NCBI RefSeq assembly: GCF_001687335.1
Contig: NZ_MAGO01000002.1
Location: 1 to 64,000, forward strand
Origin: Dissulfuribacter thermophilus
Lineage (GTDB): Bacteria; Desulfobacterota; Dissulfuribacteria; Dissulfuribacterales; Dissulfuribacteraceae
DNA: 64,000 nucleotides
Direction: 5' to 3'
The notes below the pieces were generated by a model. It did no database searches. It saw only the letters and a program-made list of their open reading frames with translations, and was not told where the DNA came from. Position numbers and translations under genes: made by a program. The stretch's first letter is position 1, and each line of letters begins with the position of its first letter. Of this stretch, positions 1 to 64,000 are shown in pieces.

Positions 1-58
1 TGCTGAGTAAAAAACATTGCTTGGTAAGACTGATCTCTCGATTGTCCAGTTCAACCAT
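1..58 (-). pseudogene. IS3-family transposase orfB, 5' end only (runs off window)
   Basis: Reading the minus strand from position 58, an ATG opens a frame (MVELDNREISLTKQCFLLS) that resembles the N-terminus of IS3-family OrfB, the DDE integrase component. It follows orfA in the order usual for this family, where the two are normally joined by programmed frameshifting. The gene continues beyond position 1, so its integrity cannot be judged. The upstream orfA is frameshifted, which suggests a dead copy. Confidence 0.55.
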
Positions 59-78
59 GGCCTTTCTCTTCTTATGGC

Positions 79-358
79 TCACAGAAGACCGAACTTTCTG
101 GCTAAAAAATCCCGTTCCACCTTTAGTTGTCCTATCTTCTGATAGAGTTGGTCCAGAAGAACCTGCTGCTCTTTTTCTTTCCTCTGAGAGTGGTCAAATA
201 CCACAGAGGCATTTGCTAGCATCTGCCTTTTCCACTGCCTCACCTGCCCAGGATGAACCTCAAACCTAGAAGCTATCTGATTGGTGGTCTCCTTCTCGCT
301 TAATGGCTGCCATAGTAACCTTGGCCTTGAACTCTGAGGTGTACTTCTTCCTTGCCAT
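79..358 (-). pseudogene. IS3-family transposase orfA, frameshifted
   Basis: The minus strand starts at 358 with MARKKYTSEFKAKVTMAAIK, the standard IS3 OrfA opening, then shifts frame near 300. The rest continues in another frame as a helix-turn-helix segment (TTNQIASRFEVHPGQVRQWK) and a leucine-zipper-like stretch ending LDQLYQKIGQLKVERDFLARK. Content and order match an intact OrfA of about 95 residues, so a single small indel broke it. OrfB starts 20 bases downstream. Confidence 0.75.
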
Positions 359-445
359 CTTTTGTCTCCTTTCACTGCTTTACTTGTTACTCCTTATAGT
401 GAAAGCGAACAATACTACCTGTCAAAAAAGGGGGACCACCTCAAT

Positions 446-553
446 GATCATAGACCAGAGGCGGCATCACTGCTCAATTTGGCTGCACTATGTCAGAGAT
501 GCCATAACCGGCATGACGCAAAAATGAGGGCGGAACACAGGAGGAATGAATGA
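446..553 (+). pseudogene. HNH endonuclease, C-terminal remnant
   Basis: This open stretch of about 35 codons encodes DH, then eight residues, then NLAALCQRCHNRHDAK, and ends EHRRNE. The spacing of the DH and the CxxCH matches the second half of an HNH nuclease, where these residues bind zinc and metal. Small HNH proteins of this type are common beside phage packaging genes. The N-terminal half is missing because the IS3-type terminus ends at 443. The fragment has no start of its own and is presumably not functional. Confidence 0.5.
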
Positions 554-560
554 AGAAGTA

Positions 561-905
561 TCAAATGTCAGTAAGCTGCTCTACCTTCAACCCAAGCGTT
601 TTGGCCAGCTTTTCAAGGGTCTCTGACCTCAGGTTGTCGCTGCGTTCCATCTGGGAAAGGGCAGCCTGGGATATACCAGCCCGCTTTGCCACTTCCGCTT
701 GGGTAAGGCCAAGATATTTGCGCCATGCTCTCAAAAGATTCCAGCCATTCTTGATGACCAGGCCAACCACTTCATGGGGGATAGTAGGCTCATTATCCGT
801 GTCGTCCTCGCCGAGAAGACGCAAATATTCATCGTATGGTAAAACAGCAAACAAAGGTACGCCATCTTTACGGATAATCTGGACATCAGGAATATGTGCG
901 CTCAT
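561..905 (-). CDS. XRE-family antitoxin (helix-turn-helix)
   Basis: This 114-residue protein has a short N-terminal segment followed by a classic XRE helix-turn-helix at about residues 60-114 (LGLTQAEVAKRAGISQAALS). It would bind its own promoter and neutralise a RelE-type toxin. The toxin reading frame lies directly upstream and overlaps this start by 20 bases, so the order is toxin then antitoxin, as in HigBA-like modules. The antitoxin is intact although the toxin has a nonsense codon. There is a good AGGAGG-type site at about 912-918. Confidence 0.8.
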   Translation of the reverse strand: MSAHIPDVQIIRKDGVPLFAVLPYDEYLRLLGEDDTDNEPTIPHEVVGLVIKNGWNLLRAWRKYLGLTQAEVAKRAGISQAALSQMERSDNLRSETLEKLAKTLGLKVEQLTDI

Positions 906-1137
906 TTCTTTTTTTAACCTCCTTTATCAGGACAATTTTCAAAGAATCAGTAAAAAACACACGCCAATGGCCAACGCGCAACCTGAAAAGATTTGTGGCC
1001 TTCACCTTTTTCACATTGGAAACATTCGGAAAATTTTTGAGTTCAGTAACAGCATCATAAATTCGATTTCTGATGCCAATATCCTTGATTTTACGAAGCT
1101 ACCTCAATGCCTTTGGCGTCCATTCAATCCTCTTCAT
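886..1137 (-). pseudogene. RelE/ParE-type toxin with an in-frame TAG at codon 13
   Basis: From an ATG at 1137 the minus strand reads MKRIEWTPKALR, then TAG, then LRKIKDIGIRNRIYD and on to LFRLRVGHWRVFFT and a TGA at 886-888. The residues FRLRVGHWRVFF are the signature core strand of RelE-type mRNA interferases. The length of 84 codons is normal, and the only lesion is the single stop replacing a residue after ALR. The frame ends 20 bases inside the antitoxin gene. The toxin is therefore probably dead unless the stop is read through or translation restarts internally. Confidence 0.75.
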
Positions 1138-1203
1138 ATTTATATTTTAACTTATAATATAAGTTTTTCAATGTTTGAACATATCTTTGTTGTCAACAAA
1201 TAG

Positions 1204-2065
1204 ACTTGTCCGGTTTTATAGCAAATAAACTGTCCTCTTTTTCTTAGGGAACCGCCAAAACCAAACTTTTCTTCATCAGGCCTGAAACAGATTGTCAAGG
1301 TGCCACGCATTCCTTTTTCTCCTCTATAAGACTTCCATCTGGATTGTATGCGGCCGACTTGCGAGGCCCGTGGAATATAGCAAGACTGCCGTCTGGATAA
1401 CTGTGTATCCATACCTTGGCCTTTACATAATGGCATCTGTAGGGTGTTTGAGGAATTTGGAGCGTTAGTCCTTTGAACTGCACACAGTTATCGTTGTTTA
1501 CTGTTCTTTCATGCTGTTCACAGAGAATATCCTTTAAATTCTGAACTATCCAAGGCACAAATGCCGTCTCCTCAAGAGCAGGCTTTACAGAAAATTCTTC
1601 ATTATAGTAAGGCCCTTTCTATTCAGCCTCTAGCCTCAGGAGAGTAGGAGGGGGTCATCTGAATGCCAAGCTGCCTCATGGCACGGCCAAACTGGGTAAG
1701 ATGGTTCTTGTCTAGTTTTCCTCCTGCCTCTGGAGTGTACCAGTAATGACTGCCTCTATCGGTATATAGAGATGAAAAAAGCCCTTTCTTCTCTAGAACC
1801 TCACTTACTCCAAAAAAACTGCCCCTCCAAACCCATCTCCTCATAGCGACTTATGTACCTCCGAAACGTCCTGACACTGACTCCTAAAATCCGTGCCGCC
1901 TCCTCCTGGATAAGCTCTCTCCTCTTCCATAAACAATAACTCTCTTCAAATCTCATCAACCTGACCTCCTGTAATATTTCTGTCCGTCTCATATGTGTCC
2001 CTCCTAAAAGCACATATGAAACCGGACAATTTATTTGCTATAAAGGAGGACAGTTTATTTGTCCG
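1204..2065 (-). mobile_element. ISNCY-type insertion sequence, degraded
   Basis: Minus-strand pieces in order are: a helix-turn-helix N-terminus (MRRTEILQEVRLMRFEESY at about 1989, with SQEEAARILGVSVRTFRRY-like text), an integrase-core piece (YTDRGSHYWYTPEAGGKLDK at about 1760), and a C-terminal piece containing YVKAKVWIHSYPDGSLAIFHG at about 1430. This matches an ISNCY-family transposase broken by deletions and frameshifts. The ends share the motif TTATAGCAAATAAA-TGTCC at about 1217-1236 and, inverted, at about 2026-2056. Confidence 0.65.
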
Positions 2066-2083
2066 TAACAGCCAAGAGCACCC

Positions 2084-2112
2084 TTGACAATCCGTATATA
2101 AATTTGCTATGA
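2084..2112 (+). promoter_or_regulatory. Sigma-70-like promoter for the Panacea toxin-antitoxin pair
   Basis: TTGACA at 2084-2089 and CTATGA at 2107-2112 are separated by exactly 17 bases, just outside the ISNCY remnant and 34 bases before the first gene. A GGAGG at 2121-2125 is too far from the ATG at 2146 to be its ribosome site, so the translational signal is unclear. Confidence 0.5.
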
Positions 2113-2145
2113 GGAGAATAGGAGGTTTTTAAAAAGGGTTTTCTC

Positions 2146-2580
2146 ATGGCAACCGTCCACGATGTAGCAGCCTATATTCTTCAAAAGCATGGCAAGATGA
2201 CCACGATGAAGCTTCAAAAATTGGTCTATTATTGCCAAGCCTGGTCACTGGTATGGGATGATAAGCCCTTATATTCTGCTCAGATTCAGGCATGGGCAAA
2301 TGGCCCCGTTGTTCCGGCACTATATAAATTGCATCGTGGGAAATATACTATATCGGAATGGCCAGAAGGCGATCCAAATAATCTGACCCCTCAAGAGAAA
2401 GAAACCATTGATGCTGTCCTTGATTTTTATGGCGACAAATCATCACAATGGTTGATTGATTTGACCCATATGGAGGACCCATGGCGTAATGCCCGGAAAG
2501 GGCTTGGCCCTGGGGAACGGGGAAACCGGCCAATTAGATTGGCTGATATGGCAGAATACTATAGTAGCTTGAATAATTAA
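2146..2580 (+). CDS. Panacea/SocA-domain antitoxin (DUF4065)
   Basis: This 144-residue protein has the hallmark opening of the SocA/GepA (Panacea) family, MKLQKLVYYCQAWSLVWDDK, then an ANGPVVPALYK segment and a C-terminal HxEDPWRNAR motif. Panacea proteins are promiscuous antitoxins paired with many unrelated toxins and are common on prophages. Its stop codon overlaps the start of the next gene (TAATG), so the two are translationally coupled. Length and motifs are complete, and the antitoxin appears functional. Confidence 0.85.
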   Translation: MATVHDVAAYILQKHGKMTTMKLQKLVYYCQAWSLVWDDKPLYSAQIQAWANGPVVPALYKLHRGKYTISEWPEGDPNNLTPQEKETIDAVLDFYGDKSSQWLIDLTHMEDPWRNARKGLGPGERGNRPIRLADMAEYYSSLNN

Positions 2581-3053
2581 TGGCAAAAAGGCCTAAAACA
2601 AAAAGCATACCATATCCTAAAAAGCAAGCCCATAAAATACACTCACCCTCCAAGAAAAAGAAACCAAAAACTTCCTATTCCCCTAGCTTCAATCAATATT
2701 ACCCTTCATGGCGATTGCAAAAACTGGATTGCAAGTCATGTTATGGATGGCATGATATTGACCGAAAGTCATTAAAAGATATTCGGGAAAAGCTCAAAGC
2801 TTATGAAAGCATGACCTGGGATGAGATATTAATCAAATCAAAAAAATAAAATCATACTGTTCCTTGTAAAAAATTATCCAAAACTGCTAGAGACCGTTTA
2901 CAGGCATTACAGCTAGATGATATTGACGAGCTTGTGTCGTTAAGAGTGGGCTCGACGGGTAGGATTTGGGGGATACGCCACCAGAGCGTCTTGTTGCTTT
3001 TATGGTGGGACCCAGAACATAATATCTACTCTTCACCCCAAAAACATACTTAA
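2580..3053 (+). pseudogene. Panacea-associated toxin interrupted by an in-frame TAA
   Basis: The frame starts at the overlapping ATG with a very basic lysine/proline-rich N-terminus (KRPKTKSIPYPKKQAHK), then WHDIDRKSLKDIREKLKAYE and SMTWDEILI. It meets TAA at 2847-2849 and continues in the same frame for 67 codons. The second part includes LSKTARDRLQALQLDDIDEL and GRIWGIRHQSVLLLLWWDPE and ends at 3051-3053. The continuation reads as the body of a single 157-residue protein. I do not recognise the toxin class; the RIWGIR-LLWWDPEH block is its most conserved-looking feature. Confidence 0.65.
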
Positions 3054-3075
3054 TATTTAGGAGGTGGCGTATGAA

Positions 3076-3198
3076 ATGTATCTCAAATTTGGCAAATTTC
3101 TTTGTGTTTTGACTCTAATCTTAATGGCCTCAAATGCTCTGGCAGAAAAGTGTAATCCAACCTATTCCCCCTATGGGGGATATTATGAAATCTGTTAA
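3076..3198 (+). CDS. Small exported cysteine-containing peptide
   Basis: The 40-codon frame begins MYLKFGKFLCVLTLILMASN, a basic start plus hydrophobic core, followed by an ALA signal-peptidase-like site. The remaining 17-residue mature part has two cysteines, tyrosines and glycines (EKCNPTYSPYGGYYEIC). A GGAGG lies at 3060-3064, about 11 bases upstream, though it would also serve a 13-codon frame at 3071. No family is recognised. The signal-peptide architecture is the reason to call it; it could be chance. Confidence 0.45.
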   Translation: MYLKFGKFLCVLTLILMASNALAEKCNPTYSPYGGYYEIC

Positions 3199-3210
3199 TT
3201 GATATCACCA

Positions 3211-3475
3211 ATAATCCCGGATTATGCAGCTCGCAAGTTTGCCGAAGATGCGAGGCGGAGGGCACGCAGACGTACTTTGGTACTTCAACTGCCCGACAAC
3301 AAAGCAGATTCGGTAAAATTGCGAGCCCCTTGCGGCTTCAAATGCCTGAGGATTTATCATGGATTGAACTTCACCTTTTGGGTGAAGGCACAACGGGAAC
3401 AGATGGATGCTAACTATGTAATAATTTGAAGAAATTACTTTCTTCAGGCATTTGAAGTGCATAATCCGGGATAAT
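3211..3475. repeat. 245-bp hairpin repeat, copy 1 (MITE-like)
   Basis: The core, 3221-3465, runs from ATTATGCAGCTCGCAAGTTT to GAAGTGCATAAT. It is flanked by near-perfect 18-base inverted ends (ATAATCCCGGATTATGCA at 3211-3228 and its complement at 3458-3475). The same 245-bp core occurs in the opposite orientation at 49675-49919 and 54496-54740. Internally it folds into two imperfect long hairpins. It has no plausible gene. It could be a miniature transposable element or a repeat encoding a structured RNA. Confidence 0.75.
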
Positions 3476-3487
3476 AGCTATTAATAA

Positions 3488-4115
3488 GAGACACTCACTT
3501 TTTACATACCATGCTTCACGCCTTCATCCATTTTTCACTAAATCCAGATTGACGTAGTTGAGATCCGGGTATTTCAGCCCTTCGCCCCTCTGCTGAGACC
3601 TCCTCCTGATGGACCATCTTCCGATGATGCATCCCCCTTAAATGGCATGAGCCTTTCGTCATGGCCCTTCTTCCCCTTCATGGCCTCTATGCGCTCATAT
3701 ACGGATGTAAACTCGGATTCTTCGGGAAATCTCGCCATGCCTGCCCTCACAGGATTCAAGTCCACATAGGCAAGGGCTACCAAAAGGGCCTGGCTCTTGT
3801 AACGACCCTCCCAGAACCGACCCCTTGCACCCTCCTCCTTGTTGGCAAGCCTCGCCACATATTCATTCAGACTCCTCATGTACCATGAAAGACTGTAAAG
3901 ACGCCCCCTTATCTCCTCCACTGACCTCAAAAGCACATCCCTCTCACCAACGGCGTCTCATCTAGGGACACTATACTGGACCTAGGCATGGTCATTTTTC
4001 TAAATCCCTCCATGTTTTATTTGTTTATAAACGTTCTCTGACTTACCAATCTGTTCATCTCTCTCGTAACAAACCTACCTCCTCAAAATTATGATGTTAA
4101 TAAAAATGGGTGTCC
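3488..4115 (-). mobile_element. Deleted Y1/REP-type transposase element, copy 1
   Basis: The element is bounded by related inverted ends: GACACTCACTTTTTA at 3490-3504 and, complementary at 4101-4115, GGACACCCATTTTTA. It carries a truncated REP-associated (Y1, HUH-type) transposase on the minus strand. A second copy lies at 11136-12044 with the same internal deletion of the catalytic N-terminus. Copy 1 additionally lacks about 290 bases near its left side that copy 2 keeps. Confidence 0.7.
3574..4013 (-). pseudogene. REP-associated (Y1) transposase with internal deletion
   Basis: The start at 4013 reads MEGFRKMTMPRSSIVSLDET, the normal N-terminus of this family. It then jumps out of frame into the C-terminal half (GRLYSLSWYMRSLNEYVARL, FWEGRYKSQALL, AYVDLNPVRAGMARFPEESE). 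The HUH histidines and surrounding core are deleted, so it cannot catalyse transposition. The downstream segment DERLMPFKGDASSEDG and the far C-terminus are abbreviated compared with copy 2. Confidence 0.75.
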
Positions 4116-4136
4116 TTTCTTAAATCTCGCGCCTCA

Positions 4137-4360
4137 TGGCCCTTGCAATCAAATTCGACGGCTTCGTCCGCCGTGGCGAGGTGCGGGACTACGCCACCTC
4201 GCCCGGCTGGGTTACGTGACCCGAGCCCCCATCACGCAGATCATGAACCTCCTCAACCAGGCCCCCGACATCCAGGAGGAGATCCTGTTCCTGCCCAGGA
4301 CCGTGAAGGGCCGCGCCCCGATCCGCGAGCGGGACGTCCGCCCCACGGGCAGACTCCCCT
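4137..4360 (+). pseudogene. Recombinase-associated helix-turn-helix fragment, frameshifted
   Basis: The segment is much richer in GC than its flanks and encodes, across one frameshift, LALAIKFDGFVRRGEVRDYA then TRAPITQIMNLLNQAPDIQE and EILFLPRTVKGRAPIRERDV. This is the conserved helix-turn-helix block often found after serine-recombinase genes in mobile elements. Neither end is intact. It is a transferred fragment of about 75 residues with no functional start. The rest of 4116-4505 holds only the TetR promoter region. Confidence 0.55.
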
Positions 4361-4416
4361 TGTGGCATTGCCTGCCAGACGTTCCAGATGACAGCACAGT
4401 TTTTTTCAGATCACTC

Positions 4417-4476
4417 TTGACAATGTGACGCGGACTTCTAAAATGTGACGTCACGTTCACTACTATTTAACGTGAC
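4417..4476 (+). promoter_or_regulatory. TetR/efflux promoter with three repeated operator half-sites
   Basis: TTGACA at 4417-4422 and TAAAAT at 4439-4444 (16-base spacing) form a promoter. The motif AATGTGAC occurs at 4422-4429 and again at 4442-4449, where it is part of the 16-base palindrome AATGTGACGTCACGTT (4442-4457). AACGTGAC follows at 4469-4476. The palindrome overlaps the -10 region, so binding would block RNA polymerase. The likely binder is the TetR protein encoded 30 bases downstream. Confidence 0.6.
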
Positions 4477-4505
4477 CCTGTTCAGGCTACATATCGGGAG
4501 GCCAG

Positions 4506-5129
4506 ATGAAAGACAAAAAATTATCAAGGCGCGAAAGAGAGAAACTCAGGCAACGTCAAGAGATGCTCGCCGCCGCTCTAGAACTTTTCTCAGAGAAGGG
4601 ATACCACAATGTATCTATGCACGAGATTGCCGAGAGAGCTGAGTTTGCCATCGGAACGCTCTACAAGTTCTTTAAAAACAAGGAGGACCTCTATAAGTCC
4701 CTTATAAAGGAGCAGGCCGACAGGTTCCATGAGGCCCTGACCAAGGCCTTGGAAGAGGCAGATGACGAGCGTGAAAAGTTGAGGAATTACGTGAAGGCCA
4801 AGGGCTCGGTCTTTATAGAAAACGCTCCAGTCATTCGCCTCTACTTTGCTGAAACCCGGGGAGCGAGCTTCAACATAAAGGCAGGTCTTGATAGCGAGAT
4901 CCGTGAACGATACGAGCGGTTTCTTCATACCCTGGCTTTGGTCTTCGAAAGCGGGATAAAAAGAAAACGATTTCAGAAGATCGCCGAGCCGTACCAACTG
5001 GCCGTTGCCCTTGACAGCATTTGCAACGCCTTTCTTTTCCTCTGGCTCGAAGATCCCAAGAGCCATCCGTATCCAGAGGATCCAGACATCATTTTGAATA
5101 TTCTTTTCAAGGGACTGCTTAACGATTAG
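4506..5129 (+). CDS. TetR/AcrR-family transcriptional repressor
   Basis: This 207-residue protein has an N-terminal TetR helix-turn-helix (about residues 12-58: RQEMLAAALELFSEKGYHNV then IGTLYKFFKNKEDLYKSLI) and a variable ligand-binding C-terminus. It precedes the MFP-RND-OMF genes on the same strand and is very probably their local repressor. It has a GGAGG ribosome site shortly before ATG 4506. A palindromic operator array lies in its promoter. The ligand cannot be told from sequence. Confidence 0.9.
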   Translation: MKDKKLSRREREKLRQRQEMLAAALELFSEKGYHNVSMHEIAERAEFAIGTLYKFFKNKEDLYKSLIKEQADRFHEALTKALEEADDEREKLRNYVKAKGSVFIENAPVIRLYFAETRGASFNIKAGLDSEIRERYERFLHTLALVFESGIKRKRFQKIAEPYQLAVALDSICNAFLFLWLEDPKSHPYPEDPDIILNILFKGLLND

Positions 5130-5182
5130 GGCTCGGGTTATTGCACTTCCTCGGGCCGATTTCCTTTTCTGGAGGATGTTTA

Positions 5183-6406
5183 ATGGCTAATACCAGATTT
5201 ATATTGTTAAGAATTTTGACTCTGCTTGTTTTTTTTGTATTCCTTGGGCTTGGAGGCTGTGACAGGGGGCCTTCAAGACATGGCGGCCCCCCTCCTAGCC
5301 CCCGGGCGGTATCGGTGGTGACTGTCAAGCCACAGAAGATAGAACTTTCAACCGAACTGCCCGGCAGGACCGCGGCATTTCGTATTGCAGAGATAAGGCC
5401 ACAGGTAAGTGGCCTTATAAAAAGGCGGCTCTTCACAGAAGGTACGGATGTAAAGGCTGGTCAGCTGCTCTATGAGATCGACCCTGCGGAATTTGAGGCG
5501 GCCCTTGAAAACGCCAGAGCAGCCCTTTTGAAGGCAGAGGCAAATCTCCCTGCCATCCAACTAAGGGCCAAACGTCTCAAAGAACTTCTTGCCGTCAAGG
5601 CTGCGAGCAAGCAGGACTACGACGACGCCGTTTCCGCCCTCAAGCAGGCCAAGGCAGAGATCGAGTATTGGAAGGCTCAGGTGAAAACTGCCAAGATCAA
5701 CCTGGGCTACACAAGGATTACAGCCCCGATTTCCGGCCATATCGGCCCGTCCAATGTCACCGAGGGCGCAATAGTTACGGCCTATCAACCCACTCCACTT
5801 GCCACCATCCAACAGCTCGACCCAATCTATGTTGACGTGCCTCGCTCCACAACGGAACTACTGCGTCTAAGGCGCCGCCTTGAAAACCGTAACCTCAGTC
5901 ACAGTGTAACCAGCCAGGCCAAAGTAAAGCTCATTCTGGAAGACGGGACCATTTACCCGCATGAGGGCACACTCCAATTTAGTGATGTCTCAGTTGACCC
6001 CACCACTGGGTCCGTAATCCTTCGCATGATCTTTCCCAACCCCGAGAAGGTCCTTCTGCCAAAAATGTTCGTCCGTGCTGTCATAAAGGAAGGGGTCAGG
6101 GAGGCAGCCATCTTTGTGCCCCAACAGGCTGTTGCCAGGACTCCAAAGGGTGAGCCTTACGTTTTAGTTGTGGGCGCAGGCGAGAGGGTGGAGATGAGGA
6201 TGCTTAAACTCGACCGGGCCATGGGTGACAAGTGGCTGGTGGATTCAGGACTTTCTCCTGGCGACAGGGTTATTGTAGAAGGCCTTCAATTCGTGCGTCC
6301 AGGGATGCCGGTAAAGGCCACGCCTTTCCATGAGAACAAGGAAGCCATGGGAGCCCGAGGCGGTCATGGAGCTGGGCAAAATACCCGTCCTGGTGGAGGT
6401 GCGTAA
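5183..6406 (+). CDS. RND efflux periplasmic adaptor (AcrA/MexA-like lipoprotein)
   Basis: The 407-residue protein starts at ATG 5183, preceded by GGAGG seven bases upstream; an earlier TTG at 5141 is less likely. It has a lipoprotein signal ending LGLGGC with Cys26 as the acylated residue, then a biotinyl-lipoyl-like half (VSGLIKRRLFTEGTDVKAGQ), a coiled-coil hairpin, and the second lipoyl half (TRITAPISGHIGPSNVTEGA). It bridges the inner-membrane pump and the outer-membrane channel. Its stop overlaps the pump start (TAATG). Confidence 0.92.
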   Translation: MANTRFILLRILTLLVFFVFLGLGGCDRGPSRHGGPPPSPRAVSVVTVKPQKIELSTELPGRTAAFRIAEIRPQVSGLIKRRLFTEGTDVKAGQLLYEIDPAEFEAALENARAALLKAEANLPAIQLRAKRLKELLAVKAASKQDYDDAVSALKQAKAEIEYWKAQVKTAKINLGYTRITAPISGHIGPSNVTEGAIVTAYQPTPLATIQQLDPIYVDVPRSTTELLRLRRRLENRNLSHSVTSQAKVKLILEDGTIYPHEGTLQFSDVSVDPTTGSVILRMIFPNPEKVLLPKMFVRAVIKEGVREAAIFVPQQAVARTPKGEPYVLVVGAGERVEMRMLKLDRAMGDKWLVDSGLSPGDRVIVEGLQFVRPGMPVKATPFHENKEAMGARGGHGAGQNTRPGGGA

Positions 6407-9400
6407 TGCTGTCGAGATTCTTCCTAGACCGTCCGGTCTTTGCCTGGGTCATTGCCATCGCCATCATGAGTGCAGGGGCGCTGGCCATCCACTTTCTACC
6501 CATCTCCCAGTACCCGAACATCGCCCCTCCTGTCATAGCAGTTGACGCCTTCTATCCAGGCGCATCGGCCGAAACCGTGGAGAGTACCGTCACCCAGATC
6601 ATCGAGCAAAAGATGACGGGGCTGGACAAGATGCTTTATCTGTCTGCCACCAGCAGTTCCTCGGGAGCAAGCCGTATCGAGCTCACCTTTGCCCCTGGGA
6701 CAGACCCGGATCTTGCGTGGTCCAAGGTGCAGAACAAGCTCCAGCTTGCCATGGCAAGCCTGCCCGATGTGGTGCAGCGCCAGGGAGTCACAGTGAGCAA
6801 ATCCACCCGCAACTATCTTCTGATCCTGGGAATAGTGTCTGAAGACGGCAGCATGGACGTAAGTGACCTAAAAGATTACCTCAAGAGCAAACTGGAAAAG
6901 GTCGTGGCGAGGATTCCCGGTGTGGGCGAGGTAGTTGTATTTGGGACTGAGTACGCCATGAGGGTCTGGGTGAATCCGGACAAACTCACCAAATATCAAC
7001 TTACTATTGAGGACATCATCAGTGCGCTCAGGGCCTACAACGTGGAGGTGTCCGCCGGACAATTCGGAGGTGTGCCTGCGGTCAAGGGGCAACGCCTGAA
7101 CGCCTCGATCATTGTACAGCATTATCTCAAGACTCCTGAGGAATTCGCTGCCATTCCCATCCGCACCAATCCCGACGGCTCCATAATCAGGATCAGGGAC
7201 ATCGGCAGGACCGAGCTTGGATCCGAGCGGTACGACATGGTCTCGTACTACAACAAAAAGCCTGCCGCCTTCATGGCCATCCGTAAAGAATCGGGAGCCA
7301 ATTCCCTTGATACAGCCCATCGCATAAAGAAAAAGATGGAGGAAATGAGCCGCTATTTTCCTCCCGGCATAAAGGTGGTCTATCCCTTTGATACCACCCC
7401 CTTTACCAAAGTTGCAATCCATGAGGTGGTAAAGGCCCTTTTTGAGGCGATATTCCTGGTCTTCCTGGTAATGTGGCTGTTCCTGGGAAGCTTTCGCGCC
7501 ACCCTGATTCCAACCATTGCTGTACCGGTGGTCATACTCGGGACATTTGCAGTAATCGGGGTCCTGGGATTTTCTATCAACATGCTCACCATGTTTGCCA
7601 TGGTGCTTGCCATCGGCCTCCTTGTGGATGATGCCATTGTAGTGGTTGAAAACGTGGACCGCATCATGACAGAAGAAGGGCTTCCGCCAAAAGAGGCCAC
7701 GGCGAAATCCATGGACCAGATCACGAGTGCCCTCATAGGCATCGGAGTGGTTCTTGCTGCTGTATTTGGTCCAATGGCCTTTTTCCCGGGTTCAACCGGC
7801 ATCATCTACCGCCAGTTTTCCGTGACCATCGCCTCAAGCATGCTCCTTTCGGTGCTGGTGGCCCTGATCCTCACGCCCGTACTCTGCGCGTCCCTGCTAA
7901 AACCACGACCACCAGGCCATGAACCAGCAGACAGCGCGGTCTTTTTCCTTCGTCCCTTCCTCCGGTGGTTCGATCGAGTCTTCTATGGCGCGAGAGATCG
8001 CTATGTCCGGCTGGTGGGGCACATATTGGGCAGAAAGGCTCGTTTCGTGGTCATTTACCTTGTCCTGACAGGAATAACCGGTTTTTTGTTCATGCGCATG
8101 CCAACTGCCTATCTTCCAGACGAAGACCAGGGCGTGCTCTTTGTCCAGGTCATGCTCCCCTCCGGCTCAACCCTGGAGCAGACCCAGGCTATCCTTGAGC
8201 AGGTAGGAGACTACTTCCTCAACAACGAAAAGGAGGCGGTCAAATCCTTTGCACATGTGGCCGGTTTTTCCTTCAGCGGCGAGGGGCAGAACATGGGCAT
8301 AGGTTTTGTCCATTTGAAAGACTGGGAACTTCGCAGGCGGCCAGACCTCAAGGTCCAGGCCGTGGTGGGAAGGGCCATGCGCGTCTTTTCCCAGATAAAA
8401 GGGGCGATGGTCTTTGTGTTTCCGCCGCCCGCAATAATCGAGCTAGGCAATGCCAAGGGGTTTGATTTCGAACTCCTGGACTTCGGCGGACTCGGCCATG
8501 AAAAGCTCATGGAGGCCCGAAACCAGCTCCTTGGCATGGCTGCCCAGGATCCCAGGCTCATCAGGGTACGGCCAAACGGCATGGAGGACGTGGCCCAGTA
8601 CTACATAGATATCGATTGGGAAAAGGCAGGCGCCATGGGAGTGCCCATCTCTTCCATCCACAATGCCATTGCCGCATCCTTTGGCGGCGCCTATGTCAAC
8701 GACTTTATCAGAGCCGGGCGGGTCAAGAAGGTCTATGTTCAGGCAGACGCCCCTTACAGGATGCTCCCTGGCGATCTCGAAAAGATCTATGTGCGCAATA
8801 ACCAGGGCAAGATGGTCCCGTTTTCTGCCTTCGCCACCGGACACTGGAGTACCGGTTCTTCCAAGCTCGAAAGGTATAACGGCTTTCCAAGCATCAATAT
8901 CTGGGGAGAGGCGGCGCCAGGCAGGAGCTCGGGCGAGGCCATGGCCGCCATGGAAGAACTCGCTTCCCGCCTCCCAAAGGGTATAGCCTTTGACTGGACG
9001 GGCCTTTCCTACCAGGAAAGACAGGCCACCAGCCAGGCCCCCCTGGTCTATGCCTTTTCGGTATTCGTGATATTTCTCTGCCTTGCCGCCCTGTACGAAA
9101 GCTGGCCTATCCCCATCGCCATAATGCTTACATTCCCCCTGGGGGTGGTTGGCGGCATCATCGCTTCATCAATAAGGGGGCTTCCCAATGACGTCTATTT
9201 CCAGATAGGCCTACTGACAACGCTGGGGCTTACCACCAAGAACGCCATCCTCATCGTGCAATTCGCAAGGGCCCGGGTGGACGAAGGTATGGGGCTCATA
9301 AAAGCCACCCTAGAGGGCGCAAGGCTCAGGTTCCGTCCCATTGTCATGACCTCCCTTGCCTTCGGCTTCGGGGTGCTTCCCCTGGTCCTGGCGCAAGGCG

Positions 9401-9573
9401 CGGGAGGCGGCTCCATGAGGGCCATCGGAACATGCGTGTTTGGCGGGATGGTGACAGCAACCGTGCTGATCGTATTTTTTGCCCCTCTTTTCTATGTATT
9501 GATCAGAAAGGCCCTGGTGCAAAGAAAGGCCGCTTTGAGCCCAGATTCCAGGAAAGAGGAGGCCTTGAAATGA
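6406..9573 (+). CDS. RND multidrug efflux pump, HAE1 family (AcrB/MexB-like)
   Basis: The 1055-residue protein has the usual length for HAE1 pumps. It shows the N-terminal opening FLDRPVFAWVIAIAIMSAGA, twelve hydrophobic segments, two large periplasmic loops, and the transmembrane-4 proton-relay motif GLLVDDAIVVVENV with its paired aspartates. The second half ends with the matching TM10 motif TLGLTTKNAILIVQFA. It exports drugs or other amphipathic compounds using the proton gradient. It overlaps its neighbours at both ends, so the three pump genes form one operon. Confidence 0.95.
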   Translation: MLSRFFLDRPVFAWVIAIAIMSAGALAIHFLPISQYPNIAPPVIAVDAFYPGASAETVESTVTQIIEQKMTGLDKMLYLSATSSSSGASRIELTFAPGTDPDLAWSKVQNKLQLAMASLPDVVQRQGVTVSKSTRNYLLILGIVSEDGSMDVSDLKDYLKSKLEKVVARIPGVGEVVVFGTEYAMRVWVNPDKLTKYQLTIEDIISALRAYNVEVSAGQFGGVPAVKGQRLNASIIVQHYLKTPEEFAAIPIRTNPDGSIIRIRDIGRTELGSERYDMVSYYNKKPAAFMAIRKESGANSLDTAHRIKKKMEEMSRYFPPGIKVVYPFDTTPFTKVAIHEVVKALFEAIFLVFLVMWLFLGSFRATLIPTIAVPVVILGTFAVIGVLGFSINMLTMFAMVLAIGLLVDDAIVVVENVDRIMTEEGLPPKEATAKSMDQITSALIGIGVVLAAVFGPMAFFPGSTGIIYRQFSVTIASSMLLSVLVALILTPVLCASLLKPRPPGHEPADSAVFFLRPFLRWFDRVFYGARDRYVRLVGHILGRKARFVVIYLVLTGITGFLFMRMPTAYLPDEDQGVLFVQVMLPSGSTLEQTQAILEQVGDYFLNNEKEAVKSFAHVAGFSFSGEGQNMGIGFVHLKDWELRRRPDLKVQAVVGRAMRVFSQIKGAMVFVFPPPAIIELGNAKGFDFELLDFGGLGHEKLMEARNQLLGMAAQDPRLIRVRPNGMEDVAQYYIDIDWEKAGAMGVPISSIHNAIAASFGGAYVNDFIRAGRVKKVYVQADAPYRMLPGDLEKIYVRNNQGKMVPFSAFATGHWSTGSSKLERYNGFPSINIWGEAAPGRSSGEAMAAMEELASRLPKGIAFDWTGLSYQERQATSQAPLVYAFSVFVIFLCLAALYESWPIPIAIMLTFPLGVVGGIIASSIRGLPNDVYFQIGLLTTLGLTTKNAILIVQFARARVDEGMGLIKATLEGARLRFRPIVMTSLAFGFGVLPLVLAQGAGGGSMRAIGTCVFGGMVTATVLIVFFAPLFYVLIRKALVQRKAALSPDSRKEEALK

Positions 9574-10988
9574 TGTATGAAAACAAAAAGGCATGGCTTG
9601 TTATTGTGATGATTGCACTCGTTACGGCAGGATGTTCCCTTGCCCCCAAATACACGAGGCCCAAGGCCCCGATTCCTTCAAGCTGGGCAAGTGGTCCGGC
9701 ATGTCAGGAAGAAGGGGCCGAACGCCAGTGTCTTGCACCCCAGAGGCTTGAATGGCGAGAGTTTTATAAGGATCCAATGCTGAAGCAGGTCATAGAGATG
9801 GCCCTGGCCAACAATCGTGATCTCAGGATTTCCGCCTTGAACGTTGAAAGGGCCAGGGCCCTGTATGGAGTCCAACGGGCCGAACTCCTACCGTCCGTGA
9901 CCGGCTCAGGCAGCGCAAGCAAGCAGCGGATCCCCGCGGATGTCATGGGTTTTCCGCAAGCCCTGACCATTGAGCGATATGACGTCAACCTCGGTATCAG
10001 CGCATGGGAGATCGACTTTTTTGGCCGAATTCGGAGCCTCAAAGACAAGGCCCTTGAGGAGTTTCTGGCTTCAGAAGAGGCCAGGAAAAGTGCGCAAATA
10101 GTGCTCGTATCAGAAGTGGCCAGGGCATATCTCACCCTGGCGGCCGATCGAGAGATGTTGAGCATTGCAAAAGCGACCTTAAAAAACCAGGAAAAGACCT
10201 ACGAGCTGATACTCAGGCAGTATGAAGTGGGCATGGCCTCAAAACTCGACATGTGCCAGGCCAAGACCCAGGTGGATGCCGCCAGGAAAGATGTAGCCCG
10301 CTACACCCAGGTTGTGGCTCTTGATAAAAATGCCCTCGATCTTCTTGCAGGAAGAACCGTACCTGAACCCCTCCTGCCAAAGGGGCTGTCAAATGTACGA
10401 TCTCCTGAAAAGATCTTTGCGGATCTTTCGTCGGAAGTGCTCTTGAACCGTCCGGACATCGTGGCAGCAGAACACCGCCTGAAAGCCGCTTATGCCTACA
10501 TCGGCGCAGCTCGTGCTGCATTCTTCCCCCGGATCTCCTTGACCACTTCCCTTGGCACTGCCACGGATGAACTTTCCAACCTTTTCGGCTCAGGCACAGA
10601 GGCCTGGAACTTCGCCCCTCAAATCTCCATACCCATCTTTGATGCCAGAACCTGGGCGGCGTATAGGGTCAGCAAGACCGAGCGCGATATAGCCCTGGCC
10701 CAGTACGAGAAGGCGATACAGACGGCCTTCAAGGAAGTGGCCGATGCGCTTGCCGTGCAAACGGCCATAAAGCATCAGATTGAGGCCCAGGAATCCCTGG
10801 TAAAGGCGGTCTCAGAAACCTTCACGCTTGCCAGTAAACGATATCTGAAAGGAATCGATAGTTACTTGAACGTCCTTGATGCGCAGCGTTCCCTCTTTGC
10901 GGCACAACAGGAGCTCATCATGCTCCGCCTGGCCAAACTCGCCAACCGGGTGAAGCTTTATGCAGTATTGGGGGGAGGCGGTGAGTAA
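9570..10988 (+). CDS. Outer-membrane efflux channel (NodT/OprM-type lipoprotein)
   Basis: About 472 residues from ATG 9570, which overlaps the pump stop by four bases (ATGA). It has a lipoprotein signal ending VTAGC (Cys22), two TolC-type repeats with long alpha-helical hairpins, and the family motifs LNRPDIVAAEHRLKAAYAYI and the repeat-start WREFYKDPMLKQVIEMALAN. It forms the trimeric outer-membrane duct of the tripartite pump. A longer frame starting at 9432 lies inside the pump gene and is rejected. Confidence 0.93.
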   Translation: MMYENKKAWLVIVMIALVTAGCSLAPKYTRPKAPIPSSWASGPACQEEGAERQCLAPQRLEWREFYKDPMLKQVIEMALANNRDLRISALNVERARALYGVQRAELLPSVTGSGSASKQRIPADVMGFPQALTIERYDVNLGISAWEIDFFGRIRSLKDKALEEFLASEEARKSAQIVLVSEVARAYLTLAADREMLSIAKATLKNQEKTYELILRQYEVGMASKLDMCQAKTQVDAARKDVARYTQVVALDKNALDLLAGRTVPEPLLPKGLSNVRSPEKIFADLSSEVLLNRPDIVAAEHRLKAAYAYIGAARAAFFPRISLTTSLGTATDELSNLFGSGTEAWNFAPQISIPIFDARTWAAYRVSKTERDIALAQYEKAIQTAFKEVADALAVQTAIKHQIEAQESLVKAVSETFTLASKRYLKGIDSYLNVLDAQRSLFAAQQELIMLRLAKLANRVKLYAVLGGGGE

Positions 10989-11007
10989 GGAAAGAGGGAG
11001 GCAAAAC

Positions 11008-11085
11008 ATGCTCATTTCCACATCAATTATGGGATTGCTTGCAGTGGCACTCATACTGATTGGCTACTTCAGGGGAGCCGGATAG
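11008..11085 (+). CDS. 25-residue single-span membrane peptide at the end of the efflux operon
   Basis: The frame reads MLISTSIMGLLAVALILIGY followed by FRGAG and a stop. It is one hydrophobic helix of about 19 residues with a short basic tail. A strong GGGAGG site lies six bases before the ATG, and it starts 20 bases after the outer-membrane channel gene. Position and shape recall small pump-associated peptides such as AcrZ, but there is no sequence match I can claim. Confidence 0.55.
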   Translation: MLISTSIMGLLAVALILIGYFRGAG

Positions 11086-11135
11086 TCTCTGTTGGCTGTT
11101 ACCAGACTGCCTATGGAAATAGTAATATTAATAAA

Positions 11136-12044
11136 GGGACACTCACTTTTTACATACCATGCTTCACGCCTTCGTCCATTTTTCACTAAATCCAGATTGA
11201 CGTAGTTGAGATCCGGGTATTTCAGCCTTGCCAGGGTGTTTTTGCCAGTTTGCCTGGCACTGTTATGACGACTATCCTGCGAGTCTTAGAAAAAGGCAAG
11301 CGATTAAGGAGCGAGCGCTATCTAAGGGATATCTACATTCACAAAAATGTTTTCAAAACCAGTTCTCATCCCAATGCCCGGCGTGCAGCACCCCCACAAA
11401 TGCGCTCCTTTTGCCCAATCTCATGCTGTCACCCACTGCATGGCCAAACTCCTTCAAAAAACTCCTGGAAAGTTCAAGAGATCCCGTGGGCTCTATCCCA
11501 AGCCTCGCCCTTCGCCCCTCTGCTGAGACCTCCTCCTGATGGACCATCTTCCGATGATGCATCTCCCTTAAATGGCATGAGCCTTTCGTCATGGCCCTTC
11601 TTCCCCTTCATGGCCTCTATGCGCTCATATACGGATGTAAACTCGGATTCTTCGGGAAATCTCGCCATGCCTGCCCTCACAGGATTCAAGTCCACATAGG
11701 CAAGGGCTACCAAAAGGGCCTGGCTCTTGTAACGACCCTCCCAGAACCGACCCCTTGCACCCTCCTCCTTGTTGGCAAGCCTCGCCACATATTCATTCAG
11801 ACTCCTCATGTACCATGAAAGACTGTAAAGACGCCCACTTATCTCCTCCAGTGACCTCAAAAACACATCCCTCTCACCAACGGCGTCTCATCTAGGGACA
11901 CTATACTGGACCTAGGAATGGTCATTTTTCTAAATCCCTCCATGTATTACTTGTTTATGAACATTCCCTGACTACCAATTTGTTTATGTCTCTCGCAATA
12001 AACCTACCTACTCAAAATTATGATGTTAATAAAAATGGGTATCC
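11136..12044 (-). mobile_element. Deleted Y1/REP-type transposase element, copy 2
   Basis: Same ends as the 3.5-kb copy (GGGACACTCACTTTTTA at 11136-11152 and its relative, inverted, at about 12030-12044). Its minus-strand transposase remnant (about 11474-11943) again begins PRSSIVSLDETP and jumps straight to the C-terminal half, with exactly the same deletion point. It keeps about 290 bases (about 11227-11512) that copy 1 lacks; this part encodes the far C-terminus, including SFLKEFGHAVGDSMRLGKRS. Its right end lies eight bases before the defence-operon promoter. Confidence 0.7.
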
Positions 12045-12051
12045 TTTACAC

Positions 12052-12091
12052 TTGACAATTACGGGCTGTTCCATATATCTAAACCAGTTTA
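12052..12091 (+). promoter_or_regulatory. Defence-operon promoter and overlapping inverted repeat
   Basis: TTGACA (12052-12057) and ATATCT (12075-12080) are separated by 17 bases. A short inverted repeat, TAAACCAGTTTA (12080-12091), sits at the expected transcription start and could bind the small helix-turn-helix regulator whose broken gene follows. This is the only good promoter seen before the DUF499 gene. The sequence between 12092 and 12203 holds a short open stretch (ETEAEQTATVGKKLISQAQL) of unknown origin. Confidence 0.5.
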
Positions 12092-12203
12092 ACCGGATTT
12101 AGCCGATTCAAATTTACTGAAACAGAGGCAGAACAAACTGCCACGGTGGGTAAAAAACTGATTTCCCAGGCGCAGTTAAGGGCCGAGGTAAATGGAGCTT
12201 AAG

Positions 12204-12384
12204 ATGAAAGACCGATGGCTGTCCGTAGACGAGATCGCGGCCTACCTCAGGATCAAGCGGGACACGATCTATAAGTGGATCGCCGAAACAGAAGTTCCGA
12301 AAGGAAGAGAGCTATGAATGGGTTCGCGGTGGAGGTGCGGGTGACAACGAACAGCCCGCTCAAACTGACAACAAAGAACGCTGA
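12204..12384 (+). pseudogene. Excisionase-type helix-turn-helix regulator, frameshifted
   Basis: The start MKDRWLSVDEIAAYLRIKRD, then TIYKWI, is the standard N-terminus of small MerR/excisionase-type DNA-binding proteins of 60-75 residues. It runs off frame after about 35 codons, ending at TGA 12315. The expected C-terminus (EWVRGGGAGDNEQPAQTDNK) resumes in another frame and ends at 12384. About ten residues between the two are also missing. This protein would probably have regulated the downstream operon. Confidence 0.65.
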
Positions 12385-12405
12385 GCAATAGTCCGGAGGC
12401 GACAG

Positions 12406-15195
12406 ATGTTGAACCTAAAACTTAGAGATGAATTCCTGGGCTCGCAGATGCCGGGGACGGCTATCACGCTGCGCCGGCCGGACAACACTGGTGCCGCTCA
12501 GCGAGACGCTGACTACATCCTCTCTATCACCTATCCGACGGCAGACGTCCAAACAGCCTTGCGAGCGGTAAGTAGCGCTCGCGCTCGTCGCCCGGTTGTA
12601 TTGATGGGGGATCGGGGACGCGGTAAGTCGCACATCATGGCAGTGATGCACCACGCTATCCAGTCGCCGGAACGCGTGGAGGCATGGGCCAAGGAATGGG
12701 GAAGCAGGCTTGGTTCGGATGTCCTCAGCGGCCTCACCCTTGAACGAGGGTTCGTTGCGATCTCGGAACCCGTCCACAACCATGAGTACCCCTTGCTTTG
12801 GGAGCTCCTGTTCGACAGGCACCCCAAAGGCGAGTTCTACCGCGGCAAGTTCCAGCAGATGGGGCAACCCTATCCACCTCGCTCTCTCCTCGAGGAGATG
12901 TTCGAGGACCAGCCTGTTGCCCTGATCTTGGACGAATTTCAGAAGTGGTTCGATGGACTCAGTGACCAGCCGGGGGCGGAAGGGATTAAGTACAGGACGT
13001 GGGCGGAGAACTTTATCCAGAACCTCTCTGAGCTCTCGAAGGATCGTTCCGACATATTGATCCTCGTGATCTCCGTCTTGAACAACAACACGGAAGCGTT
13101 TCGCCAAGTCCATCGGGACGGTCCCGTCCTCATCGACTTCCGTGGCCCGACCGCCAAGCAGGACCGTCAGAAGCTATTGCTCTACCGCCTGTTTGAAAAC
13201 CGGGAGTACATCCCGAGCACTGATATCCAGGCCCTTTCAGCCGCTTACGCTGGGGAACGTTTCCGTCTGCGCTTTTCTCACCTCTCAGATGCTGAGCGCA
13301 ACCGGATCGTCTCTGAGGTGGAAAGCTCGTGGCCCTTCTCGCCGGAACTCCTGGAGCTTCTCGAAGACCAGATCCTGATGGCGGAAGCCGCTCAGGAGAC
13401 CCGAGACCTCATTCGCATCCTGGCTTCTGTGTTCCGTGCCAGGGGAGATGACGTGCCGGTCATCACACCCGCGGACTTCTTCGTGGATGACGATGCCTGC
13501 GGTGTGCAGTCTCTCCTTGATTCCATCGCCACCGTAGGGGAGCAAGAGAAGCTCCGAGAGGTCGCTCAGCGGAACCTGGAGACGATTAAAACGGTTGGCG
13601 CTCCCATTCCTCATGCGCGGGAACTGGTAAGCGCATTGTGGATACGTTCCATGTCTCCAGGACGGAGCGCCGGGGGCACGCGCCAGGAGCTCCAACTGGA
13701 CATCACACGAGAGCAACCCGTAGACGATAACTCCTTCCACGGTGAACTGGTCCAGTTGATAGAGAACAGCATCAATATCCATGGAGAAGAGAGCCCAGAT
13801 GGCCGTCTGCGTTTCGGCTTGGAAGAGAACCCCAGGTCCAAGGTGCGGACATGCGCCAAGAATGACAAGCTCTGGCAACCCGGCGCCACGTCCGCCACGG
13901 TGGGTCAGACGGTTTACCCAGGTAAAGACATAGAACACATCCGGAACACGCTCCGACACATCCTCGTCCCGGAGACCAGGCAGCCTGCATCTCGGGTAAT
14001 CGTGTTGGGGCCGAACTGGAGGGACGATCCCTGGTCGGACGTCGATGATGTGGACAAGCCCTCTCAATGGGACCGCCCCGTACTCATCGTTGTCCCTGAC
14101 CCTTTGGAGATGAACGGTGGGAACCGGGTCGCGGGCTTGGGAGAGTGGCTGGCCAAGCACGTGCCCGCAAAGCGCAACACGGTCCGGTTCCTCTTACCAG
14201 CCGAAGGTGCCAAGGGCATCTATGTCGACGAGGAACTCATCTTCTGTGCCAGGTGTTCTTACCTCACCTCCATCGCTTGGAGAGATGACCTGAAGTACCG
14301 GGCACTGAAGGAGGATTTCGACAAGCCGCTCCGGGACTCCCTGAAGAAGAGATATGATCGGTTTGCCGTGCTGCGGCGGTGGGACTACCGCAATCCGGAA
14401 TCGTGTACCTTCGATGTGGAACGGATTGGGGCACAGGGTGGCGAGATCCCTTCCGCCGTCGAAGAGAAGTTGCTCGCTGACCTCTTCGACCCTGCGGATT
14501 TCCAGAACCTCGTGCTAGAGCGGGCCAAGGAGTCTTGTTTCGTAGGAGATCTCCTTGACGAACTAACCGAACCTCCTCCGCCGAATACGCGGGACGCCAT
14601 ACCTTTCCTCGGTGAGACCGCAATCTACGAAGAGATCCTCAAGGTCGTTGCCAGAGGGAACGTGGTGGTCAACGTCGGTGGGACCTGGGTAGGACGGCTG
14701 CCGGACCACACGAATGACGAGGAGGCCCTCCGTTACGTCCGGTCCATGGCGTTCCGCTCCGGGCAAGAGATGCGTCAGGTCCAACTCGGACTACCCGCGG
14801 CAGTGGGCGGGACGACGGTCACCGGTCCCGGTCCCCAGCTCCCGGTGTCGCCTCCGCCTGGGGTGACGCCGGTAGGACCCACTCCACCGCCAGGGACCGG
14901 AGGGTTCGGTGGCCAAGGTAGTGGACCTGTGCAGCCACCTACGGGAGGTGACGTTGTTACACCCCCAGCCGCAGGCCCCGTGCAGGTTCGGCGAACGGAT
15001 GCACCAAATACAGGCATTAACCTCTCCGGGTACTTTGAGAAATGGGGGATCCCCGCTGGCAAGACCCTGAGCGCCGCAAAGATCGAATTCAATAATCTGA
15101 CCGTCCAGCAGCTCAAACAGGTCCTGCAACGCCTGCCCTCGAGCATGCGGGCCTCCCTGGAGATCACATTCACAGAGGAGGAGGGTGACGCGTGA
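12406..15195 (+). CDS. DUF499-domain ATPase of an anti-phage operon
   Basis: This 929-residue P-loop protein has Walker A GDRGRGKSH at residues 68-76 and Walker B LILDEFQ at about 173-179, followed by a large alpha-helical region. A proline/glycine-rich linker (about 790-860) joins a small C-terminal domain. DUF499 ATPases occur beside DUF1156 methylases in predicted anti-phage loci and relate to the large ATPases of BREX-like systems. It has a good GGAGG site before the ATG. Its stop overlaps the PglZ start (TGATG). The substrate is unknown; motor or scaffold activity is inferred. Confidence 0.85.
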   Translation: MLNLKLRDEFLGSQMPGTAITLRRPDNTGAAQRDADYILSITYPTADVQTALRAVSSARARRPVVLMGDRGRGKSHIMAVMHHAIQSPERVEAWAKEWGSRLGSDVLSGLTLERGFVAISEPVHNHEYPLLWELLFDRHPKGEFYRGKFQQMGQPYPPRSLLEEMFEDQPVALILDEFQKWFDGLSDQPGAEGIKYRTWAENFIQNLSELSKDRSDILILVISVLNNNTEAFRQVHRDGPVLIDFRGPTAKQDRQKLLLYRLFENREYIPSTDIQALSAAYAGERFRLRFSHLSDAERNRIVSEVESSWPFSPELLELLEDQILMAEAAQETRDLIRILASVFRARGDDVPVITPADFFVDDDACGVQSLLDSIATVGEQEKLREVAQRNLETIKTVGAPIPHARELVSALWIRSMSPGRSAGGTRQELQLDITREQPVDDNSFHGELVQLIENSINIHGEESPDGRLRFGLEENPRSKVRTCAKNDKLWQPGATSATVGQTVYPGKDIEHIRNTLRHILVPETRQPASRVIVLGPNWRDDPWSDVDDVDKPSQWDRPVLIVVPDPLEMNGGNRVAGLGEWLAKHVPAKRNTVRFLLPAEGAKGIYVDEELIFCARCSYLTSIAWRDDLKYRALKEDFDKPLRDSLKKRYDRFAVLRRWDYRNPESCTFDVERIGAQGGEIPSAVEEKLLADLFDPADFQNLVLERAKESCFVGDLLDELTEPPPPNTRDAIPFLGETAIYEEILKVVARGNVVVNVGGTWVGRLPDHTNDEEALRYVRSMAFRSGQEMRQVQLGLPAAVGGTTVTGPGPQLPVSPPPGVTPVGPTPPPGTGGFGGQGSGPVQPPTGGDVVTPPAAGPVQVRRTDAPNTGINLSGYFEKWGIPAGKTLSAAKIEFNNLTVQQLKQVLQRLPSSMRASLEITFTEEEGDA

Positions 15196-16163
15196 TGGAC
15201 TCTAATCCCTGGGTACAGCTCATCCTTGACGCCCCTTCGGTCTCCGAGGGATGGAAGGCCATCTTCGGGAGGCTCGCCGAGCTTGCGTTGTCGTCCTCAT
15301 CCCCGGTAGAGCTCCACAACCACACCGTCGCTCCGGACCGCTTGCTGGCCGAAAGCGCTTGGGAGCTGTGGACCGCATATCAAAGCGAAGCGCCAAAGAC
15401 AGCGGACGCGCTTAAGAAGTGGTGCTCGGAACCATCCCCAAGCGGTAGGGCCATCCTTGTACTGGATGCCCTCTCCTTGCGGGAACTGCCCCTTCTGCTG
15501 GGTGGGGCCGAGAACCGTGGCATCAAACCGGTAGATGTCCGGGTGACGGGCTCCGAGGTGCCGTCGGACACTGACCAGTTCGCACGTGCCCTGGGAGCCT
15601 CTTCGCGCAGTAGTCTCTCGAACAACGGGGCCCCCTCTGGCTTTGTGCCGTTCGACGGTTCGGTCTATACAGACGTGATCAGTCTGCCCTTTGAGGACAG
15701 CGCAGGGGGGATCCCCGCTGCGAGCAACCTCTTCATCTGGCACACGTGGTTGGACGACCTCATCCACGTCCACAAGAAGCTGCCGGACCAGATCTACAAA
15801 GCCGCTTCAGCGACCCTTCAAGGCGATGGCTTCTGGAAGTTCGTGGATCGCCTGCGCCAGGGGCGCAAGCTGGTGATAACGGCTGACCACGGGTATGCGG
15901 TCAGCCGTCTCTTCTCTAGCGAAGAGATGGACCCCGATGTGATCGAGACGCTGCGGTCGACCTTCGGAGCTGCGCGTTACAAGAAGGCCAACGAGCCGTG
16001 GCAAGACCGCTTCATGCCCCCTCTGGTCACGACCGAGAACGGCTGCCACGTCGTGATGGGGCAAAGGAAATGGAAAGTGCAGGGAGGCTTCCCGCATCTC
16101 TGTCACGGAGGCCTGAGCTTATTGGAGGTGACCGTGCCGTTCGTGGAGTTGCCACCGCTGTGA
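15195..16163 (+). CDS. pglZ: PglZ-domain protein (alkaline-phosphatase superfamily)
   Basis: This protein of about 322 residues carries the two signature metal-binding blocks of PglZ: LVLDALSLRELPLLL with Asp91, and VITADHGYA with Asp231 and His232. PglZ proteins are core components of BREX and Pgl systems, where they act with a methylase and a large ATPase. This version is short compared with the 700-900-residue BREX PglZ and seems to be essentially the catalytic domain. It sits between the DUF499 and DUF1156 genes. ATG 15195 is preferred over GTG 15192. Confidence 0.82.
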   Translation: MDSNPWVQLILDAPSVSEGWKAIFGRLAELALSSSSPVELHNHTVAPDRLLAESAWELWTAYQSEAPKTADALKKWCSEPSPSGRAILVLDALSLRELPLLLGGAENRGIKPVDVRVTGSEVPSDTDQFARALGASSRSSLSNNGAPSGFVPFDGSVYTDVISLPFEDSAGGIPAASNLFIWHTWLDDLIHVHKKLPDQIYKAASATLQGDGFWKFVDRLRQGRKLVITADHGYAVSRLFSSEEMDPDVIETLRSTFGAARYKKANEPWQDRFMPPLVTTENGCHVVMGQRKWKVQGGFPHLCHGGLSLLEVTVPFVELPPL

Positions 16164-16166
16164 CGG

Positions 16167-19100
16167 ATGAAAGAGATGAGCATGAAGGATAGCAACAACA
16201 TGTTGCCTGGTATGGAATCCCTGGTTGCCCGGGAACCTGTGAAGAAGGGGCGCCGGAAAAAGAAGGCCAACACCTTTGAGCCCCCGAACCTCGGTAAGGC
16301 TACCCGTTTGCCGGTGCCTGACTTCGGCAACCCGGACCGGCGTCCCGTGTGTCTCGAAGTGGACTTCCCTATTGCGCCAATCAATGCATTAGCAAGGCTT
16401 GAAGCAACTTCAGGTGCTGCTAAGAAACCTATATATCAAATGTCAAAATGGTGGGCTCGGCGCCAATCCAGCGTCTTCCGCAGCATGTTGATTGCCGCTG
16501 CGGTGGAGGCGCCAGATGATCCCACGAAGGCGGCGAAGTTCGTTTGGGATCACTACTACAGCAACCACCAGAAGGCCGGACACTTCAAGCGACTGCGGGT
16601 GCTCGACCCCTTCATGGGCGGCGGGACTACGCTCGTGGAAGGAGCGCGGCTCGGCTTCCAGATGGTCGGTGTTGACCTCAACCCTGTCGCCTGGTTCGTC
16701 ACCAGGAACGAACTGGCGGCCAGCGACCCGGAACAGGTCAGGGCCCTCTTCGAACACATCGAGGCCGAGGTCAAACCCCTCGTCCAACCCTTCTACACCA
16801 CGACCTGTCCTCGTGGTCATAAGGGCAGGTGGGTCGACATAGAGACCGGACAGATCGTCGATATCGACCCTATCGACCTCCCGGCGGAAGAACGCAAGCG
16901 CTACCGCTGGGAAGGTCCGGAGGTCATCTATACATTCTGGGCGAAACACGGCTCGTGTCAGACCCGCGGTTGTGGCCATCGTACTCCGGTTTTTCCTTCG
17001 CTCGTCATCGCTAAGAAGCGAATGACCACATATTATATTGAAGCCACGTGCTCCTCGTGTGGTCATTCTTTCAATGTGGAATTGGGCGAAACTCGGATAG
17101 CTCCTGGGGCAGAACGGGTCGTGCTTGACGACGAACCGAGTTTTGCAGAAACCACACAAGAGTTCGCTTCTTTGTTAAAGACCTATGATCGAGGCAATGC
17201 CCACGAAAAGATCGAACGGATTGGGCGTCTTTTGGAGTTGGTTGATCAGGAGCCAGGCCTACGATGTCCGCGGTGCGGCAGCTTCGCAGGCGATTCCATA
17301 AAGGCGGTTCTCGAGCGGCACGCCCGGGCCAGACGGGCGAGTGACCGCAAGAAGAAGGACTTCGGCATCCGACGTCGCCCGATTCAAATGTACCTTTTGC
17401 TCCATCCTCAATGGCTGGAAGGGACACCAGGATCCATTGACGGAAGAGATCTTGGAGGTTTTGCGGGCGCACCACCAGACGCCACAGTCGCGTGGTTCAA
17501 TAAGCGTAGGGAAAATCTAGTCTTAATTGAAGTGCGAGGGGGAGAGCTTCCTAATGAGGTCACCCTTTCCGATGGAGTGACTATTTCACCGAACAAAGGG
17601 TCTGTACCTGATCAGGCAAGCTTTACTTGTGCCGCGTGTGGGCGCAATCAAGGTGTATTCGAGGCTACAGAGAAAGCCGAACGTACACAAGCCATTGCCG
17701 CCTATGCTCTCCAGTGTCATTGTCCGCTGTGTGAGAAGGAAGGTTTCAATTATGGCGGACGTTACTTCAAGGCTCCTGATGAATATGACCTGAAACGCAT
17801 TGAACGGGCTGTATGGGAGTGGTCTGAACGTAGAGAGGATGATTTAGGCCAATATTGGCCACGCCAAGAAGTACCCTACGGCGAAAGAACTCACGAAAGA
17901 GACTCTTTACCACGCTGGGGGTACACCCATTGGTGGAAGATGTTCAACTCCCGGCAGCTTCTCGTCCACGCACAGTTACTCCGAGCCATCACTAATGCAC
18001 CAGAAGAGAAGTGGTCGCTGGACGTCAGAGAGCAGGTTCTAGGGGCATTCCAGCAGTATCTACGAAGCCAATCTATGTTCTCGATTTATCATGTTAGAAA
18101 CGATCAGATCGCGGCCGCCTTGTCTAATCCCAACTTCTATCCAAAGCAGCTGGTTATTGAAACCTGTGTCTTCACATCGATTGGAAGTGGGCGCTGGGGG
18201 GCATATGTCGACGGAGTACTAAAGGCATTAGACTGGATCAAGCATCCAACAGAGCCTGTTGTCCAAGGCGATAATGCTGTGGTGGGTATGGAGGATGTTA
18301 TACCTCCTTCAGCAAATATGTTGCTGTGTGGCTCGTCAACGGATCTTGCCGTACTAGAGGAAACGCTCTTCGACTTGGTGATCACCGATCCTCCGTTTGG
18401 GGACAATCTCTTCTACGCTGACCTGGCAGATTTCTTCTACGTCTGGCTGCGCATCCCGCTCCTGAAGTGGTACGAGGGCCTTCCCGAACGCGCATATTTC
18501 GAGCCGGAATTCACTCCGAAAACACTCCAAGCTATTCGTGATCCTGCGCAGCATCCAGACGACCGGGAAGACTGGGAGAAAGACCCCTTCGTGCGCAAGG
18601 AACACGTAGAGGTCGTCCGCAGGTTGAGCGGTGACGAGGCCATCCAGGAACGTGACCCCAACCCGCTCTATCGGCCAGAGCCGGCTTCAGAGTTTTATCG
18701 GGAAACACTAACCGCGTGCTGGGCCGAGGCCGGACGACTTCTCAAGGCCGGCGGACTCATGTCCTTTACTTTTCACCACAGCAAAGACGAAGCATGGGTC
18801 GATGTGCTTGAGGCCTTGTTTAACGCCGGTTTTACGCTGGTTGCTACATATCCCATAAGGAGTGATGAAACAAAAGGTGAGAATGCACAGTTTGGGTCGC
18901 AGCTAATTGAGTATGACATCATCCATGTTTGCCGTAAGCGGCTGGAAGAACCCCAGCCGGTTTCCTGGGCGCGCATGCGCCGTTGGGTGAAAGGAGAGGC
19001 GACCCGCCTCAAGGAACTTCTGGAGCACTCACACGGAAAGGATCTGCCCGAAGCGGACCTCCGGGTCATCCTGCGGGGGAAGGCCCTGGAGTTCTACAGC

Positions 19101-19727
19101 CGGCACTATGGCCAGGTCTACACAGGTGATGGTCAGGTGCTCTCCGTGCGGGACGCGCTGTTGGGGATCAACCAGCTACTGGATGACCTACTCCAGGGCG
19201 AGGGCGAGAACGGCAAGCGCCGCCCACCGGACTCCGCCGAGCCGGCTTCGCGCCTGTTCCTGCGCATCTTCCAGGGACGCACCTCCATGCCGCGGGACGA
19301 GCTCCACAAGACCCTTCGAGGCACCGGGGTCTCCCAGGGAGACCTGGAGGCGCGCGGTTGGATCCGGGTCGTTGGCACCACGGTCCACGTGGTCCCCATC
19401 GCGGAACGCTTCCAGTACTTCACCACGCCGGGACGGAACCGCAAGGTGTTGAAGACAGACCTCGACCAGGCGCACTTCCTCATCGGAGCGGCCATGCCGG
19501 GAAGCGGCATCGACGTGACCGATGAGCTGAACCGCGGCTCTTTCAAGGTCAAGAAGTCTGTCGACGCCCTCTTGGACTGGTACGCCCAGACAGACCCGGA
19601 CGATGGTGTCCGCCGAGCCGCACGCCTTGCCCTCGACCTGCTCGGACACTGGCGCGCCCGACCTGCGAAGGGACCGGAGGTGAGACAGATGACCTTGTTT
19701 GATCGACTCGAAGCGGAGGACGACTGA
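16167..19727 (+). CDS. DUF1156 adenine-type DNA methyltransferase
   Basis: This 1186-residue protein has the SAM-binding motif LDPFMGGGTT at residues 146-155 and the catalytic motif DPPF at 741-744, an N6-adenine/N4-cytosine-type order. Several CxxC pairs (CPRGH, CSSCGH, CPRCGS, CAACGR, CPLCEK) between the motifs suggest zinc ribbons and possibly target recognition. It probably marks host DNA so that the ATPase/helicase partners act on unmodified phage DNA. Base composition is uneven along the gene: GC-rich ends, with clearly more AT-rich stretches near 16380-16450 and 17000-18400. Confidence 0.88.
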   Translation: MKEMSMKDSNNMLPGMESLVAREPVKKGRRKKKANTFEPPNLGKATRLPVPDFGNPDRRPVCLEVDFPIAPINALARLEATSGAAKKPIYQMSKWWARRQSSVFRSMLIAAAVEAPDDPTKAAKFVWDHYYSNHQKAGHFKRLRVLDPFMGGGTTLVEGARLGFQMVGVDLNPVAWFVTRNELAASDPEQVRALFEHIEAEVKPLVQPFYTTTCPRGHKGRWVDIETGQIVDIDPIDLPAEERKRYRWEGPEVIYTFWAKHGSCQTRGCGHRTPVFPSLVIAKKRMTTYYIEATCSSCGHSFNVELGETRIAPGAERVVLDDEPSFAETTQEFASLLKTYDRGNAHEKIERIGRLLELVDQEPGLRCPRCGSFAGDSIKAVLERHARARRASDRKKKDFGIRRRPIQMYLLLHPQWLEGTPGSIDGRDLGGFAGAPPDATVAWFNKRRENLVLIEVRGGELPNEVTLSDGVTISPNKGSVPDQASFTCAACGRNQGVFEATEKAERTQAIAAYALQCHCPLCEKEGFNYGGRYFKAPDEYDLKRIERAVWEWSERREDDLGQYWPRQEVPYGERTHERDSLPRWGYTHWWKMFNSRQLLVHAQLLRAITNAPEEKWSLDVREQVLGAFQQYLRSQSMFSIYHVRNDQIAAALSNPNFYPKQLVIETCVFTSIGSGRWGAYVDGVLKALDWIKHPTEPVVQGDNAVVGMEDVIPPSANMLLCGSSTDLAVLEETLFDLVITDPPFGDNLFYADLADFFYVWLRIPLLKWYEGLPERAYFEPEFTPKTLQAIRDPAQHPDDREDWEKDPFVRKEHVEVVRRLSGDEAIQERDPNPLYRPEPASEFYRETLTACWAEAGRLLKAGGLMSFTFHHSKDEAWVDVLEALFNAGFTLVATYPIRSDETKGENAQFGSQLIEYDIIHVCRKRLEEPQPVSWARMRRWVKGEATRLKELLEHSHGKDLPEADLRVILRGKALEFYSRHYGQVYTGDGQVLSVRDALLGINQLLDDLLQGEGENGKRRPPDSAEPASRLFLRIFQGRTSMPRDELHKTLRGTGVSQGDLEARGWIRVVGTTVHVVPIAERFQYFTTPGRNRKVLKTDLDQAHFLIGAAMPGSGIDVTDELNRGSFKVKKSVDALLDWYAQTDPDDGVRRAARLALDLLGHWRARPAKGPEVRQMTLFDRLEAEDD

Positions 19728-20227
19728 TGCGAGAGATGTCCAGTAGCGCATGGCTGCGCCGCGGCTCGAGCATCGTCTTTGACAAGCACAGCTTGGGCCC
19801 ATTGATCACGGACGGCTGCCTGGTTTCCCTGCGCGAGGCGCTCTCGTGGATGAAGTCATGGCCAGCGCAACCGCCGGATGACAGGCAGACCGTGCTGGTC
19901 GGCGGCCTGGAGACCTGCCTGGAGGTGTTTTCCCCGGAAGACGCAGAGGCGTTCCTTCGGAACCGCATCAAGCCATTCGTCCTGGAGTTCCAGTCGCGTT
20001 GGGACCAGCGAGGGTTGGTGTTCGGCTTCGGCACTCTAGAGAAGTCGTTCGAGGTCACAGCTTCCCAAGAGGAGGTGTTGTTCCTCCGGCGAGACCGGAA
20101 GCGGGTGCGTCTTTCCTACTCGTTGTGGGACGGCAGCGCCACGATGAATGTCACCCGATTGGTACGCGACGACAGACAGACGGGCAAGAGGGTCACGCTT
20201 GGATACTATGTCCCAAGGATATCTTGA
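19727..20227 (+). CDS. Uncharacterised 166-residue protein of the defence operon
   Basis: The start overlaps the methylase stop (TGATG) and the end overlaps the helicase start by 20 bases, so it is firmly part of the operon. The sequence begins MREMSSSAWLRRGSSIVFDK and shows a mixed alpha/beta pattern with ETCLEVFSPEDAEAFLRNRI and KSFEVTASQEEVLFLRRDRK. I see no catalytic motif. Related loci carry a small DUF3780 protein at a comparable place, but I cannot confirm homology. It may be an accessory or specificity subunit. Confidence 0.7.
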   Translation: MREMSSSAWLRRGSSIVFDKHSLGPLITDGCLVSLREALSWMKSWPAQPPDDRQTVLVGGLETCLEVFSPEDAEAFLRNRIKPFVLEFQSRWDQRGLVFGFGTLEKSFEVTASQEEVLFLRRDRKRVRLSYSLWDGSATMNVTRLVRDDRQTGKRVTLGYYVPRIS

Positions 20228-23000
20228 CCTACAGCCGGGCCGGAAAGTAGCCCATCCGGAGCTGGGCGAAGGCGTCGTTGTCGGCGTCGAGCCGACGGGG
20301 TTCGTCCGCGTCTTCTTCCGTGCCCTGGGTGAACGCCAGGTTCCCGCTGAGGTTCTCCGTGAAGCGGAGACTTGGACCGACCGGGTCATCTCCGGCCTGC
20401 GGCCTTTCACGCCCGAGGCCCTGGAACGGCTGTGGCTGGCGCTGGAGGCTGCTGAACTGCCGCTCATGGAGAGCGCGGCCACCCTGACCTCCGCCAAGGT
20501 CGACCTCTTGCCACACCAGGTAGTGTTGGTGCACCGGGTAGCCAATGCAAGGCCTCGGCGGTTTCTCATAGCCGACGAGGTCGGGCTTGGGAAGACCATA
20601 GAGACCGCGCTGATCCTCCGGGAACTCGCATCCCGCGGGGAGCTCCGGCGGGCCCTGATGGTCGTGCCGGCAGGGCTCGTGGACAACTGGCGAAGGGAGC
20701 TCAACGAGGTATTCAACCTTGACTTCGAAGTGTTTGGGACGGAAGGCGACGTGACGGACCGGAAATCAAACGCCTTCGCCAAGCACAACCGGTTGATCGT
20801 ATCCATCGACACGCTGAAGAGGCGTGCGAGGGTCAAGAGGCTCTTGAAAGCGCCGCCGTGGGACTTGGTGGTGTTCGACGAAGCACACCATCTCAGCGCG
20901 TATAAGACGGGAAACAAGGTTCGGAAAACAGAGAACTACAAATTGGCAGAGGCACTCCGGCAGCACTGCCGCGACCTCCTACTATTATCGGCTACCCCAC
21001 ACCAAGGTGATCACTTCCGGTTCTGGATGCTTCTCCGCCTGCTCGACCCGACCCTGTTCAGGGACGAGCAGGACATGGTTGAGAACCGACACCGGCTGAA
21101 CGCGGTCGTCATACGCCGCACGAAGGCGGATGCCTGTACGTCCGACGGTGGCCCCCTGTTCGCTCGACGAGTCGTCCACACCGAGGGGTTCACGCTTTCC
21201 GAAGACGAGCGGAGGTTCTACGGGGCCCTGCTGGATTACCTGCGTGACGGATACAACTTGGCGGCGAAACAGGGCCGACAGGGACGTGCCCTGGGCTTCG
21301 TGATGACGATCTTCCAGAAGATCGCAGCGAGCAGCTTTGCGGCCGTCAAGGCCACACTACAGCGGCGGCTCCTTATGTTGACGATCCAGGAAGCTGTCGA
21401 GCGGGACGAGTTGCTCGACGTCGACGGACGGGACCGGATACTGAAGGAAGCCCGCGACCTCATTCGGGAAATCTACGACCTCCCCGACGATGCGGTCGGG
21501 AGAGCTCAAGCCGAACAGCTCCTTGCCGAGGCCAAGGTCCAACTCCTGAAGAAACGGAAAGAGACAGCCGCCTTCGTGAAGAAGGCCGAGAGTTACGACG
21601 ACACGGAGATCGCCGCAGCAGTGGGTGAGGAGTCTGCCGCGACGATGGTCTCTGTGGCCCTGCCGGAAGAACGCAGGAGGATCCAGGAGCTCCTTGAACA
21701 GTTTCCAAACGGCATGGAAACGAAGACGCAGGTGTTGATCGACGCCCTCGGGCAGCTGTGGCGGGTCAACCCCCGCGAGAAGATCGTGATCTTCACCACC
21801 TATCTCGGCAGCATCGCCGGGCTCAAGGACGCCATCGAGAGGACGTTCCCCGGCAAGGGCGTGGAGGTACTCAAGGGAGGCGATCACGGGGCCAAACTTG
21901 CCGCCCAACGTCGGTTCAGGCGCAAGGACGGACCGCAGGTCCTCCTCTGTACGGCAGCCGGCCGGGAAGGTATCAACCTGCAGTTCGCCCGGGTGCTCTT
22001 CAACTACGACCTCCCGTGGAACCCAATGGACCTGGAGCAGCGCATTGGCCGCATCCACCGTTACGGACAGCGGCACACCGCGCAGGTCTACAACCTCGTG
22101 GCGACAGACACCATTGAAGGCCAGATTTTCCTCCTGCTGGAAGAGAAACTCCACGGTATCGCGCAGACACTCGGCAAGGTCGATGAGCATGGCCAGGTCG
22201 CGGAGGATCTCCGGGCCCAGGTGCTTGGACAGTTGAGTAGTCGCCTCAGCTACGACCGACTCTACCAGGAGGCCATACTTGATCCCTCCCTCAAGCGGAC
22301 GCGCCAAGAGCTTGAGGTGGCAATGACTAACGCCAACCTCGCCCGCGAGATGGTCTTTGAACTCTTCCAGGATCTCGACAAGTTCAACCTCGGCGACTAC
22401 AAGCGCTTCGATGATGAAGGACGTGGCATGCGGCGGCTTGTCGCTTTCGTACAGCGAGCGGCACGTCTGGACGGCGGAGAGTTCCGGCCGCGTGGGGAGG
22501 ACGTCTATGAGCTGGTCTTGCCGGGCCAGGATGCCCTGCTCTTCGCCACGGATCGCGACAAGGCATTACAGCAGGAGGAACTCAATCTGTTGGGCCTCGA
22601 GCATCCCGTCGTCAAGCAGTGGCTGGACCGCTACACGTCGCTGAGCCCCGAGGAGCGGGCGCTGATTGGGAACATCGAGGGCAATGGTATTGAGGCCGGA
22701 CTCATCACCATCTGGCAGGTGGTTGTCCACGGCAAGGGCGGCCAAGTTCAGCAGCGAATCGTCCGGCTGGGTATCTCACCCACCGGTGAGCGGTCCCCCT
22801 ACCTCGAACGACTGTCGAAAGACCTCCTGAAGGCGTGCCCTTGCAGGAAAGGTGTTTCTCAGGACAGGGAAACGGTCGGTCGCCTGGTCAACGGCACTGC
22901 TTCTGAGCTCCTGCATCGGGAGCTGGTCTATTCCGGGTTCTTACCAGAAGGAGCGTCGTACTCGTCTAAGCTGCTGGCGTGCCTGGAGGTGGCTCCATGA
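20208..23000 (+). CDS. SNF2/DrmD-like DNA helicase of the anti-phage operon
   Basis: 930 residues from ATG 20208, chosen because the earlier frame from 20148 lies inside the preceding gene. Superfamily-2 motifs are complete: DEVGLGKT at 123-130, DEAH at 224-227, LLLSATPHQGD, and in the second lobe CTAAGREGINLQFARVLFNY and QRIGRIHRYGQRHTAQVYNL. It is close in style to the SNF2-like DrmD helicase of DISARM. A long C-terminal region follows. It probably translocates on invading DNA. Thirty-nine bases separate it from the SIR2 gene. Confidence 0.9.
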   Translation: MSQGYLDLQPGRKVAHPELGEGVVVGVEPTGFVRVFFRALGERQVPAEVLREAETWTDRVISGLRPFTPEALERLWLALEAAELPLMESAATLTSAKVDLLPHQVVLVHRVANARPRRFLIADEVGLGKTIETALILRELASRGELRRALMVVPAGLVDNWRRELNEVFNLDFEVFGTEGDVTDRKSNAFAKHNRLIVSIDTLKRRARVKRLLKAPPWDLVVFDEAHHLSAYKTGNKVRKTENYKLAEALRQHCRDLLLLSATPHQGDHFRFWMLLRLLDPTLFRDEQDMVENRHRLNAVVIRRTKADACTSDGGPLFARRVVHTEGFTLSEDERRFYGALLDYLRDGYNLAAKQGRQGRALGFVMTIFQKIAASSFAAVKATLQRRLLMLTIQEAVERDELLDVDGRDRILKEARDLIREIYDLPDDAVGRAQAEQLLAEAKVQLLKKRKETAAFVKKAESYDDTEIAAAVGEESAATMVSVALPEERRRIQELLEQFPNGMETKTQVLIDALGQLWRVNPREKIVIFTTYLGSIAGLKDAIERTFPGKGVEVLKGGDHGAKLAAQRRFRRKDGPQVLLCTAAGREGINLQFARVLFNYDLPWNPMDLEQRIGRIHRYGQRHTAQVYNLVATDTIEGQIFLLLEEKLHGIAQTLGKVDEHGQVAEDLRAQVLGQLSSRLSYDRLYQEAILDPSLKRTRQELEVAMTNANLAREMVFELFQDLDKFNLGDYKRFDDEGRGMRRLVAFVQRAARLDGGEFRPRGEDVYELVLPGQDALLFATDRDKALQQEELNLLGLEHPVVKQWLDRYTSLSPEERALIGNIEGNGIEAGLITIWQVVVHGKGGQVQQRIVRLGISPTGERSPYLERLSKDLLKACPCRKGVSQDRETVGRLVNGTASELLHRELVYSGFLPEGASYSSKLLACLEVAP

Positions 23001-23039
23001 GGAGGGCACAAAAGCCCAGATACCTTGAGAGGGTAGAAA

Positions 23040-24551
23040 ATGAACGAACATGAATGCCTCTCGCCGAAATCAGGCGATTCTAAACAAGATGGGGATTTGA
23101 ATCGCATTTTCGAGGCCATTCGGGGCAACCAGGTCTTAGTCGGAGGGCAAGATAACATGTGGAAACAACTCGCCCCTTTGCTTGCTGAAGACCCTGAAGA
23201 CGATGAGCGCCGCCAAAAGGTACTGAAGAAGTACCCGGAAGTTCTGAAGGAACTCCGAATCTGCGTTGGAACCCTTCTCAAGATGGACAATGTCTCATTC
23301 CTTCTCGGGGCTGGAGCGTCTATGGATGCAGGAGGTGTCTCTCTTGCGAGAATCCCCTTTGAAGTAGAACAGTACCTACTCGAAATAGGAATGGCAGATG
23401 AGACGCCAGCCACTTGGCTCATGCTGTTCTACGATATTCTTGCAGCACTAACAAACACTAAAAGCTGTGACCCCTCTCAACGAAAAGAAACTGTTTCTCG
23501 TATAGTTAATGGACAACAACCAAAAAAAGACTATTATCTTCCCCGTAAGAATCTCGAAGAGTTTCTAACCACTCTACATACGTGGCAAGCTGCCTTGGTT
23601 GGCGAGACAATAACCGTTGCTATTGGTAACGGTCAGGAACTCTCGATCTCCCGTCTCGACCTAAGCGATCTGATTATGCACCTCACCGAAGGCCTTACAA
23701 AGGCCTGCTTATTGCCTCTCGAAGATAAGCGTGATGCACTTCTCATACATCGTCGACTGTTGAAAAAAGTATTAACACGCCCGCTCAACCTTCGGCGTGT
23801 CAATCTGTTCACTCTGAACTACGATACGCTTTTAGAACAAGCTGCCGATGCAGAAGGAGTTGTATTGGTTGATGGTTTTGTCGGCACGCTGCGCCGCGTT
23901 TTTCGTCCTGAATCCTTCGATCAGGATTTCTACTTTCCGGCCCATACTACAGAGGGGCGAGTGCATCGTCTTGATCGAGTACTACATCTTTACAAATTGC
24001 ACGGTTCGATTACGTGGCACCGAGAGGATCCGAGCTGGGAGAATCCTTACGGACTATATGCCACATTCTTCAATGAAAACATCCATCACGATGATGTTCT
24101 AATCTATCCAACTCCCTTGAAATATGGCCAGGTGCTTGGGCTGCCATATTCTGAATTGTTCCGTCGTCTCGAAAGCTGTATCGTGCAACCTCAGTCAGTA
24201 TTGTTTGTTATCGGATATGGATTCGGGGATGAACATGTGAATACCCTAATCCGGCAGGCCCTTTCAGTACCAAGTTTCACGCTAGTAGTTGTTGATCCGA
24301 ATCCACAAAACGATTTCGTTAACCAGCTGGAGCAACATGGAGACCAGCGCGTATGGATAGTGAAAGGCTGGGGAAACGATGACGATAGAGTACTGTGGGG
24401 TTTAGGGACATTCAAGGGATTTGTCGAACATCTTCTTCCCGACCTCCGTGAGGAAGAAATCCAGCAAAGGATTATTGAAACATACAATGCCCTGGATTTT
24501 CAAAAATCCACTGACTCGTCCCCGGCAGGAGGGGGAAGCGATGGCGACTGA
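23040..24551 (+). CDS. SIR2-family NAD-consuming effector, partner of HerA
   Basis: This 503-residue protein has SIR2 motifs in order: FLLGAGASMD (GAGAS at 90-94), FTLNYDTLL (Asn260, Asp262), LYKLHGSITW (His321), and FVIGYGFGDEHVNTLI. Defence SIR2 proteins cleave NAD+ on phage infection and cause abortive arrest. Gene pairs with HerA are an established anti-phage system (SIR2-HerA). The gene is visibly more AT-rich than the operon before it. Its last 11 bases overlap the HerA start. Asn260 and His321 match the catalytic pair of the family. Confidence 0.88.
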   Translation: MNEHECLSPKSGDSKQDGDLNRIFEAIRGNQVLVGGQDNMWKQLAPLLAEDPEDDERRQKVLKKYPEVLKELRICVGTLLKMDNVSFLLGAGASMDAGGVSLARIPFEVEQYLLEIGMADETPATWLMLFYDILAALTNTKSCDPSQRKETVSRIVNGQQPKKDYYLPRKNLEEFLTTLHTWQAALVGETITVAIGNGQELSISRLDLSDLIMHLTEGLTKACLLPLEDKRDALLIHRRLLKKVLTRPLNLRRVNLFTLNYDTLLEQAADAEGVVLVDGFVGTLRRVFRPESFDQDFYFPAHTTEGRVHRLDRVLHLYKLHGSITWHREDPSWENPYGLYATFFNENIHHDDVLIYPTPLKYGQVLGLPYSELFRRLESCIVQPQSVLFVIGYGFGDEHVNTLIRQALSVPSFTLVVVDPNPQNDFVNQLEQHGDQRVWIVKGWGNDDDRVLWGLGTFKGFVEHLLPDLREEEIQQRIIETYNALDFQKSTDSSPAGGGSDGD

Positions 24552-26826
24552 CTTTGAGATAGGCCGGGTAGTCGCGATAGATACTTCCCAGGTCACGATT
24601 GAGCTTAATCGAGATCTAAAAGCATTAACCCTCTCCACATACGAAGATACTGTCGAAGTCGGACGGATCAATTCCTATGTCATTATTCCAGTTGGTGCGA
24701 GACGCGTTGTGGCCATGGTAACCCGCGTCGTAATGACCGAAGAAGCTGAACTTCGAACGGATAAGACCATGGTCGCACTGCCTGCTGCGCGTCGTTTGAT
24801 GAAAGCAACTATGATCGGAACTATAGACGGGGGAGACTTTACGCAAGGTATTAGCTCGTTTCCCGTTCTAGATTCACCGGTGTTGATCGCAACCAAGGAG
24901 GATCTAACAGCGATATTTGGCGGCAAGGAGCATACAAACCGCACCCCCAAGAAGGGAGTAGGTTACTGCATCTCGATTGGTTCTTCTGGAGTTTTTCAAG
25001 ATTATGAAATCAGGATCGATCCAGACAAGTTCTTTGGGAAACATGCCGCAATCATTGGGAGCACAGGCTCCGGAAAATCTTGCACCATTGCAACAATAAT
25101 CCAATCAATCCTCCAAATGCCTGAGGTTGAACGCACACGTTTCATCATACTAGATACGAACGGAGAATATCGCGAGGCATTTCAAGAGGAGCGTAATGGC
25201 TCCTGGGTGGATGCACATCCGAGTTTTCGATGTTTATATATACCAACAGACCCCAGCAGACCTCGTGATAATTTGGTTATTCCTTATTGGTTTATGAATT
25301 CTAACGATTTCGTACGGCTCTTTCGCGCTTCTCCGGGTGTTCAAAGACCTGTTCTGATTGACGCCCTTACGTCTGCACGCGAAGGAGAAAGGGCTCAGGA
25401 CGCATGGCGATCTATTCGAAGCGATCTTCTTACGGAGGGAAATCGTATATTGTCAGCATGTCGAGGAACGGAATCCAGGGATGCAAGATTGATTCGCCAG
25501 CTGTGCGACGAAGTGCTGAAAGTTTTGGAATGCCCAGATAATAAAGACGTCATAGCCGAGTTTATTGAGCATTATCCCAACATTACTGAGGACCAGATTA
25601 AAGAGACGTTCAAGGAGGTTCGTGATATCGTTCGTGAGGGAATTCAAAGAGAAGGGCAACAATACGAACGATATGCAGCTATTGGCGCTGACAAACGACG
25701 GCGGATTGAGAAGCTCCTAATGCCACTATTGGGCACATTAACGGCCAGGGGGACAAAAAGATGGAGTGAGGGCGGAGTAGCTACCGCGGATACTCCGAGG
25801 TATTTCAGCAAAACACGATTTCGCGACATACATCTCGAACAAGCAATGTCTCGTGAAGATGCGAGTATGTCTCGCGCTAGAGATAACTGCGCGACAATGC
25901 TGATGCGCATTTACCGGCTATTTGAGGATAAGCGCTTCGAATTTCTTTTCGGACCGACCGATGGAGATTGGCCTAAACCAGCCCATGCCCTCGCAACGTT
26001 TATGAGAGACATTCTAGGTTTACCAAGTGCAGATGAGAAAAGAATTCAGCTCTCCCCAGCATCGAAAGAAAACAGTGAGACAGAAACAGAGGCGGATAAG
26101 CCACGGATAGAAGAAGGCATCCTGCCTTTTTATGATCGGCAGCGGAAGGAAAATGATAAGCCATTCAACATAGTTATTGTTGACCTTAGTTTGTTGGCCG
26201 CCGAGGTCCTTGAAAATGTCACGGCGTTGATTGGCAGATTAATTCTTGAGTTCTTGCAGCGTGCCGGCGAGCGGCAAGTTAGCGGGATAGAGCGAGGTGA
26301 GTTACCTGTGGTCTTGGTGTTAGAGGAAGCACAGAATTACGTTCGAGCACCAAGGAGCCGTGACGACGAATCGATTTCGCGGGATGTGTTCGAAAGAATA
26401 GCGCGCGAGGGCAGAAAGTTCGGCCTGGGGCTGATCGTGGCTTCACAGCGGCCTAGTGAGCTCTCGAAAACTGTGTTATCGCAGTGCAGCAGTTTCGTAG
26501 TTCATCGATTGCAGAATCCGGAGGACTTGCGCTACTTTCGGGAGATTGTTCCTGGGATATATAATCAGTTGTTAGACCAACTGCCTGCGCTTGCCCCACG
26601 GATGGCGCTGGTACTTGGTGAATGTGTGTCCGCACCGGCATTAGTATACATGCGAGAAGCAATCCCAACACCAAGAAGTAAAGATCCGAAGTTCTGGGAA
26701 CGATGGATCGAAAAGTCACCGCCGATACCGGATGTTGAAGGTGTATGTAGGAAATGGGAAGGAGAAGATGTGGAGGCTAATCAGACGGAACGGAAATCTC
26801 CCAAAGGTGAACAAGTGGTGGATTGA
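24541..26826 (+). CDS. herA: HerA/FtsK-like hexameric ATPase, partner of SIR2
   Basis: 761 residues from ATG 24541, preceded by GGAGG and overlapping the SIR2 stop; the longer frame from 24421 lies within SIR2. It has an N-terminal HAS-barrel-like domain, Walker A GSTGSGKS at 173-180, Walker B VLVLEEAQNYV (Glu595, Glu596) and the arginine-finger segment ASQRPSELSKTVLSQCSSFV. HerA forms hexamers that translocate DNA. With SIR2 it forms large complexes combining NADase with DNA-dependent activity. A region of about 30 residues between the motor halves is charged and probably flexible. Confidence 0.88.
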   Translation: MATDFEIGRVVAIDTSQVTIELNRDLKALTLSTYEDTVEVGRINSYVIIPVGARRVVAMVTRVVMTEEAELRTDKTMVALPAARRLMKATMIGTIDGGDFTQGISSFPVLDSPVLIATKEDLTAIFGGKEHTNRTPKKGVGYCISIGSSGVFQDYEIRIDPDKFFGKHAAIIGSTGSGKSCTIATIIQSILQMPEVERTRFIILDTNGEYREAFQEERNGSWVDAHPSFRCLYIPTDPSRPRDNLVIPYWFMNSNDFVRLFRASPGVQRPVLIDALTSAREGERAQDAWRSIRSDLLTEGNRILSACRGTESRDARLIRQLCDEVLKVLECPDNKDVIAEFIEHYPNITEDQIKETFKEVRDIVREGIQREGQQYERYAAIGADKRRRIEKLLMPLLGTLTARGTKRWSEGGVATADTPRYFSKTRFRDIHLEQAMSREDASMSRARDNCATMLMRIYRLFEDKRFEFLFGPTDGDWPKPAHALATFMRDILGLPSADEKRIQLSPASKENSETETEADKPRIEEGILPFYDRQRKENDKPFNIVIVDLSLLAAEVLENVTALIGRLILEFLQRAGERQVSGIERGELPVVLVLEEAQNYVRAPRSRDDESISRDVFERIAREGRKFGLGLIVASQRPSELSKTVLSQCSSFVVHRLQNPEDLRYFREIVPGIYNQLLDQLPALAPRMALVLGECVSAPALVYMREAIPTPRSKDPKFWERWIEKSPPIPDVEGVCRKWEGEDVEANQTERKSPKGEQVVD

Positions 26827-26898
26827 GGTCCGAAATATGGTCGACTACAGGTCCGCAACGAATAGATATAGGTAACTGCAGAGGGAAGACGATTCGCC

Positions 26899-27057
26899 AT
26901 GCGATTTGTTCACACAGCAGACTGGCACTTAGGTAGGGTCTTCCATGGCGTGCACCTCACAGAGGACCAGGCGTATGTGTTGGACAGATTAATAGAGATC
27001 GTGCAGGACGCTCGCCCTGATGTTGTAATTATCGCCGGCGACGTTTACGACTGTTAA
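26899..27057 (+). pseudogene. sbcD: SbcD/Mre11-like exonuclease, N-terminal 51 residues only
   Basis: The frame reads MRFVHTADWHLGRVFHGVHL and continues to DVVIIAGDVYD, then one extra residue and a TAA. These are phosphodiesterase motifs I (D-x-H) and II (GDxxD) of the SbcD/Mre11 calcineurin-like nuclease, at normal spacing from a normal start. Everything after motif II (over 300 residues) is gone. The sequence right after the break carries IS21-like terminal repeats. Mre11-type nucleases often sit beside HerA genes. Confidence 0.85.
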
Positions 27058-27059
27058 AG

Positions 27060-27392
27060 GCCCTGTCAATTTCCCAGGTAAGGGCCCTAAAAATTCCCCA
27101 CTTAGTTGAATGCGACATAATTTTATATTTATGTAATCTGTTTTACTGGCATCAATCGAGGACCAGCACTTCTGGGGCTTCGCATCCTTGACTGCTTTGT
27201 AAAGCGTATTTCACCGATAGCGTTTGCACGCAACCTCTTACTCTGGCTCAAGGACTTTATTCTGTCATACCCTTCATCCTTAGGCCCATGTCTAAGATAT
27301 TTCCTAGACAATAGGACCCTTTAATTATTTATTGACTAACCATATGGGGATTTTTAAGTGCCCTACCCTGGGGAAATTAAAGTGACTTTAAC
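27060..27392. mobile_element. IS21-like element reduced to its two ends
   Basis: AATTTCCCAGGTAAGGGC followed by CTAAAAATTCCCCA at about 27069-27101 is matched in inverted orientation at about 27350-27385 (AATTTCCCCAGGGTAGGGCA then CTTAAAAATCCCCA). These are IS21-style long terminal repeats. The roughly 250 bases between hold only a short minus-strand frame (RKYLRHGPKDEGYDRIKS) and no istA/istB. The remnant directly truncates the sbcD-like gene. A third, isolated end lies at 32573-32615. Confidence 0.6.
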
Positions 27393-27412
27393 ACACTTAT
27401 TAATAGGGACTT

Positions 27413-27799
27413 TTATACCAGTGGCAGACCAGCAATATATTTGAAGTGCTCGTCTTTTGAAAACAACTTCAGGCCGTGCTGGAACGCAGTAGCAGCAATC
27501 CAAATATCATTTGTTGGAATAGGCCTTCCTATCTTTCTTAAATTCCATACTATTTCAGAGTAAAACTCAGACGTATTTTCATCTATCCCGTAAATAGTTA
27601 CCCGGGGGCTGTCCAAGAACTCTTCCAATTCGTTCCTATTCTTTGATTCCCATTTCCCCAGCTTGAACCCGGTTAGGAGTTCCCCTATGCTTACAACAGA
27701 AAAACCGATCAATTCAGCTCGTCTGAGAATTTCGACCACCTCATCATGGCCTCTTAAGGCGCAGGAATATATGTTAGTATCTATTAGAAGCCGCCTCAT
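27413..27799 (-). CDS. vapC: VapC-type PIN-domain toxin
   Basis: This 128-residue PIN protein starts at the ATG overlapping the antitoxin stop (ATGA). It shows the first acidic residue in LLIDTNIYSCAL (Asp7), the central helix with SVVSIGELLTGF, and the distal block PTNDIWIAATAFQHG. These acidic positions coordinate magnesium for RNA cleavage. The family typically cuts tRNA or rRNA. It lies downstream of its ribbon-helix-helix antitoxin as in other vapBC operons, and both look intact. Confidence 0.9.
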   Translation of the reverse strand: MRRLLIDTNIYSCALRGHDEVVEILRRAELIGFSVVSIGELLTGFKLGKWESKNRNELEEFLDSPRVTIYGIDENTSEFYSEIVWNLRKIGRPIPTNDIWIAATAFQHGLKLFSKDEHFKYIAGLPLV

Positions 27800-28062
27800 T
27801 TCCACAATTCCACATCGATTTTCCTCTGACTGTTGATAGCCTCTTGAATTTCACTAAATTCCTCTTCTGTCCACTTTCCAAAAAGATGGTCCAGGTCATC
27901 ATATCTCCTGGTATATTTTTTATCTTTTGCGATTCCTACCTTTTGCATAATGGCGTCTAATACCAACTGATTTACACTTTTTTTTTCTTTGCGGGCAATC
28001 TCTTTTAGTTTTGAAGAGAGTGCTTCATCTATACCACGAATTGTAATGGCTTTTGATTTCAT
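27796..28062 (-). CDS. vapB: Ribbon-helix-helix antitoxin of the VapBC pair
   Basis: The 88-residue protein begins MKSKAITIRGIDEALSSKLK, a beta-strand plus helix opening of the ribbon-helix-helix (FitA/VapB) fold, with KKSVNQLVLDAIMQKVG as the second helix. The C-terminal tail (EEEFSEIQEAINSQRK) would wrap the toxin. It precedes vapC with a four-base overlap and presumably autoregulates the pair. Confidence 0.85.
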   Translation of the reverse strand: MKSKAITIRGIDEALSSKLKEIARKEKKSVNQLVLDAIMQKVGIAKDKKYTRRYDDLDHLFGKWTEEEFSEIQEAINSQRKIDVELWK

Positions 28063-28272
28063 TTTTGGGCTTTCCTTTTTATGACATCATTAATAGATAG
28101 CAGTATGCCAGTATTTTATGAATGCAAAACACACAAGTCAAGGTTTATGAAATATCCTAGTTGGAAATCCTCAAAACCATTGGAAGTTGTGATTAGCACC
28201 TTCATAAAATTTTTTTCCTCTTAGTACAATATTTATTTTGACTCCAATGATTAGATGATCCATAAAAAAAAT

Positions 28273-28299
28273 ATATATCATAAGCTATATTTGATATAT
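28273..28299. promoter_or_regulatory. Inverted repeat upstream of the BadF-type gene
   Basis: ATATATCA and TGATATAT form 8-base inverted arms separated by 11 bases, about 15 bases before the ribosome site of the following gene. This could be an operator or a 5' leader hairpin. The surrounding 28063-28328 stretch is very AT-rich and otherwise empty. A TTGACT near 28237 could be a -35 box. Confidence 0.35.
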
Positions 28300-28328
28300 G
28301 ATAGTTAGATAATAAGGAGGTGGGCTCT

Positions 28329-31300
28329 ATGTCCAAAGACAAATTTCAATTTTTATATGGCCTAGATGTTGGCTCAACTACTGCAAAGATCGCTATCTTA
28401 GATTCCGAATTAGAACTTATATATGATAAAAGGTACAGAACCTTTGGGCGTCCTGTGGAGACCGTCCTCCAACTACTAAATGAACTCCCCAAAGAACTCC
28501 AGCCCCAAAAAGGAGGCTCTTATTTTAGCATGACAGGCACAGGAGGGAGGCTCATCCAGGGCATTATTGGTGGCGTGTTTGTCAATGAGGTTGTCGCTCA
28601 CACAGAGGCCGCACTTCATTTCCATCCAGATTGTATGACAATCCTCGACATGGGTGGACAAGACACAAAACTCGTGATCCTGGAACGTATCGAGGGACGA
28701 ACAAGGATAAAGGATTTTCAACTCAATACCCTTTGTGCTGCTGGAACCGGCTCTTTTCTGGACCAACAGGCTGCCCGTCTTGGTATCGACATAAAAGAAT
28801 TCGGCATCCTTGCTTCGAAATCTAAAAACCCTGCCACCATCGCCGGAAGATGCACTGTGTTCGCAAAAAGCGACATGATACACCTTTCTCAAAACGCAGT
28901 ATCTGTCCCTGACATTGCAGCTGGCCTTGCCTTCTCTCTTGCAAGGAACATCAAAGCCACCCTCGCCAAGGGGAAAAACCTTACACATCCATTTGTATTT
29001 CAAGGGGGTGTTGCAGAAAACATAGGCGTTAGAAAGGCTATTAGATCAGTATTTGAAATCCCTCCAAATGGACTCTATGTTCCGATCCACTTTAAGACAA
29101 TGGGTGCCATCGGGGCCGTGATCTTCGCGAAGAAAAACTCTCTTCAGCCTCTGCCCTTTAAAGGTATTGATAGCCTCAAAACTCACTTGAGGGCTAACCG
29201 CCCGAAGACCATAAGACTCAAGCCCCTTGGGCCAGTCAGTGAAGGATCCGTAGCTCAGGAAAACCACGAATTACCCAACAATCTTCACCTCAAAAGCCAT
29301 AAAATCATAATTGGGGTGGATGTAGGATCAATAAGTACAAAAGTTGTAGCTCTAACACCCAAGGGGGAACTCATTTCATATTACTATGGCAAGACCTCTG
29401 GTCGTCCTCTAGATGCCATCAAAGCAGGACTTAGGACAATCAACAATACCCTTGGCGAAGAGGTGGAAGTGGTGGCTGTAGGCACCACAGGGTCTGGGAG
29501 ATATCTTGCGGGTGATTTCATAGGGGCAGATTGCATCACCAATGAGATTACCGCCCAGGCAAGGGCTGCAGTACACATAGATCCTGAGGTGGACACAATA
29601 TTCGAAATAGGAGGGCAAGACTCCAAATATATTAGGCTCGAGCGAGGCACATTGGTTGATTTCATGATGAATCGGGCATGTGCTGCCGGTACAGGCTCGT
29701 TTCTCGAGGAACAAGCCGGCAGGCTTGGTCTTAAAATAGAAGAGTTTGGAGACTTGGCACTCGAGGCAAAATCACCAGTTGAGATGGGGGAACGATGTAC
29801 GGTCTTTATTGAATCGGACCTGATTCATCATCTCCAACAGGGGATTGGAACCTCGGACCTCGTGGCAGGGCTTTGTTATTCTATTGTCCACAATTATCTC
29901 AATAAAGTCGTGGAGAACAGGTCCATTGGAAGGCGGGTATTATTCCAAGGGGCAACAGCCCTAAATAAAGGGATTGTTGCTGCTTTTGAAAAGGTGCTCG
30001 AAAGACCTGTCATAGTACCACGCCATTGTAATGTTACAGGGGCAATAGGTGCTGCCCTCATAGCTCTTGAAAGGAAAAGTAAAGGAAAAAGCCGATTTCT
30101 GGGATTCAACGAAATTAGGCGTTCGTACAAGGTAAGTTCCTTTGAGTGTAGGTCGTGTCCAAACCGCTGTTCTATTAGCAGGGTGAAGATAGAGGATAGG
30201 CCCCCAATCTTTTACGGAGGAAGATGCGAGCGTTACGAGGCAGTGGGAAGTAGGAGGATTACTAACAAAAAGCTTCCAGACCTTGTAACACATCGCCAAG
30301 AACTCATTTTTTCATATGGCATGGAACTCGATGAGGCCCAAAAGACCCAGTTTGGCCCAATCGGAATTCCTTATGCCCTTATTTGTCAGGACATGTTACC
30401 TTTCTTTTCCACTCTTTTAAAATCCCTTGGATACGGACCAGTACCATCAGGGCCAACCACAAAAAACATCACCTTGAAGGGTGCCGAGGCGTCGGTTACT
30501 GAGCCATGTTTTCCAGTAAAGGCCGCTTTTGGACATATAGTGTCGTTGATGGATACAGGCATTAAACGAATTTTTGTACCTTCTATAGTTGATCTCCCAG
30601 GGGTGGGTAAAAACAGGATCGGACAGGTATGCCCATACGTTCAAAGTTTTCCTTATGTCTCACAGGCTATTGTTGGGGAAGATAGTGAGTTCTCCTTCAT
30701 AAAAGAGGCATTCAGGCTCAGTGGGAATGGAATAAAAAATTCAGGACTTGTAAAACGTCTATCCTCGATCTTCGGTGTAAGTACAAAAAAAATTCGATCA
30801 GCACTTTCCGACGCTATGGAGGCCCAAATAGATTTTGAGAGCCGTTTTAAAAATGCTTGTATGGAGGCATTGAACCACGCTGACTCAACCACTAAGAAGG
30901 TGGTTCTGGTAGGGCGGCCATACAATGCCCTTGATCCAGGCCTTAACCTTTCCATCCACAAAAAACTTTTGACACTTGGGGCCCTTCCATTACCGTTGGA
31001 TGCATTGGAGCTTGAGGCATTTGCAGATAAAGGTAAAGCCACGTACTGGCGGTATGGGCAAAAAATTCTGGCTGGGGCCAACGCCATCTCAAGGAAACCA
31101 GATTTGTCTGCAATCTATATAACAAATTTTGGATGTGGACCTGATTCATTTGTTTTACGTTTCTTTAAAGAAAGGCTAAATGCTCGTCCTTTTTTGGAGT
31201 TGGAAATAGACGAACACTCGCAAGATGCGGGGATTCTTACAAGAATAGAGGCGTTTCTCGATACGATTAGGCCACCAAAACCCACTAAATGTAATGATAA

Positions 31301-32531
31301 TGTACAAAAAGTAGGTTCAAAGAACATCCCAGGCGCTAAAATGACCCTTGGAAGGGTCTCAGACAGGACAGTTTATATCCCCTATATGAGCAATCACTCT
31401 TATGCCCTACAGGCAGCTCTTTTAGCCTTTGGCCGTGACGCCAAGGTGCTCCCCAAGACAGATGAGGAAAGTGCACGAATTGGCATGAAATTCGCCTTGG
31501 GCAAGGAATGTTACCCAGCCATGCTTACCTGCGGTGATCTGATTAAAATGACAAGGCTTCCTGATTTTAATCCCAAAAAAGCAGCATTCTTTATGCCTGG
31601 CGGCCAGGGCCCTTGCAGGCTTGGGCAGTACTCGAATTTTCATAGATCCATATTGGATGAGATAGGACTCCACGACGTATCTATCCTGGGAGTCAATCAG
31701 GATGAAGAGATGTACGAAGAGGTGGCTAATATTGGAAAAGGTTTTGATCGTCTTCTTTGGAAAGGTGTAGTTGCAATTGACCTGTTAGAGTCTGCGCTGA
31801 GGGCCACCCGGCCCTATGCCAAAGAGCCTAAAGAAGCGGAAACACTATTCAATAGGTACTTACAAGGGCTCGTTGAACTGATTGAAAAGAAAAAAGACAT
31901 TTATCCACTTCTAAAAGAGGCATCTAAAGAGTTTGGCAAACTCAAGGATGCATCTCAAAAGAAGCGGCCCGTTGTAGGCATAGTGGGTGAGATCTACGTA
32001 CGCTCCAATGAATTTGCAAATGCAGACCTGGTCCGAAACCTCGAATCTTTGGGAGCAGAGGTCTTACTCCCAACTGTGAGCGAGTGGATCCTATACACCA
32101 ACTTTACTGCAATGAGGAAAGTAAAAAGGCAAGAGAATCTAAGGCTTTTTGTAAAGCTCTATTTGAAAAATCTCGTACAGGTCATTGATTTAAAACGCAT
32201 GGAACGTCTTTTTGCAGGTGTATTGCAAAAGAAAGAGCCTCTTACAGGAAGCCTTTTGAATCTTGCAAGACCATTCATCACGGACGAATTCGAGGGCGAG
32301 GCAATTTTGAGCATAGGTAAAGCAATTCATCTAGTTGAAAAAGGGGTAAATGGAATAGTAAGTGTCATGCCGTTTACATGTATGCCAGGGACAATCGTGT
32401 GTGCAATGATACATGGACTTAGGCAACGGTTACAGAACGTACCCTTCCTCGCTGTATCGTGCGATTATCAAAAACAGACTGGCAGGAACTTGAGATTAGA
32501 GGCCTTTATGCACCAGATATCATGGGGATAG
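28329..32531 (+). CDS. Giant acyl-CoA dehydratase activase/BadF-BadG family fusion protein
   Basis: About 1400 residues from ATG 28329, chosen over GTG 28320 because GGAGG lies eight bases upstream. Two tandem ASKHA ATPase modules are visible, each with a phosphate-1 loop (GLDVGSTTAK; GVDVGSISTK) and the 4Fe-4S cysteine blocks CAAGTGSF and GRCTVF or GERCTVF. A cysteine cluster ECRSCPNRC and a DUF2229/2-hydroxyglutaryl-CoA dehydratase component D-like region follow to the end. Such proteins use ATP to inject low-potential electrons into dehydratases or benzoyl-CoA-type reductases. The partner enzyme is not nearby, so the substrate is unknown. Confidence 0.9.
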   Translation: MSKDKFQFLYGLDVGSTTAKIAILDSELELIYDKRYRTFGRPVETVLQLLNELPKELQPQKGGSYFSMTGTGGRLIQGIIGGVFVNEVVAHTEAALHFHPDCMTILDMGGQDTKLVILERIEGRTRIKDFQLNTLCAAGTGSFLDQQAARLGIDIKEFGILASKSKNPATIAGRCTVFAKSDMIHLSQNAVSVPDIAAGLAFSLARNIKATLAKGKNLTHPFVFQGGVAENIGVRKAIRSVFEIPPNGLYVPIHFKTMGAIGAVIFAKKNSLQPLPFKGIDSLKTHLRANRPKTIRLKPLGPVSEGSVAQENHELPNNLHLKSHKIIIGVDVGSISTKVVALTPKGELISYYYGKTSGRPLDAIKAGLRTINNTLGEEVEVVAVGTTGSGRYLAGDFIGADCITNEITAQARAAVHIDPEVDTIFEIGGQDSKYIRLERGTLVDFMMNRACAAGTGSFLEEQAGRLGLKIEEFGDLALEAKSPVEMGERCTVFIESDLIHHLQQGIGTSDLVAGLCYSIVHNYLNKVVENRSIGRRVLFQGATALNKGIVAAFEKVLERPVIVPRHCNVTGAIGAALIALERKSKGKSRFLGFNEIRRSYKVSSFECRSCPNRCSISRVKIEDRPPIFYGGRCERYEAVGSRRITNKKLPDLVTHRQELIFSYGMELDEAQKTQFGPIGIPYALICQDMLPFFSTLLKSLGYGPVPSGPTTKNITLKGAEASVTEPCFPVKAAFGHIVSLMDTGIKRIFVPSIVDLPGVGKNRIGQVCPYVQSFPYVSQAIVGEDSEFSFIKEAFRLSGNGIKNSGLVKRLSSIFGVSTKKIRSALSDAMEAQIDFESRFKNACMEALNHADSTTKKVVLVGRPYNALDPGLNLSIHKKLLTLGALPLPLDALELEAFADKGKATYWRYGQKILAGANAISRKPDLSAIYITNFGCGPDSFVLRFFKERLNARPFLELEIDEHSQDAGILTRIEAFLDTIRPPKPTKCNDNVQKVGSKNIPGAKMTLGRVSDRTVYIPYMSNHSYALQAALLAFGRDAKVLPKTDEESARIGMKFALGKECYPAMLTCGDLIKMTRLPDFNPKKAAFFMPGGQGPCRLGQYSNFHRSILDEIGLHDVSILGVNQDEEMYEEVANIGKGFDRLLWKGVVAIDLLESALRATRPYAKEPKEAETLFNRYLQGLVELIEKKKDIYPLLKEASKEFGKLKDASQKKRPVVGIVGEIYVRSNEFANADLVRNLESLGAEVLLPTVSEWILYTNFTAMRKVKRQENLRLFVKLYLKNLVQVIDLKRMERLFAGVLQKKEPLTGSLLNLARPFITDEFEGEAILSIGKAIHLVEKGVNGIVSVMPFTCMPGTIVCAMIHGLRQRLQNVPFLAVSCDYQKQTGRNLRLEAFMHQISWG

Positions 32532-32572
32532 CGCCTATCAGGTAACCCCCTTTTATTGTTGTGCCAACCAAG

Positions 32573-32615
32573 TGGGGATTTTTAAGTGCCCTATGCTGGT
32601 TGAAGTCAAAATGAC
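32573..32615. repeat. Isolated IS21-like terminal repeat
   Basis: TGGGGATTTTTAAGTGCCCT continues for about 20 further bases and closely matches the end at 27350-27392 (GGGGATTTTTAAGTGCCCTA then CCTGG). No transposase is nearby. It may be a solo end left by deletion, or a mobile end used as a target. Confidence 0.5.
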
Positions 32616-32664
32616 TCTAAAAACATAGTTTACGACGGGTTTAAGGAAATAAGCGTAAATTTTT

Positions 32665-32693
32665 TTGACATTCTTTTCTTTTTTCTATTTAAT
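32665..32693 (+). promoter_or_regulatory. Strong promoter for sodN
   Basis: Perfect TTGACA (32665-32670), 17-base pyrimidine-rich spacer, and TTTAAT (32688-32693). The start codon lies about 80 bases downstream, after a leader with GGAGG before the ATG. No operator was recognised. Confidence 0.6.
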
Positions 32694-32775
32694 TAAGGTA
32701 TGAGAGGAAAGATTCCAGGTAGAGGGGACTCCCCCTTCTTGCCAAGCAACCTACCCACAGGGATGGAGGTATTTC

Positions 32776-33261
32776 ATGTATAAACTAATCAAGGCCCTAG
32801 ATTCCAAATTTGGGTTTGACCAGGCCAAGGCCCACTGCGATGTGCCCTGCGGCATCTACGATCCTATTGTAGCTCAAATCAGCGCTCTAACCGTGGTCCG
32901 CATGATGGATTTAATGGCCGCCCTGGAAGGCGAAGGCGTGGCGTTCAACAATAGCATGACGCGCTACATCACAGTCAAGGAAAAACACGCCGAACAGGCA
33001 AAACACGAAATTCGCGTGATTTGGGGCGATTTCATCAAACCCGATCATCTGGCCCAATATCCTGAACTGACCGAGTTGGTCCACAATATCATGCAATTAG
33101 GCTCCAAGGCCCGCCAGACTGCAGATCGCGAGGTTGGCGTGGCGCTTGTAGAAGCCATTAACCAGTTCGCCGAGATCTTCTGGGCAATCAAAGGAGTTAA
33201 GACCAAGAAAGCCAAGGCTCCGTACGCACCTGAGCTTGAGATGGTCTACCCCGACCTTTGA
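32776..33261 (+). CDS. sodN: Nickel-containing superoxide dismutase
   Basis: The 161-residue precursor contains the diagnostic nickel hook HCDVPCGIY at residues 20-28. His20, Cys21 and Cys25 become ligands after removal of a 19-residue propeptide. The rest forms the four-helix bundle of Ni-SOD and is of normal length. It dismutates superoxide to peroxide and oxygen in the cytoplasm. The next gene is the predicted propeptide-cleaving protease. Ni-SOD is best known from actinobacteria, cyanobacteria and marine bacteria. Confidence 0.95.
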   Translation: MYKLIKALDSKFGFDQAKAHCDVPCGIYDPIVAQISALTVVRMMDLMAALEGEGVAFNNSMTRYITVKEKHAEQAKHEIRVIWGDFIKPDHLAQYPELTELVHNIMQLGSKARQTADREVGVALVEAINQFAEIFWAIKGVKTKKAKAPYAPELEMVYPDL

Positions 33262-33297
33262 CATCCTTCCCTCCCCTGAATAAATGAGATGTCAAAG
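33256..33297 (+). promoter_or_regulatory. Perfect 10-bp stem-loop between sodN and sodX
   Basis: CTTTGACATC (33256-33265) and GATGTCAAAG (33288-33297) are exact inverted repeats with a 22-base loop. The left arm contains the sodN stop codon. There is no T-run, so it is not a simple terminator. It could limit read-through to sodX or protect sodN mRNA. Confidence 0.5.
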
Positions 33298-33312
33298 TAG
33301 TCTTGCGAAGTC

Positions 33313-33615
33313 ATGGTAAAGATCATCCGCGTGCATGGGAAAAGTCTATTCCCTGACTTCCACCCAGGCGATTACGTCCTGCTGTGGACTGGAAAGCGTG
33401 CTGTGCGCACCATCAAAGAAGGCGACGTGATTGTCTTCCGCCAGGCCGCCTACGGAACACTAATTAAGCGGGTTGAGAAGGTCGACCCAGAGAACGGCCT
33501 ACTGCACGTGCGCGGCACTCACCCTGCCAGCGCGGATAGCAAATACTTTGGCCCCATCCCCCCTGAGGAAGTCATCGGCAAGATGATAGCTCACATCCGC
33601 CGCCCCAGCAAATGA
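33313..33615 (+). CDS. sodX: Nickel-SOD maturation protease, S26 signal-peptidase-like
   Basis: This 100-residue protein has a signal-peptidase I-like fold. Ser11 lies in VHGKSLFPDFHPGDYVLL and Lys52 in GTLIKRVEK, matching the Ser/Lys dyad. No membrane anchor is present, consistent with a cytoplasmic SodX that trims the Ni-SOD propeptide so that His1 can bind nickel. It lies 51 bases after sodN. The ribosome site is weak, so lower expression than sodN is likely. Confidence 0.88.
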   Translation: MVKIIRVHGKSLFPDFHPGDYVLLWTGKRAVRTIKEGDVIVFRQAAYGTLIKRVEKVDPENGLLHVRGTHPASADSKYFGPIPPEEVIGKMIAHIRRPSK

Positions 33616-33797
33616 GGAGAGCCCCCAAGTAGGCCAGTCCTTACAGGTTCTCTCGTATGGGTAGCGCCCCAATAGTTCCATCCCTTCTATGCCTCTATCG
33701 TCGCTGCCCTCCCCTCAAAGCGTGGGCTTACAGGCAGGAAAGGTTATTTTTAAAAATGACATTTTTTATTAGGCCCAACTAATTTTTTTAATTCTTC

Positions 33798-33851
33798 TTG
33801 ACAAGCACCTTTTCTTTAGGTAGTTTCGTTTCGCTAGTTAGGCATGCCTAA
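33798..33851 (+). promoter_or_regulatory. Promoter and DtxR/MntR-like palindromic operator
   Basis: TTGACA at 33798-33803 is followed at 33838-33851 by the perfect 14-base palindrome TTAGGCATGCCTAA, 31 bases before the porin start. The TTAGG...CCTAA arms resemble sites of DtxR-family metal regulators, although the spacing is shorter than the classic iron box. Outer TAGTTT and AAACTA copies extend the symmetry. Metal-dependent control of the porin and cytochrome pair is inferred. Confidence 0.45.
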
Positions 33852-33882
33852 AAAAACTAAAACTATCTAAGGAGGTTTGGTA

Positions 33883-35088
33883 ATGCGAATCTTTAAGACG
33901 CTCGTTTTCTTTGGATTCTTCTTAGCCAATGTCACATTGGCCGCGGCACAGGCACCTCAAGAACAGACACTATCCATCGAAGAACGCCTTAGGCGCCTCG
34001 AGGCGCAACTAAAGGCCCAACAAAGTACAGATAGACGCTTTCACCTCGGAGGCTATGGGGAAATACATGGAAACTTTAAGAGCGGCGGTGGTGATCAGGT
34101 GGATTTTCACCGTCTCGTATTCTACGTTGGATACGATTTCAGCAATTGGATAAAATTTAGCTCAGAAATAGAACTGGAACACGCCTTTGTCTCTGACGGT
34201 TCCGACGGAGAAGTGGCCCTTGAACAGGGTTATGTAGACTTTTTGTTAGATCCAAAACTAAATGTGAGAATTGGTAGATTTCTCACACCCTTGGGAATTA
34301 TCAATCAACATCATGAGCCACCCTCTTTCAACGGTGTGGAAAGGCCGGTGTTTTCCAAATACATAATACCCACTACCTGGCCTTCTGACGGAATCGGTGT
34401 GTTTGGAAGATTCAGCCGAGGACTTCAGTACGAATTTTATATTGCAGGAGGCCTTGATGGGTCTGGCTTCGATCCAGTTAAGGGAATAAGGGGCGGTAGG
34501 ATCACCGAAAGGCCCAGCTTAAATGATCCCGCAATAATGGGGCGTATCGACGTGTTCCCACTGGAATTGGCTGGAGTCGCCAGCGATCACCTTCTTCGAA
34601 CAGGGATCTCAGTGTATGCAGGGGGGATAAACAATGGTAACGAAGGAGACGACCCTGATGTAAGCGGTGACATCTCGATTCTGTCTGCAGATTTTGAATA
34701 CACATACTCACGACTCGATCTCAAGGGAGTTGTAGCCTGGGAAAAAATAGATGACAAAGAGGGACTTAAACAAGGGGTAGCTGACGAAATCCTTGGCTGG
34801 TACCTGGAAGGAGCTGTTCACTGGTTGCCCAATTCCTGGAAAAAAGGCAGGCTCGCCAAGAGTGACAGTACTGTTTTTCTCCGCTATGAGGACATAGACA
34901 CCCAGTATCGCATGCCACAGGGTGTTGAAGAAGATCCAAAAGGAGAACGCTCTGTTTGGACTACAGGAATTGGCTTCTATCCCGTTCCCAACCTGGTCTT
35001 GAAAATGGATTACCAAATCGTCGACTATGCCGACTCGTCAGTAAATGACGAATACAAATGGAACGTGGGCATTGGATGGCAATTTTAG
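33883..35088 (+). CDS. Outer-membrane porin-like beta-barrel
   Basis: About 401 residues from ATG 33883, with GGAGG seven bases upstream. A signal peptide ends near LAAAQA. A short coiled-coil segment (LSIEERLRRLEAQLKAQQ) follows, and then alternating amphipathic strands ending in aromatic IGWQF, as expected of a 14-16-strand barrel recognised by BAM. The fold resembles OprO/OprP-type or related deltaproteobacterial porins. Substrate unknown. It is followed 10 bases later by a lipoprotein cytochrome gene, suggesting a link to metal or electron-acceptor use. Confidence 0.75.
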   Translation: MRIFKTLVFFGFFLANVTLAAAQAPQEQTLSIEERLRRLEAQLKAQQSTDRRFHLGGYGEIHGNFKSGGGDQVDFHRLVFYVGYDFSNWIKFSSEIELEHAFVSDGSDGEVALEQGYVDFLLDPKLNVRIGRFLTPLGIINQHHEPPSFNGVERPVFSKYIIPTTWPSDGIGVFGRFSRGLQYEFYIAGGLDGSGFDPVKGIRGGRITERPSLNDPAIMGRIDVFPLELAGVASDHLLRTGISVYAGGINNGNEGDDPDVSGDISILSADFEYTYSRLDLKGVVAWEKIDDKEGLKQGVADEILGWYLEGAVHWLPNSWKKGRLAKSDSTVFLRYEDIDTQYRMPQGVEEDPKGERSVWTTGIGFYPVPNLVLKMDYQIVDYADSSVNDEYKWNVGIGWQF

Positions 35089-35097
35089 GGGATCGAG

Positions 35098-35394
35098 ATG
35101 ATGGCTAAAAATATATTTGCCATTAAGGCCAACCGTATTCTAACGATATTGTGCGCTGTTTCATTCATGGCCCTGGGGCTTTTGGCATGTGCCCCCAAGG
35201 CCACGCCCACAGGCTCCATAGAAGGCAAGGCCATCATGATGGGAGCATGCGGTGAGTGTCACAGGATCTTTCTGCCGCGAGAATATAGCAAAGCCGAATG
35301 GAGACCCATACTGGAAAGGATGATCCCCCTTACCAGTTTGACCCCAGAAGAAAAAATCAGATTGCAAGACTACATATTGAAAAATAGTCGCTGA
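35098..35394 (+). CDS. Monoheme c-type cytochrome lipoprotein
   Basis: This 98-residue protein has a hydrophobic signal ending LGLLAC, a lipobox that anchors the mature protein to a membrane. It carries one heme-binding motif CGECH in GACGECHRIF and a helical C-terminus (LTPEEKIRLQDYILKNS). It probably shuttles electrons in the periplasm. It sits 10 bases after the porin gene and is closed by a strong terminator. Confidence 0.8.
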   Translation: MMAKNIFAIKANRILTILCAVSFMALGLLACAPKATPTGSIEGKAIMMGACGECHRIFLPREYSKAEWRPILERMIPLTSLTPEEKIRLQDYILKNSR

Positions 35395-35400
35395 AAACAT

Positions 35401-35436
35401 GGCCCAGTCAATACTGACTGGGCCTCCATTTTTTAT
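35401..35436 (+). terminator. Rho-independent terminator after porin-cytochrome
   Basis: GGCCCAGTCA (35401-35410) pairs perfectly with TGACTGGGCC (35415-35424) around a four-base loop and is followed by a T-rich tail at 35429-35434. It ends the plus-strand transcript. The convergent antiporter gene stops within the tail. Confidence 0.85.
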
Positions 35437-37481
35437 AGAGCCTCCAATTTTTTTGACGTACCGCCCTCACCTACTCCTTTTTTTCGTTCCTTTCTTTTGT
35501 CCGGACCTGAAAAAATGTTGATAGCTTCTGCTATTTTTTCAGAAGATCCAAGGACAAAAAGCACATCGTTGCACTGAAGCAGCATGTCTGCACCAGGATT
35601 GGACAATACCTGAGAGTCGCGAAGTATTGCCACTACGGAAATCCCATAACGCCTTCTTAAGTCGATCTCAGCAAGGGTTTTGCCAATTAATGGTGATCCT
35701 GGCAAGATCCGAAACGTACTGACATCCACGTCATGGAGCTGAAGTTTCAAATCAAACAAAGATGGCGAGGTGTTGGAAAGACTGCGAAACATCTCGTAAC
35801 CATCTGCTCGCACCTCATTGACCAGCCTCTCGATTTCATCTCTGGGTATAAAATATTTCCTCAAAACCCGAGTAAATATCTCCACTGATGTCTCAAATTC
35901 TTCTGGGATGACTTCGTCTGCTCCCAATTCATACAGAGGCTTCATCTCTTGGAGATAACGGGTTCGTACAATCAAATAAACCTTCGGATTGAGTCTCCGA
36001 ATGATTTCAACGATTCTACGGGTGGCCGTGGGATCGTTAATTGCAATTACCACAATTCTCGCTTCTTTGATGTTCGTATGCTGGAGTACAGCCTCCTGGG
36101 TTGCATCGCCATAATAAATAGTTTCCCCCTTGGCTTGTTCGCTCCTTACTGTTTCTGGGTTCATCTCTATGATTACATATGGGATACCAGCGACTCTGGC
36201 TGCGCGTGCCACATTTCTCCCGTTCACTCCAAAACCGATTATGATAAGATGATCTTTTTTGTCTACGACCTCGATCTCTGAGACAGGATAAAACCCCGAT
36301 ATCAACCGTTTGGGAAGCGGCAAACGTATGATGATGTCTGCCAGGCGAGGCGCCAAGGTTATAATGAATGGTGTCGCCGCCATGCTAAGAATAGAGACAG
36401 CCAGAAACATCTGATAAATATCTCCGGCCAGTAAACCGTATTCAAGACCAGTTCTAGACAAAATGAAAGAAAATTCACCGATCTGACTGAGGGCAAGACC
36501 AACCAATATGGCGGTGCGAAGTGGAAAGCCCAGCAAAATGGTAACAAAGATAGCGACGATGGCCTTCAAGACCAAGACGCTTAGAGCAATCAGCAGGATG
36601 GACCCAGGCTGCTGGAAAAAAAAACCGATATCAAGCATCATGCCAATAGAGACAAAAAAGAAGGTCGTGAATACATCCCGAAAAGGTAAAATATTCCCAA
36701 GGGCCTGATGGCTGTACTCAGATTCGGAAATGATCAATCCTGCTAAAAATGCCCCAAGGGCAAGGGATAACCCTACCCTAGAGGTTAGCCACGCAACGCC
36801 AAGGCATATTACAATCACGCTCAACAGAAAGAGTTCTTGATTGCGCGTTCTTGCAATTTGATACAACACTTGGGGCACAATCCATCTTGCAGAGACCATC
36901 ACCAACAGGATGATACCGATTCCTTTGGCCAGAAGAAAGAAAAGGGTCTCCCATACATTCCCGGTTGCTCCAGCCAATAGCGGTGTGACCAATATCATTG
37001 GAACAATTATGATGTCCTGAAAGATGAGGATGCCAAGGGTTGTCCGCCCGTGTGGACTATCAACTTCTGCTCTTTCTTGGATTAGTTTGAGTACAATGGC
37101 CGTACTGCTCAAGGCCACGAGAAATCCAATGAAGACAGCCTCGCCAAAAGATTGACCAAACTGCCTGGCTATGAACAATGTGGCCAAAAAGGTCAGCAGC
37201 ACCTGAAGCGATCCGCCCACTAGGACGGACTTCTTGATCTGCAACAGCCTTTCAAGTGAAAACTCGATGCCGATGGTAAAAAGCAATAATACAACACCAA
37301 CTTCAGCAAATATCTCAACTTCATGCACTGCCTTTACGAGTCCGAGTCCGTAAGGCCCTACGAATATCCCCGTGAGGATGAATCCCACAACCGCTGGAAC
37401 GCGAAGTCGATGGCAGAGAAAGAGGACAGCAATGGCCAGGCCAAATATGATGACGATGTCATTTAGAACCGGTATGTCCAT
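35433..37481 (-). CDS. CPA2-family cation:proton antiporter with RCK domain (KefB/KefC-like)
   Basis: This 682-residue protein has about twelve membrane segments in the first 380 residues (opening IVIIFGLAIAVLFLCHRLRV), then a TrkA-N/RCK nucleotide-binding domain starting IIIGFGVNGRNVARAARVAG, and a TrkA-C domain near the end (FRILPGSPLIGKTLAEIDLR). It exchanges K+ or Na+ for protons and is gated by NAD(H) or similar ligands. The C-terminal tail is lysine-rich. It stands alone, facing the porin operon tail to tail. Confidence 0.9.
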   Translation of the reverse strand: MDIPVLNDIVIIFGLAIAVLFLCHRLRVPAVVGFILTGIFVGPYGLGLVKAVHEVEIFAEVGVVLLLFTIGIEFSLERLLQIKKSVLVGGSLQVLLTFLATLFIARQFGQSFGEAVFIGFLVALSSTAIVLKLIQERAEVDSPHGRTTLGILIFQDIIIVPMILVTPLLAGATGNVWETLFFLLAKGIGIILLVMVSARWIVPQVLYQIARTRNQELFLLSVIVICLGVAWLTSRVGLSLALGAFLAGLIISESEYSHQALGNILPFRDVFTTFFFVSIGMMLDIGFFFQQPGSILLIALSVLVLKAIVAIFVTILLGFPLRTAILVGLALSQIGEFSFILSRTGLEYGLLAGDIYQMFLAVSILSMAATPFIITLAPRLADIIIRLPLPKRLISGFYPVSEIEVVDKKDHLIIIGFGVNGRNVARAARVAGIPYVIIEMNPETVRSEQAKGETIYYGDATQEAVLQHTNIKEARIVVIAINDPTATRRIVEIIRRLNPKVYLIVRTRYLQEMKPLYELGADEVIPEEFETSVEIFTRVLRKYFIPRDEIERLVNEVRADGYEMFRSLSNTSPSLFDLKLQLHDVDVSTFRILPGSPLIGKTLAEIDLRRRYGISVVAILRDSQVLSNPGADMLLQCNDVLFVLGSSEKIAEAINIFSGPDKRKERKKGVGEGGTSKKLEAL

Positions 37482-37519
37482 ATTCCAAATTACCTTCTAG
37501 AGAGCTACCTTAAATATCA

Positions 37520-37560
37520 GCTTAACACAAACTACTAGCCAACAACAAGGCGCCACTTTT
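37520..37560 (+). mobile_element. Group II intron domain-I fragment
   Basis: The sequence CTTAACACAAACTACTAGCC then AACAACAAGGCGCCAC matches the intron at 40371-40410 (CTTAGCATAAACTACTAGCT then GACGGCAAGGGCGCCAC). The rest of 37482-37640 has no gene. It appears to be the relic of a second intron insertion close to an attC-like site. It contains no reverse-transcriptase sequence. Confidence 0.55.
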
Positions 37561-37641
37561 CCAGAGGGACCTTAGGGCAACTGATATGGTAACCTCCTTT
37601 TAGGTTACTAGATTATGACTTCGAAACCTCGGACAAGACCA

Positions 37642-37695
37642 GGGGCAGTGTCTAGCATGGAGCGCCACTTAGATGCAAGTCCAGTGTAACTGTTT
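37642..37695 (-). other. attC-like site A (integron cassette recombination site)
   Basis: Read on the minus strand, just after the SRA-HNH stop codon, the sequence GTTACACTGGACTTGCAT then GGCGCTCCATGCTAGACACT can fold on itself and closely resembles attC-like site C at 40 kb (same CTGGACT-GCAT and GCTCCATGCTAG blocks). It lacks a clear terminal core, so this is the weakest-defined of the full sites. Confidence 0.45.
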
Positions 37696-37704
37696 ATTTG
37701 TCGA

Positions 37705-38394
37705 TTATTCTATTTTATCTCGCTTTTTTAGGTTATGTTTTCCGCAAAGCAGTTGAATATTATCAGGCGTGTTTGACGAACCGCCCTTGGAAAAAGGAAT
37801 AATATGGTCAAAATGTAAGTCTTCTGTTGCTCCACATTTAACACATTTCCCACCGTCCCTTTTCCACACCTCTAATTTCACCCAGGTTGGAATAATTCTT
37901 CTGTGTCTTGTTTTTTTCGGAACTGGCTTTTCGAAGTCTTCTTCACCTTCAACTGCTACCAGTTTAAACTTAAATACCTTTCTACCATTACTAACCTCAA
38001 TCCAAGAATCAACTAAATGAAATACACCGTTATATGACCAAATACCTTGTTTTATTTTTTCATACACTCTCACTCGTTCTGGCTCTCTCACTCCATTTTT
38101 ATAATCTTGAGCAGCTTTATGAAACTTGCCATTTTCTGTCAGATTTCCCGCTGGCGTATATTCTGGCTGATCTATCAACTTTGGATCAGGCATATCTTTC
38201 TTTTTAGGTGCGTCATGTCCTTCATAAATAATAGTGGAGCCATCATCCTCATATCTATCTTCATATGGTGCCCCGGGACGCACAGACATTAATATGACAG
38301 AATGATTGCCACCTATTTGATAATTCATCCCTCTTTGGAGACTAACTCCTTCTCGCCTGCACATTTCAATATATGGAATGATTTCGTTTGGCAT
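37705..38394 (-). CDS. SRA(YDG)-HNH modification-dependent endonuclease
   Basis: The N-terminal half of this 229-residue protein has YDG/SRA features (QIGGNHSVILMSVRPGAPYE, then YEDDGSTIIYEGHDA), a fold that flips and reads 5-methyl- or 5-hydroxymethylcytosine. The C-terminus is a complete HNH nuclease: CVKCGATEDLHFDHIIPFSK and NIQLLCGKHNLKK. Such two-domain proteins are type IV-like enzymes that cut modified phage DNA. It is a single-gene cassette in the integron-like array. Confidence 0.88.
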   Translation of the reverse strand: MPNEIIPYIEMCRREGVSLQRGMNYQIGGNHSVILMSVRPGAPYEDRYEDDGSTIIYEGHDAPKKKDMPDPKLIDQPEYTPAGNLTENGKFHKAAQDYKNGVREPERVRVYEKIKQGIWSYNGVFHLVDSWIEVSNGRKVFKFKLVAVEGEEDFEKPVPKKTRHRRIIPTWVKLEVWKRDGGKCVKCGATEDLHFDHIIPFSKGGSSNTPDNIQLLCGKHNLKKRDKIE

Positions 38395-38404
38395 ATTGTC
38401 TTAC

Positions 38405-39090
38405 GGCTAACGTGTCTGTATAAACATACAATTTCCAGTCTAATTCCTTTCTGGAAATCTATTCCCCTAAAAAAATCTAGTTAAAGAAATAATGGTGGGA
38501 ATCCTGAGGAATCCAACTCCATCCTCATTTTTTTTTATAACAACCTCATTTCCAGTTCAAGATACTTTTCTTAAGTGAATACGCGTACAAATCGCTGGCT
38601 TTTGATGATATTGTGCACCATGCAGTAAAGAAGCTTCAGTATGTTCACTTTGCTTTTGCTTTTGAGAGAAAAAAGTTTAGCGGAAAGCATTAACAAATTT
38701 ACGCAACTGGTGGTTTTACTGTACCTAATCATGCATAATGCGCTCTAAACAACTGGACAAATTCTTGATCTAGTGAAGATATGAAAGTGGCTATGTGGTA
38801 AATTGAGATCTTGTATCAGAAGACAAGGCCATGAAGATGACATTCTCTCGACAACACTGAGCTATTTTCCTGCTGGAAACTATTCCTCTAGAATATGCAT
38901 ATAAAATAATCTTAAGCAGGATAGCTGGCTCATAGGCAGGCGCACCCACTTCATCATTTTTATAGCGCTGTATGAATACAGAAAGATTTGATTAATTGTG
39001 AATCAAATAATGGAGTACATATTCAAAGGTGCCTGGAAGAATTTGTTTCTCTAAATGTATAGTAACAAACTTACCTTGCTTATATGCAAT
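38405..39090 (-). mobile_element. IS1182 relic 1
   Basis: This AT-rich stretch of about 680 bases resembles the C-terminal/3' part of the IS1182 transposase at 42893-43000 (GTTCAAGAT..., ATATTGTGCACCATGCAGTA). It matches almost end to end a second relic at 46035-46800. No open frame survives. Its left edge, CTAACGTGTCTGTATAAA at about 38407-38424, matches TAACGAGTCTGTATAAA of relic 2. This explains most of the gene-free 38395-39200 interval. Confidence 0.6.
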
Positions 39091-39201
39091 CCCCTTAAAA
39101 CGCGCAATTAGTCAATCCTTTACTCAAGATCATTAACCGATATATATCAACCTCTCAGAAAAAAACAGCAGTAATCTGGCGCGCTTAAGTTTTTTTCTAA
39201 A

Positions 39202-39278
39202 GCCGCAACGACTGAACTCACTGTTTTTTTTACGGAGCGCAGCGGAGTAAAAATCCAGTGCACCCAATTGTTATGTGC
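39202..39278 (-). other. attC-like site B
   Basis: On the minus strand the site runs GCACATAACAATTGGGTGCA then CTGGATTTTTACTCCGCTGC ... CAGTGAGTTCAGTCGTTGCGGC. It begins with an AAC core box and ends with a GTT core box, with complementary inner boxes (CACTG/CAGTG) and a foldable ACTCCG...CGGAG-type centre. It directly follows the stop codon of the nuclease-like gene. This layout is that of integron attC sites. Confidence 0.7.
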
Positions 39279-39279
39279 A

Positions 39280-39771
39280 TTATTCCCTCATATGTTCCAT
39301 TATTTGAAGCATTCTAAAAAAAGGATTTTTAATATCATGAGTTGTTTCTTTTGCTAGCGATCTCAGCTGCTCAATACGTTTCTTATACTCGCCATTTATT
39401 ACTGATTCTAAGGTTTCTATCTTCTGCAAATTTTCTGTGATATAACCTACTGGTACCACAGGAGACCAAAACATAAATCTATGGTTTTTGAAGTTCTTTA
39501 AGTACTTTTTTGCATATTCCTTTTGGCGTTCATGTTTTTTCTTTATGCGACGGATAGTTTCCTGATTATTTTTATATAGTAGGCCTCTTATGTGTGTTGT
39601 TACCTCACACAAATACACAGTATCCGTTTTAAAATTCAGCCCAATAACATCTAATTCACTAAGTCCTTTTAAACCTCCACCAGGAGGACGAACATTATAA
39701 TCGATGAAATCGCATTCCTCGATAAGTTGAAGATAAGCACCTACAATAAATTCCCCTATATCAGTTAGCAT
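39280..39771 (-). CDS. Restriction-endonuclease-like cassette protein, 163 residues
   Basis: The sequence contains ELDVIGLNFKTDTVYLCEVT at about residues 38-57. An acidic residue, then a beta-hairpin and an E-V-T strand resemble the PD-(D/E)XK nuclease core, with Thr in place of the usual Lys. A lysine-rich helix follows. The start overlaps the stop of the upstream 149-residue gene by one base, so the two form one cassette. Function is inferred only from the core pattern. Confidence 0.6.
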   Translation of the reverse strand: MLTDIGEFIVGAYLQLIEECDFIDYNVRPPGGGLKGLSELDVIGLNFKTDTVYLCEVTTHIRGLLYKNNQETIRRIKKKHERQKEYAKKYLKNFKNHRFMFWSPVVPVGYITENLQKIETLESVINGEYKKRIEQLRSLAKETTHDIKNPFFRMLQIMEHMRE

Positions 39772-40220
39772 TAATCCGCTTTTCCTTTAGTACTTACTTC
39801 CTTTTCAATGGATTTTAAAATTTTTAAAATTAGGCCTGATTCAAATGCTGAGACCAAAGCCCCATCGCAAAACCTGTCATTCCTTACAATTGCGGTAATC
39901 AATTTACATTTCGTCACAAGATCAATTGTATTGAAATCGAATCCCTCGTCACTTGCAATTTTTCGTCCTTCATCCCACGACCCCCAATCAAAGTTTATGA
40001 TAATCGGGATGGCATAAACAATTTCTAAAAATTTAGAGACAATGGGTGCTGGGACAGAATATGGAAATGTTATGACTCCTTCTTTATTCTTATCTCCTCC
40101 ACACCATTCACAAAACTTTGATGTGTTTTCAATCTCCGGAATCAATGCCAGCAATGGCTGCCAATCTTGATACATAAGAGCATCTATTTTAGATTTACAA
40201 TTTTTCTCATCTATCATCAT
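39771..40220 (-). CDS. DUF6508-like cassette protein, 149 residues
   Basis: This mostly helical protein has NTSKFCEWCGGDKNKEGVIT near residue 35, FDWGSWDEGRKIASDEGFDF, and the C-terminal segment ITAIVRNDRFCDGALVSAFE. These blocks resemble DUF6508 proteins, whose role is unknown. It is the first gene of a two-gene cassette with the nuclease-like protein. The combination suggests a toxin or nuclease with a helper, but this is untested. Confidence 0.6.
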   Translation of the reverse strand: MMIDEKNCKSKIDALMYQDWQPLLALIPEIENTSKFCEWCGGDKNKEGVITFPYSVPAPIVSKFLEIVYAIPIIINFDWGSWDEGRKIASDEGFDFNTIDLVTKCKLITAIVRNDRFCDGALVSAFESGLILKILKSIEKEVSTKGKAD

Positions 40221-40237
40221 GTGATGTATTTACCCTT

Positions 40238-40306
40238 GCACATATCGCAATGGGTCAGTGGCTAGCATGGAGCGCTAGCAGAATGCCAGTCCAGTTCACC
40301 CGATTG
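40238..40306 (-). other. attC-like site C, split by a group II intron
   Basis: On the minus strand CAATCGGGTGAACTGG ... GCTAGCGCTCCATGCTAGC ... CACTGACCCATTG forms a long imperfect hairpin (CAAT-GGGT with ACCCATTG, and CTAGC/GCTAG at the tip). The missing first core box appears to be on the far side of the intron: joining ATTG at 40306 to TTCGGC at 41877 restores a GTTCGGC/GCCGAAC core. Confidence 0.65.
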
Positions 40307-40821
40307 GTACGCCTGGCATGGGCATGGGCTCATGGGGTGAAAGTCCCCTGTAGCTGAGCCACTGTTAAGCATAAGCTTAGCATAAACTACTAGCTGACGG
40401 CAAGGGCGCCACTGTGAGGTGGGGTCTGGAGGAAGCCTGAGTGCAAAACTGCGAGCCGACGAACAGGAACTGCATAAAAGGCCGAACACCCTGGGTGAAC
40501 TAGCCAGGCATAGCAAAACCCTGTGGCTCAAGGGACACGGTAGATGCAGCGGAAGGGCTGTGAAAGTCCATGCTCTTATCCGGAGAGGCCTGTGTCCAGG
40601 GGTGATGATCTGGTTGCCCATTGGTGACATTCCGGGTTTTGGGGTCACCGGTGACCATGACTCCAGGCACTTTCAGGGAGTCTCCGCCTGGAAGGTGAGC
40701 GAAGAGCAGGAGACAGACAAATGGGCACCCTTCAGCGCTTTATGGAGCAATCCATGAAGTAAGGGCACAGGAGTCAGCAGAGGCCATAGTAGCCTAACGC
40801 CTGGAGTTGATGCCACACCAC

Positions 40822-41640
40822 CTTATTCGAGCTTCTTGGCTCCATAAATTTAAAGGATGCCTGGAAGCAAGTTTTGGCCAATAAAGGAGCGCCTGGAATA
40901 GATGGAATTACAATCCAGGAATATCCTCAGTGGATATCCAGCAGGGCCTGCTCCAGATCATGACGCCTGTATTTGAGCCTGGCTTTTCAGATTCAAGTTA
41001 TGGTTTTCGTCCTAACCGTTCAGCCCATGATGCAGTAGAGGCAGATGAAGGAGTATGTGAAACAAGGATACAATGTAGTGGTAGATATGGATATCTCGAA
41101 GTTCTTCGACAATGTTGATCATGACATACTGATGCATCTTGTGGCCAAGAAGGTAAAGGACAAGGCCATACTGAGGCTGATTGGCCGGTATCTTAGAGCA
41201 GTTTACCCTGTATAGATATTGTACAGGGGGTTCCTCCAAAAGAGACTCAAGCTGGAGCTAAACCAGAAAAAGAGCCGAGTGGTGCCAGTGAATCAATGTA
41301 AGTTCCTGGAATTTTCTTTCAGTGGAAAAAAATCATCTGGCACGAGGAGAGCCTGAAGCGTTTCTAGTACATGGTCCGCAAGCTGACGGGCAGAAACTGG
41401 AGAGTTGCCATGGAGTATCGGCGCAAGAAGCTAAACGAGTTCCTTCGGGGATGGTGTCACTATTACTGCATATTTGATTACTACAGGCCGATTCCCAGGC
41501 TAGACGAGTGGATACGAAGACGACTCAGAATGTGCTTTTGGAAAGAATGGAAAACGCCACGAAACCGGGTAAAGAATCTCTTGAAGCTGGGATGCAATCT
41601 AGCCCAGGCCAAAAAGACCGGGGCAAGCTCCAAAGGATAG
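40822..41640 (+). pseudogene. Group II intron reverse transcriptase/maturase, broken
   Basis: Frames in order carry RT motifs (ANKGAPGIDG-like near 40880; ILQIMTPVFEPGFSDSSYGF then RPNRSAHDAV; VVVDMDISKFFDNVDHDILM), then jump to KLKLELNQKKSRVVPVNQCK and the maturase/C-terminal part (VRKLTGRNWRVAMEYRRKKL then RGWCHYYCIFDYY). The segment with the catalytic YADD box is deleted near 41204-41230, and there are several frameshifts. It cannot be an active reverse transcriptase. Confidence 0.8.
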
Positions 41641-41684
41641 TGGCGCCTGGCCAGGACTTTGGCCACTCAATCAGGCATGACGAA

Positions 41685-41711
41685 TACCCTGTACAATATC
41701 TGTACAGGGTA
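41685..41711. repeat. 27-bp palindrome inside the intron (second copy at 41204-41230)
   Basis: TACCCTGTACA and TGTACAGGGTA are perfect 11-base arms around ATATC. A slightly diverged copy in inverse orientation sits at 41204-41230, at the point where the maturase has lost its YADD region. It may be a palindromic unit that inserted twice or mediated the deletion. Confidence 0.5.
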
Positions 41712-41902
41712 AAGCTGGCTGAAAGAACATGGCCTAATATCCGTCAGGGATATCTGGCTAAAGATCCAAGGATACGCCTAAGGTAGCTCTTGCTCCATCA
41801 TTACCAACCGCCCAGTGCGGACCCGCACGCTGGGTGGTGTGGGGAGGGCGGAGGAAACCCCCGCCTTTACCCGATTTCGGCTCTCTTCTTTCAATTTTCC
41901 AA

Positions 41903-42226
41903 TCAAGCTGCCTCCTGAACCTTGTCTAACTCTAATGGCTTTATCCCTTTTAATATATCTTTTTCTTTTTTAATGGCCTTGTATAAATCCCACCGTAATT
42001 GAAGATTTAGCCAAAAATCTTCAGATGTTCCAAAATATTTTGCCAGACGAAGGGCAGTACTTGGAGTTATACCTCGTTTTCCATTTACAATTTCATTTAT
42101 CCTTTGGTAGGGTACCTTAATAGCATCAGAGAGTTGGCGCTGAGTGATCCCCATTGGTTTTAAAAATTCTTCTAATAACATTTCGCCAGGATGAATTGGC
42201 TCTCTATGAGTGGGAATTCTTACCAT
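41903..42226 (-). CDS. higA: HigA-type antitoxin
   Basis: 107 residues from ATG 42226 (MVRIPTHREPIHPGEMLLEE). The helix-turn-helix ITQRQLSDAIKVPYQRINEI then VNGKRGITPSTALRLAKYFG is the canonical HigA/VapI pattern. It lies five bases after the higB stop, and AAGGA precedes the ATG. It neutralises HigB and represses the operon. Both genes appear intact. Confidence 0.9.
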   Translation of the reverse strand: MVRIPTHREPIHPGEMLLEEFLKPMGITQRQLSDAIKVPYQRINEIVNGKRGITPSTALRLAKYFGTSEDFWLNLQLRWDLYKAIKKEKDILKGIKPLELDKVQEAA

Positions 42227-42231
42227 TTTTT

Positions 42232-42531
42232 TTATCCTTTGTGGTAGTCTATAATTTCTACTTCTGCAGGTCCTTTGTCCTGCCATTTAAAACAAATACG
42301 ATATTGATCATTTATTCTTATACTATACTGTCCTAATCTATCACCCTTTAAGGCCTCCAAGCAGTTGCCTGGTGGAATCCTTAATTCATGTAAATTTACA
42401 ACAGAATCAAGTAATTCCAATTTTCTTATAGCAAGTTTCCACAACTTTTCTTGACAAGTTTTTCTAGCCTTTTTGGTTTTCTTTCCGTTAAAGATATCCT
42501 CTGTGCCGGCGTCTTTAAATGATAATATCAT
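42232..42531 (-). CDS. higB: HigB/RelE-type toxin
   Basis: The 99-residue protein opens MILSFKDAGTEDIFNGKKTK and has the HigB block LLDSVVNLHELRIPPGNCLE, then QYSIRINDQYRICFKWQDKG and the terminal VEIIDYHKG. This is a ribosome-dependent mRNA interferase of the RelE superfamily. Toxin-first order with a tight antitoxin is usual for higBA, which is one of the commonest integron cassette types. Confidence 0.9.
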   Translation of the reverse strand: MILSFKDAGTEDIFNGKKTKKARKTCQEKLWKLAIRKLELLDSVVNLHELRIPPGNCLEALKGDRLGQYSIRINDQYRICFKWQDKGPAEVEIIDYHKG

Positions 42532-42581
42532 AAAATAACATTATCACGGACATCATGTTATTGCAATTACATTATTTTATT

Positions 42582-42663
42582 GCAAAACGACGAAGCTCAG
42601 CGGCCGGCAAGACGCCAAGCGAAGCGCCGGCGGATTGGCGGTCAAGTGCACCCGCTTGTTCGC
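42582..42663 (-). other. attC-like site D
   Basis: The minus strand reads GCGAACAAGCGGGTGCACTT then GACCGCC ... CCGGCGCTTCGCTTGGCG ... GCCGGCCGCTGAGCTTCGTC then GTTTTGC. It has terminal AAC and GTT core boxes, and the GC-rich centre folds strongly. GCTGAGCTTCGTCG here and ACTGAGCTTTGTCG in site F are nearly identical. It lies between the orphan antitoxin and HigBA. Confidence 0.75.
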
Positions 42664-42683
42664 TTTTGCGTTATTTCAGTTGA

Positions 42684-42860
42684 TTACACCACCTCAACCC
42701 TTAATTTCTTGCCCAATGCTTTTGCAATCTTTTCAAGGGTTGAAAGCTTGATATCTTCCGCATTATTTTCTATTCTAGATATTGCAGATTTTTTTGTGCG
42801 GAGCTTTTGGGCCAACTGTTCCTGTGTTAAACCTGCATCCTCTCTTGCTAACTTAAGCAT
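42684..42860 (-). CDS. Orphan XRE/HigA2-type antitoxin, 58 residues, probably N-truncated
   Basis: The frame reads [20 protein letters not shown], then [20 protein letters not shown] and ends [10 protein letters not shown]. This is the helix-turn-helix of RelB/HigA-type antitoxins. In intact relatives a YEQFKIGAM-type N-terminus precedes. Those codons are present in frame upstream, but a TGA cuts them off and an IS1182 remnant begins about 30 bases further up. The partner toxin is missing. Confidence 0.7.
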
Positions 42861-42892
42861 GGCGCCAATCTTAAATTGTTCATAATTTCATG

Positions 42893-43766
42893 TTCAAGAT
42901 TCTCCTATCAAGTAAATCCAGGCGCAAATCGGTGGATTTTGACGATATTGTGCACTATGCAGTAAAGAAGCCACTGGGTATTTACCTTGCGCTTGCCTCT
43001 TAGGGTAAAACGGTTCAGACCAAGCACTGAACAGATGTGAGCAAATACCAGTTCCCCTGTACCTATGCGTCTGCTGTAAATCAAACGGCCAAGGCTTGAG
43101 TCTATCTTCCGCTTCATCTTTTCTATGAAGGTGCTGCCTGCACTATTCTCCTTGCCATAAAAAAAGTGTACCTGCCGAGCCTCGGTCCTGTCAGGATATC
43201 TCAGACATCGCTCACGAAGCTTACAGACCCTGCATTCGGTCTTTTTACCCATAAAAGCTATGGCCTTGTAACCATTTCTAGTTACAAAATTCTTGTTCTT
43301 TACATAGAGATGTTTCTCGGCAGGACAGATACAGCTCTGTTGCTCCTTGTCAAAAATAAAATCTCTGGGCGTGAACCAGCGGGATTTTCTCTCCTTTGAG
43401 CTCTCTGTTTAAAACGATCTTGGTCCTTGAATCTGGGATCTTGTTTGCGAAAATGTCTGTCTGCTATATAGGCATCTATCCCCTGGCTGAAGACCATCTC
43501 CATGTTCTTCTTCATATGAAATCCAGCATCAGCAGTCAACTTTGCTTTTTTAAAAATATCTTTATCAGAAGATAGCACCTTAAAGGTCTTACTGGTCCCC
43601 TCTATCATGGGCTGGTGGCATGTTCCAACTTCTTGCACTTTTTCTCAAAGTCAGCCCTGGTACCGCTCCACTCCTTAGATGCATTGGATGGAAGTTTGCA
43701 CCCATCCAGTGCAAACATCTCTTTACCGACAAGTCCCATCTCGTCACATACAAGATACTGTGTTGA
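42893..43766 (-). mobile_element. IS1182-family element, 3' two-thirds, frameshifted
   Basis: Minus-strand pieces in order are VGKEMFALDGCKLPSNASKE then WSGTRADFEKKCK; KLTADAGFHMKKNMEMVFSQ then GIDAYIADRHFRKQDPRF; and GKKTECRVCKLRERCLRYPD to VNTQWLLYCIVHNIVKIHRF. These are the core and C-terminus of an IS1182 DDE transposase with at least two frameshifts. The N-terminal part is replaced by an IS110 element at about 43766. Confidence 0.8.
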
Positions 43767-44995
43767 GTGTCAAGCACTATTTTATCTATGTTGCCAAAGC
43801 CATGTATGCTCGTTTATGCTTCAGTACTCCAAAAGCAATATGGACCAGCTTCCTCATGGCAGCTCCTATGGCTACCATTTTTACCTTGCCTCTTTGAACA
43901 AGACGATTGTAAAGCGCTTTTACATCCGGATTGTACCGCACAGCAGTAATAGTTGGAAAATATAAAGCTTTGCGTATATCTCCCGGGCCTCTCTTGGATA
44001 ATCTGGAACGTCCCTTGAGGCTTGTCCCTGAAAGATTTTCTCTTACCGAAAGTCCCAGGTAGGCCGCTGCTTCCCGTGCGCTTTTGAAACGCCTTCCACC
44101 TTCCATTACTGCAACAAGCAAAACAGAAGTAATCCAGGCTATCCCTGAGATAGTCATCAACAGTTCCACCTCTTTTTTGAGACCAGGATGCCTTCGAATA
44201 TGAGACTTGATCTGTTGTTCCAAGCGCTTTATGGATTCACCTACCTCAACAAGAAGCCTTCGCTTTTCTTCCAGAATCGGACCTGGGGCTGTACGGCTTA
44301 TTTCCAATGCCTCTATCCTGTTCAATATTGCAGTCCTGCGTTGCTTAAGTGAATCTATCGCCATATGATGGCTCAACAAAATACGATATTCTGGCGGTGG
44401 CGGAGTCCATAAATCAGGATGCATGGCACTTCCATACTCAACAAGCACCAGGGCATCCTTGCTATCTGTCTTTGTTCGCACTCCAAAACTCTCTGCAAAT
44501 GACTTTACATACTTGGGGTTGAGTACAGATATCATGCTGCTGGCATCATGTAAAAAGGTGGCAATGCCTTCATAATACACCCCTGTTGCTTCCATTATGA
44601 AATGGATACGCTCTTTGCCTTCCTTGTTGGCTATTTTCTTTGCCCAGGCAAACAAGGCAGTATGCCCTTTCAAGGTGTTAGGATTTTTTCCTCTTTACCT
44701 TGAATTTCCCATTAGATGCCTGAGACTTATGGGCGGTGTGCTATTCCTTCTTGCCAACATCAATACCAATGATCTTCTTATGCATTTACGCCTCCCTGTA
44801 TGGAGAATTAAAATCCCGCCCTGGCGTTCTCTTGTACATTCGGGCTTTCCCATTCATATGAGAGCCATACGATACTGTTCAGCCTTTACGGTGCAGGAAA
44901 TGGAACGGAGACAAATCTCTAACCGACGAACTTTACAGTTATAAGGTGTAGCACGGGCTCATCCGTTCCCCTAAGGACCTACCCTACTTCTTTGT
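43766..44995 (-). mobile_element. IS110-family element inserted at an attC-like site
   Basis: The element contains a degraded IS110 transposase and about 210 bases of upstream non-coding sequence (44786-44995). In the IS110 group this region encodes the bridge RNA that selects target and donor. Its outer end abuts the attC-like half-site at 45003-45028, and its other end interrupts the IS1182 transposase. IS110/IS1111 relatives that target attC sites are known. Confidence 0.65.
43786..44785 (-). pseudogene. IS110-family transposase with nonsense and frameshift mutations
   Basis: ATG at 44785 reads MHKKIIGIDVGKKE then TAG, keeping the first Asp of the RuvC-like DEDD site. A second stop follows and the frame shifts near 44680. 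From there about 290 residues are open: IHFIMEATGVYYEG, then KTDSKDALVLVEYG and the C-terminal serine-containing domain MTISGIAWITSVLLVAVMEG then REAAAYLGLSVREN. Only the N-terminus is damaged, so the loss is recent. Confidence 0.8.
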
Positions 44996-45002
44996 TTTTA
45001 AC

Positions 45003-45028
45003 ATACAAGGTGGGGCGCATTGTTATGC
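45003..45028 (-). other. attC-like half-site G interrupted by IS110
   Basis: The minus strand reads GCATAACAATGCGCCCCACC then TTGTATG. The TAA stop of the upstream nuclease-like gene lies inside the GCATAAC core box, as is common in integron cassettes. The matching GTT-side half is not found because the IS110 and IS1182 elements follow. Confidence 0.5.
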
Positions 45029-46012
45029 TATGAATTTAATTTCATTTCCATTGATTGCAAATTTAATAAGTTTAATTTTCAAAGTAGTGAGTATTGATAA
45101 AAATTGACTATCATAAGTATCGTTAGGAAGCACTAAGAATCTTGCAATTTTGTCATCACCGCTCGAATGAAACATCAATTGCCCAATCCCCGTGTATATA
45201 GATTGGGAATCCGATCTTGTTTTGACCTCATATATACTTAAAGTCCTTTTTCCATCAGATACTGCAAGGTCTATTAACGAATTATTAAATGTCCTTTGAT
45301 TTTGTTTTAATCGTTTTCTGAGCGAATTTTCCAAGGCATTCACGATCATTCCATGATTGCTGTCATATTCAAATATTGATTTTCTTTTTCCTTTCTTTTT
45401 TCCATAAAACTCTGGATTGAACGATAAACTTTTTTCAACATTCTTAATGGTTCGCTTATCATGTTTATTAGCAATAGATTCTTTAAATTTGGCAACTTCA
45501 TTAACAAATTCTGTTAATTTTAGTAGCAAGTTTTTTGAAGTGATTGAAGAGATTATTATTGCTTCTTCATTATTGCCCTTATCATCAAATACCTGCACCC
45601 ATTTACCACGATACCAATTTTTGAATCTTTCCTTTCCTATACCCTTTCTTCCACCGCCGATTTTTCCGCGATGAAGAATGAAGTAATCATTAGTTATTTC
45701 GTCTTTTGCGAATATACCTGCCACTTGCCTTGTTGAACCTTCAATAGGCGGATTGATTTCAACGACAATTATTTGATTCCCGTCTTTTCTTTTTCCTAAG
45801 CCAAATGCGTTCCAATAACGAGGAATATCGGCATCTCTCAAAATTAATGTCGAATACCATAAATTGTCGTTATAAAATACTTCATTTGTTATCTTTCCTC
45901 CTTGAAATCCAATGTCTAACTTTTTCTTATATGGAAGAAGTTTCTTCAATCGCGCTTCAAATTCTTTTTGGCATTTTTGAATTTTGTTTCTGGTGGTAAT
46001 CAAACGGAGCAT
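45023..46012 (-). CDS. PD-(D/E)XK nuclease-like cassette protein, 329 residues
   Basis: The C-terminal part has LIDLAVSDGKRTLSIYEVKT at about residues 246-265: Asp, then Glu-Val-Lys after a hairpin, the core of restriction-type PD-(D/E)XK nucleases. An upstream helix contains NHGMIVNALENSLRKRLKQN. The N-terminal 200 residues are basic and unrecognised, with FILHRGKIGGGRKGIGKERF. A defence nuclease is plausible; no partner is encoded in this cassette. Confidence 0.65.
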   Translation of the reverse strand: MLRLITTRNKIQKCQKEFEARLKKLLPYKKKLDIGFQGGKITNEVFYNDNLWYSTLILRDADIPRYWNAFGLGKRKDGNQIIVVEINPPIEGSTRQVAGIFAKDEITNDYFILHRGKIGGGRKGIGKERFKNWYRGKWVQVFDDKGNNEEAIIISSITSKNLLLKLTEFVNEVAKFKESIANKHDKRTIKNVEKSLSFNPEFYGKKKGKRKSIFEYDSNHGMIVNALENSLRKRLKQNQRTFNNSLIDLAVSDGKRTLSIYEVKTRSDSQSIYTGIGQLMFHSSGDDKIARFLVLPNDTYDSQFLSILTTLKIKLIKFAINGNEIKFIA

Positions 46013-46024
46013 CTATTTTCTCCT

Positions 46025-46816
46025 AGCATAACGAGTCTGTATAAAAATATAAATTCCAGGCTGATTCCTTTCTGGCACTCTATTTCCCTCAAAAAATCTA
46101 GTTAGAGGAATAATGGTGGGAACCGTGAGGAACCCAACTCCATCCTTATTCTTTTTTATAACAACCTCATTTCCAGTTCAAGATGCTTTTCTCAAGTGAA
46201 TTCAGGTACAAATCGCTGACTTTTGATGCTAGTGTGCCTTAGCAGTCAATAAGTCTCTGGATGTTCACTTTGATTTTGCTTCTGAGAGAAAAAGGTTTAG
46301 AGGAAACCATTAACAAATTTGCGCAAGTAGTGGTTTCACTGTACCGATTCGCTTATTGAAAGCTAAACGGTCAAGGCTTGAATCTATCTTTTGCTTAACT
46401 ATACCATCCGTTAGTCCTCGGTCTGATCTGGATATCTCAGGTAGTGCGAACGAAAATTACAAGATCGTGAATCATAGGCTCTGAACAAGAGGATAACTTC
46501 TTGATCTAGTGAAGATATGAAGGTGGCTATGGTGGTAAAATTAGGTCTTGTGTCAGATGACAAGGCCATAACATTTACATTCTCTCTACAACACTAGGGT
46601 ATCGTCCTACTGGAAACTATTCCTCTAGAATATGCATACAAAATAATCTTGAGCAGGATGGCTGGATTATGGCCAGGCGCATCCAGTTCATTATTCTTAT
46701 AACCCTATGTGAATAGGAAAAGATCTAACTCATTATCAATCAAATAATAAAGTGCATATTTTAAGGTACCTAGAAGAACTTGCTTTTCGAAATGTAGTGG
46801 ACCCATTTGTTGTACC
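46025..46816 (-). mobile_element. IS1182 relic 2 splitting attC-like site E
   Basis: On the minus strand the left attC half (GGTACAACAAATGGGTCCAC then TACATTT, 46797-46816) follows the cyclase-like gene, and the right half (GACTCGTTATGC, 46025-46036) precedes the next cassette. Between them lie about 760 bases that match relic 1 and the IS1182 3' end. No open frame survives. The shared position of relics 1 and 2 next to cassette starts suggests insertion within attC hairpins. Confidence 0.6.
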
Positions 46817-46818
46817 TA

Positions 46819-47505
46819 TCATTTTGTATTGATTTCATACTGCTTTGGTAAGCTGATATATGGTTCAATATCATCTTGACGCAACTCATGATTATTAAGT
46901 AAATGATATAACCAGTAATGTTTCATAAATATAGTCTCATCTCTATATATTATTTCCTTTTCTTCATCATATATTTGTTTTAGCTTATTATAAGCATTCT
47001 TCCAGCCCATTTGTGATATAAAATCTATAAAATATATTCCATTATGGATAAGCAAAAGTCCTTTCTCAATTTTAGTATTTAACTCCTTTTGCAATTCTAT
47101 AACATTATGGTCAACAACAATTCTCGGATAAATAGCAACGCTACTTTCAAGCTTATGCGATAGAGATATTGCATGACTATAGGTTAAATTTCCACTATGA
47201 AAATGATGACTATATGATATTCCACCTCTTATTAAGAGATTTTCATTTAAAAATGATATAAAAAGTTTCTGTTGAAGTTTAATAAAATCAATAAACTTAT
47301 TACGGTCACTACATATTATGATTATTGTATCTGATATCGCTTGATATTGATATATGGCTTCATTAATATCCGTGAGTATATTCAAGGCGTTTCTTAGGCG
47401 ATGCTGAAAAGTTAAATATCCTACTTGATAATCTCTTTCAAGGTATTTTTTATAACCTAAGACATCTATTAGAGCTACATAAGCATATGTAGGACTTCCT
47501 GACAT
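46819..47505 (-). CDS. Nucleotide-cyclase-fold-like protein, partner of ParA
   Basis: The 228-residue protein begins YAYVALIDVLGYKKYLERDY and continues with AISDTIIIICSD and LLIRGGISYSHHFHSGNLTY then SHAISLSHKLESSVAIYPRI. An Asp followed by a glycine, then an S-D strand and an RGG(I/V)-type strand, resembles the class III adenylate/guanylate cyclase palm, with both metal-binding Asp positions possibly kept. It starts at the last base of the ParA stop. Whether it makes a cyclic nucleotide is unknown. Confidence 0.6.
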   Translation of the reverse strand: MSGSPTYAYVALIDVLGYKKYLERDYQVGYLTFQHRLRNALNILTDINEAIYQYQAISDTIIIICSDRNKFIDFIKLQQKLFISFLNENLLIRGGISYSHHFHSGNLTYSHAISLSHKLESSVAIYPRIVVDHNVIELQKELNTKIEKGLLLIHNGIYFIDFISQMGWKNAYNKLKQIYDEEKEIIYRDETIFMKHYWLYHLLNNHELRQDDIEPYISLPKQYEINTK

Positions 47506-48530
47506 TAGAGGATTACCTCAGCTATTTTCTGAATTTCATCTTTGTATTCTTTCATTCTATCTTGCCAATTCTTCCATACAATCCCATAGTATTGCCGACC
47601 ATCACTTGAAGCCTCAACGGTGTGCTCTTGTTGCACGTCAAATATAGCCCTCCCAAAAATTTGAGCTACCGGAGCCATAGGGCCTACATCCCTAATTTCT
47701 GCAACAAAAGGATCTTCATGTAGATCATTCCGTGATTCAATTAGTTCTTTAGTTAGAAATTCACCTATAATGGTTTTAGATATTTCGGTTTGCCAGTATT
47801 TATAACTACGCTTAACTTTACCAACAATTGCTTTAAAATTTTGTGATATAGCACCAAGAAATACAGGCTTACCAGTAAATTGCTCTAAACCAAAAGATTC
47901 GAATGTTTGAATAATTTGTAGATGTCGTTTGATCCAGTCTGATAAAACTTTTCCTAAAACGTGAATGGCCTGATTACAAAATCTATCTGGTGAAGTTGGC
48001 ATAAAAAAAGCGTCACAACTTAAAACAGTCAATCTAGTTAAAGCTCCCACACTAGGACCTACATCCACTATTAGGTGATCAAATGAATGAAGGTTAATTA
48101 GATCATTAAACAAACGATATAAGACTAAATATGTCTGTTTTTCATTAACATTTTCTGTAATTGCTTGAGCACACGCTTGAGCAAAATAATTTTCAGCCAT
48201 TCCTAACTCAAAATCACCTCTTAACAAATATAAATTTTTATAAATAGTTGACTGAACAAGATCAATGTCTTCTGAATTGATTCTTCCCTGATCACCGTAG
48301 AATCTTGGCTTTAACGCCTCAAAGAGAGACGTTCCAGGTAATGAAGTGTCAGGCTTATCGAACTCATCTGTAGAAGCAAAAAAAAGCTCCGTTAAGTTAC
48401 TTTGAGGATCACAATCTATCAACAACACTTTTTTATTTCGTTCTTTCGATAAAAAAACTCCTAAATTAAATGTGGTTGTTGTTTTTGAAACACCACCTTT
48501 ATTATTATAAAAAGTCACAATCTTATACAT
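47505..48530 (-). CDS. ParA/MinD-family ATPase in an integron-like cassette
   Basis: The 341-residue protein has the deviant Walker A NNKGGVSKTTTTFNL (Lys11, Lys16), the switch-I-like LLIDCDPQSNLTELF, and the Walker B-like DHLIVDVGPSVGALT. The second Gly of the common KGGVGKTT is replaced by Ser. ParA proteins normally partition DNA with ParB, but here there is no parB or parS, and the next gene is a cyclase-like protein. This points to a role other than segregation, possibly defence signalling. Confidence 0.8.
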   Translation of the reverse strand: MYKIVTFYNNKGGVSKTTTTFNLGVFLSKERNKKVLLIDCDPQSNLTELFFASTDEFDKPDTSLPGTSLFEALKPRFYGDQGRINSEDIDLVQSTIYKNLYLLRGDFELGMAENYFAQACAQAITENVNEKQTYLVLYRLFNDLINLHSFDHLIVDVGPSVGALTRLTVLSCDAFFMPTSPDRFCNQAIHVLGKVLSDWIKRHLQIIQTFESFGLEQFTGKPVFLGAISQNFKAIVGKVKRSYKYWQTEISKTIIGEFLTKELIESRNDLHEDPFVAEIRDVGPMAPVAQIFGRAIFDVQQEHTVEASSDGRQYYGIVWKNWQDRMKEYKDEIQKIAEVIL

Positions 48531-48557
48531 CTATTCACCTCTTCCCATATCATAATT

Positions 48558-48647
48558 GCACAACATATCGACAAAGCTCAGTGACCGACGGCCCGCAAGC
48601 CGAAGGCGCAGCGGGTTCGGCGATCCACTGCAGCGATTTGATCGGCA
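48558..48647 (-). other. attC-like site F
   Basis: The minus strand reads GCCGATCAAATCGCTGCAGT then GGATCGCCGAACCCGCTGCG ... TTGCGGGCCGTCGGTCACTG then AGCTTTGTCGATATGTTGTGC. The CAGTG/CACTG inner boxes and the CCCGC/GCGGG stem fold well. It follows the first cassette gene directly and shares the ACTGAGCTTTGTCG motif with site D. Confidence 0.7.
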
Positions 48648-48654
48648 ATAAATA

Positions 48655-49431
48655 TTAAAATGGTACATCGTCGGTTGGAGCGATTTCTGTATTCTCCTTT
48701 TTAAGGGTCAGTTTCTCCTGATGATTGATTAGCCATTGTTCCCCCATCTCAGTTATTTTATAGACGGCATAAGGTTCACCATCACGTTCATCTGTCCAAA
48801 TATCCGTCTCTATCATGCCTTTACGCTCCAATGTCTTTAGGGCAAGACCTACAGCAATATCTGTAAAACCTGCTGCATTCATGTCGTTGCGTATCTGATA
48901 GCCACCCACATAGCCGTTTGTGAGAAAAGAGTTTTGAAGTATCGTAGCAAGTGCTACAATTTCATGTTGATTTAGCCCCTCAGTATCTTTTACTACTGAA
49001 TGCGTTACAACACGACCTATTTCTTCGTTTTTCTTAAGAACTGCCTTTATTCGTTTTGTAATCTTTACCTTTAATTCTTCAAAATCTTGCGGTGCTCCAG
49101 TTTTATATGAAATAATGCTTCTATGTTGTATATCGAAAGGATACTTTGTAGTTCGTTCATCTGAGCATACTAGGATTACCTCACGAGGTATTGCTAGAGC
49201 GAATCCAAGCTCAAACCATACATTGGGATTATCAGTTGTAATGTCTGCGAAGCATAATACAGAATCTCGTATTCCTCTCTCTATTTCCTGAATCGGTATA
49301 CTGACTGATGGATCCCTGTCCACTCTATATGGTTGAACACCAGCGGCTTTAATGGCGGGCGCAAAAACCGAGTCATACCGTTTGTCGAAAGTCCCTCCAT
49401 CAAATGGTTGCATTACAAAACAACTTCTCAT
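48655..49431 (-). CDS. Nucleoside-deoxyribosyltransferase/TIR-like effector with winged helix
   Basis: 258 residues from ATG 49431 (MRSCFVMQPFDGGTFDKRYD), preferred over 49488 because AAGGA precedes it. The N-terminal Rossmann-like domain has SFVMQPF-type start, VDRD, and the block CFADITTDNPNVWFELGFAL with a key Glu, typical of the nucleoside 2-deoxyribosyltransferase-like/TIR superfamily that cleaves N-glycosidic bonds, including NAD+. The C-terminal part (SFLTNGYVGGYQIRNDMNAA, then LERKGMIETDI) is a winged-helix domain. A defence effector role is inferred. Confidence 0.65.
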   Translation of the reverse strand: MRSCFVMQPFDGGTFDKRYDSVFAPAIKAAGVQPYRVDRDPSVSIPIQEIERGIRDSVLCFADITTDNPNVWFELGFALAIPREVILVCSDERTTKYPFDIQHRSIISYKTGAPQDFEELKVKITKRIKAVLKKNEEIGRVVTHSVVKDTEGLNQHEIVALATILQNSFLTNGYVGGYQIRNDMNAAGFTDIAVGLALKTLERKGMIETDIWTDERDGEPYAVYKITEMGEQWLINHQEKLTLKKENTEIAPTDDVPF

Positions 49432-49674
49432 GCCATATTCCTTATGCCGAACATTTATTAGATGCTCCCACCTCCATAGGAAGGCCATTCGAATGTTTTC
49501 ATATCACAATTTCCAAAACAGATCAAGATGGTATAAAATGCAGTTAATAGGTATTATATAGAAATAATTTGAATTTCATTTTTAAATACCCATCTTAAAA
49601 TAAAAAATCTCTGTTTTTTCTCTCTTTTTGTCTTTAGAATTATTAATATTATTAATGCATATGTATAATCCCGG

Positions 49675-49919
49675 ATTATGCACTTCAAATGCCTGAAGAA
49701 AGTAATTTCTATGAATTATTGCATAGTTAGCATGCATCTTTTCCCGTTGTGCCTTCACCCAAAAAGTGAAGTTCAATCCGTGATAAATCCTCAGACATTT
49801 GAAGCCGTAAGGGGCTCGTAATTTTACGGAATCTGCCGTGTTGTCGGGTAGATGAAAGAACCTAAGGGGGTCTGCGCACCCTCTACCTGGCATCTTGGCA
49901 AACTTGTTAGCTGCATAAA
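49675..49919. repeat. 245-bp hairpin repeat, copy 2
   Basis: It starts ATTATGCACTTCAAATGCCT, ends GTTAGCTGCATAAAT, and is preceded by the same ATAATCCCGG as copy 1. Its orientation is opposite to copy 1 and the same as copy 3. An isolated end (TGCGAGCTGCATAAT) lies at 50291-50305. Mutations have blurred one arm, so this is the oldest-looking copy. Confidence 0.7.
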
Positions 49920-49944
49920 TTACTGTGAAAATACCTATCTCCCC

Positions 49945-50255
49945 CAATTTAGGGCCGAGAGAGCCCCTTTTACCCCATCAAAAGTTGGAGGCGTAGGCCC
50001 CTTGATAGCGAGGGTTAGGGGGAAGCCTATTGGCCTGAAGGGGTCAAAGCGGGCTTTGTTCCAACGAGGAACGGTTTGGCTGAGCAAGCCGTGCGGAGTG
50101 CAAAAGGCCCGAAGGTCGTAGAGGCTGAGGGTGCGTGCATGGATGCACGCACCGACCTTCACGGCATGGATGCCGTGTAGGTCGGCCAAGCGGAGCACGG
50201 CTCAAGAGCGAGGCCATGTTCCGTTTGGAGCAAAGTCCGCCCCCCTAAAAACAAA
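49945..50255. other. GC-rich structured region with two perfect palindromes
   Basis: About 300 GC-rich bases sit in an AT-rich neighbourhood. GGTGCGTGCAT and its exact complement (50129-50152) form an 11-base stem with a two-base loop. The next 32 bases form a second stem (CGACCT and CACGGCAT arms with single mismatches). The outer sequences GGGCTTTGTTCCAA (about 50051) and TTTGGAGCAAAGTCC (about 50225) also pair. No convincing gene. It could be an unknown structured RNA, an intron relic or a mobile hairpin. Confidence 0.4.
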
Positions 50256-50360
50256 TATAATTTTTCTTCGTCATAAAAGTTTGGGTTTAATGCGAGCTGC
50301 ATAATCTGAGTCTAGAGTTCACATGTTTCCTAAAAAGCATACCATGTTATATTTGTTGCC

Positions 50361-51917
50361 ATGAAAGAAAGATGTAAACCCACGCCAGGCAAAAGAAGCT
50401 GCGGCATACTTCTCCACATTACCTCACTTCCTGGCCCCTACGGCATAGGTCAGATTGGCCCTGAGGCAAGAAATTTCCTAAGATTCCTAAAAAAGGCAGG
50501 ACAAAGCTATTGGCAGTTTCTGCCCCTTTCTCCCACTTCAAAGTCCTGTGGGCATTCACCATACATGAGCCCGTCTGCCTTTGCTGGAAACCCGCTCATG
50601 ATCTCCATTGAGGATCTACTAGCAGACGGTTTATTGGAAGAAAAGGACCTGACCGGCCTTCCAGAGCTTTCAGAATACCTCGTGGACTTCGAAACCGTCT
50701 CATCGATTCAGCACTCCCTCTTAGAAAAGGCCTTTTTAAGGGCACGAGAGTCAAAAAATTTCCTCTTGGAGCTCGATCAATTTCTTTCAGAAAAGGATTG
50801 GGCCAGGGACTACAGTCTCTTTATGGCCCTTAAAGAAAAATTTGGAGGACGGGCATGGTATGAATGGCCAAGGCCCATTGCCTTAAGAAGCCCTCATGCC
50901 CTTGATGAGGCTCAAAAGGAGCTAGAAGAGAAGGTAAAGTTTCATGCCTTTTGCCAGTTCATCTTTGACATGCAATGGAAAAGGCTAAAGACCAAGGCGG
51001 AGTCATTGAACATAAAACTCTTTGGAGACATGCCCATATACGTCTCTCCAGACAGCGTTGACGTATGGGCCAATCAGGGGGCCTTTGACCTCGATTCCCA
51101 GACCCTTAGGCCTAGTTTTATAGCAGGGGTACCACCAGACTACTTTAGCAAAACTGGCCAGAGATGGGGAAACCCCTTATATCGCTGGCAAATAGGAAAA
51201 AGCCCCAATAAAGACCTGTACGAATGGTGGCGCCAGCGTTTCTTAAGGCTTAGGGAACTCGTTCATGTAATTCGGATCGATCACTTCAGGGGCTTTGAGG
51301 CCTATTGGAAGATCCCTGCAAGGGAAAAGACCGCTGTAAATGGCACATGGGTAAAAGGGCCAGGGCTCACTTTTTTTAAAGAGATGGGGGAAGCCATTTC
51401 AGGGCTTGAAATCGTGGCAGAAGACCTTGGGACCCTCACTCCAGGAGTAGAGGCACTTAGAAAGGCCCTGGGCATTCCTGGCATGAAGGTACTCCAGTTT
51501 GCCTTTGACTCTGACGAGACCAATCCGTATCTTCCCCACAACTTTGAAGATAGTAACTGCGTTGTTTACACAGGAACCCATGACAATTCCACCACTGTTG
51601 GCTGGTATCTCCACCCAGAAGTGAGCGAACAGGCAAAGGCCAGAGCCCGCCGTTATGCCAACAGCGATGGAACGAGCATCCACTGGGACTTCCTTCGCAT
51701 GGCCTACTCTTCTGTTGCAAAGCTGGCAGTGATCCCCATGCAGGACGTCCTGGGCTTTGGAGACGATTGCCGCATGAACACGCCATCAACCAGCAAAGGT
51801 AACTGGATCTGGAGACTGGCCCCAAGGTTCATTACAGAAAACGTGGCAAAGGCTCTGGCAGAAGAGGCAAAATTCTATAATAGATTTCCACCTGATCTTT
51901 CCCCTAAAACCCCATAA
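50361..51917 (+). CDS. malQ: 4-alpha-glucanotransferase (amylomaltase)
   Basis: This 518-residue GH77 enzyme opens SCGILLHITSLPGPYGIGQI. Catalytic elements are HVIRIDHFRGFEAYW with nucleophile Asp307, VAEDLGTLTPGVEALRKALG with the acid/base Glu, and YTGTHDNSTTVGW with the third Asp. It disproportionates maltodextrins and supports glycogen turnover in the cytoplasm. Length is standard. It stands alone and converges with the DUF169 gene. Confidence 0.95.
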   Translation: MKERCKPTPGKRSCGILLHITSLPGPYGIGQIGPEARNFLRFLKKAGQSYWQFLPLSPTSKSCGHSPYMSPSAFAGNPLMISIEDLLADGLLEEKDLTGLPELSEYLVDFETVSSIQHSLLEKAFLRARESKNFLLELDQFLSEKDWARDYSLFMALKEKFGGRAWYEWPRPIALRSPHALDEAQKELEEKVKFHAFCQFIFDMQWKRLKTKAESLNIKLFGDMPIYVSPDSVDVWANQGAFDLDSQTLRPSFIAGVPPDYFSKTGQRWGNPLYRWQIGKSPNKDLYEWWRQRFLRLRELVHVIRIDHFRGFEAYWKIPAREKTAVNGTWVKGPGLTFFKEMGEAISGLEIVAEDLGTLTPGVEALRKALGIPGMKVLQFAFDSDETNPYLPHNFEDSNCVVYTGTHDNSTTVGWYLHPEVSEQAKARARRYANSDGTSIHWDFLRMAYSSVAKLAVIPMQDVLGFGDDCRMNTPSTSKGNWIWRLAPRFITENVAKALAEEAKFYNRFPPDLSPKTP

Positions 51918-51930
51918 CTATCCCGTTTGA

Positions 51931-52728
51931 TCAGGTATGCGCCTCCTGCCCACATTTTTCCCCTTCAGCCACCTTTTCAAATTTTATTAGCGGACAATTT
52001 CTACACACATCATTTCCCACTAGCTCTTCACCTCCGAGGAGTGACACCCTTCCCTTCTCAGCCTTTTCCTCCAACACCTTGGCCACCTTCAAAAAGGCCT
52101 TCCAAGGAAATGCCAAGATCAACTCTCCCCTTTCCATCTTACCTGAGGTAAAGGCACCAGGACACGGAAGGGCAAGTTGAGGCCCATTTTTCTTCAAGGC
52201 CTTTACTGCATTTGCACAGGCGGCACCGTTTACGTTGTGGCTCAAGGGTATCTCGGACATATCTTGTGCCTTTGCATAAAAGTCCAGTAGATGCATGGCC
52301 TGAAGCCCGTCCAGCACCATTACCACTACATCCGGTTCCTCAGAGCATTTTCCAAGGGGGGCTAGTACCACGGACTCAATCTCACCCAAGGCAAATCTTG
52401 GCCTTACGTCGTAGAAACTCTCTGCCTCAGATGGGCTGAGATAATTCTTAAGGGTCTTAATCGCCTTCTCACGCTCATTCTTAAACCCGAATACGTCTGC
52501 AGCAGTAATACAGCCCAGGCGATTTGCTTCTAGACGGACACTTTCTCCCACCTCTCGCACAAAGGCCAGGAGCTGGCAGAAGCTCAACCTGTTTTTCGGG
52601 ACCAATTCTGGGACGATCCTATTTTTACCCTTCTCCTCAAAAAAGATTCCAACAGGGTGATGATATAGACGAAGGTGCTTCATAAATAGTGTTTCAAGAT
52701 CTAAAAATCTCTTTAATCCACTATCCAT
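51931..52728 (-). CDS. DUF169-domain protein
   Basis: The 265-residue protein opens LETLFMKHLRLYHHPVGIFF. PVGIFF, then SFCQLLAFVREVGESVRLEA and VVVMVLDGLQAMHLLDFYAK, is the DUF169 pattern, a family found in anaerobes and methanogens and sometimes near metal or one-carbon genes. Conserved cysteines in LGCITAADVFG and the C-terminal NDVCRNCPL suggest metal or cluster binding. Reaction unknown. Confidence 0.8.
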   Translation of the reverse strand: MDSGLKRFLDLETLFMKHLRLYHHPVGIFFEEKGKNRIVPELVPKNRLSFCQLLAFVREVGESVRLEANRLGCITAADVFGFKNEREKAIKTLKNYLSPSEAESFYDVRPRFALGEIESVVLAPLGKCSEEPDVVVMVLDGLQAMHLLDFYAKAQDMSEIPLSHNVNGAACANAVKALKKNGPQLALPCPGAFTSGKMERGELILAFPWKAFLKVAKVLEEKAEKGRVSLLGGEELVGNDVCRNCPLIKFEKVAEGEKCGQEAHT

Positions 52729-52781
52729 ATTCCTAAATTCTCCTTTAGAGATTCAATTTTTCTATTGAAGACTCTGAATAC

Positions 52782-52809
52782 ATAGGAAAAATCTATTATT
52801 TTTTCCTAT
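52782..52809. other. AT-rich inverted repeat in a gene-free gap
   Basis: ATAGGAAAAA (52782-52791) and TTTTTCCTAT (52800-52809) are perfect 10-base arms with an eight-base loop, 54 bases upstream of the DUF169 start. It could be an operator or a weak terminator. The rest of 52729-53035 has no gene; a good AGGAGG lies before the symporter start. Confidence 0.35.
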
Positions 52810-53035
52810 TGTTATTATAGCTAATACCAACATTAAATAGCATCTTTGTTGGATGCAACCCCATAAATATGCCTTGCAAGGTAGCGACAAACTCATTTGA
52901 TAGGTAATTTAAGAAAAAATTAGATAGAAATCAGTGAGTGCCATTTTTCACGTGAATAGATAAAATTTTCATGCTTTATAGGACAAACTCATTTAATTTC
53001 ATTCATTAGGCTAGAAATTACTTGTAGGAGGCAAA

Positions 53036-54361
53036 ATGGATATCAATCAAATAGTCTCTGTAGCCAATAGTTTTGTATGGGGTCCCTATATGCTTATTCT
53101 CCTTGTGGGAACAGGAATATACCTCACCTTGAGGTTAAAGTTCATTCAATTCACAAAGCTCCCCAAAGCCCTGAAACTTGTGATTTCAAGGCCTGAGGCA
53201 CAGGGCCAAGGTGACATTCCTCCCCTTCAGGCGCTTACCACAGCCCTTTCTGCCACTATAGGCACTGGGAACATAGCAGGTGTTGCAACAGCCATCTATT
53301 TGGGTGGCCCGGGTGCCATATTCTGGATGTGGGTGTGTGCAGTTTTCGGCATGGCCACTAAATTTTCAGAGGCGGTCCTAGCAGTCAAATACAGAAGGGT
53401 ACTTCCAGACGGCACCATGCAGGGTGGCCCAATGCTTTATATTTCCAATGGGCTGGGGCAAAAATGGCTTGGCTGGCTCTTTGCCCTAATGGGCTCAGTT
53501 GCCGCCTTTGGTATCGGAAGCATGGTCCAATCAAACTCAGTGGCAATGGTGCTTAACGAACACTGGTCCGTGCCTTTGCCTGCTACTGGCATCATTTTGG
53601 CAATCATGACTGGAATCGTAATTATAGGCGGCATCAAGAGAATAGGAAAAGTTACTGAAAAACTCGTCCCTTTTATGGGAGTCTTTTATGTTCTAGGGGC
53701 ACTTACCATTCTTTTCCTCCACTTCGAAAAGATTCCCGAGGCACTTAAATTGATCTTTAGCTATGCCTTCACTCCAGTGGCTGCTACAGGAGGTTTTGCA
53801 GGTGCCACTGTGGCCCAGGCGATACGGTTTGGGATTGCAAGGGGTGTATTTTCCAACGAATCCGGCCTTGGAAGTGCCCCTATCGCCCATGCCGCTGCAA
53901 GGACCAATGATCCAGTGCGCCAGGGTCTCATTGCCATGACCGGAGTCTTTTTCGATACAATCATAATCTGCTCCCTAACGGCACTTGTCATTCTCACTAC
54001 AGGAGCGTGGACGTCAGGACTCACTTCCAGCGCTCTTACCTACAAGGCATTTGAGATAGGACTTTCTGGAGTTGGAGGTTACATCGTAAGCATTTGCCTT
54101 GCCATCTTTGCCTACTCCACCATGATCGGGTGGGCCTACTATGGTGAAGAGTGTGTGGAATACATACTTGGAATCAGGGCGAGAACTCCGTACCGTTATT
54201 TATTTTGCCTTGCCATTGCCCTTGGCGCCTTCATGAAGATAGACTTTGTTTGGAACTTTTCAGATACCATGAATGGTGCCATGGCCATACCGAATCTCAT
54301 AGGTCTCCTTGGGCTTTCCGGGATAATTGTCAAGGAAACTCAGGAAAGGCTTAAGAGCTAA
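53036..54361 (+). CDS. Alanine/glycine:cation symporter (AGCS family)
   Basis: This 441-residue membrane protein has about eleven hydrophobic segments. The family signature near the second and third helices reads TALSATIGTGNIAGVATAIY, then LGGPGAIFWMWVCAVFGMAT and KFSEAVLAVKYR, followed by the GGPMLYI segment. It imports alanine or glycine with Na+ or H+. Length is typical. It is monocistronic, followed by the third 245-bp repeat. Confidence 0.93.
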   Translation: MDINQIVSVANSFVWGPYMLILLVGTGIYLTLRLKFIQFTKLPKALKLVISRPEAQGQGDIPPLQALTTALSATIGTGNIAGVATAIYLGGPGAIFWMWVCAVFGMATKFSEAVLAVKYRRVLPDGTMQGGPMLYISNGLGQKWLGWLFALMGSVAAFGIGSMVQSNSVAMVLNEHWSVPLPATGIILAIMTGIVIIGGIKRIGKVTEKLVPFMGVFYVLGALTILFLHFEKIPEALKLIFSYAFTPVAATGGFAGATVAQAIRFGIARGVFSNESGLGSAPIAHAAARTNDPVRQGLIAMTGVFFDTIIICSLTALVILTTGAWTSGLTSSALTYKAFEIGLSGVGGYIVSICLAIFAYSTMIGWAYYGEECVEYILGIRARTPYRYLFCLAIALGAFMKIDFVWNFSDTMNGAMAIPNLIGLLGLSGIIVKETQERLKS

Positions 54362-54495
54362 GAGGTAATACGGAAAAAGCACATGAAAATCTCATTTCAA
54401 AGACTCAAATTGAATTTTTTACTGGAATATAGACCCCAAAATATCTTATAATAGATAGCAACGGTATTATTAAAGATAGAGTGGTTTTATCACAA

Positions 54496-54740
54496 ATTAT
54501 GCACTTCAAATGCCTGAGGAAAATAATTTTTATGAATTATTGTATAGTTAGCATGCATCTTTTCCCGTTGTGCCTTCACTCAAAAGGTGAAGTTCAATCC
54601 GTGATAAATCCTCAGGCATTTGAAGCCGCAAGGGGCTCGCAATTTTACCGAATCTGCTTTGTTGTCGGGAACTTGAAGTACCAAAGTACGTCTGCGTGCC
54701 CTCCGCCTCGCATCTTCGGCAAACTTGCGAGCTGCATAAT
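54496..54740. repeat. 245-bp hairpin repeat, copy 3
   Basis: It begins ATTATGCACTTCAAATGCCT and ends CTTGCGAGCTGCATAAT. Within it ACTTCAAATGCCTGA (54504) pairs with TCAGGCATTTGAAG (54611), and GCTCGCAATTTTACCGAA (54636) pairs with the complement of TTCGGCAAACTTGCGAGC (54715). The element is therefore two consecutive long imperfect hairpins. It lies upstream of the octaheme cytochrome gene and so might affect its leader. Confidence 0.75.
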
Positions 54741-54905
54741 CTGGTTTTATTCCCGCCTGTATACAGAAACGCTACAAGGCCCTGAGCTATTTTTGGACGT
54801 CCTAGACCTATACTCATCCTCCTCTGGCTGGAAATCTGGCAGGCAGGAAAACTGATATGCCAAAGGGTTTAACCCATTCAAATAATTACTAGAGGAGGCA
54901 AAATC

Positions 54906-56405
54906 ATGAAAAGACACTTTATAACCGCAATCTTGGTGGCATTTTCGGTCCTGACCCTGCCCACTTTTGTAATGGCCCTAGAGGTAAGCGAGGCAACACA
55001 AACATGCCTCGAGTGTCATGAGACTGTAACCCCTGGGATAGTGGCAAACTGGCAAAAAAGCGTGCATGCAAAAACTACTGTAGTAGAGGCACTGAAGAAA
55101 CCCGCAATTTCCCGTACAATTTCCACAGACAAGGTCCCTACAGGCCTTGGAAAGGTCGTCATCGGCTGCGCAGAATGCCATATCACCAATGCCAAGGCAC
55201 ACAAGGATACATTTGAGCACAACGGTTATCAGGTACATATAGTGGTGAGTCCAGGCGATTGTGCAATCTGCCACCCCCAAGAAGTAGAACAATACAGTAA
55301 AAACCTCATGTCAATGGCATACAAGAACCTTAAAGGGAATCCAGTATACCAGGATCTCATGAATTCAATCAATGCTATCCAGGATTTCCACAGAGGAAAG
55401 GTCACCTACGCCAAAAAGGTGGATGATAGCACCGAGGCAGATTCATGCCTTTTTTGCCATGGAACCAGGATTGAGGTGAAGGGGATGCAGACCCTGGAGA
55501 CTGATTTGGGAGATATGGAGTTTCCAATACTCAAAGGCTGGCCAAACCAAGGGGTAGGCAGGATAAATCCTGATGGCACTCATGGATCGTGTAGCTCATG
55601 CCACCCCCGTCACAGCTTCTCAATAGCCGTTGCCAGAAAACCCTATACCTGTGCCGAGTGCCATAAGGGCCCTGATGTCCCTGCATACAAGGTTTACACA
55701 GTAAGCAAGCATGGAAACATCTACTCTTCCTATGCCACTAAATGGAATTTTTTAGCTACTCCCTGGGTAGTGGGAAGGGATTTTTCAGCTCCTACCTGCG
55801 CCACCTGCCACATCAGTCTTATTGCCAATAAAGACGGAGAAGTGATTGTAAAAAGGACTCATCAGATGAATGACAGGAGCAAATGGAGGATATTCGGATT
55901 GATTTATGCCCATGCCCATCCAAAATCCTCTGACGTCACCATTATAAAAAACAAGGCAGGGCTTCCGCTTCCTACTGAATTGACAGGTGAGCCAGTATCC
56001 GCTGCCCTTATCAATGAAAAAGAGCAGCAAAAAAGGGAGGCAGAGATGCAAAAAGTCTGCCTGTCCTGCCATAGCATGGGATGGGTAAAAGGGCATTTTG
56101 AAAGGTTTGACAATACCATTAAAACCACCAATCAGATGACCCTCACAGCAACCAAGATACTCGTTGCCGCATGGGAGAAAAATGTTGCCAAAGGCCTTGC
56201 CCAAAAGGACAGTATCTTCAACGAGGCCATAGAGAAGATGTGGGTTGAGCAATGGCTCTTTTATGCCAATTCCACTAGATTTGCTGCTGCCATGGCTGGA
56301 GCTGACTACGGAGTATTTGCCAATGGCCGGTGGTACATGTCAAAAAATATTCAACAGATGGCAGATTGGCTAGACTTTAAATTGGCCACTAAGAAGAAAA
56401 AATAA
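54906..56405 (+). CDS. haoA: Octaheme cytochrome c, hydroxylamine-oxidoreductase-like
   Basis: This 499-residue protein has an N-terminal signal peptide (to about FVMA) and eight CxxCH motifs in order: CLECH, CAECH, CAICH, CLFCH, CSSCH, CAECH, CATCH, CLSCH. The HAO-type helical C-terminus contains WVEQWLFYANSTRFAAAMAG then ADYGVFANGRWY. Such cytochromes in anaerobes (epsilon-HAO type) act in periplasmic nitrogen metabolism, often reducing nitrite or hydroxylamine. GAGGAGG precedes the ATG. No quinol-oxidising partner gene is adjacent. Confidence 0.88.
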   Translation: MKRHFITAILVAFSVLTLPTFVMALEVSEATQTCLECHETVTPGIVANWQKSVHAKTTVVEALKKPAISRTISTDKVPTGLGKVVIGCAECHITNAKAHKDTFEHNGYQVHIVVSPGDCAICHPQEVEQYSKNLMSMAYKNLKGNPVYQDLMNSINAIQDFHRGKVTYAKKVDDSTEADSCLFCHGTRIEVKGMQTLETDLGDMEFPILKGWPNQGVGRINPDGTHGSCSSCHPRHSFSIAVARKPYTCAECHKGPDVPAYKVYTVSKHGNIYSSYATKWNFLATPWVVGRDFSAPTCATCHISLIANKDGEVIVKRTHQMNDRSKWRIFGLIYAHAHPKSSDVTIIKNKAGLPLPTELTGEPVSAALINEKEQQKREAEMQKVCLSCHSMGWVKGHFERFDNTIKTTNQMTLTATKILVAAWEKNVAKGLAQKDSIFNEAIEKMWVEQWLFYANSTRFAAAMAGADYGVFANGRWYMSKNIQQMADWLDFKLATKKKK

Positions 56406-56473
56406 GCAAAGTTTCGAGTCCCTTGGGGCTTCACATGTTAAGCTGAACACTTATCTATGCAAAGGGAAGGCCT

Positions 56474-57013
56474 CTAGTCCATCCCAAGAAATGGGTATCG
56501 TCTGAGGTCATCCCTTGTCCAGAGGGACAGACCAGCTCGCTCTCCCACGGTCTCAACAGAGATGATCGCATCTGGGTCTTCGAAGGTGATTTCTCCACTC
56601 TTTCCATTTTCTTCCAGTGCCCTAAGGAGTTCTTCATCTAATAGATGTTCCTCGATCTGGCTGGACAGTTGAGTCTTCAAGCCCCTTCGGTGCATACGCA
56701 CATGGAAACTACGATCAGCTATCTTTGGGAGCCATGAGAGAACGGCTTTGGTTACGTTTTCCTCAAATTCATCAGCCGTTTTAAAATCAAAGGTCTTGGT
56801 TGCAGGCACTACCCTAGAAAGAATATGAAGGAGATGAGGATCTTCTGTAACCAAATTGTGAATGGTTTCAAGAAAGCCTATCGGATCTTCTACCTTCATG
56901 ACTAACACGTTATAAAAACCCGTCTTTGCCATAGGGCCCAGTTTTTTCAATATGTTACGTGCCGTGCCAAACTCCCCTGTGTGAACAGTTATGACTACGT
57001 TCCAGTCACGCAT
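56474..57013 (-). CDS. THUMP-domain protein
   Basis: The 179-residue protein opens MRDWNVVITVHTGEFGTARN. The C-terminal half has FHVRMHRRGLKTQLSSQIEE and IISVETVGERAGLSLWTRDD then LRRYPFLGMD, which match THUMP RNA-binding domains of tRNA-modifying enzymes (TAN1-like). No catalytic domain is attached, so it may be an RNA-binding adaptor. It lies 40 bases downstream of the DUF2267 gene and may be cotranscribed. Confidence 0.85.
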   Translation of the reverse strand: MRDWNVVITVHTGEFGTARNILKKLGPMAKTGFYNVLVMKVEDPIGFLETIHNLVTEDPHLLHILSRVVPATKTFDFKTADEFEENVTKAVLSWLPKIADRSFHVRMHRRGLKTQLSSQIEEHLLDEELLRALEENGKSGEITFEDPDAIISVETVGERAGLSLWTRDDLRRYPFLGMD

Positions 57014-57053
57014 AGTACTTTTGATAGATTAAGTGACAATTGTGGCCATAGGA

Positions 57054-57431
57054 TCAGGCCCTGGCCATCATTGCGGCAAGATCGTTAGGTAGTTGGGCTA
57101 GAACGTCTTTTATTTCGCCTGGCTGAATTGCCGATTTTAGAACTGAAAAGGTGGCACTCGTATACCTCTCTGCCTCTGTTGCATCTGTTTTCAATAACTC
57201 AGCAACGCGTTCTACAAATTCCTTGCGATTCATTTTTATGATTTTTTCCTTTGCTCCCTCAACGATGCCTTTGAGTTCCTGGGGTAGCTGTGAGGCCAGA
57301 TCAAAAGCCTCGTTTTCGGTCAAACGCTCGGATAGGGTCTTTAGGACCGCATCTGTGACCCATACAGCCTCTTCCTTGTTGGGAAGTTGTGCCTTTTCTT
57401 GGACATTTTTAATGAATTCATCTTTCTTCAT
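57054..57431 (-). CDS. DUF2267-domain protein
   Basis: This 125-residue all-helical protein is made of two similar halves: KDEFIKNVQEKAQLPNKEEA with LSERLTENEAFDLASQLPQE, and RKEFVERVAELLKTDATEAE with LSSAIQPGEIKDVLAQLPND-like text. This is the DUF2267 duplication. The function of the family is unknown; members are often stress-linked and occur near CBS-domain genes, as here. GGAGG precedes the ATG. Confidence 0.85.
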   Translation of the reverse strand: MKKDEFIKNVQEKAQLPNKEEAVWVTDAVLKTLSERLTENEAFDLASQLPQELKGIVEGAKEKIIKMNRKEFVERVAELLKTDATEAERYTSATFSVLKSAIQPGEIKDVLAQLPNDLAAMMARA

Positions 57432-57675
57432 GGCAATCCCACCTCCTTTTTAGGGAAAAACCTTTTATGGAAAAGGGTTTCATTTAAAGCTGGTCACTGC
57501 CCCCCTATAAGTCAATATGAAATAGATATTATTTTTTTATTTAAACACTTTTTTACTTTGACTTGCCTAAACCACTACATTAACCTATTCATAGTTTGGT
57601 AAACAAAAAATATTTTCATCGTTAAAAACTCCTTTCCATGGCCTCTATGCCATGGATAAAATAAAGGAGGACAAG

Positions 57676-58110
57676 ATGGGGGTTGGGGAAATTTGCAATC
57701 GTGAAGTGGTCATCGTTGCACCAGAAGAAAGCGTTTTGACAGCTACTAGGCTCATGAAAAATCATTCGGTTGGCTGTTTAGTTGTAATAAAAGATGAACG
57801 TCCTGTTGGAATTCTAACAGACAGAGACATCGCGATTCGAGTAGTAGCTTCCTCGCTCAATCCTGAACAGACCATTGTTCAAGAGGTGATGAGCTCAAAG
57901 CTAGTAAAAATACGGGAAGATCAGGGAATTGGAGATACCATTAGGCTGATGCGTTCTGCTTCAGTGCGAAGGATTCCAGTAGTCAGCGATAAGGACGATT
58001 CCCTTGTAGGAATAATAACTTTAGATGATCTCCTTGATCTGATTGCAGAGGAAATGGATGAATTAGTCAAATTGATCCGAAGGCAGCAGGCGCAGAGCTT
58101 TCGAGTCTGA
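57676..58110 (+). CDS. Tandem CBS-domain protein
   Basis: About 144 residues from ATG 57676, chosen because GGAGG lies five bases upstream; ATG 57652 lies inside a hairpin (57635-57656, TCCATGGC and its complement). Two CBS repeats are visible: VVIVAPEESVLTATRLMKNH to PVGILTDRDIAIRVVASSLN, and VKIREDQGIGDTIRLMRSAS to LVGIITLDDLLDLIAEEMDE. CBS pairs bind adenine nucleotides. No catalytic domain is attached. Likely an energy-sensing regulator, partner unknown. Confidence 0.9.
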   Translation: MGVGEICNREVVIVAPEESVLTATRLMKNHSVGCLVVIKDERPVGILTDRDIAIRVVASSLNPEQTIVQEVMSSKLVKIREDQGIGDTIRLMRSASVRRIPVVSDKDDSLVGIITLDDLLDLIAEEMDELVKLIRRQQAQSFRV

Positions 58111-58136
58111 ATATACGGTGAAAAGTGAAACTTGCC

Positions 58137-58658
58137 TTATCGTGCAGGTTTTATCCATATGGCCTGGGGACCCTTTTCTCTTTGCTCTCCCTCGTATCTG
58201 ACTAGGTCTCCTACTTCAAGATCTTTAAAAGGGATAGTTTTAACAGCACTTTGCTGGAAATAGATTTCCTCGCCGTCGGCTCCCTCTAGAAAGCCGTAAC
58301 CTTCTTCACGGAAGATCCTTTTTATTGAACCAACTGGGTGCATTTCATGAGACTTGATGATTCCCTGACGTCTTCGATTGTATTCCCTGATTTGACGATC
58401 CAGTTTGTCAAAGCATTCAACCAAAAGAAGTTGCACCCTCTCACCCTTGCGCTTCACCACAATTGTTTCCCCAGGCACCGAGGCAACTATGTGGATTTCA
58501 ACATATCCGAGTCGATGATGTTTTGTCCCTATGAGCTCAAACCGTAAGTGATGAATAAGGTCAGGAAAATGTCTCTGGATCTTGGCGATCTCTTCATTTA
58601 TCTTTTCTTCCCAGTTTGGAAGAAGCGTAACGTTTTTGGCTTCAATATGGACATCCAT
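58137..58658 (-). CDS. Ribosome hibernation factor fused to a cold-shock domain
   Basis: Residues 1-100 of this 173-residue protein match HPF/RaiA (S30AE): MDVHIEAKNVTLLPNWEEKI and VEIHIVASVPGETIVVKRKG with the C-terminal helix ECFDKLDRQIREYNRRRQG. Residues 110-173 form a cold-shock (CspA-like) OB fold: GSIKRIFREEGYGFLEGADG then EEIYFQQSAV and VGDLVRYEGEQREKGPQAIW. The RNP1-like phenylalanines are partly kept. The fusion would dock on 30S subunits and bind single-stranded RNA under stress. Confidence 0.88.
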   Translation of the reverse strand: MDVHIEAKNVTLLPNWEEKINEEIAKIQRHFPDLIHHLRFELIGTKHHRLGYVEIHIVASVPGETIVVKRKGERVQLLLVECFDKLDRQIREYNRRRQGIIKSHEMHPVGSIKRIFREEGYGFLEGADGEEIYFQQSAVKTIPFKDLEVGDLVRYEGEQREKGPQAIWIKPAR

Positions 58659-58767
58659 TTCTCCACCTCCTTTTAATTAAGCTAAGGAGTTATCACTGGA
58701 TTGCAATACCTAAGCCGCTAGATTAATAATTTAGTAAATGGCTTTTCGCACAAAAAAATAGAAAAAC

Positions 58768-59436
58768 ATGTGTGGTCGTTTCGCCTTTACAGCCTCCAAA
58801 AAAGAACTACTCGAACACTTTAGTCTCTCCCATGCCCCTCCTATAGAACCCAGCTATAATATCGCTCCAGGCCAGGACATTGCAGCCATAAGACAAGCGG
58901 GAAACTCTCGAGAACTGGTTTTGCTCCATTGGGGCCTCATCCCTTCATGGTCTAAAGACAAAAAAATCGCTTACAAGATGATAAATGCCAGGGCAGAGTC
59001 AATTAACACCAAGCCTGCATTCAGAAATGCCTTTCGAAAACGTCGGTGTCTCATCCCAGCCACAGGCTTTTACGAATGGCAGAAAAAAGATGGAAAAAAG
59101 CAACCATGGTTCTTGCACTTAAAAGGCCAGGAGATTATGGCCTTTGCCGCTCTTTGGGAACATTGGGAGGGAACAGATGGCGAAGTTATTGAATCCTGCA
59201 CTATCATTACCACTGAAGCCAACGAATTGATAAGACCTATTCACCATAGGATGCCAGTTATTATTGAGAAGAAAGATTATGACATATGGTTGGCTGCCCC
59301 AACTTCAAAGATGGCAGAATCGCTTTTAAGACCTTTTCCTAGTAAAAAAATGGTTGCCTATCCAGTCAGTACCTATGTTAACAATCCCCAAAATAATAAT
59401 CCATTATGTATTAAACCACTAACAAACCGCAAATAA
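58768..59436 (+). CDS. SRAP-family abasic-site shield protein (YedK/HMCES-like)
   Basis: The 222-residue protein starts MCGRFAFTASKKELLEHFSL. Cys2 (exposed after Met removal) forms the thiazolidine link to abasic sites, and the family residues NARAES at about 72-77, FYEW, and IHHRMPVII (active His) are present. It protects single-stranded DNA damage from strand breaks. It lies just upstream of lexA but outside the LexA box, so it is probably separately transcribed. The end is complete. Confidence 0.93.
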   Translation: MCGRFAFTASKKELLEHFSLSHAPPIEPSYNIAPGQDIAAIRQAGNSRELVLLHWGLIPSWSKDKKIAYKMINARAESINTKPAFRNAFRKRRCLIPATGFYEWQKKDGKKQPWFLHLKGQEIMAFAALWEHWEGTDGEVIESCTIITTEANELIRPIHHRMPVIIEKKDYDIWLAAPTSKMAESLLRPFPSKKMVAYPVSTYVNNPQNNNPLCIKPLTNRK

Positions 59437-59468
59437 AAAAATTTTTGGCTAGCTTTAACTTAGTTCCC

Positions 59469-59497
59469 TTGACAAGAGAACAAATGTTCTCTATTCT
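59469..59497 (+). promoter_or_regulatory. SOS promoter with LexA box and near-leaderless start
   Basis: TTGACA (59469-59474), 17-base spacer and TATTCT (59492-59497). The spacer is almost filled by the near-perfect palindrome AGAGAACAAATGTTCTCT (59475-59492), which fits the GAAC-N4-GTTC LexA box. The -10 box ends six bases before the lexA ATG at 59504, so transcription should start at or next to the start codon, giving a leaderless mRNA. Confidence 0.8.
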
Positions 59498-59503
59498 CCG
59501 TCT

Positions 59504-60118
59504 ATGCATCTTACTGAACGGGAACAGACAGTCCTTGAATTCATAAAGGAATTTTACAAACAACATGGCCACAGCCCTTCTATACGAGAGATCTGTAAGG
59601 GCCTGGGGCTTAAGAGTCCTGGAAGTATGTACAAGGTGCTAAAAAGTTTAAGAAAAAAGGGCCTTCTTGACATGGATGAAGGAAGAAGGCGTACCATACG
59701 GCTAAAGGTGCCTCCAAATTTACGGCACATTCCACTCATTGGAAAGATTGCCGCAGGTCCTCCTATCGAGGCCAATCAGGAGATCATAGAAGAACTTCCA
59801 TGTGATCCAGGGCTATTTGGTGCATCAGAGTGTTTTGCCCTACTGGTCAAAGGAGACTCCATGATAGGCCAGCACATACGTCCAGGTGATATTGCCATTA
59901 TAAAGCCAGGGCCAGTTGTAGAACAGGGCACCATAGCTGCAGTAATGGTAGAAGGGCTTTTTCATGAAGCCACACTAAAAAGGGTTAAATGGGATGAAAA
60001 TTCCATAAAGCTCCTTTCAGAAAACCCTGCCTATCCACCTTTAGTATTCGAGGGAGAAGAACGCAGTAAAGTAACCATACTGGGGATGCTCGTAGGCATT
60101 ATCAGGCGTTTTTCATGA
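59504..60118 (+). CDS. lexA: LexA repressor
   Basis: This 204-residue protein has a winged-helix DNA-binding domain (LTEREQTVLEFIKEFYKQHG ... REICKGLGLKSPGSMYKVLK) and a C-terminal peptidase. The cleavage site is Ala84-Gly85 in KIAAGPP, with Ser119 in GDSM and Lys159 in ATLKR as the dyad. RecA-stimulated self-cleavage would derepress its own operon. It has no upstream ribosome site, which fits leaderless translation. Its stop overlaps the polymerase start (ATGA). Confidence 0.95.
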   Translation: MHLTEREQTVLEFIKEFYKQHGHSPSIREICKGLGLKSPGSMYKVLKSLRKKGLLDMDEGRRRTIRLKVPPNLRHIPLIGKIAAGPPIEANQEIIEELPCDPGLFGASECFALLVKGDSMIGQHIRPGDIAIIKPGPVVEQGTIAAVMVEGLFHEATLKRVKWDENSIKLLSENPAYPPLVFEGEERSKVTILGMLVGIIRRFS

Positions 60119-62712
60119 TTGAAGATGCTCACCTCTATGAGGACAGATTCGTAAACCTTGAGGCAGAAAGTGCCTACAGCTTTCTCCACGGCACATATAG
60201 GCCGGAAGAACTCGTAAGGGCTATAAAGAGTCTTGGCCAGCGGGCAGTAGGTCTAACAGACAGGTGGAGCATGTATGGATTGGCGGACTTTGTTGTATCC
60301 GCGCGAAAAGAGGGAATTCAGCCAATAATTGGGGCAAGGATAATGCTAAAGGACGGTTCATGGCTAAGCCTATATCCCCTTAACAGAAATGGCTTTAAAA
60401 ATCTAAATGCCATTATTACAAACGGGCTCTTAAGATCTCCTACCCCATTCGTAACATTAAAAGAGCTAAGGGATAAGGCAGACTATCTTATAGCAATTGC
60501 AGGCGGACACCTTTCAACGATCAGGGCATTTGCAAGGAAGGGAAATATTGAGGCTGCTGAAAAGGGGCTCTTAGAGCTAAAGTCCATATTTGACCACAAT
60601 CTCTACCTTTGCCTTTCAAAAAATGTAGAAGATGATCGAGCCACCAACAGACTTTTGAACGAACTAGCAGCGAAACATTCCATTCGGACCATTATATCCA
60701 ACCCTGTAGTTTACTTAAGAAAGTGTGATGCCTGGCTCCACAGACTGCTCATAAAAATCCAGGTAAAACACCACAAAAGAACAGTAACAGCCCTTGCCGG
60801 AGATTCATTTTATCCTCTCACGCTAAAGAAAGCCCTAGAGCTCATCCCCTATGAGAATGCAGCATTAGAAACCATTAAGCTTGCGCAAAGACTAAAGGGA
60901 TTCAAGATCCTTACAGGCCAATCAGCAATTAGAAGGAATCTGGCACAATATGAGACAGAGAGCGCAAAAGACATATTATGGAGGATGTCTCTTAAAGCAT
61001 TATCAAGGCGTTACAGTCCATGTGCCCCTGCGTATATCTCAAGGCTATCAAAAGAGATAGAGGTCATATCCCAAAAAGGCCTTTCAAAGATATTTCTTTT
61101 AATGAGTGAGATAAAACGGTTCTCAGACTCAAAAGGAATCATTTCCAGTATACGAGGCTCATCAGGAGGGTCCCTTCTCGTTCATCTCCTCCTTGGAGGA
61201 CCTGACCCCATACGCCACAGGCTCCTTTTTGAGAGATTCATAAACCAGGGAAGAGTCGATATCCCTGATATTGACATGGACTTTGACTCGGAAAGAAGAG
61301 ACGAAGTCACCCACTGGCTCTTAAACCATGAACCTGAACGCTCTGCTCTCGTTGCCACAATCCATACCTTCAGGCCAAGGAGTGCTGTACGGCTTTTAGC
61401 CCGGGCCATGGGATACCCCCTTTATGAGATAGAGAGGCTCACAAAGTGTCTTCCATGGTCACTAAGGGGCATATCCCTTGAAAGGGCCCTTCAACACCTC
61501 CCTGAGCTAAAAGACTCCCCTCTTAAGAACGAAAAACACCTCGTCCGTGCAGCAGAACGGCTGGAGGGCCTTCCATTTCAGTCATCTGTGCACCTTGGAG
61601 GCGTGGTAGTGGCCCCTGACGATATTCTCTACTGGACTCCCCTCTTTTCTTCCAGAAAGAAATTTCGGGTAACACACCTCGATAAGGATGCAGTAGAGAC
61701 ACTTGGGCTCTTAAAGCTAGACCTCCTAGGCCTAAGGATGCATACAGCCATTAAAAAAGCCCTCGAGTGCATACCTAACCTCAGTAGTCCAGGTGGCCAG
61801 ACCATCAAAAATATCCCTATAGATGATCGTAAGACCTATGAACTCTTAAGCTCTGGAGACACCCTTGGAGTCTTTCAGCTTGAATCTCCAGGGCAGCGAA
61901 ACCTTGTTGCAAGACTCCTTCCTGAAAGGTTTGAAGACATAGTAGCTGAAATCTCGCTCTTCAGGCCAGGGCCAGTAAAAAGCGATATGGTGACCAGATA
62001 CCTAAAAAGGCGACACGGAGAGGAGGCAATAGACTACCTCCACCCAATTCTCGCCCCGATTCTTAAAGAAACATATGGCGTTATCGTGTTTCAGGAACAG
62101 GTTCTAGAGATCGTCCATAGGTTTGCAGGCTTTTCATACGACGACGCAGACGCATTTAGACGGGCTATGACAAAAAACCGTTCAAAGCGTGAGATGGAGC
62201 GCCTCAAACAGGCCTTTATGGATGGAGCAAAACGCATGGGGCATTCAAAAGAACTTGCGGAAAAGGTCTTCAAGAGGGTATCAGCCTTTGCTGCTTATGG
62301 CTTTTGCAAGGCTCATGCAGTGGCTTTTTCTGAAATCACTCTAAAGAGCGCTTACATAAAGGCCCACTACCCAAAAGAGTTTTATATAGGGCTTCTAAAT
62401 GCAGGCCATGTCGGCTCCTATCCTCCAGGTGTAATCCTGAATGAGGCAAGAAGAAAGGGGATCCCAATCTATCCGCCAAACGTAAATAAGAGCGCTCTAA
62501 AATATGCTCCAGAAGGTCCGGGCATACGACTTCCCCTAACAGTCATATACGGTATTGGCCCCAGGATTGCTCAGAGGATAATTGAGGAAAGGGATAGGAA
62601 CGGGCCGTACTTTGGCATTTACGACTTAAAAGCAAGGACAGGGCTAAATAACGCCGTATTAGATACTCTTTACATTGCCGGTACTATAAAAGGAGCACTT
62701 AAAGCCGCATGA
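60115..62712 (+). CDS. DnaE-like DNA polymerase, SOS-linked, without OB domain
   Basis: The 865-residue protein has a PHP domain at the N-terminus (LEAESAYSFLHGTYRPEELV) that has lost the usual H-x-H metal ligands. The C-family polymerase core contains PDIDMDFDSER (Asp385, Asp387), and there is an EQVLEIVHRFAGFSYDDADA, FRRAMTKN block and a helix-hairpin-helix tail. It is shorter than replicative DnaE (about 1160) and stops before the OB and tau-binding parts. Cotranscription with lexA suggests a damage-tolerant polymerase like DnaE2. Confidence 0.9.
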   Translation: MIEDAHLYEDRFVNLEAESAYSFLHGTYRPEELVRAIKSLGQRAVGLTDRWSMYGLADFVVSARKEGIQPIIGARIMLKDGSWLSLYPLNRNGFKNLNAIITNGLLRSPTPFVTLKELRDKADYLIAIAGGHLSTIRAFARKGNIEAAEKGLLELKSIFDHNLYLCLSKNVEDDRATNRLLNELAAKHSIRTIISNPVVYLRKCDAWLHRLLIKIQVKHHKRTVTALAGDSFYPLTLKKALELIPYENAALETIKLAQRLKGFKILTGQSAIRRNLAQYETESAKDILWRMSLKALSRRYSPCAPAYISRLSKEIEVISQKGLSKIFLLMSEIKRFSDSKGIISSIRGSSGGSLLVHLLLGGPDPIRHRLLFERFINQGRVDIPDIDMDFDSERRDEVTHWLLNHEPERSALVATIHTFRPRSAVRLLARAMGYPLYEIERLTKCLPWSLRGISLERALQHLPELKDSPLKNEKHLVRAAERLEGLPFQSSVHLGGVVVAPDDILYWTPLFSSRKKFRVTHLDKDAVETLGLLKLDLLGLRMHTAIKKALECIPNLSSPGGQTIKNIPIDDRKTYELLSSGDTLGVFQLESPGQRNLVARLLPERFEDIVAEISLFRPGPVKSDMVTRYLKRRHGEEAIDYLHPILAPILKETYGVIVFQEQVLEIVHRFAGFSYDDADAFRRAMTKNRSKREMERLKQAFMDGAKRMGHSKELAEKVFKRVSAFAAYGFCKAHAVAFSEITLKSAYIKAHYPKEFYIGLLNAGHVGSYPPGVILNEARRKGIPIYPPNVNKSALKYAPEGPGIRLPLTVIYGIGPRIAQRIIEERDRNGPYFGIYDLKARTGLNNAVLDTLYIAGTIKGALKAA

Positions 62713-63104
62713 ATCCCATAGAAACAAACCTTGACTTTCATATATTTGATCTCTGGGTAAATGGTCATCCGCTAGAGTATTTGCGTCCACAGTTAAATGC
62801 CCTGGGCTTTTTAAGTAAAAAGGACCTTGAGACCATCCCCAATAATTCAATGGTAAAGGTGGCAGGCGCCCTTGTAATGGTGCATACTCCACCAACACGA
62901 TCTGGCAAAAGGGTGATGTTTATAACCATAGAAGACGAAACAGGTCTCATTGACCTTGTGGCCTTTGAAGATATTCAAAAGAAGTGGGCAAGAGAAATCT
63001 TCACATCTGAAATTTTAGCTGTTGAAGGCATATTGAAAAAAGAGGGCAAGGGGAAAAGGGCTATGTCGATTGTAGTAAAAAGGATCTTTCCCCAAATCCC
63101 TTAG
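62709..63104 (+). CDS. OB-fold protein corresponding to the DnaE C-terminal domain
   Basis: The 131-residue protein contains MVKVAGALVMVHTPPTRSGK, then RVMFITIEDETGLIDLVAFE and SEILAVEGILKKEGKGKRAM. This matches the OB domain that follows the helix-hairpin-helix region in full-length DnaE. Its start overlaps the polymerase stop (ATGA), so the two are translated in step and probably reassemble. It would bind single-stranded template. A small N-terminal segment (FDLWVNGHPLEYLRPQL) matches the linker of DnaE. Confidence 0.85.
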   Translation: MNPIETNLDFHIFDLWVNGHPLEYLRPQLNALGFLSKKDLETIPNNSMVKVAGALVMVHTPPTRSGKRVMFITIEDETGLIDLVAFEDIQKKWAREIFTSEILAVEGILKKEGKGKRAMSIVVKRIFPQIP

Positions 63105-63140
63105 TAGCCAAATACCAAAACGATAACAACTTGATTTTGG

Positions 63141-64000
63141 CTAAATCCTCATATGTTTCTTTCTCACCTTCTCAAAAAGGTCATAGAATATAGGGATATA
63201 TATAAGGGTCAAAAATGTGGCCACTATGAGTCCTCCTATGGCGACAACCGCAAGCGGAGACAGCCTTTCAAGGCCAAGGGCGCGCTCAGCCGCTATTGGA
63301 AGCATTCCCACAATGGTACAGGTGGCAGTCATAAGAATGGGCCTGGTCCTCATCCGAACTGCCTCTTCAATCGCATTCCTGATATTGGCTCCTTTTGCCC
63401 TGGCCTGTTCTATGAAATCTATGAGGAGAATGGAATTGTTTACAACAATTCCAGCAAGGAGGATCATGCCCATATTGGCTGGCATACAGGCATGCCTGCC
63501 TGCCAGCACAAGCCCCCAAGCAGCCCCTATAAGTGAAAGCGGGATTGCCAGCATTATGGTGACTGGGTTTATCCATGAGCGAAAGGTGGGGACAAGGGTG
63601 AAGAAAAGGAGTATGATCGCAAGGCCAAGGGCCTTTCCAAGGCGCTTCCCTGCCTCTTTCATGTTCTTTACCTCACCTTCGTGACTTATTGTGTATCCGG
63701 CGGGAAGCGTGAGTCCGCTTAGGGCCTTATCTATCCTTTCCTGAAGATGTGATATGGAAGAAGTTGCCCTATAGCCATAAACACTTATTGTGGGCTGAAG
63801 GTCCTGGCGTGTAAACTTTGTCCTCGTATAACTCTTTTTTATAGAGGCCAATTCCCTTAATGGCACTGGCCCATACTTTGATGGAATGTATATCTCACCA
63901 ATATCCTGGACAGAATCCCTCTTATCCAACGGATACTGTACTCTTATGAGGTAGCCGTCCTCTCCTGGAACCCTTAGCACTGAAGCGGCTTCACCTTTGA
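63141..64000 (-). CDS. RND-family transporter, C-terminal part (runs off window)
   Basis: The minus-strand frame is open to the window edge (KGEAASVLRVPGEDGYLIRV), so the start lies beyond 64000. The visible 286 residues cover the end of the second periplasmic loop and TM8-TM12: NMGMILLAGIVVNNSILLID then FIEQARAKGANIRNAIEEAV and RTRPILMTATCTIVGMLPIA. It resembles AcrB-type exporters, perhaps of the divergent kind found in anaerobes. It converges with the OB-fold gene. Substrate unknown. Confidence 0.85.
   Translation of the reverse strand, partial: KGEAASVLRVPGEDGYLIRVQYPLDKRDSVQDIGEIYIPSKYGPVPLRELASIKKSYTRTKFTRQDLQPTISVYGYRATSSISHLQERIDKALSGLTLPAGYTISHEGEVKNMKEAGKRLGKALGLAIILLFFTLVPTFRSWINPVTIMLAIPLSLIGAAWGLVLAGRHACMPANMGMILLAGIVVNNSILLIDFIEQARAKGANIRNAIEEAVRMRTRPILMTATCTIVGMLPIAAERALGLERLSPLAVVAIGGLIVATFLTLIYIPIFYDLFEKVRKKHMRI

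Follow-up and report, generated by a model that had tools for sequence, protein, structure and literature searches.

Can a SIR2-HerA anti-phage system carry a nuclease as a third component, and does it fail once that component is lost? SIR2-HerA has hitherto been treated as a closed two-component system, for which Gao 2020 is reportedly the source. The question is raised by a stretch of 64,000 nucleotides from Dissulfuribacter thermophilus (contig NZ_MAGO01000002.1, positions 1 to 64,000; this whole stretch is hereafter the window), in which a sir2-herA pair is followed on the same strand by the beginning of an sbcD gene that ends at an insertion element (Table 1). An earlier note on this DNA had claimed that an sbcD/mre11-like third gene was cut after its motif II by an IS21-like remnant, that the original operon probably went on with Mre11 and perhaps Rad50/SbcC, and that the loss left SIR2-HerA without a nuclease partner that related loci may require.

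The SIR2-HerA pair and the interrupted sbcD gene

The pair in the window resembles the SIR2-HerA two-component anti-phage system (Tang 2023, Shen 2023 and Zhen 2024, as cited in PMC12198126 and PMC12977600) in having adjacent SIR2 and HerA genes with intact motifs. The SIR2 protein keeps the catalytic motifs GAGAS, NYD and LHGS in an alignment and matches the SIR2 chain of PDB entry 8j4u (E 6e-38), an entry that also contains a HerA-type ATPase; SIR2-HerA complexes, 8j4u and others, are among the structures with the nearest chains. HerA possesses a P-loop/Walker A motif (GSTGSGKS) and a Walker B motif (VLEEAQ), the two genes overlap by 11 bp, and full-length HerA homologues, 53-67% identical, are present in about 30 loci. 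A SIR2 with catalytic motifs and an adjacent HerA with both Walker motifs place the pair in the SIR2-HerA system, from which its clade differs in residing in larger islands (Type I restriction-modification, BREX or BREX-Related (BR) cassettes), with a minority of members carrying sbcD-sbcC right after herA. We conclude that a Type-3 BR island in the window ends, on its 3' side, in a predicted anti-phage system of two intact genes, SIR2-HerA.

Table 1. Features of the defence island in the window, with the matches on which each assignment is based.
Feature	Coordinates	Strand	Matches and remarks
DUF499 AAA+ ATPase, Type-3 BR cassette	12406..15195	+	Pfam DUF499 E 1.2e-7
Standalone PglZ, BR cassette	15192..16163	+	PADLOC PglZ E 9e-7; 69% identical in G254
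N6-adenine methyltransferase with DUF1156	16167..19727	+	PADLOC HmaB E 6.5e-32, PglXI E 1.2e-25
Small conserved gene, candidate iSTAND component (from position only)	19727..20227	+	70% identical homologue, same place in G254
BrxHII/HmaA-like SNF2 helicase	20148..23000	+	PADLOC BrxHI|BrxHII E 1.7e-102; 82% identical in G254
SIR2-like NADase (predicted), 503 aa, intact	23040..24551	+	PADLOC SIR2 E 6e-83
HerA translocase (predicted), 761 aa, intact	24541..26826	+	PADLOC HerA E 7.7e-151
sbcD pseudogene (codons 1-51, plus a last codon and stop contributed by the insertion element)	26899..27057	+	Pfam, PDB and NCBIfam matches
IS21-family element with internal deletion; retains the two inverted ends and an istB 3' relic but lacks a transposase gene	27052..27393		342 bp

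The open frame behind herA translates as MRFVHTADWHLGRVFHGVHLTEDQAYVLDRLIEIVQDARPDVVIIAGDVYDC, followed by a stop codon, and Pfam (Metallophos, E 2.4e-7), solved SbcD structures (7dog, E 1.5e-16) and the NCBIfam sbcD model (TIGR00619, positions 1-59, E 1.7e-18) agree in identifying it as the N-terminus of SbcD. It shares with the SbcCD nuclease the metal-binding motifs I (DxH; DWH) and II (GDxxD; GDVYD) and the beginning of the fold, but of phosphoesterase motifs I-V only these two are encoded, model positions 60-252 are missing, and the protein, cut short after codon 51, can have no nuclease activity. The insertion element supplies, with its first bases, the final codon (Cys) and the stop. 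The interruption claimed earlier is therefore real, except that the element's ends, placed within about ten bases of the fragment, directly abut it, and that the interval given (26899-27392) spans the fragment plus the element. Compared with the sbcD of genome G315, a close relative discussed below, the fragment has a dN/dS of about 0.15 (51 codons, a small sample), which suggests that it derived from a working gene not long ago. This low ratio and the start codon would also suit a functional SbcD-derived peptide of 52 residues instead of a pseudogene; we hold such a peptide to be extremely improbable, since it would be devoid of motifs III-V and of the cap and C-terminal domains, would owe its stop to IS21 sequence and has no counterpart in relatives, in which a conserved short form is not seen.

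The insertion element has inverted ends (TGTTAAAG...CTTTAACA), and its right-hand 127 bp match IS21-type copies from other places in the genome at 88% identity; istA is present in one of these copies. Because other genomic copies of these ends adjoin istA (rve, Mu-transpos_C_2) and an IstB_IS21 fragment, and because the remnant encloses a 30-aa relic of the istB 3' end (E 1e-6), it is identified as an IS21-family element, differing from intact members in its internal deletion and in the absence of a target-site duplication (the flanks, GTTTACGAC and CACTTATTA, differ). No sbcD-like sequence lies to the right of the remnant, which together with the lack of a target-site duplication argues for a deletion after insertion: the element would have inserted behind codon 51 of sbcD, and the rest of the gene, with whatever lay beyond, would have been lost afterwards through a deletion between IS21 copies or adjacent to one. 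An assembly artefact at the IS21 repeat is unlikely, as over stretches of 46-127 bp the remnant shares no more than about 96% identity with any of the other copies.

Neither the sbcD 3' end, which the earlier note had proposed to seek elsewhere in the genome, nor sbcC was found in the remainder of the 99.97%-complete assembly. A search for SbcC returned only a 28-bit match, which covers SbcC positions 1-51 and falls within a 1162-aa open frame that we read as SMC, and the only other Mre11-like gene is YhaO-like, with a YhaN-like partner (C2:143246). The missing 3' half was likewise not found beside the other IS21 copies (on contigs C1, C11, C13, C17 and C18), the copy on C13 lying at a contig end and leaving a small gap in this search. 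Directly right of the remnant, genes for a VapBC/FitAB-type PIN toxin and an RHH antitoxin occupy positions 27413-28062, and a further IS21-end relic (32566-32620) right after a BadF-type gene points to IS21 activity on both sides of that gene. A search for an empty site in relatives, guided by the BadF-type gene, showed no conserved neighbours of that gene in the order and so did not place the island borders.

sbcD behind herA in related loci

Relatives of the SIR2-HerA pair were gathered from genome contigs, whole genomes and viral contigs, and the 36 loci with at least 300 bp beyond a complete herA 3' end were surveyed for the gene that follows. Besides the window, sbcD stands after herA in three loci (L043, L123 and L066 in our numbering), two of which provide the order that the earlier note had suggested looking for in related genomes: L043 has an intact SIR2-HerA-SbcD-SbcC operon (SbcD 408 aa, SbcC 1091 aa), and L123 has the same genes with SbcD intact and the SbcC frame interrupted in the contig. 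In both, the herA stop and the sbcD start overlap by 4 bp (ATGA), a coupling not seen in the window, where sbcD begins 72 bp past the herA stop. The third locus, L066, carries an sbcD pseudogene that is 65% identical to L043 over residues 4-84. In the other 32 loci herA is followed by genes for Type I restriction subunits, by Fic, by other genes or by no gene on the same strand, and hsd genes lie near 22 of 38 loci. The earlier note had named homologous loci that never carry sbcD after herA as evidence against its proposal; most loci indeed do not, but 4 of the 36 do. Searches with the window's HerA gave no match in the plasmid collection at E 1e-60 and only two related loci among viral contigs, of which L123 was the decisive one, while a second class-level draw of genomes yielded, beyond loci already known, only a HerA fragment in genome G405. 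In that fragment (L142, 3215-3910) the HsdS N-terminus is apparently fused to the C-terminal half of HerA, as if SIR2-HerA had been inserted into a Type I locus and had later suffered an internal deletion.

With 32 of the 36 loci devoid of sbcD after herA, sbcD is evidently not required. The strongest form of the earlier proposal, in which SIR2-HerA depends on SbcCD as its nuclease and the system of the window is dead, can call on the intact SIR2-HerA-SbcD-SbcC operons of L043 and, save for its interrupted SbcC frame, L123. It is at odds not only with this count but also with the window and L066, where sbcD is broken and yet SIR2 and HerA are intact in the former and full-length open frames in the latter, and with published SIR2-HerA pairs, which work by themselves as two-component systems and for which NADase, ATPase and nuclease activities are reported (PMC12198126, citing Tang 2023 and Zhen 2024). 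We consider such a requirement very improbable, and the pair in the window probably still works without SbcCD. SbcD-SbcC looks like an optional, swappable add-on to SIR2-HerA.

The window does not simply share the sbcD of these loci. The HerA tree places it apart from a well-supported group (99/97) that includes L043, L123 and L066, and its SbcD is only 37% identical to that of L043, which is best read as a separate joining. The closest SbcD proteins are those of G315 (88% amino acid identity) and G058 (82%), both encoded in sbcD-sbcC pairs with no HerA, and DNA similarity to these reaches no further upstream than the sbcD ATG or a few bases beyond it. At the threshold used, a detectable sbcD match was present in one of about 16 sampled genomes of the same order, at 41% identity, so that the window's sbcD was probably acquired horizontally; no other locus was found with this sbcD lineage behind herA. 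The window's sbcD belongs to a third lineage, and taken together these relationships suggest that its adjacency to herA arose by an independent joining. The proposal that the operon once continued with Mre11 and perhaps SbcC thus has parallels in L043, L123 and the L066 pseudogene, but the window is best read as a separate joining and not as the remnant of one ancestral operon. Upstream of the G315 sbcDC, the nearest to that of the window, lies a gene for a 613-aa AAA_13/LmuB-like ATPase (L105, 8262-10103).

Exchange of front-ends before sbcD-sbcC

L043 and L123 are nearly identical in SIR2 (93%) and HerA (96%) and far less so in SbcD (63%) and SbcC (67%). Searches with SbcD in viral contigs and genomes located the L123-type sbcDC allele in L147 and the L043-type allele in L148 and L157 (genome G076), in all three behind PDC-S06, a PADLOC call for a RecF/SMC-like ATPase encoded directly upstream of sbcD-sbcC (L147, 2419-5004; L148, 2420-4996; L157). 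DNA similarity starts at the sbcD ATG between L043 and L148 and between L043 and L157, and 4 bp before it between L123 and L147; upstream of these points it is at chance level. The simplest reading is a recombination that would replace the defence front-end while sbcDC stays, and by these alignments, which comprise few loci, mostly on metagenome or viral contigs, SIR2-HerA and PDC-S06 can stand in for each other as partners of a single SbcCD module. A larger PDC-S06-SbcD-SbcC system, with PDC-S06 at its front, may exist. In L148, the PDC-S06-sbcD-sbcC genes adjoin BrxL.

Elsewhere in the phylum, sbcD stands behind PDC-S06, HsdR, Fic, AbiEii or non-defence genes, including an enoyl-CoA hydratase gene, and SbcDC is in this sense promiscuous. 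The same promiscuity lends itself to another account of the window, in which rearrangement could have brought sbcD next to herA by chance: sbcDC, whether as a mobile operon prone to enter defence islands or as one for general repair, would have landed by herA and been destroyed, with never a functional link at this site. The rarity of sbcD behind herA and the kinship of the window's sbcD with HerA-free sbcDC pairs fit this account, too. Against it, two apparently independent same-strand joinings directly downstream of herA are more than a once-per-genome gene should give, by rough arithmetic about 0.001 expected among 36 loci, and the 4-bp overlap in L043 and L123 suggests coupled translation. 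We judge an accidental neighbourhood to be unlikely, if still deserving serious weight.

We favour with reasonable confidence an explanation that combines an intact SIR2-HerA, an sbcD module broken by IS21, and SbcD-SbcC as an optional, exchangeable back-end. On this explanation, the window's SIR2-HerA would once have had an sbcD module, probably sbcD-sbcC, behind herA, and across relatives various defence front-ends (SIR2-HerA, PDC-S06 ATPase) would have been attached to SbcD-SbcC (Mre11-Rad50-like) at the start codon of sbcD. HerA, as a ring translocase docked on SIR2, would respond to invading DNA and switch on NAD+ depletion, and SbcCD, where present, might add an end-opening or DNA-degrading activity on the same DNA, as with the archaeal operon of Mre11-Rad50 and HerA-NurA. 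In archaea, HerA-NurA is co-encoded with Mre11-Rad50 (PMC12977600), which makes SbcCD plausible as a DNA-end-processing partner; the two arrangements have in common a HerA translocase encoded with an Mre11-Rad50-type pair, and differ in that the bacterial one has SIR2 instead of NurA, bacterial SbcD/SbcC and a defence-island context. A wider generalization, that SbcD-SbcC is a shared plug-in effector of prokaryotic immunity whose front-ends (SIR2-HerA, the PDC-S06 SMC-like ATPase and others) are swapped through recombination at the start codon of sbcD, and that bacteria thereby form a HerA-Mre11-Rad50 defence complex as a counterpart of the archaeal HerA-NurA-Mre11-Rad50 operon, we put forward only tentatively.

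The window itself is a decayed case of a new form of a known system, in which SbcCD is added to SIR2-HerA. It is of less interest than the fact that this optional arrangement, SIR2-HerA-SbcDC, recurs and that front-ends are exchanged. The SbcD-SbcC repair nuclease is, or once was, added right behind herA in four loci that represent two or more lineages of apparently independent origin, and the same SbcDC alleles also stand behind an uncharacterised defence ATPase (PDC-S06); if this holds, housekeeping-type Mre11-Rad50 complexes would be recruited as interchangeable immunity effectors. We found no description of the arrangement or the exchange in the open-access library searched, in which one jumbo-phage paper mentions HerA, SIR2 and SbcD together.

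The Type-3 BREX-Related cassette upstream

The genes at 12406-23000 fit the published Type-3 BR system (PMC12839542, from which the definition is taken), sharing with it a DUF499 ATPase, a standalone PglZ, a DUF1156 N6-methyltransferase and a BrxHII-like helicase without a nuclease fusion, although the PglZ and DUF1156 profile matches are weak, the latter (E 1.6e-4) falling slightly under the Pfam cut-off. The 166-aa gene at 19727, in the place expected for iSTAND, has no Pfam match. SIR2-HerA is an extra neighbour relative to the published system, both in the window and in genome G254, and the terms SIR2, Mre11 and SbcD are absent from the main text of PMC12839542. G254 holds a near-relative of the cassette (61-82% identity across most genes; 81% over residues 1-794 of the DUF499 ATPase) that also ends in SIR2-HerA, but without sbcD. 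SIR2 and HerA are only 54-65% identical between the two islands, compared with the 61-82% of the cassette proteins, and GC content falls sharply at position 23000, the helicase/sir2 junction, from about 61% to about 48%. The drop would fit a SIR2-HerA unit that has an origin of its own and, combined with the identity contrast, suggests that this unit was exchanged. Between its helicase and SIR2-HerA genes, G254 additionally carries another HerA-like gene (DUF87), a distant one (L116, 9001-11139).
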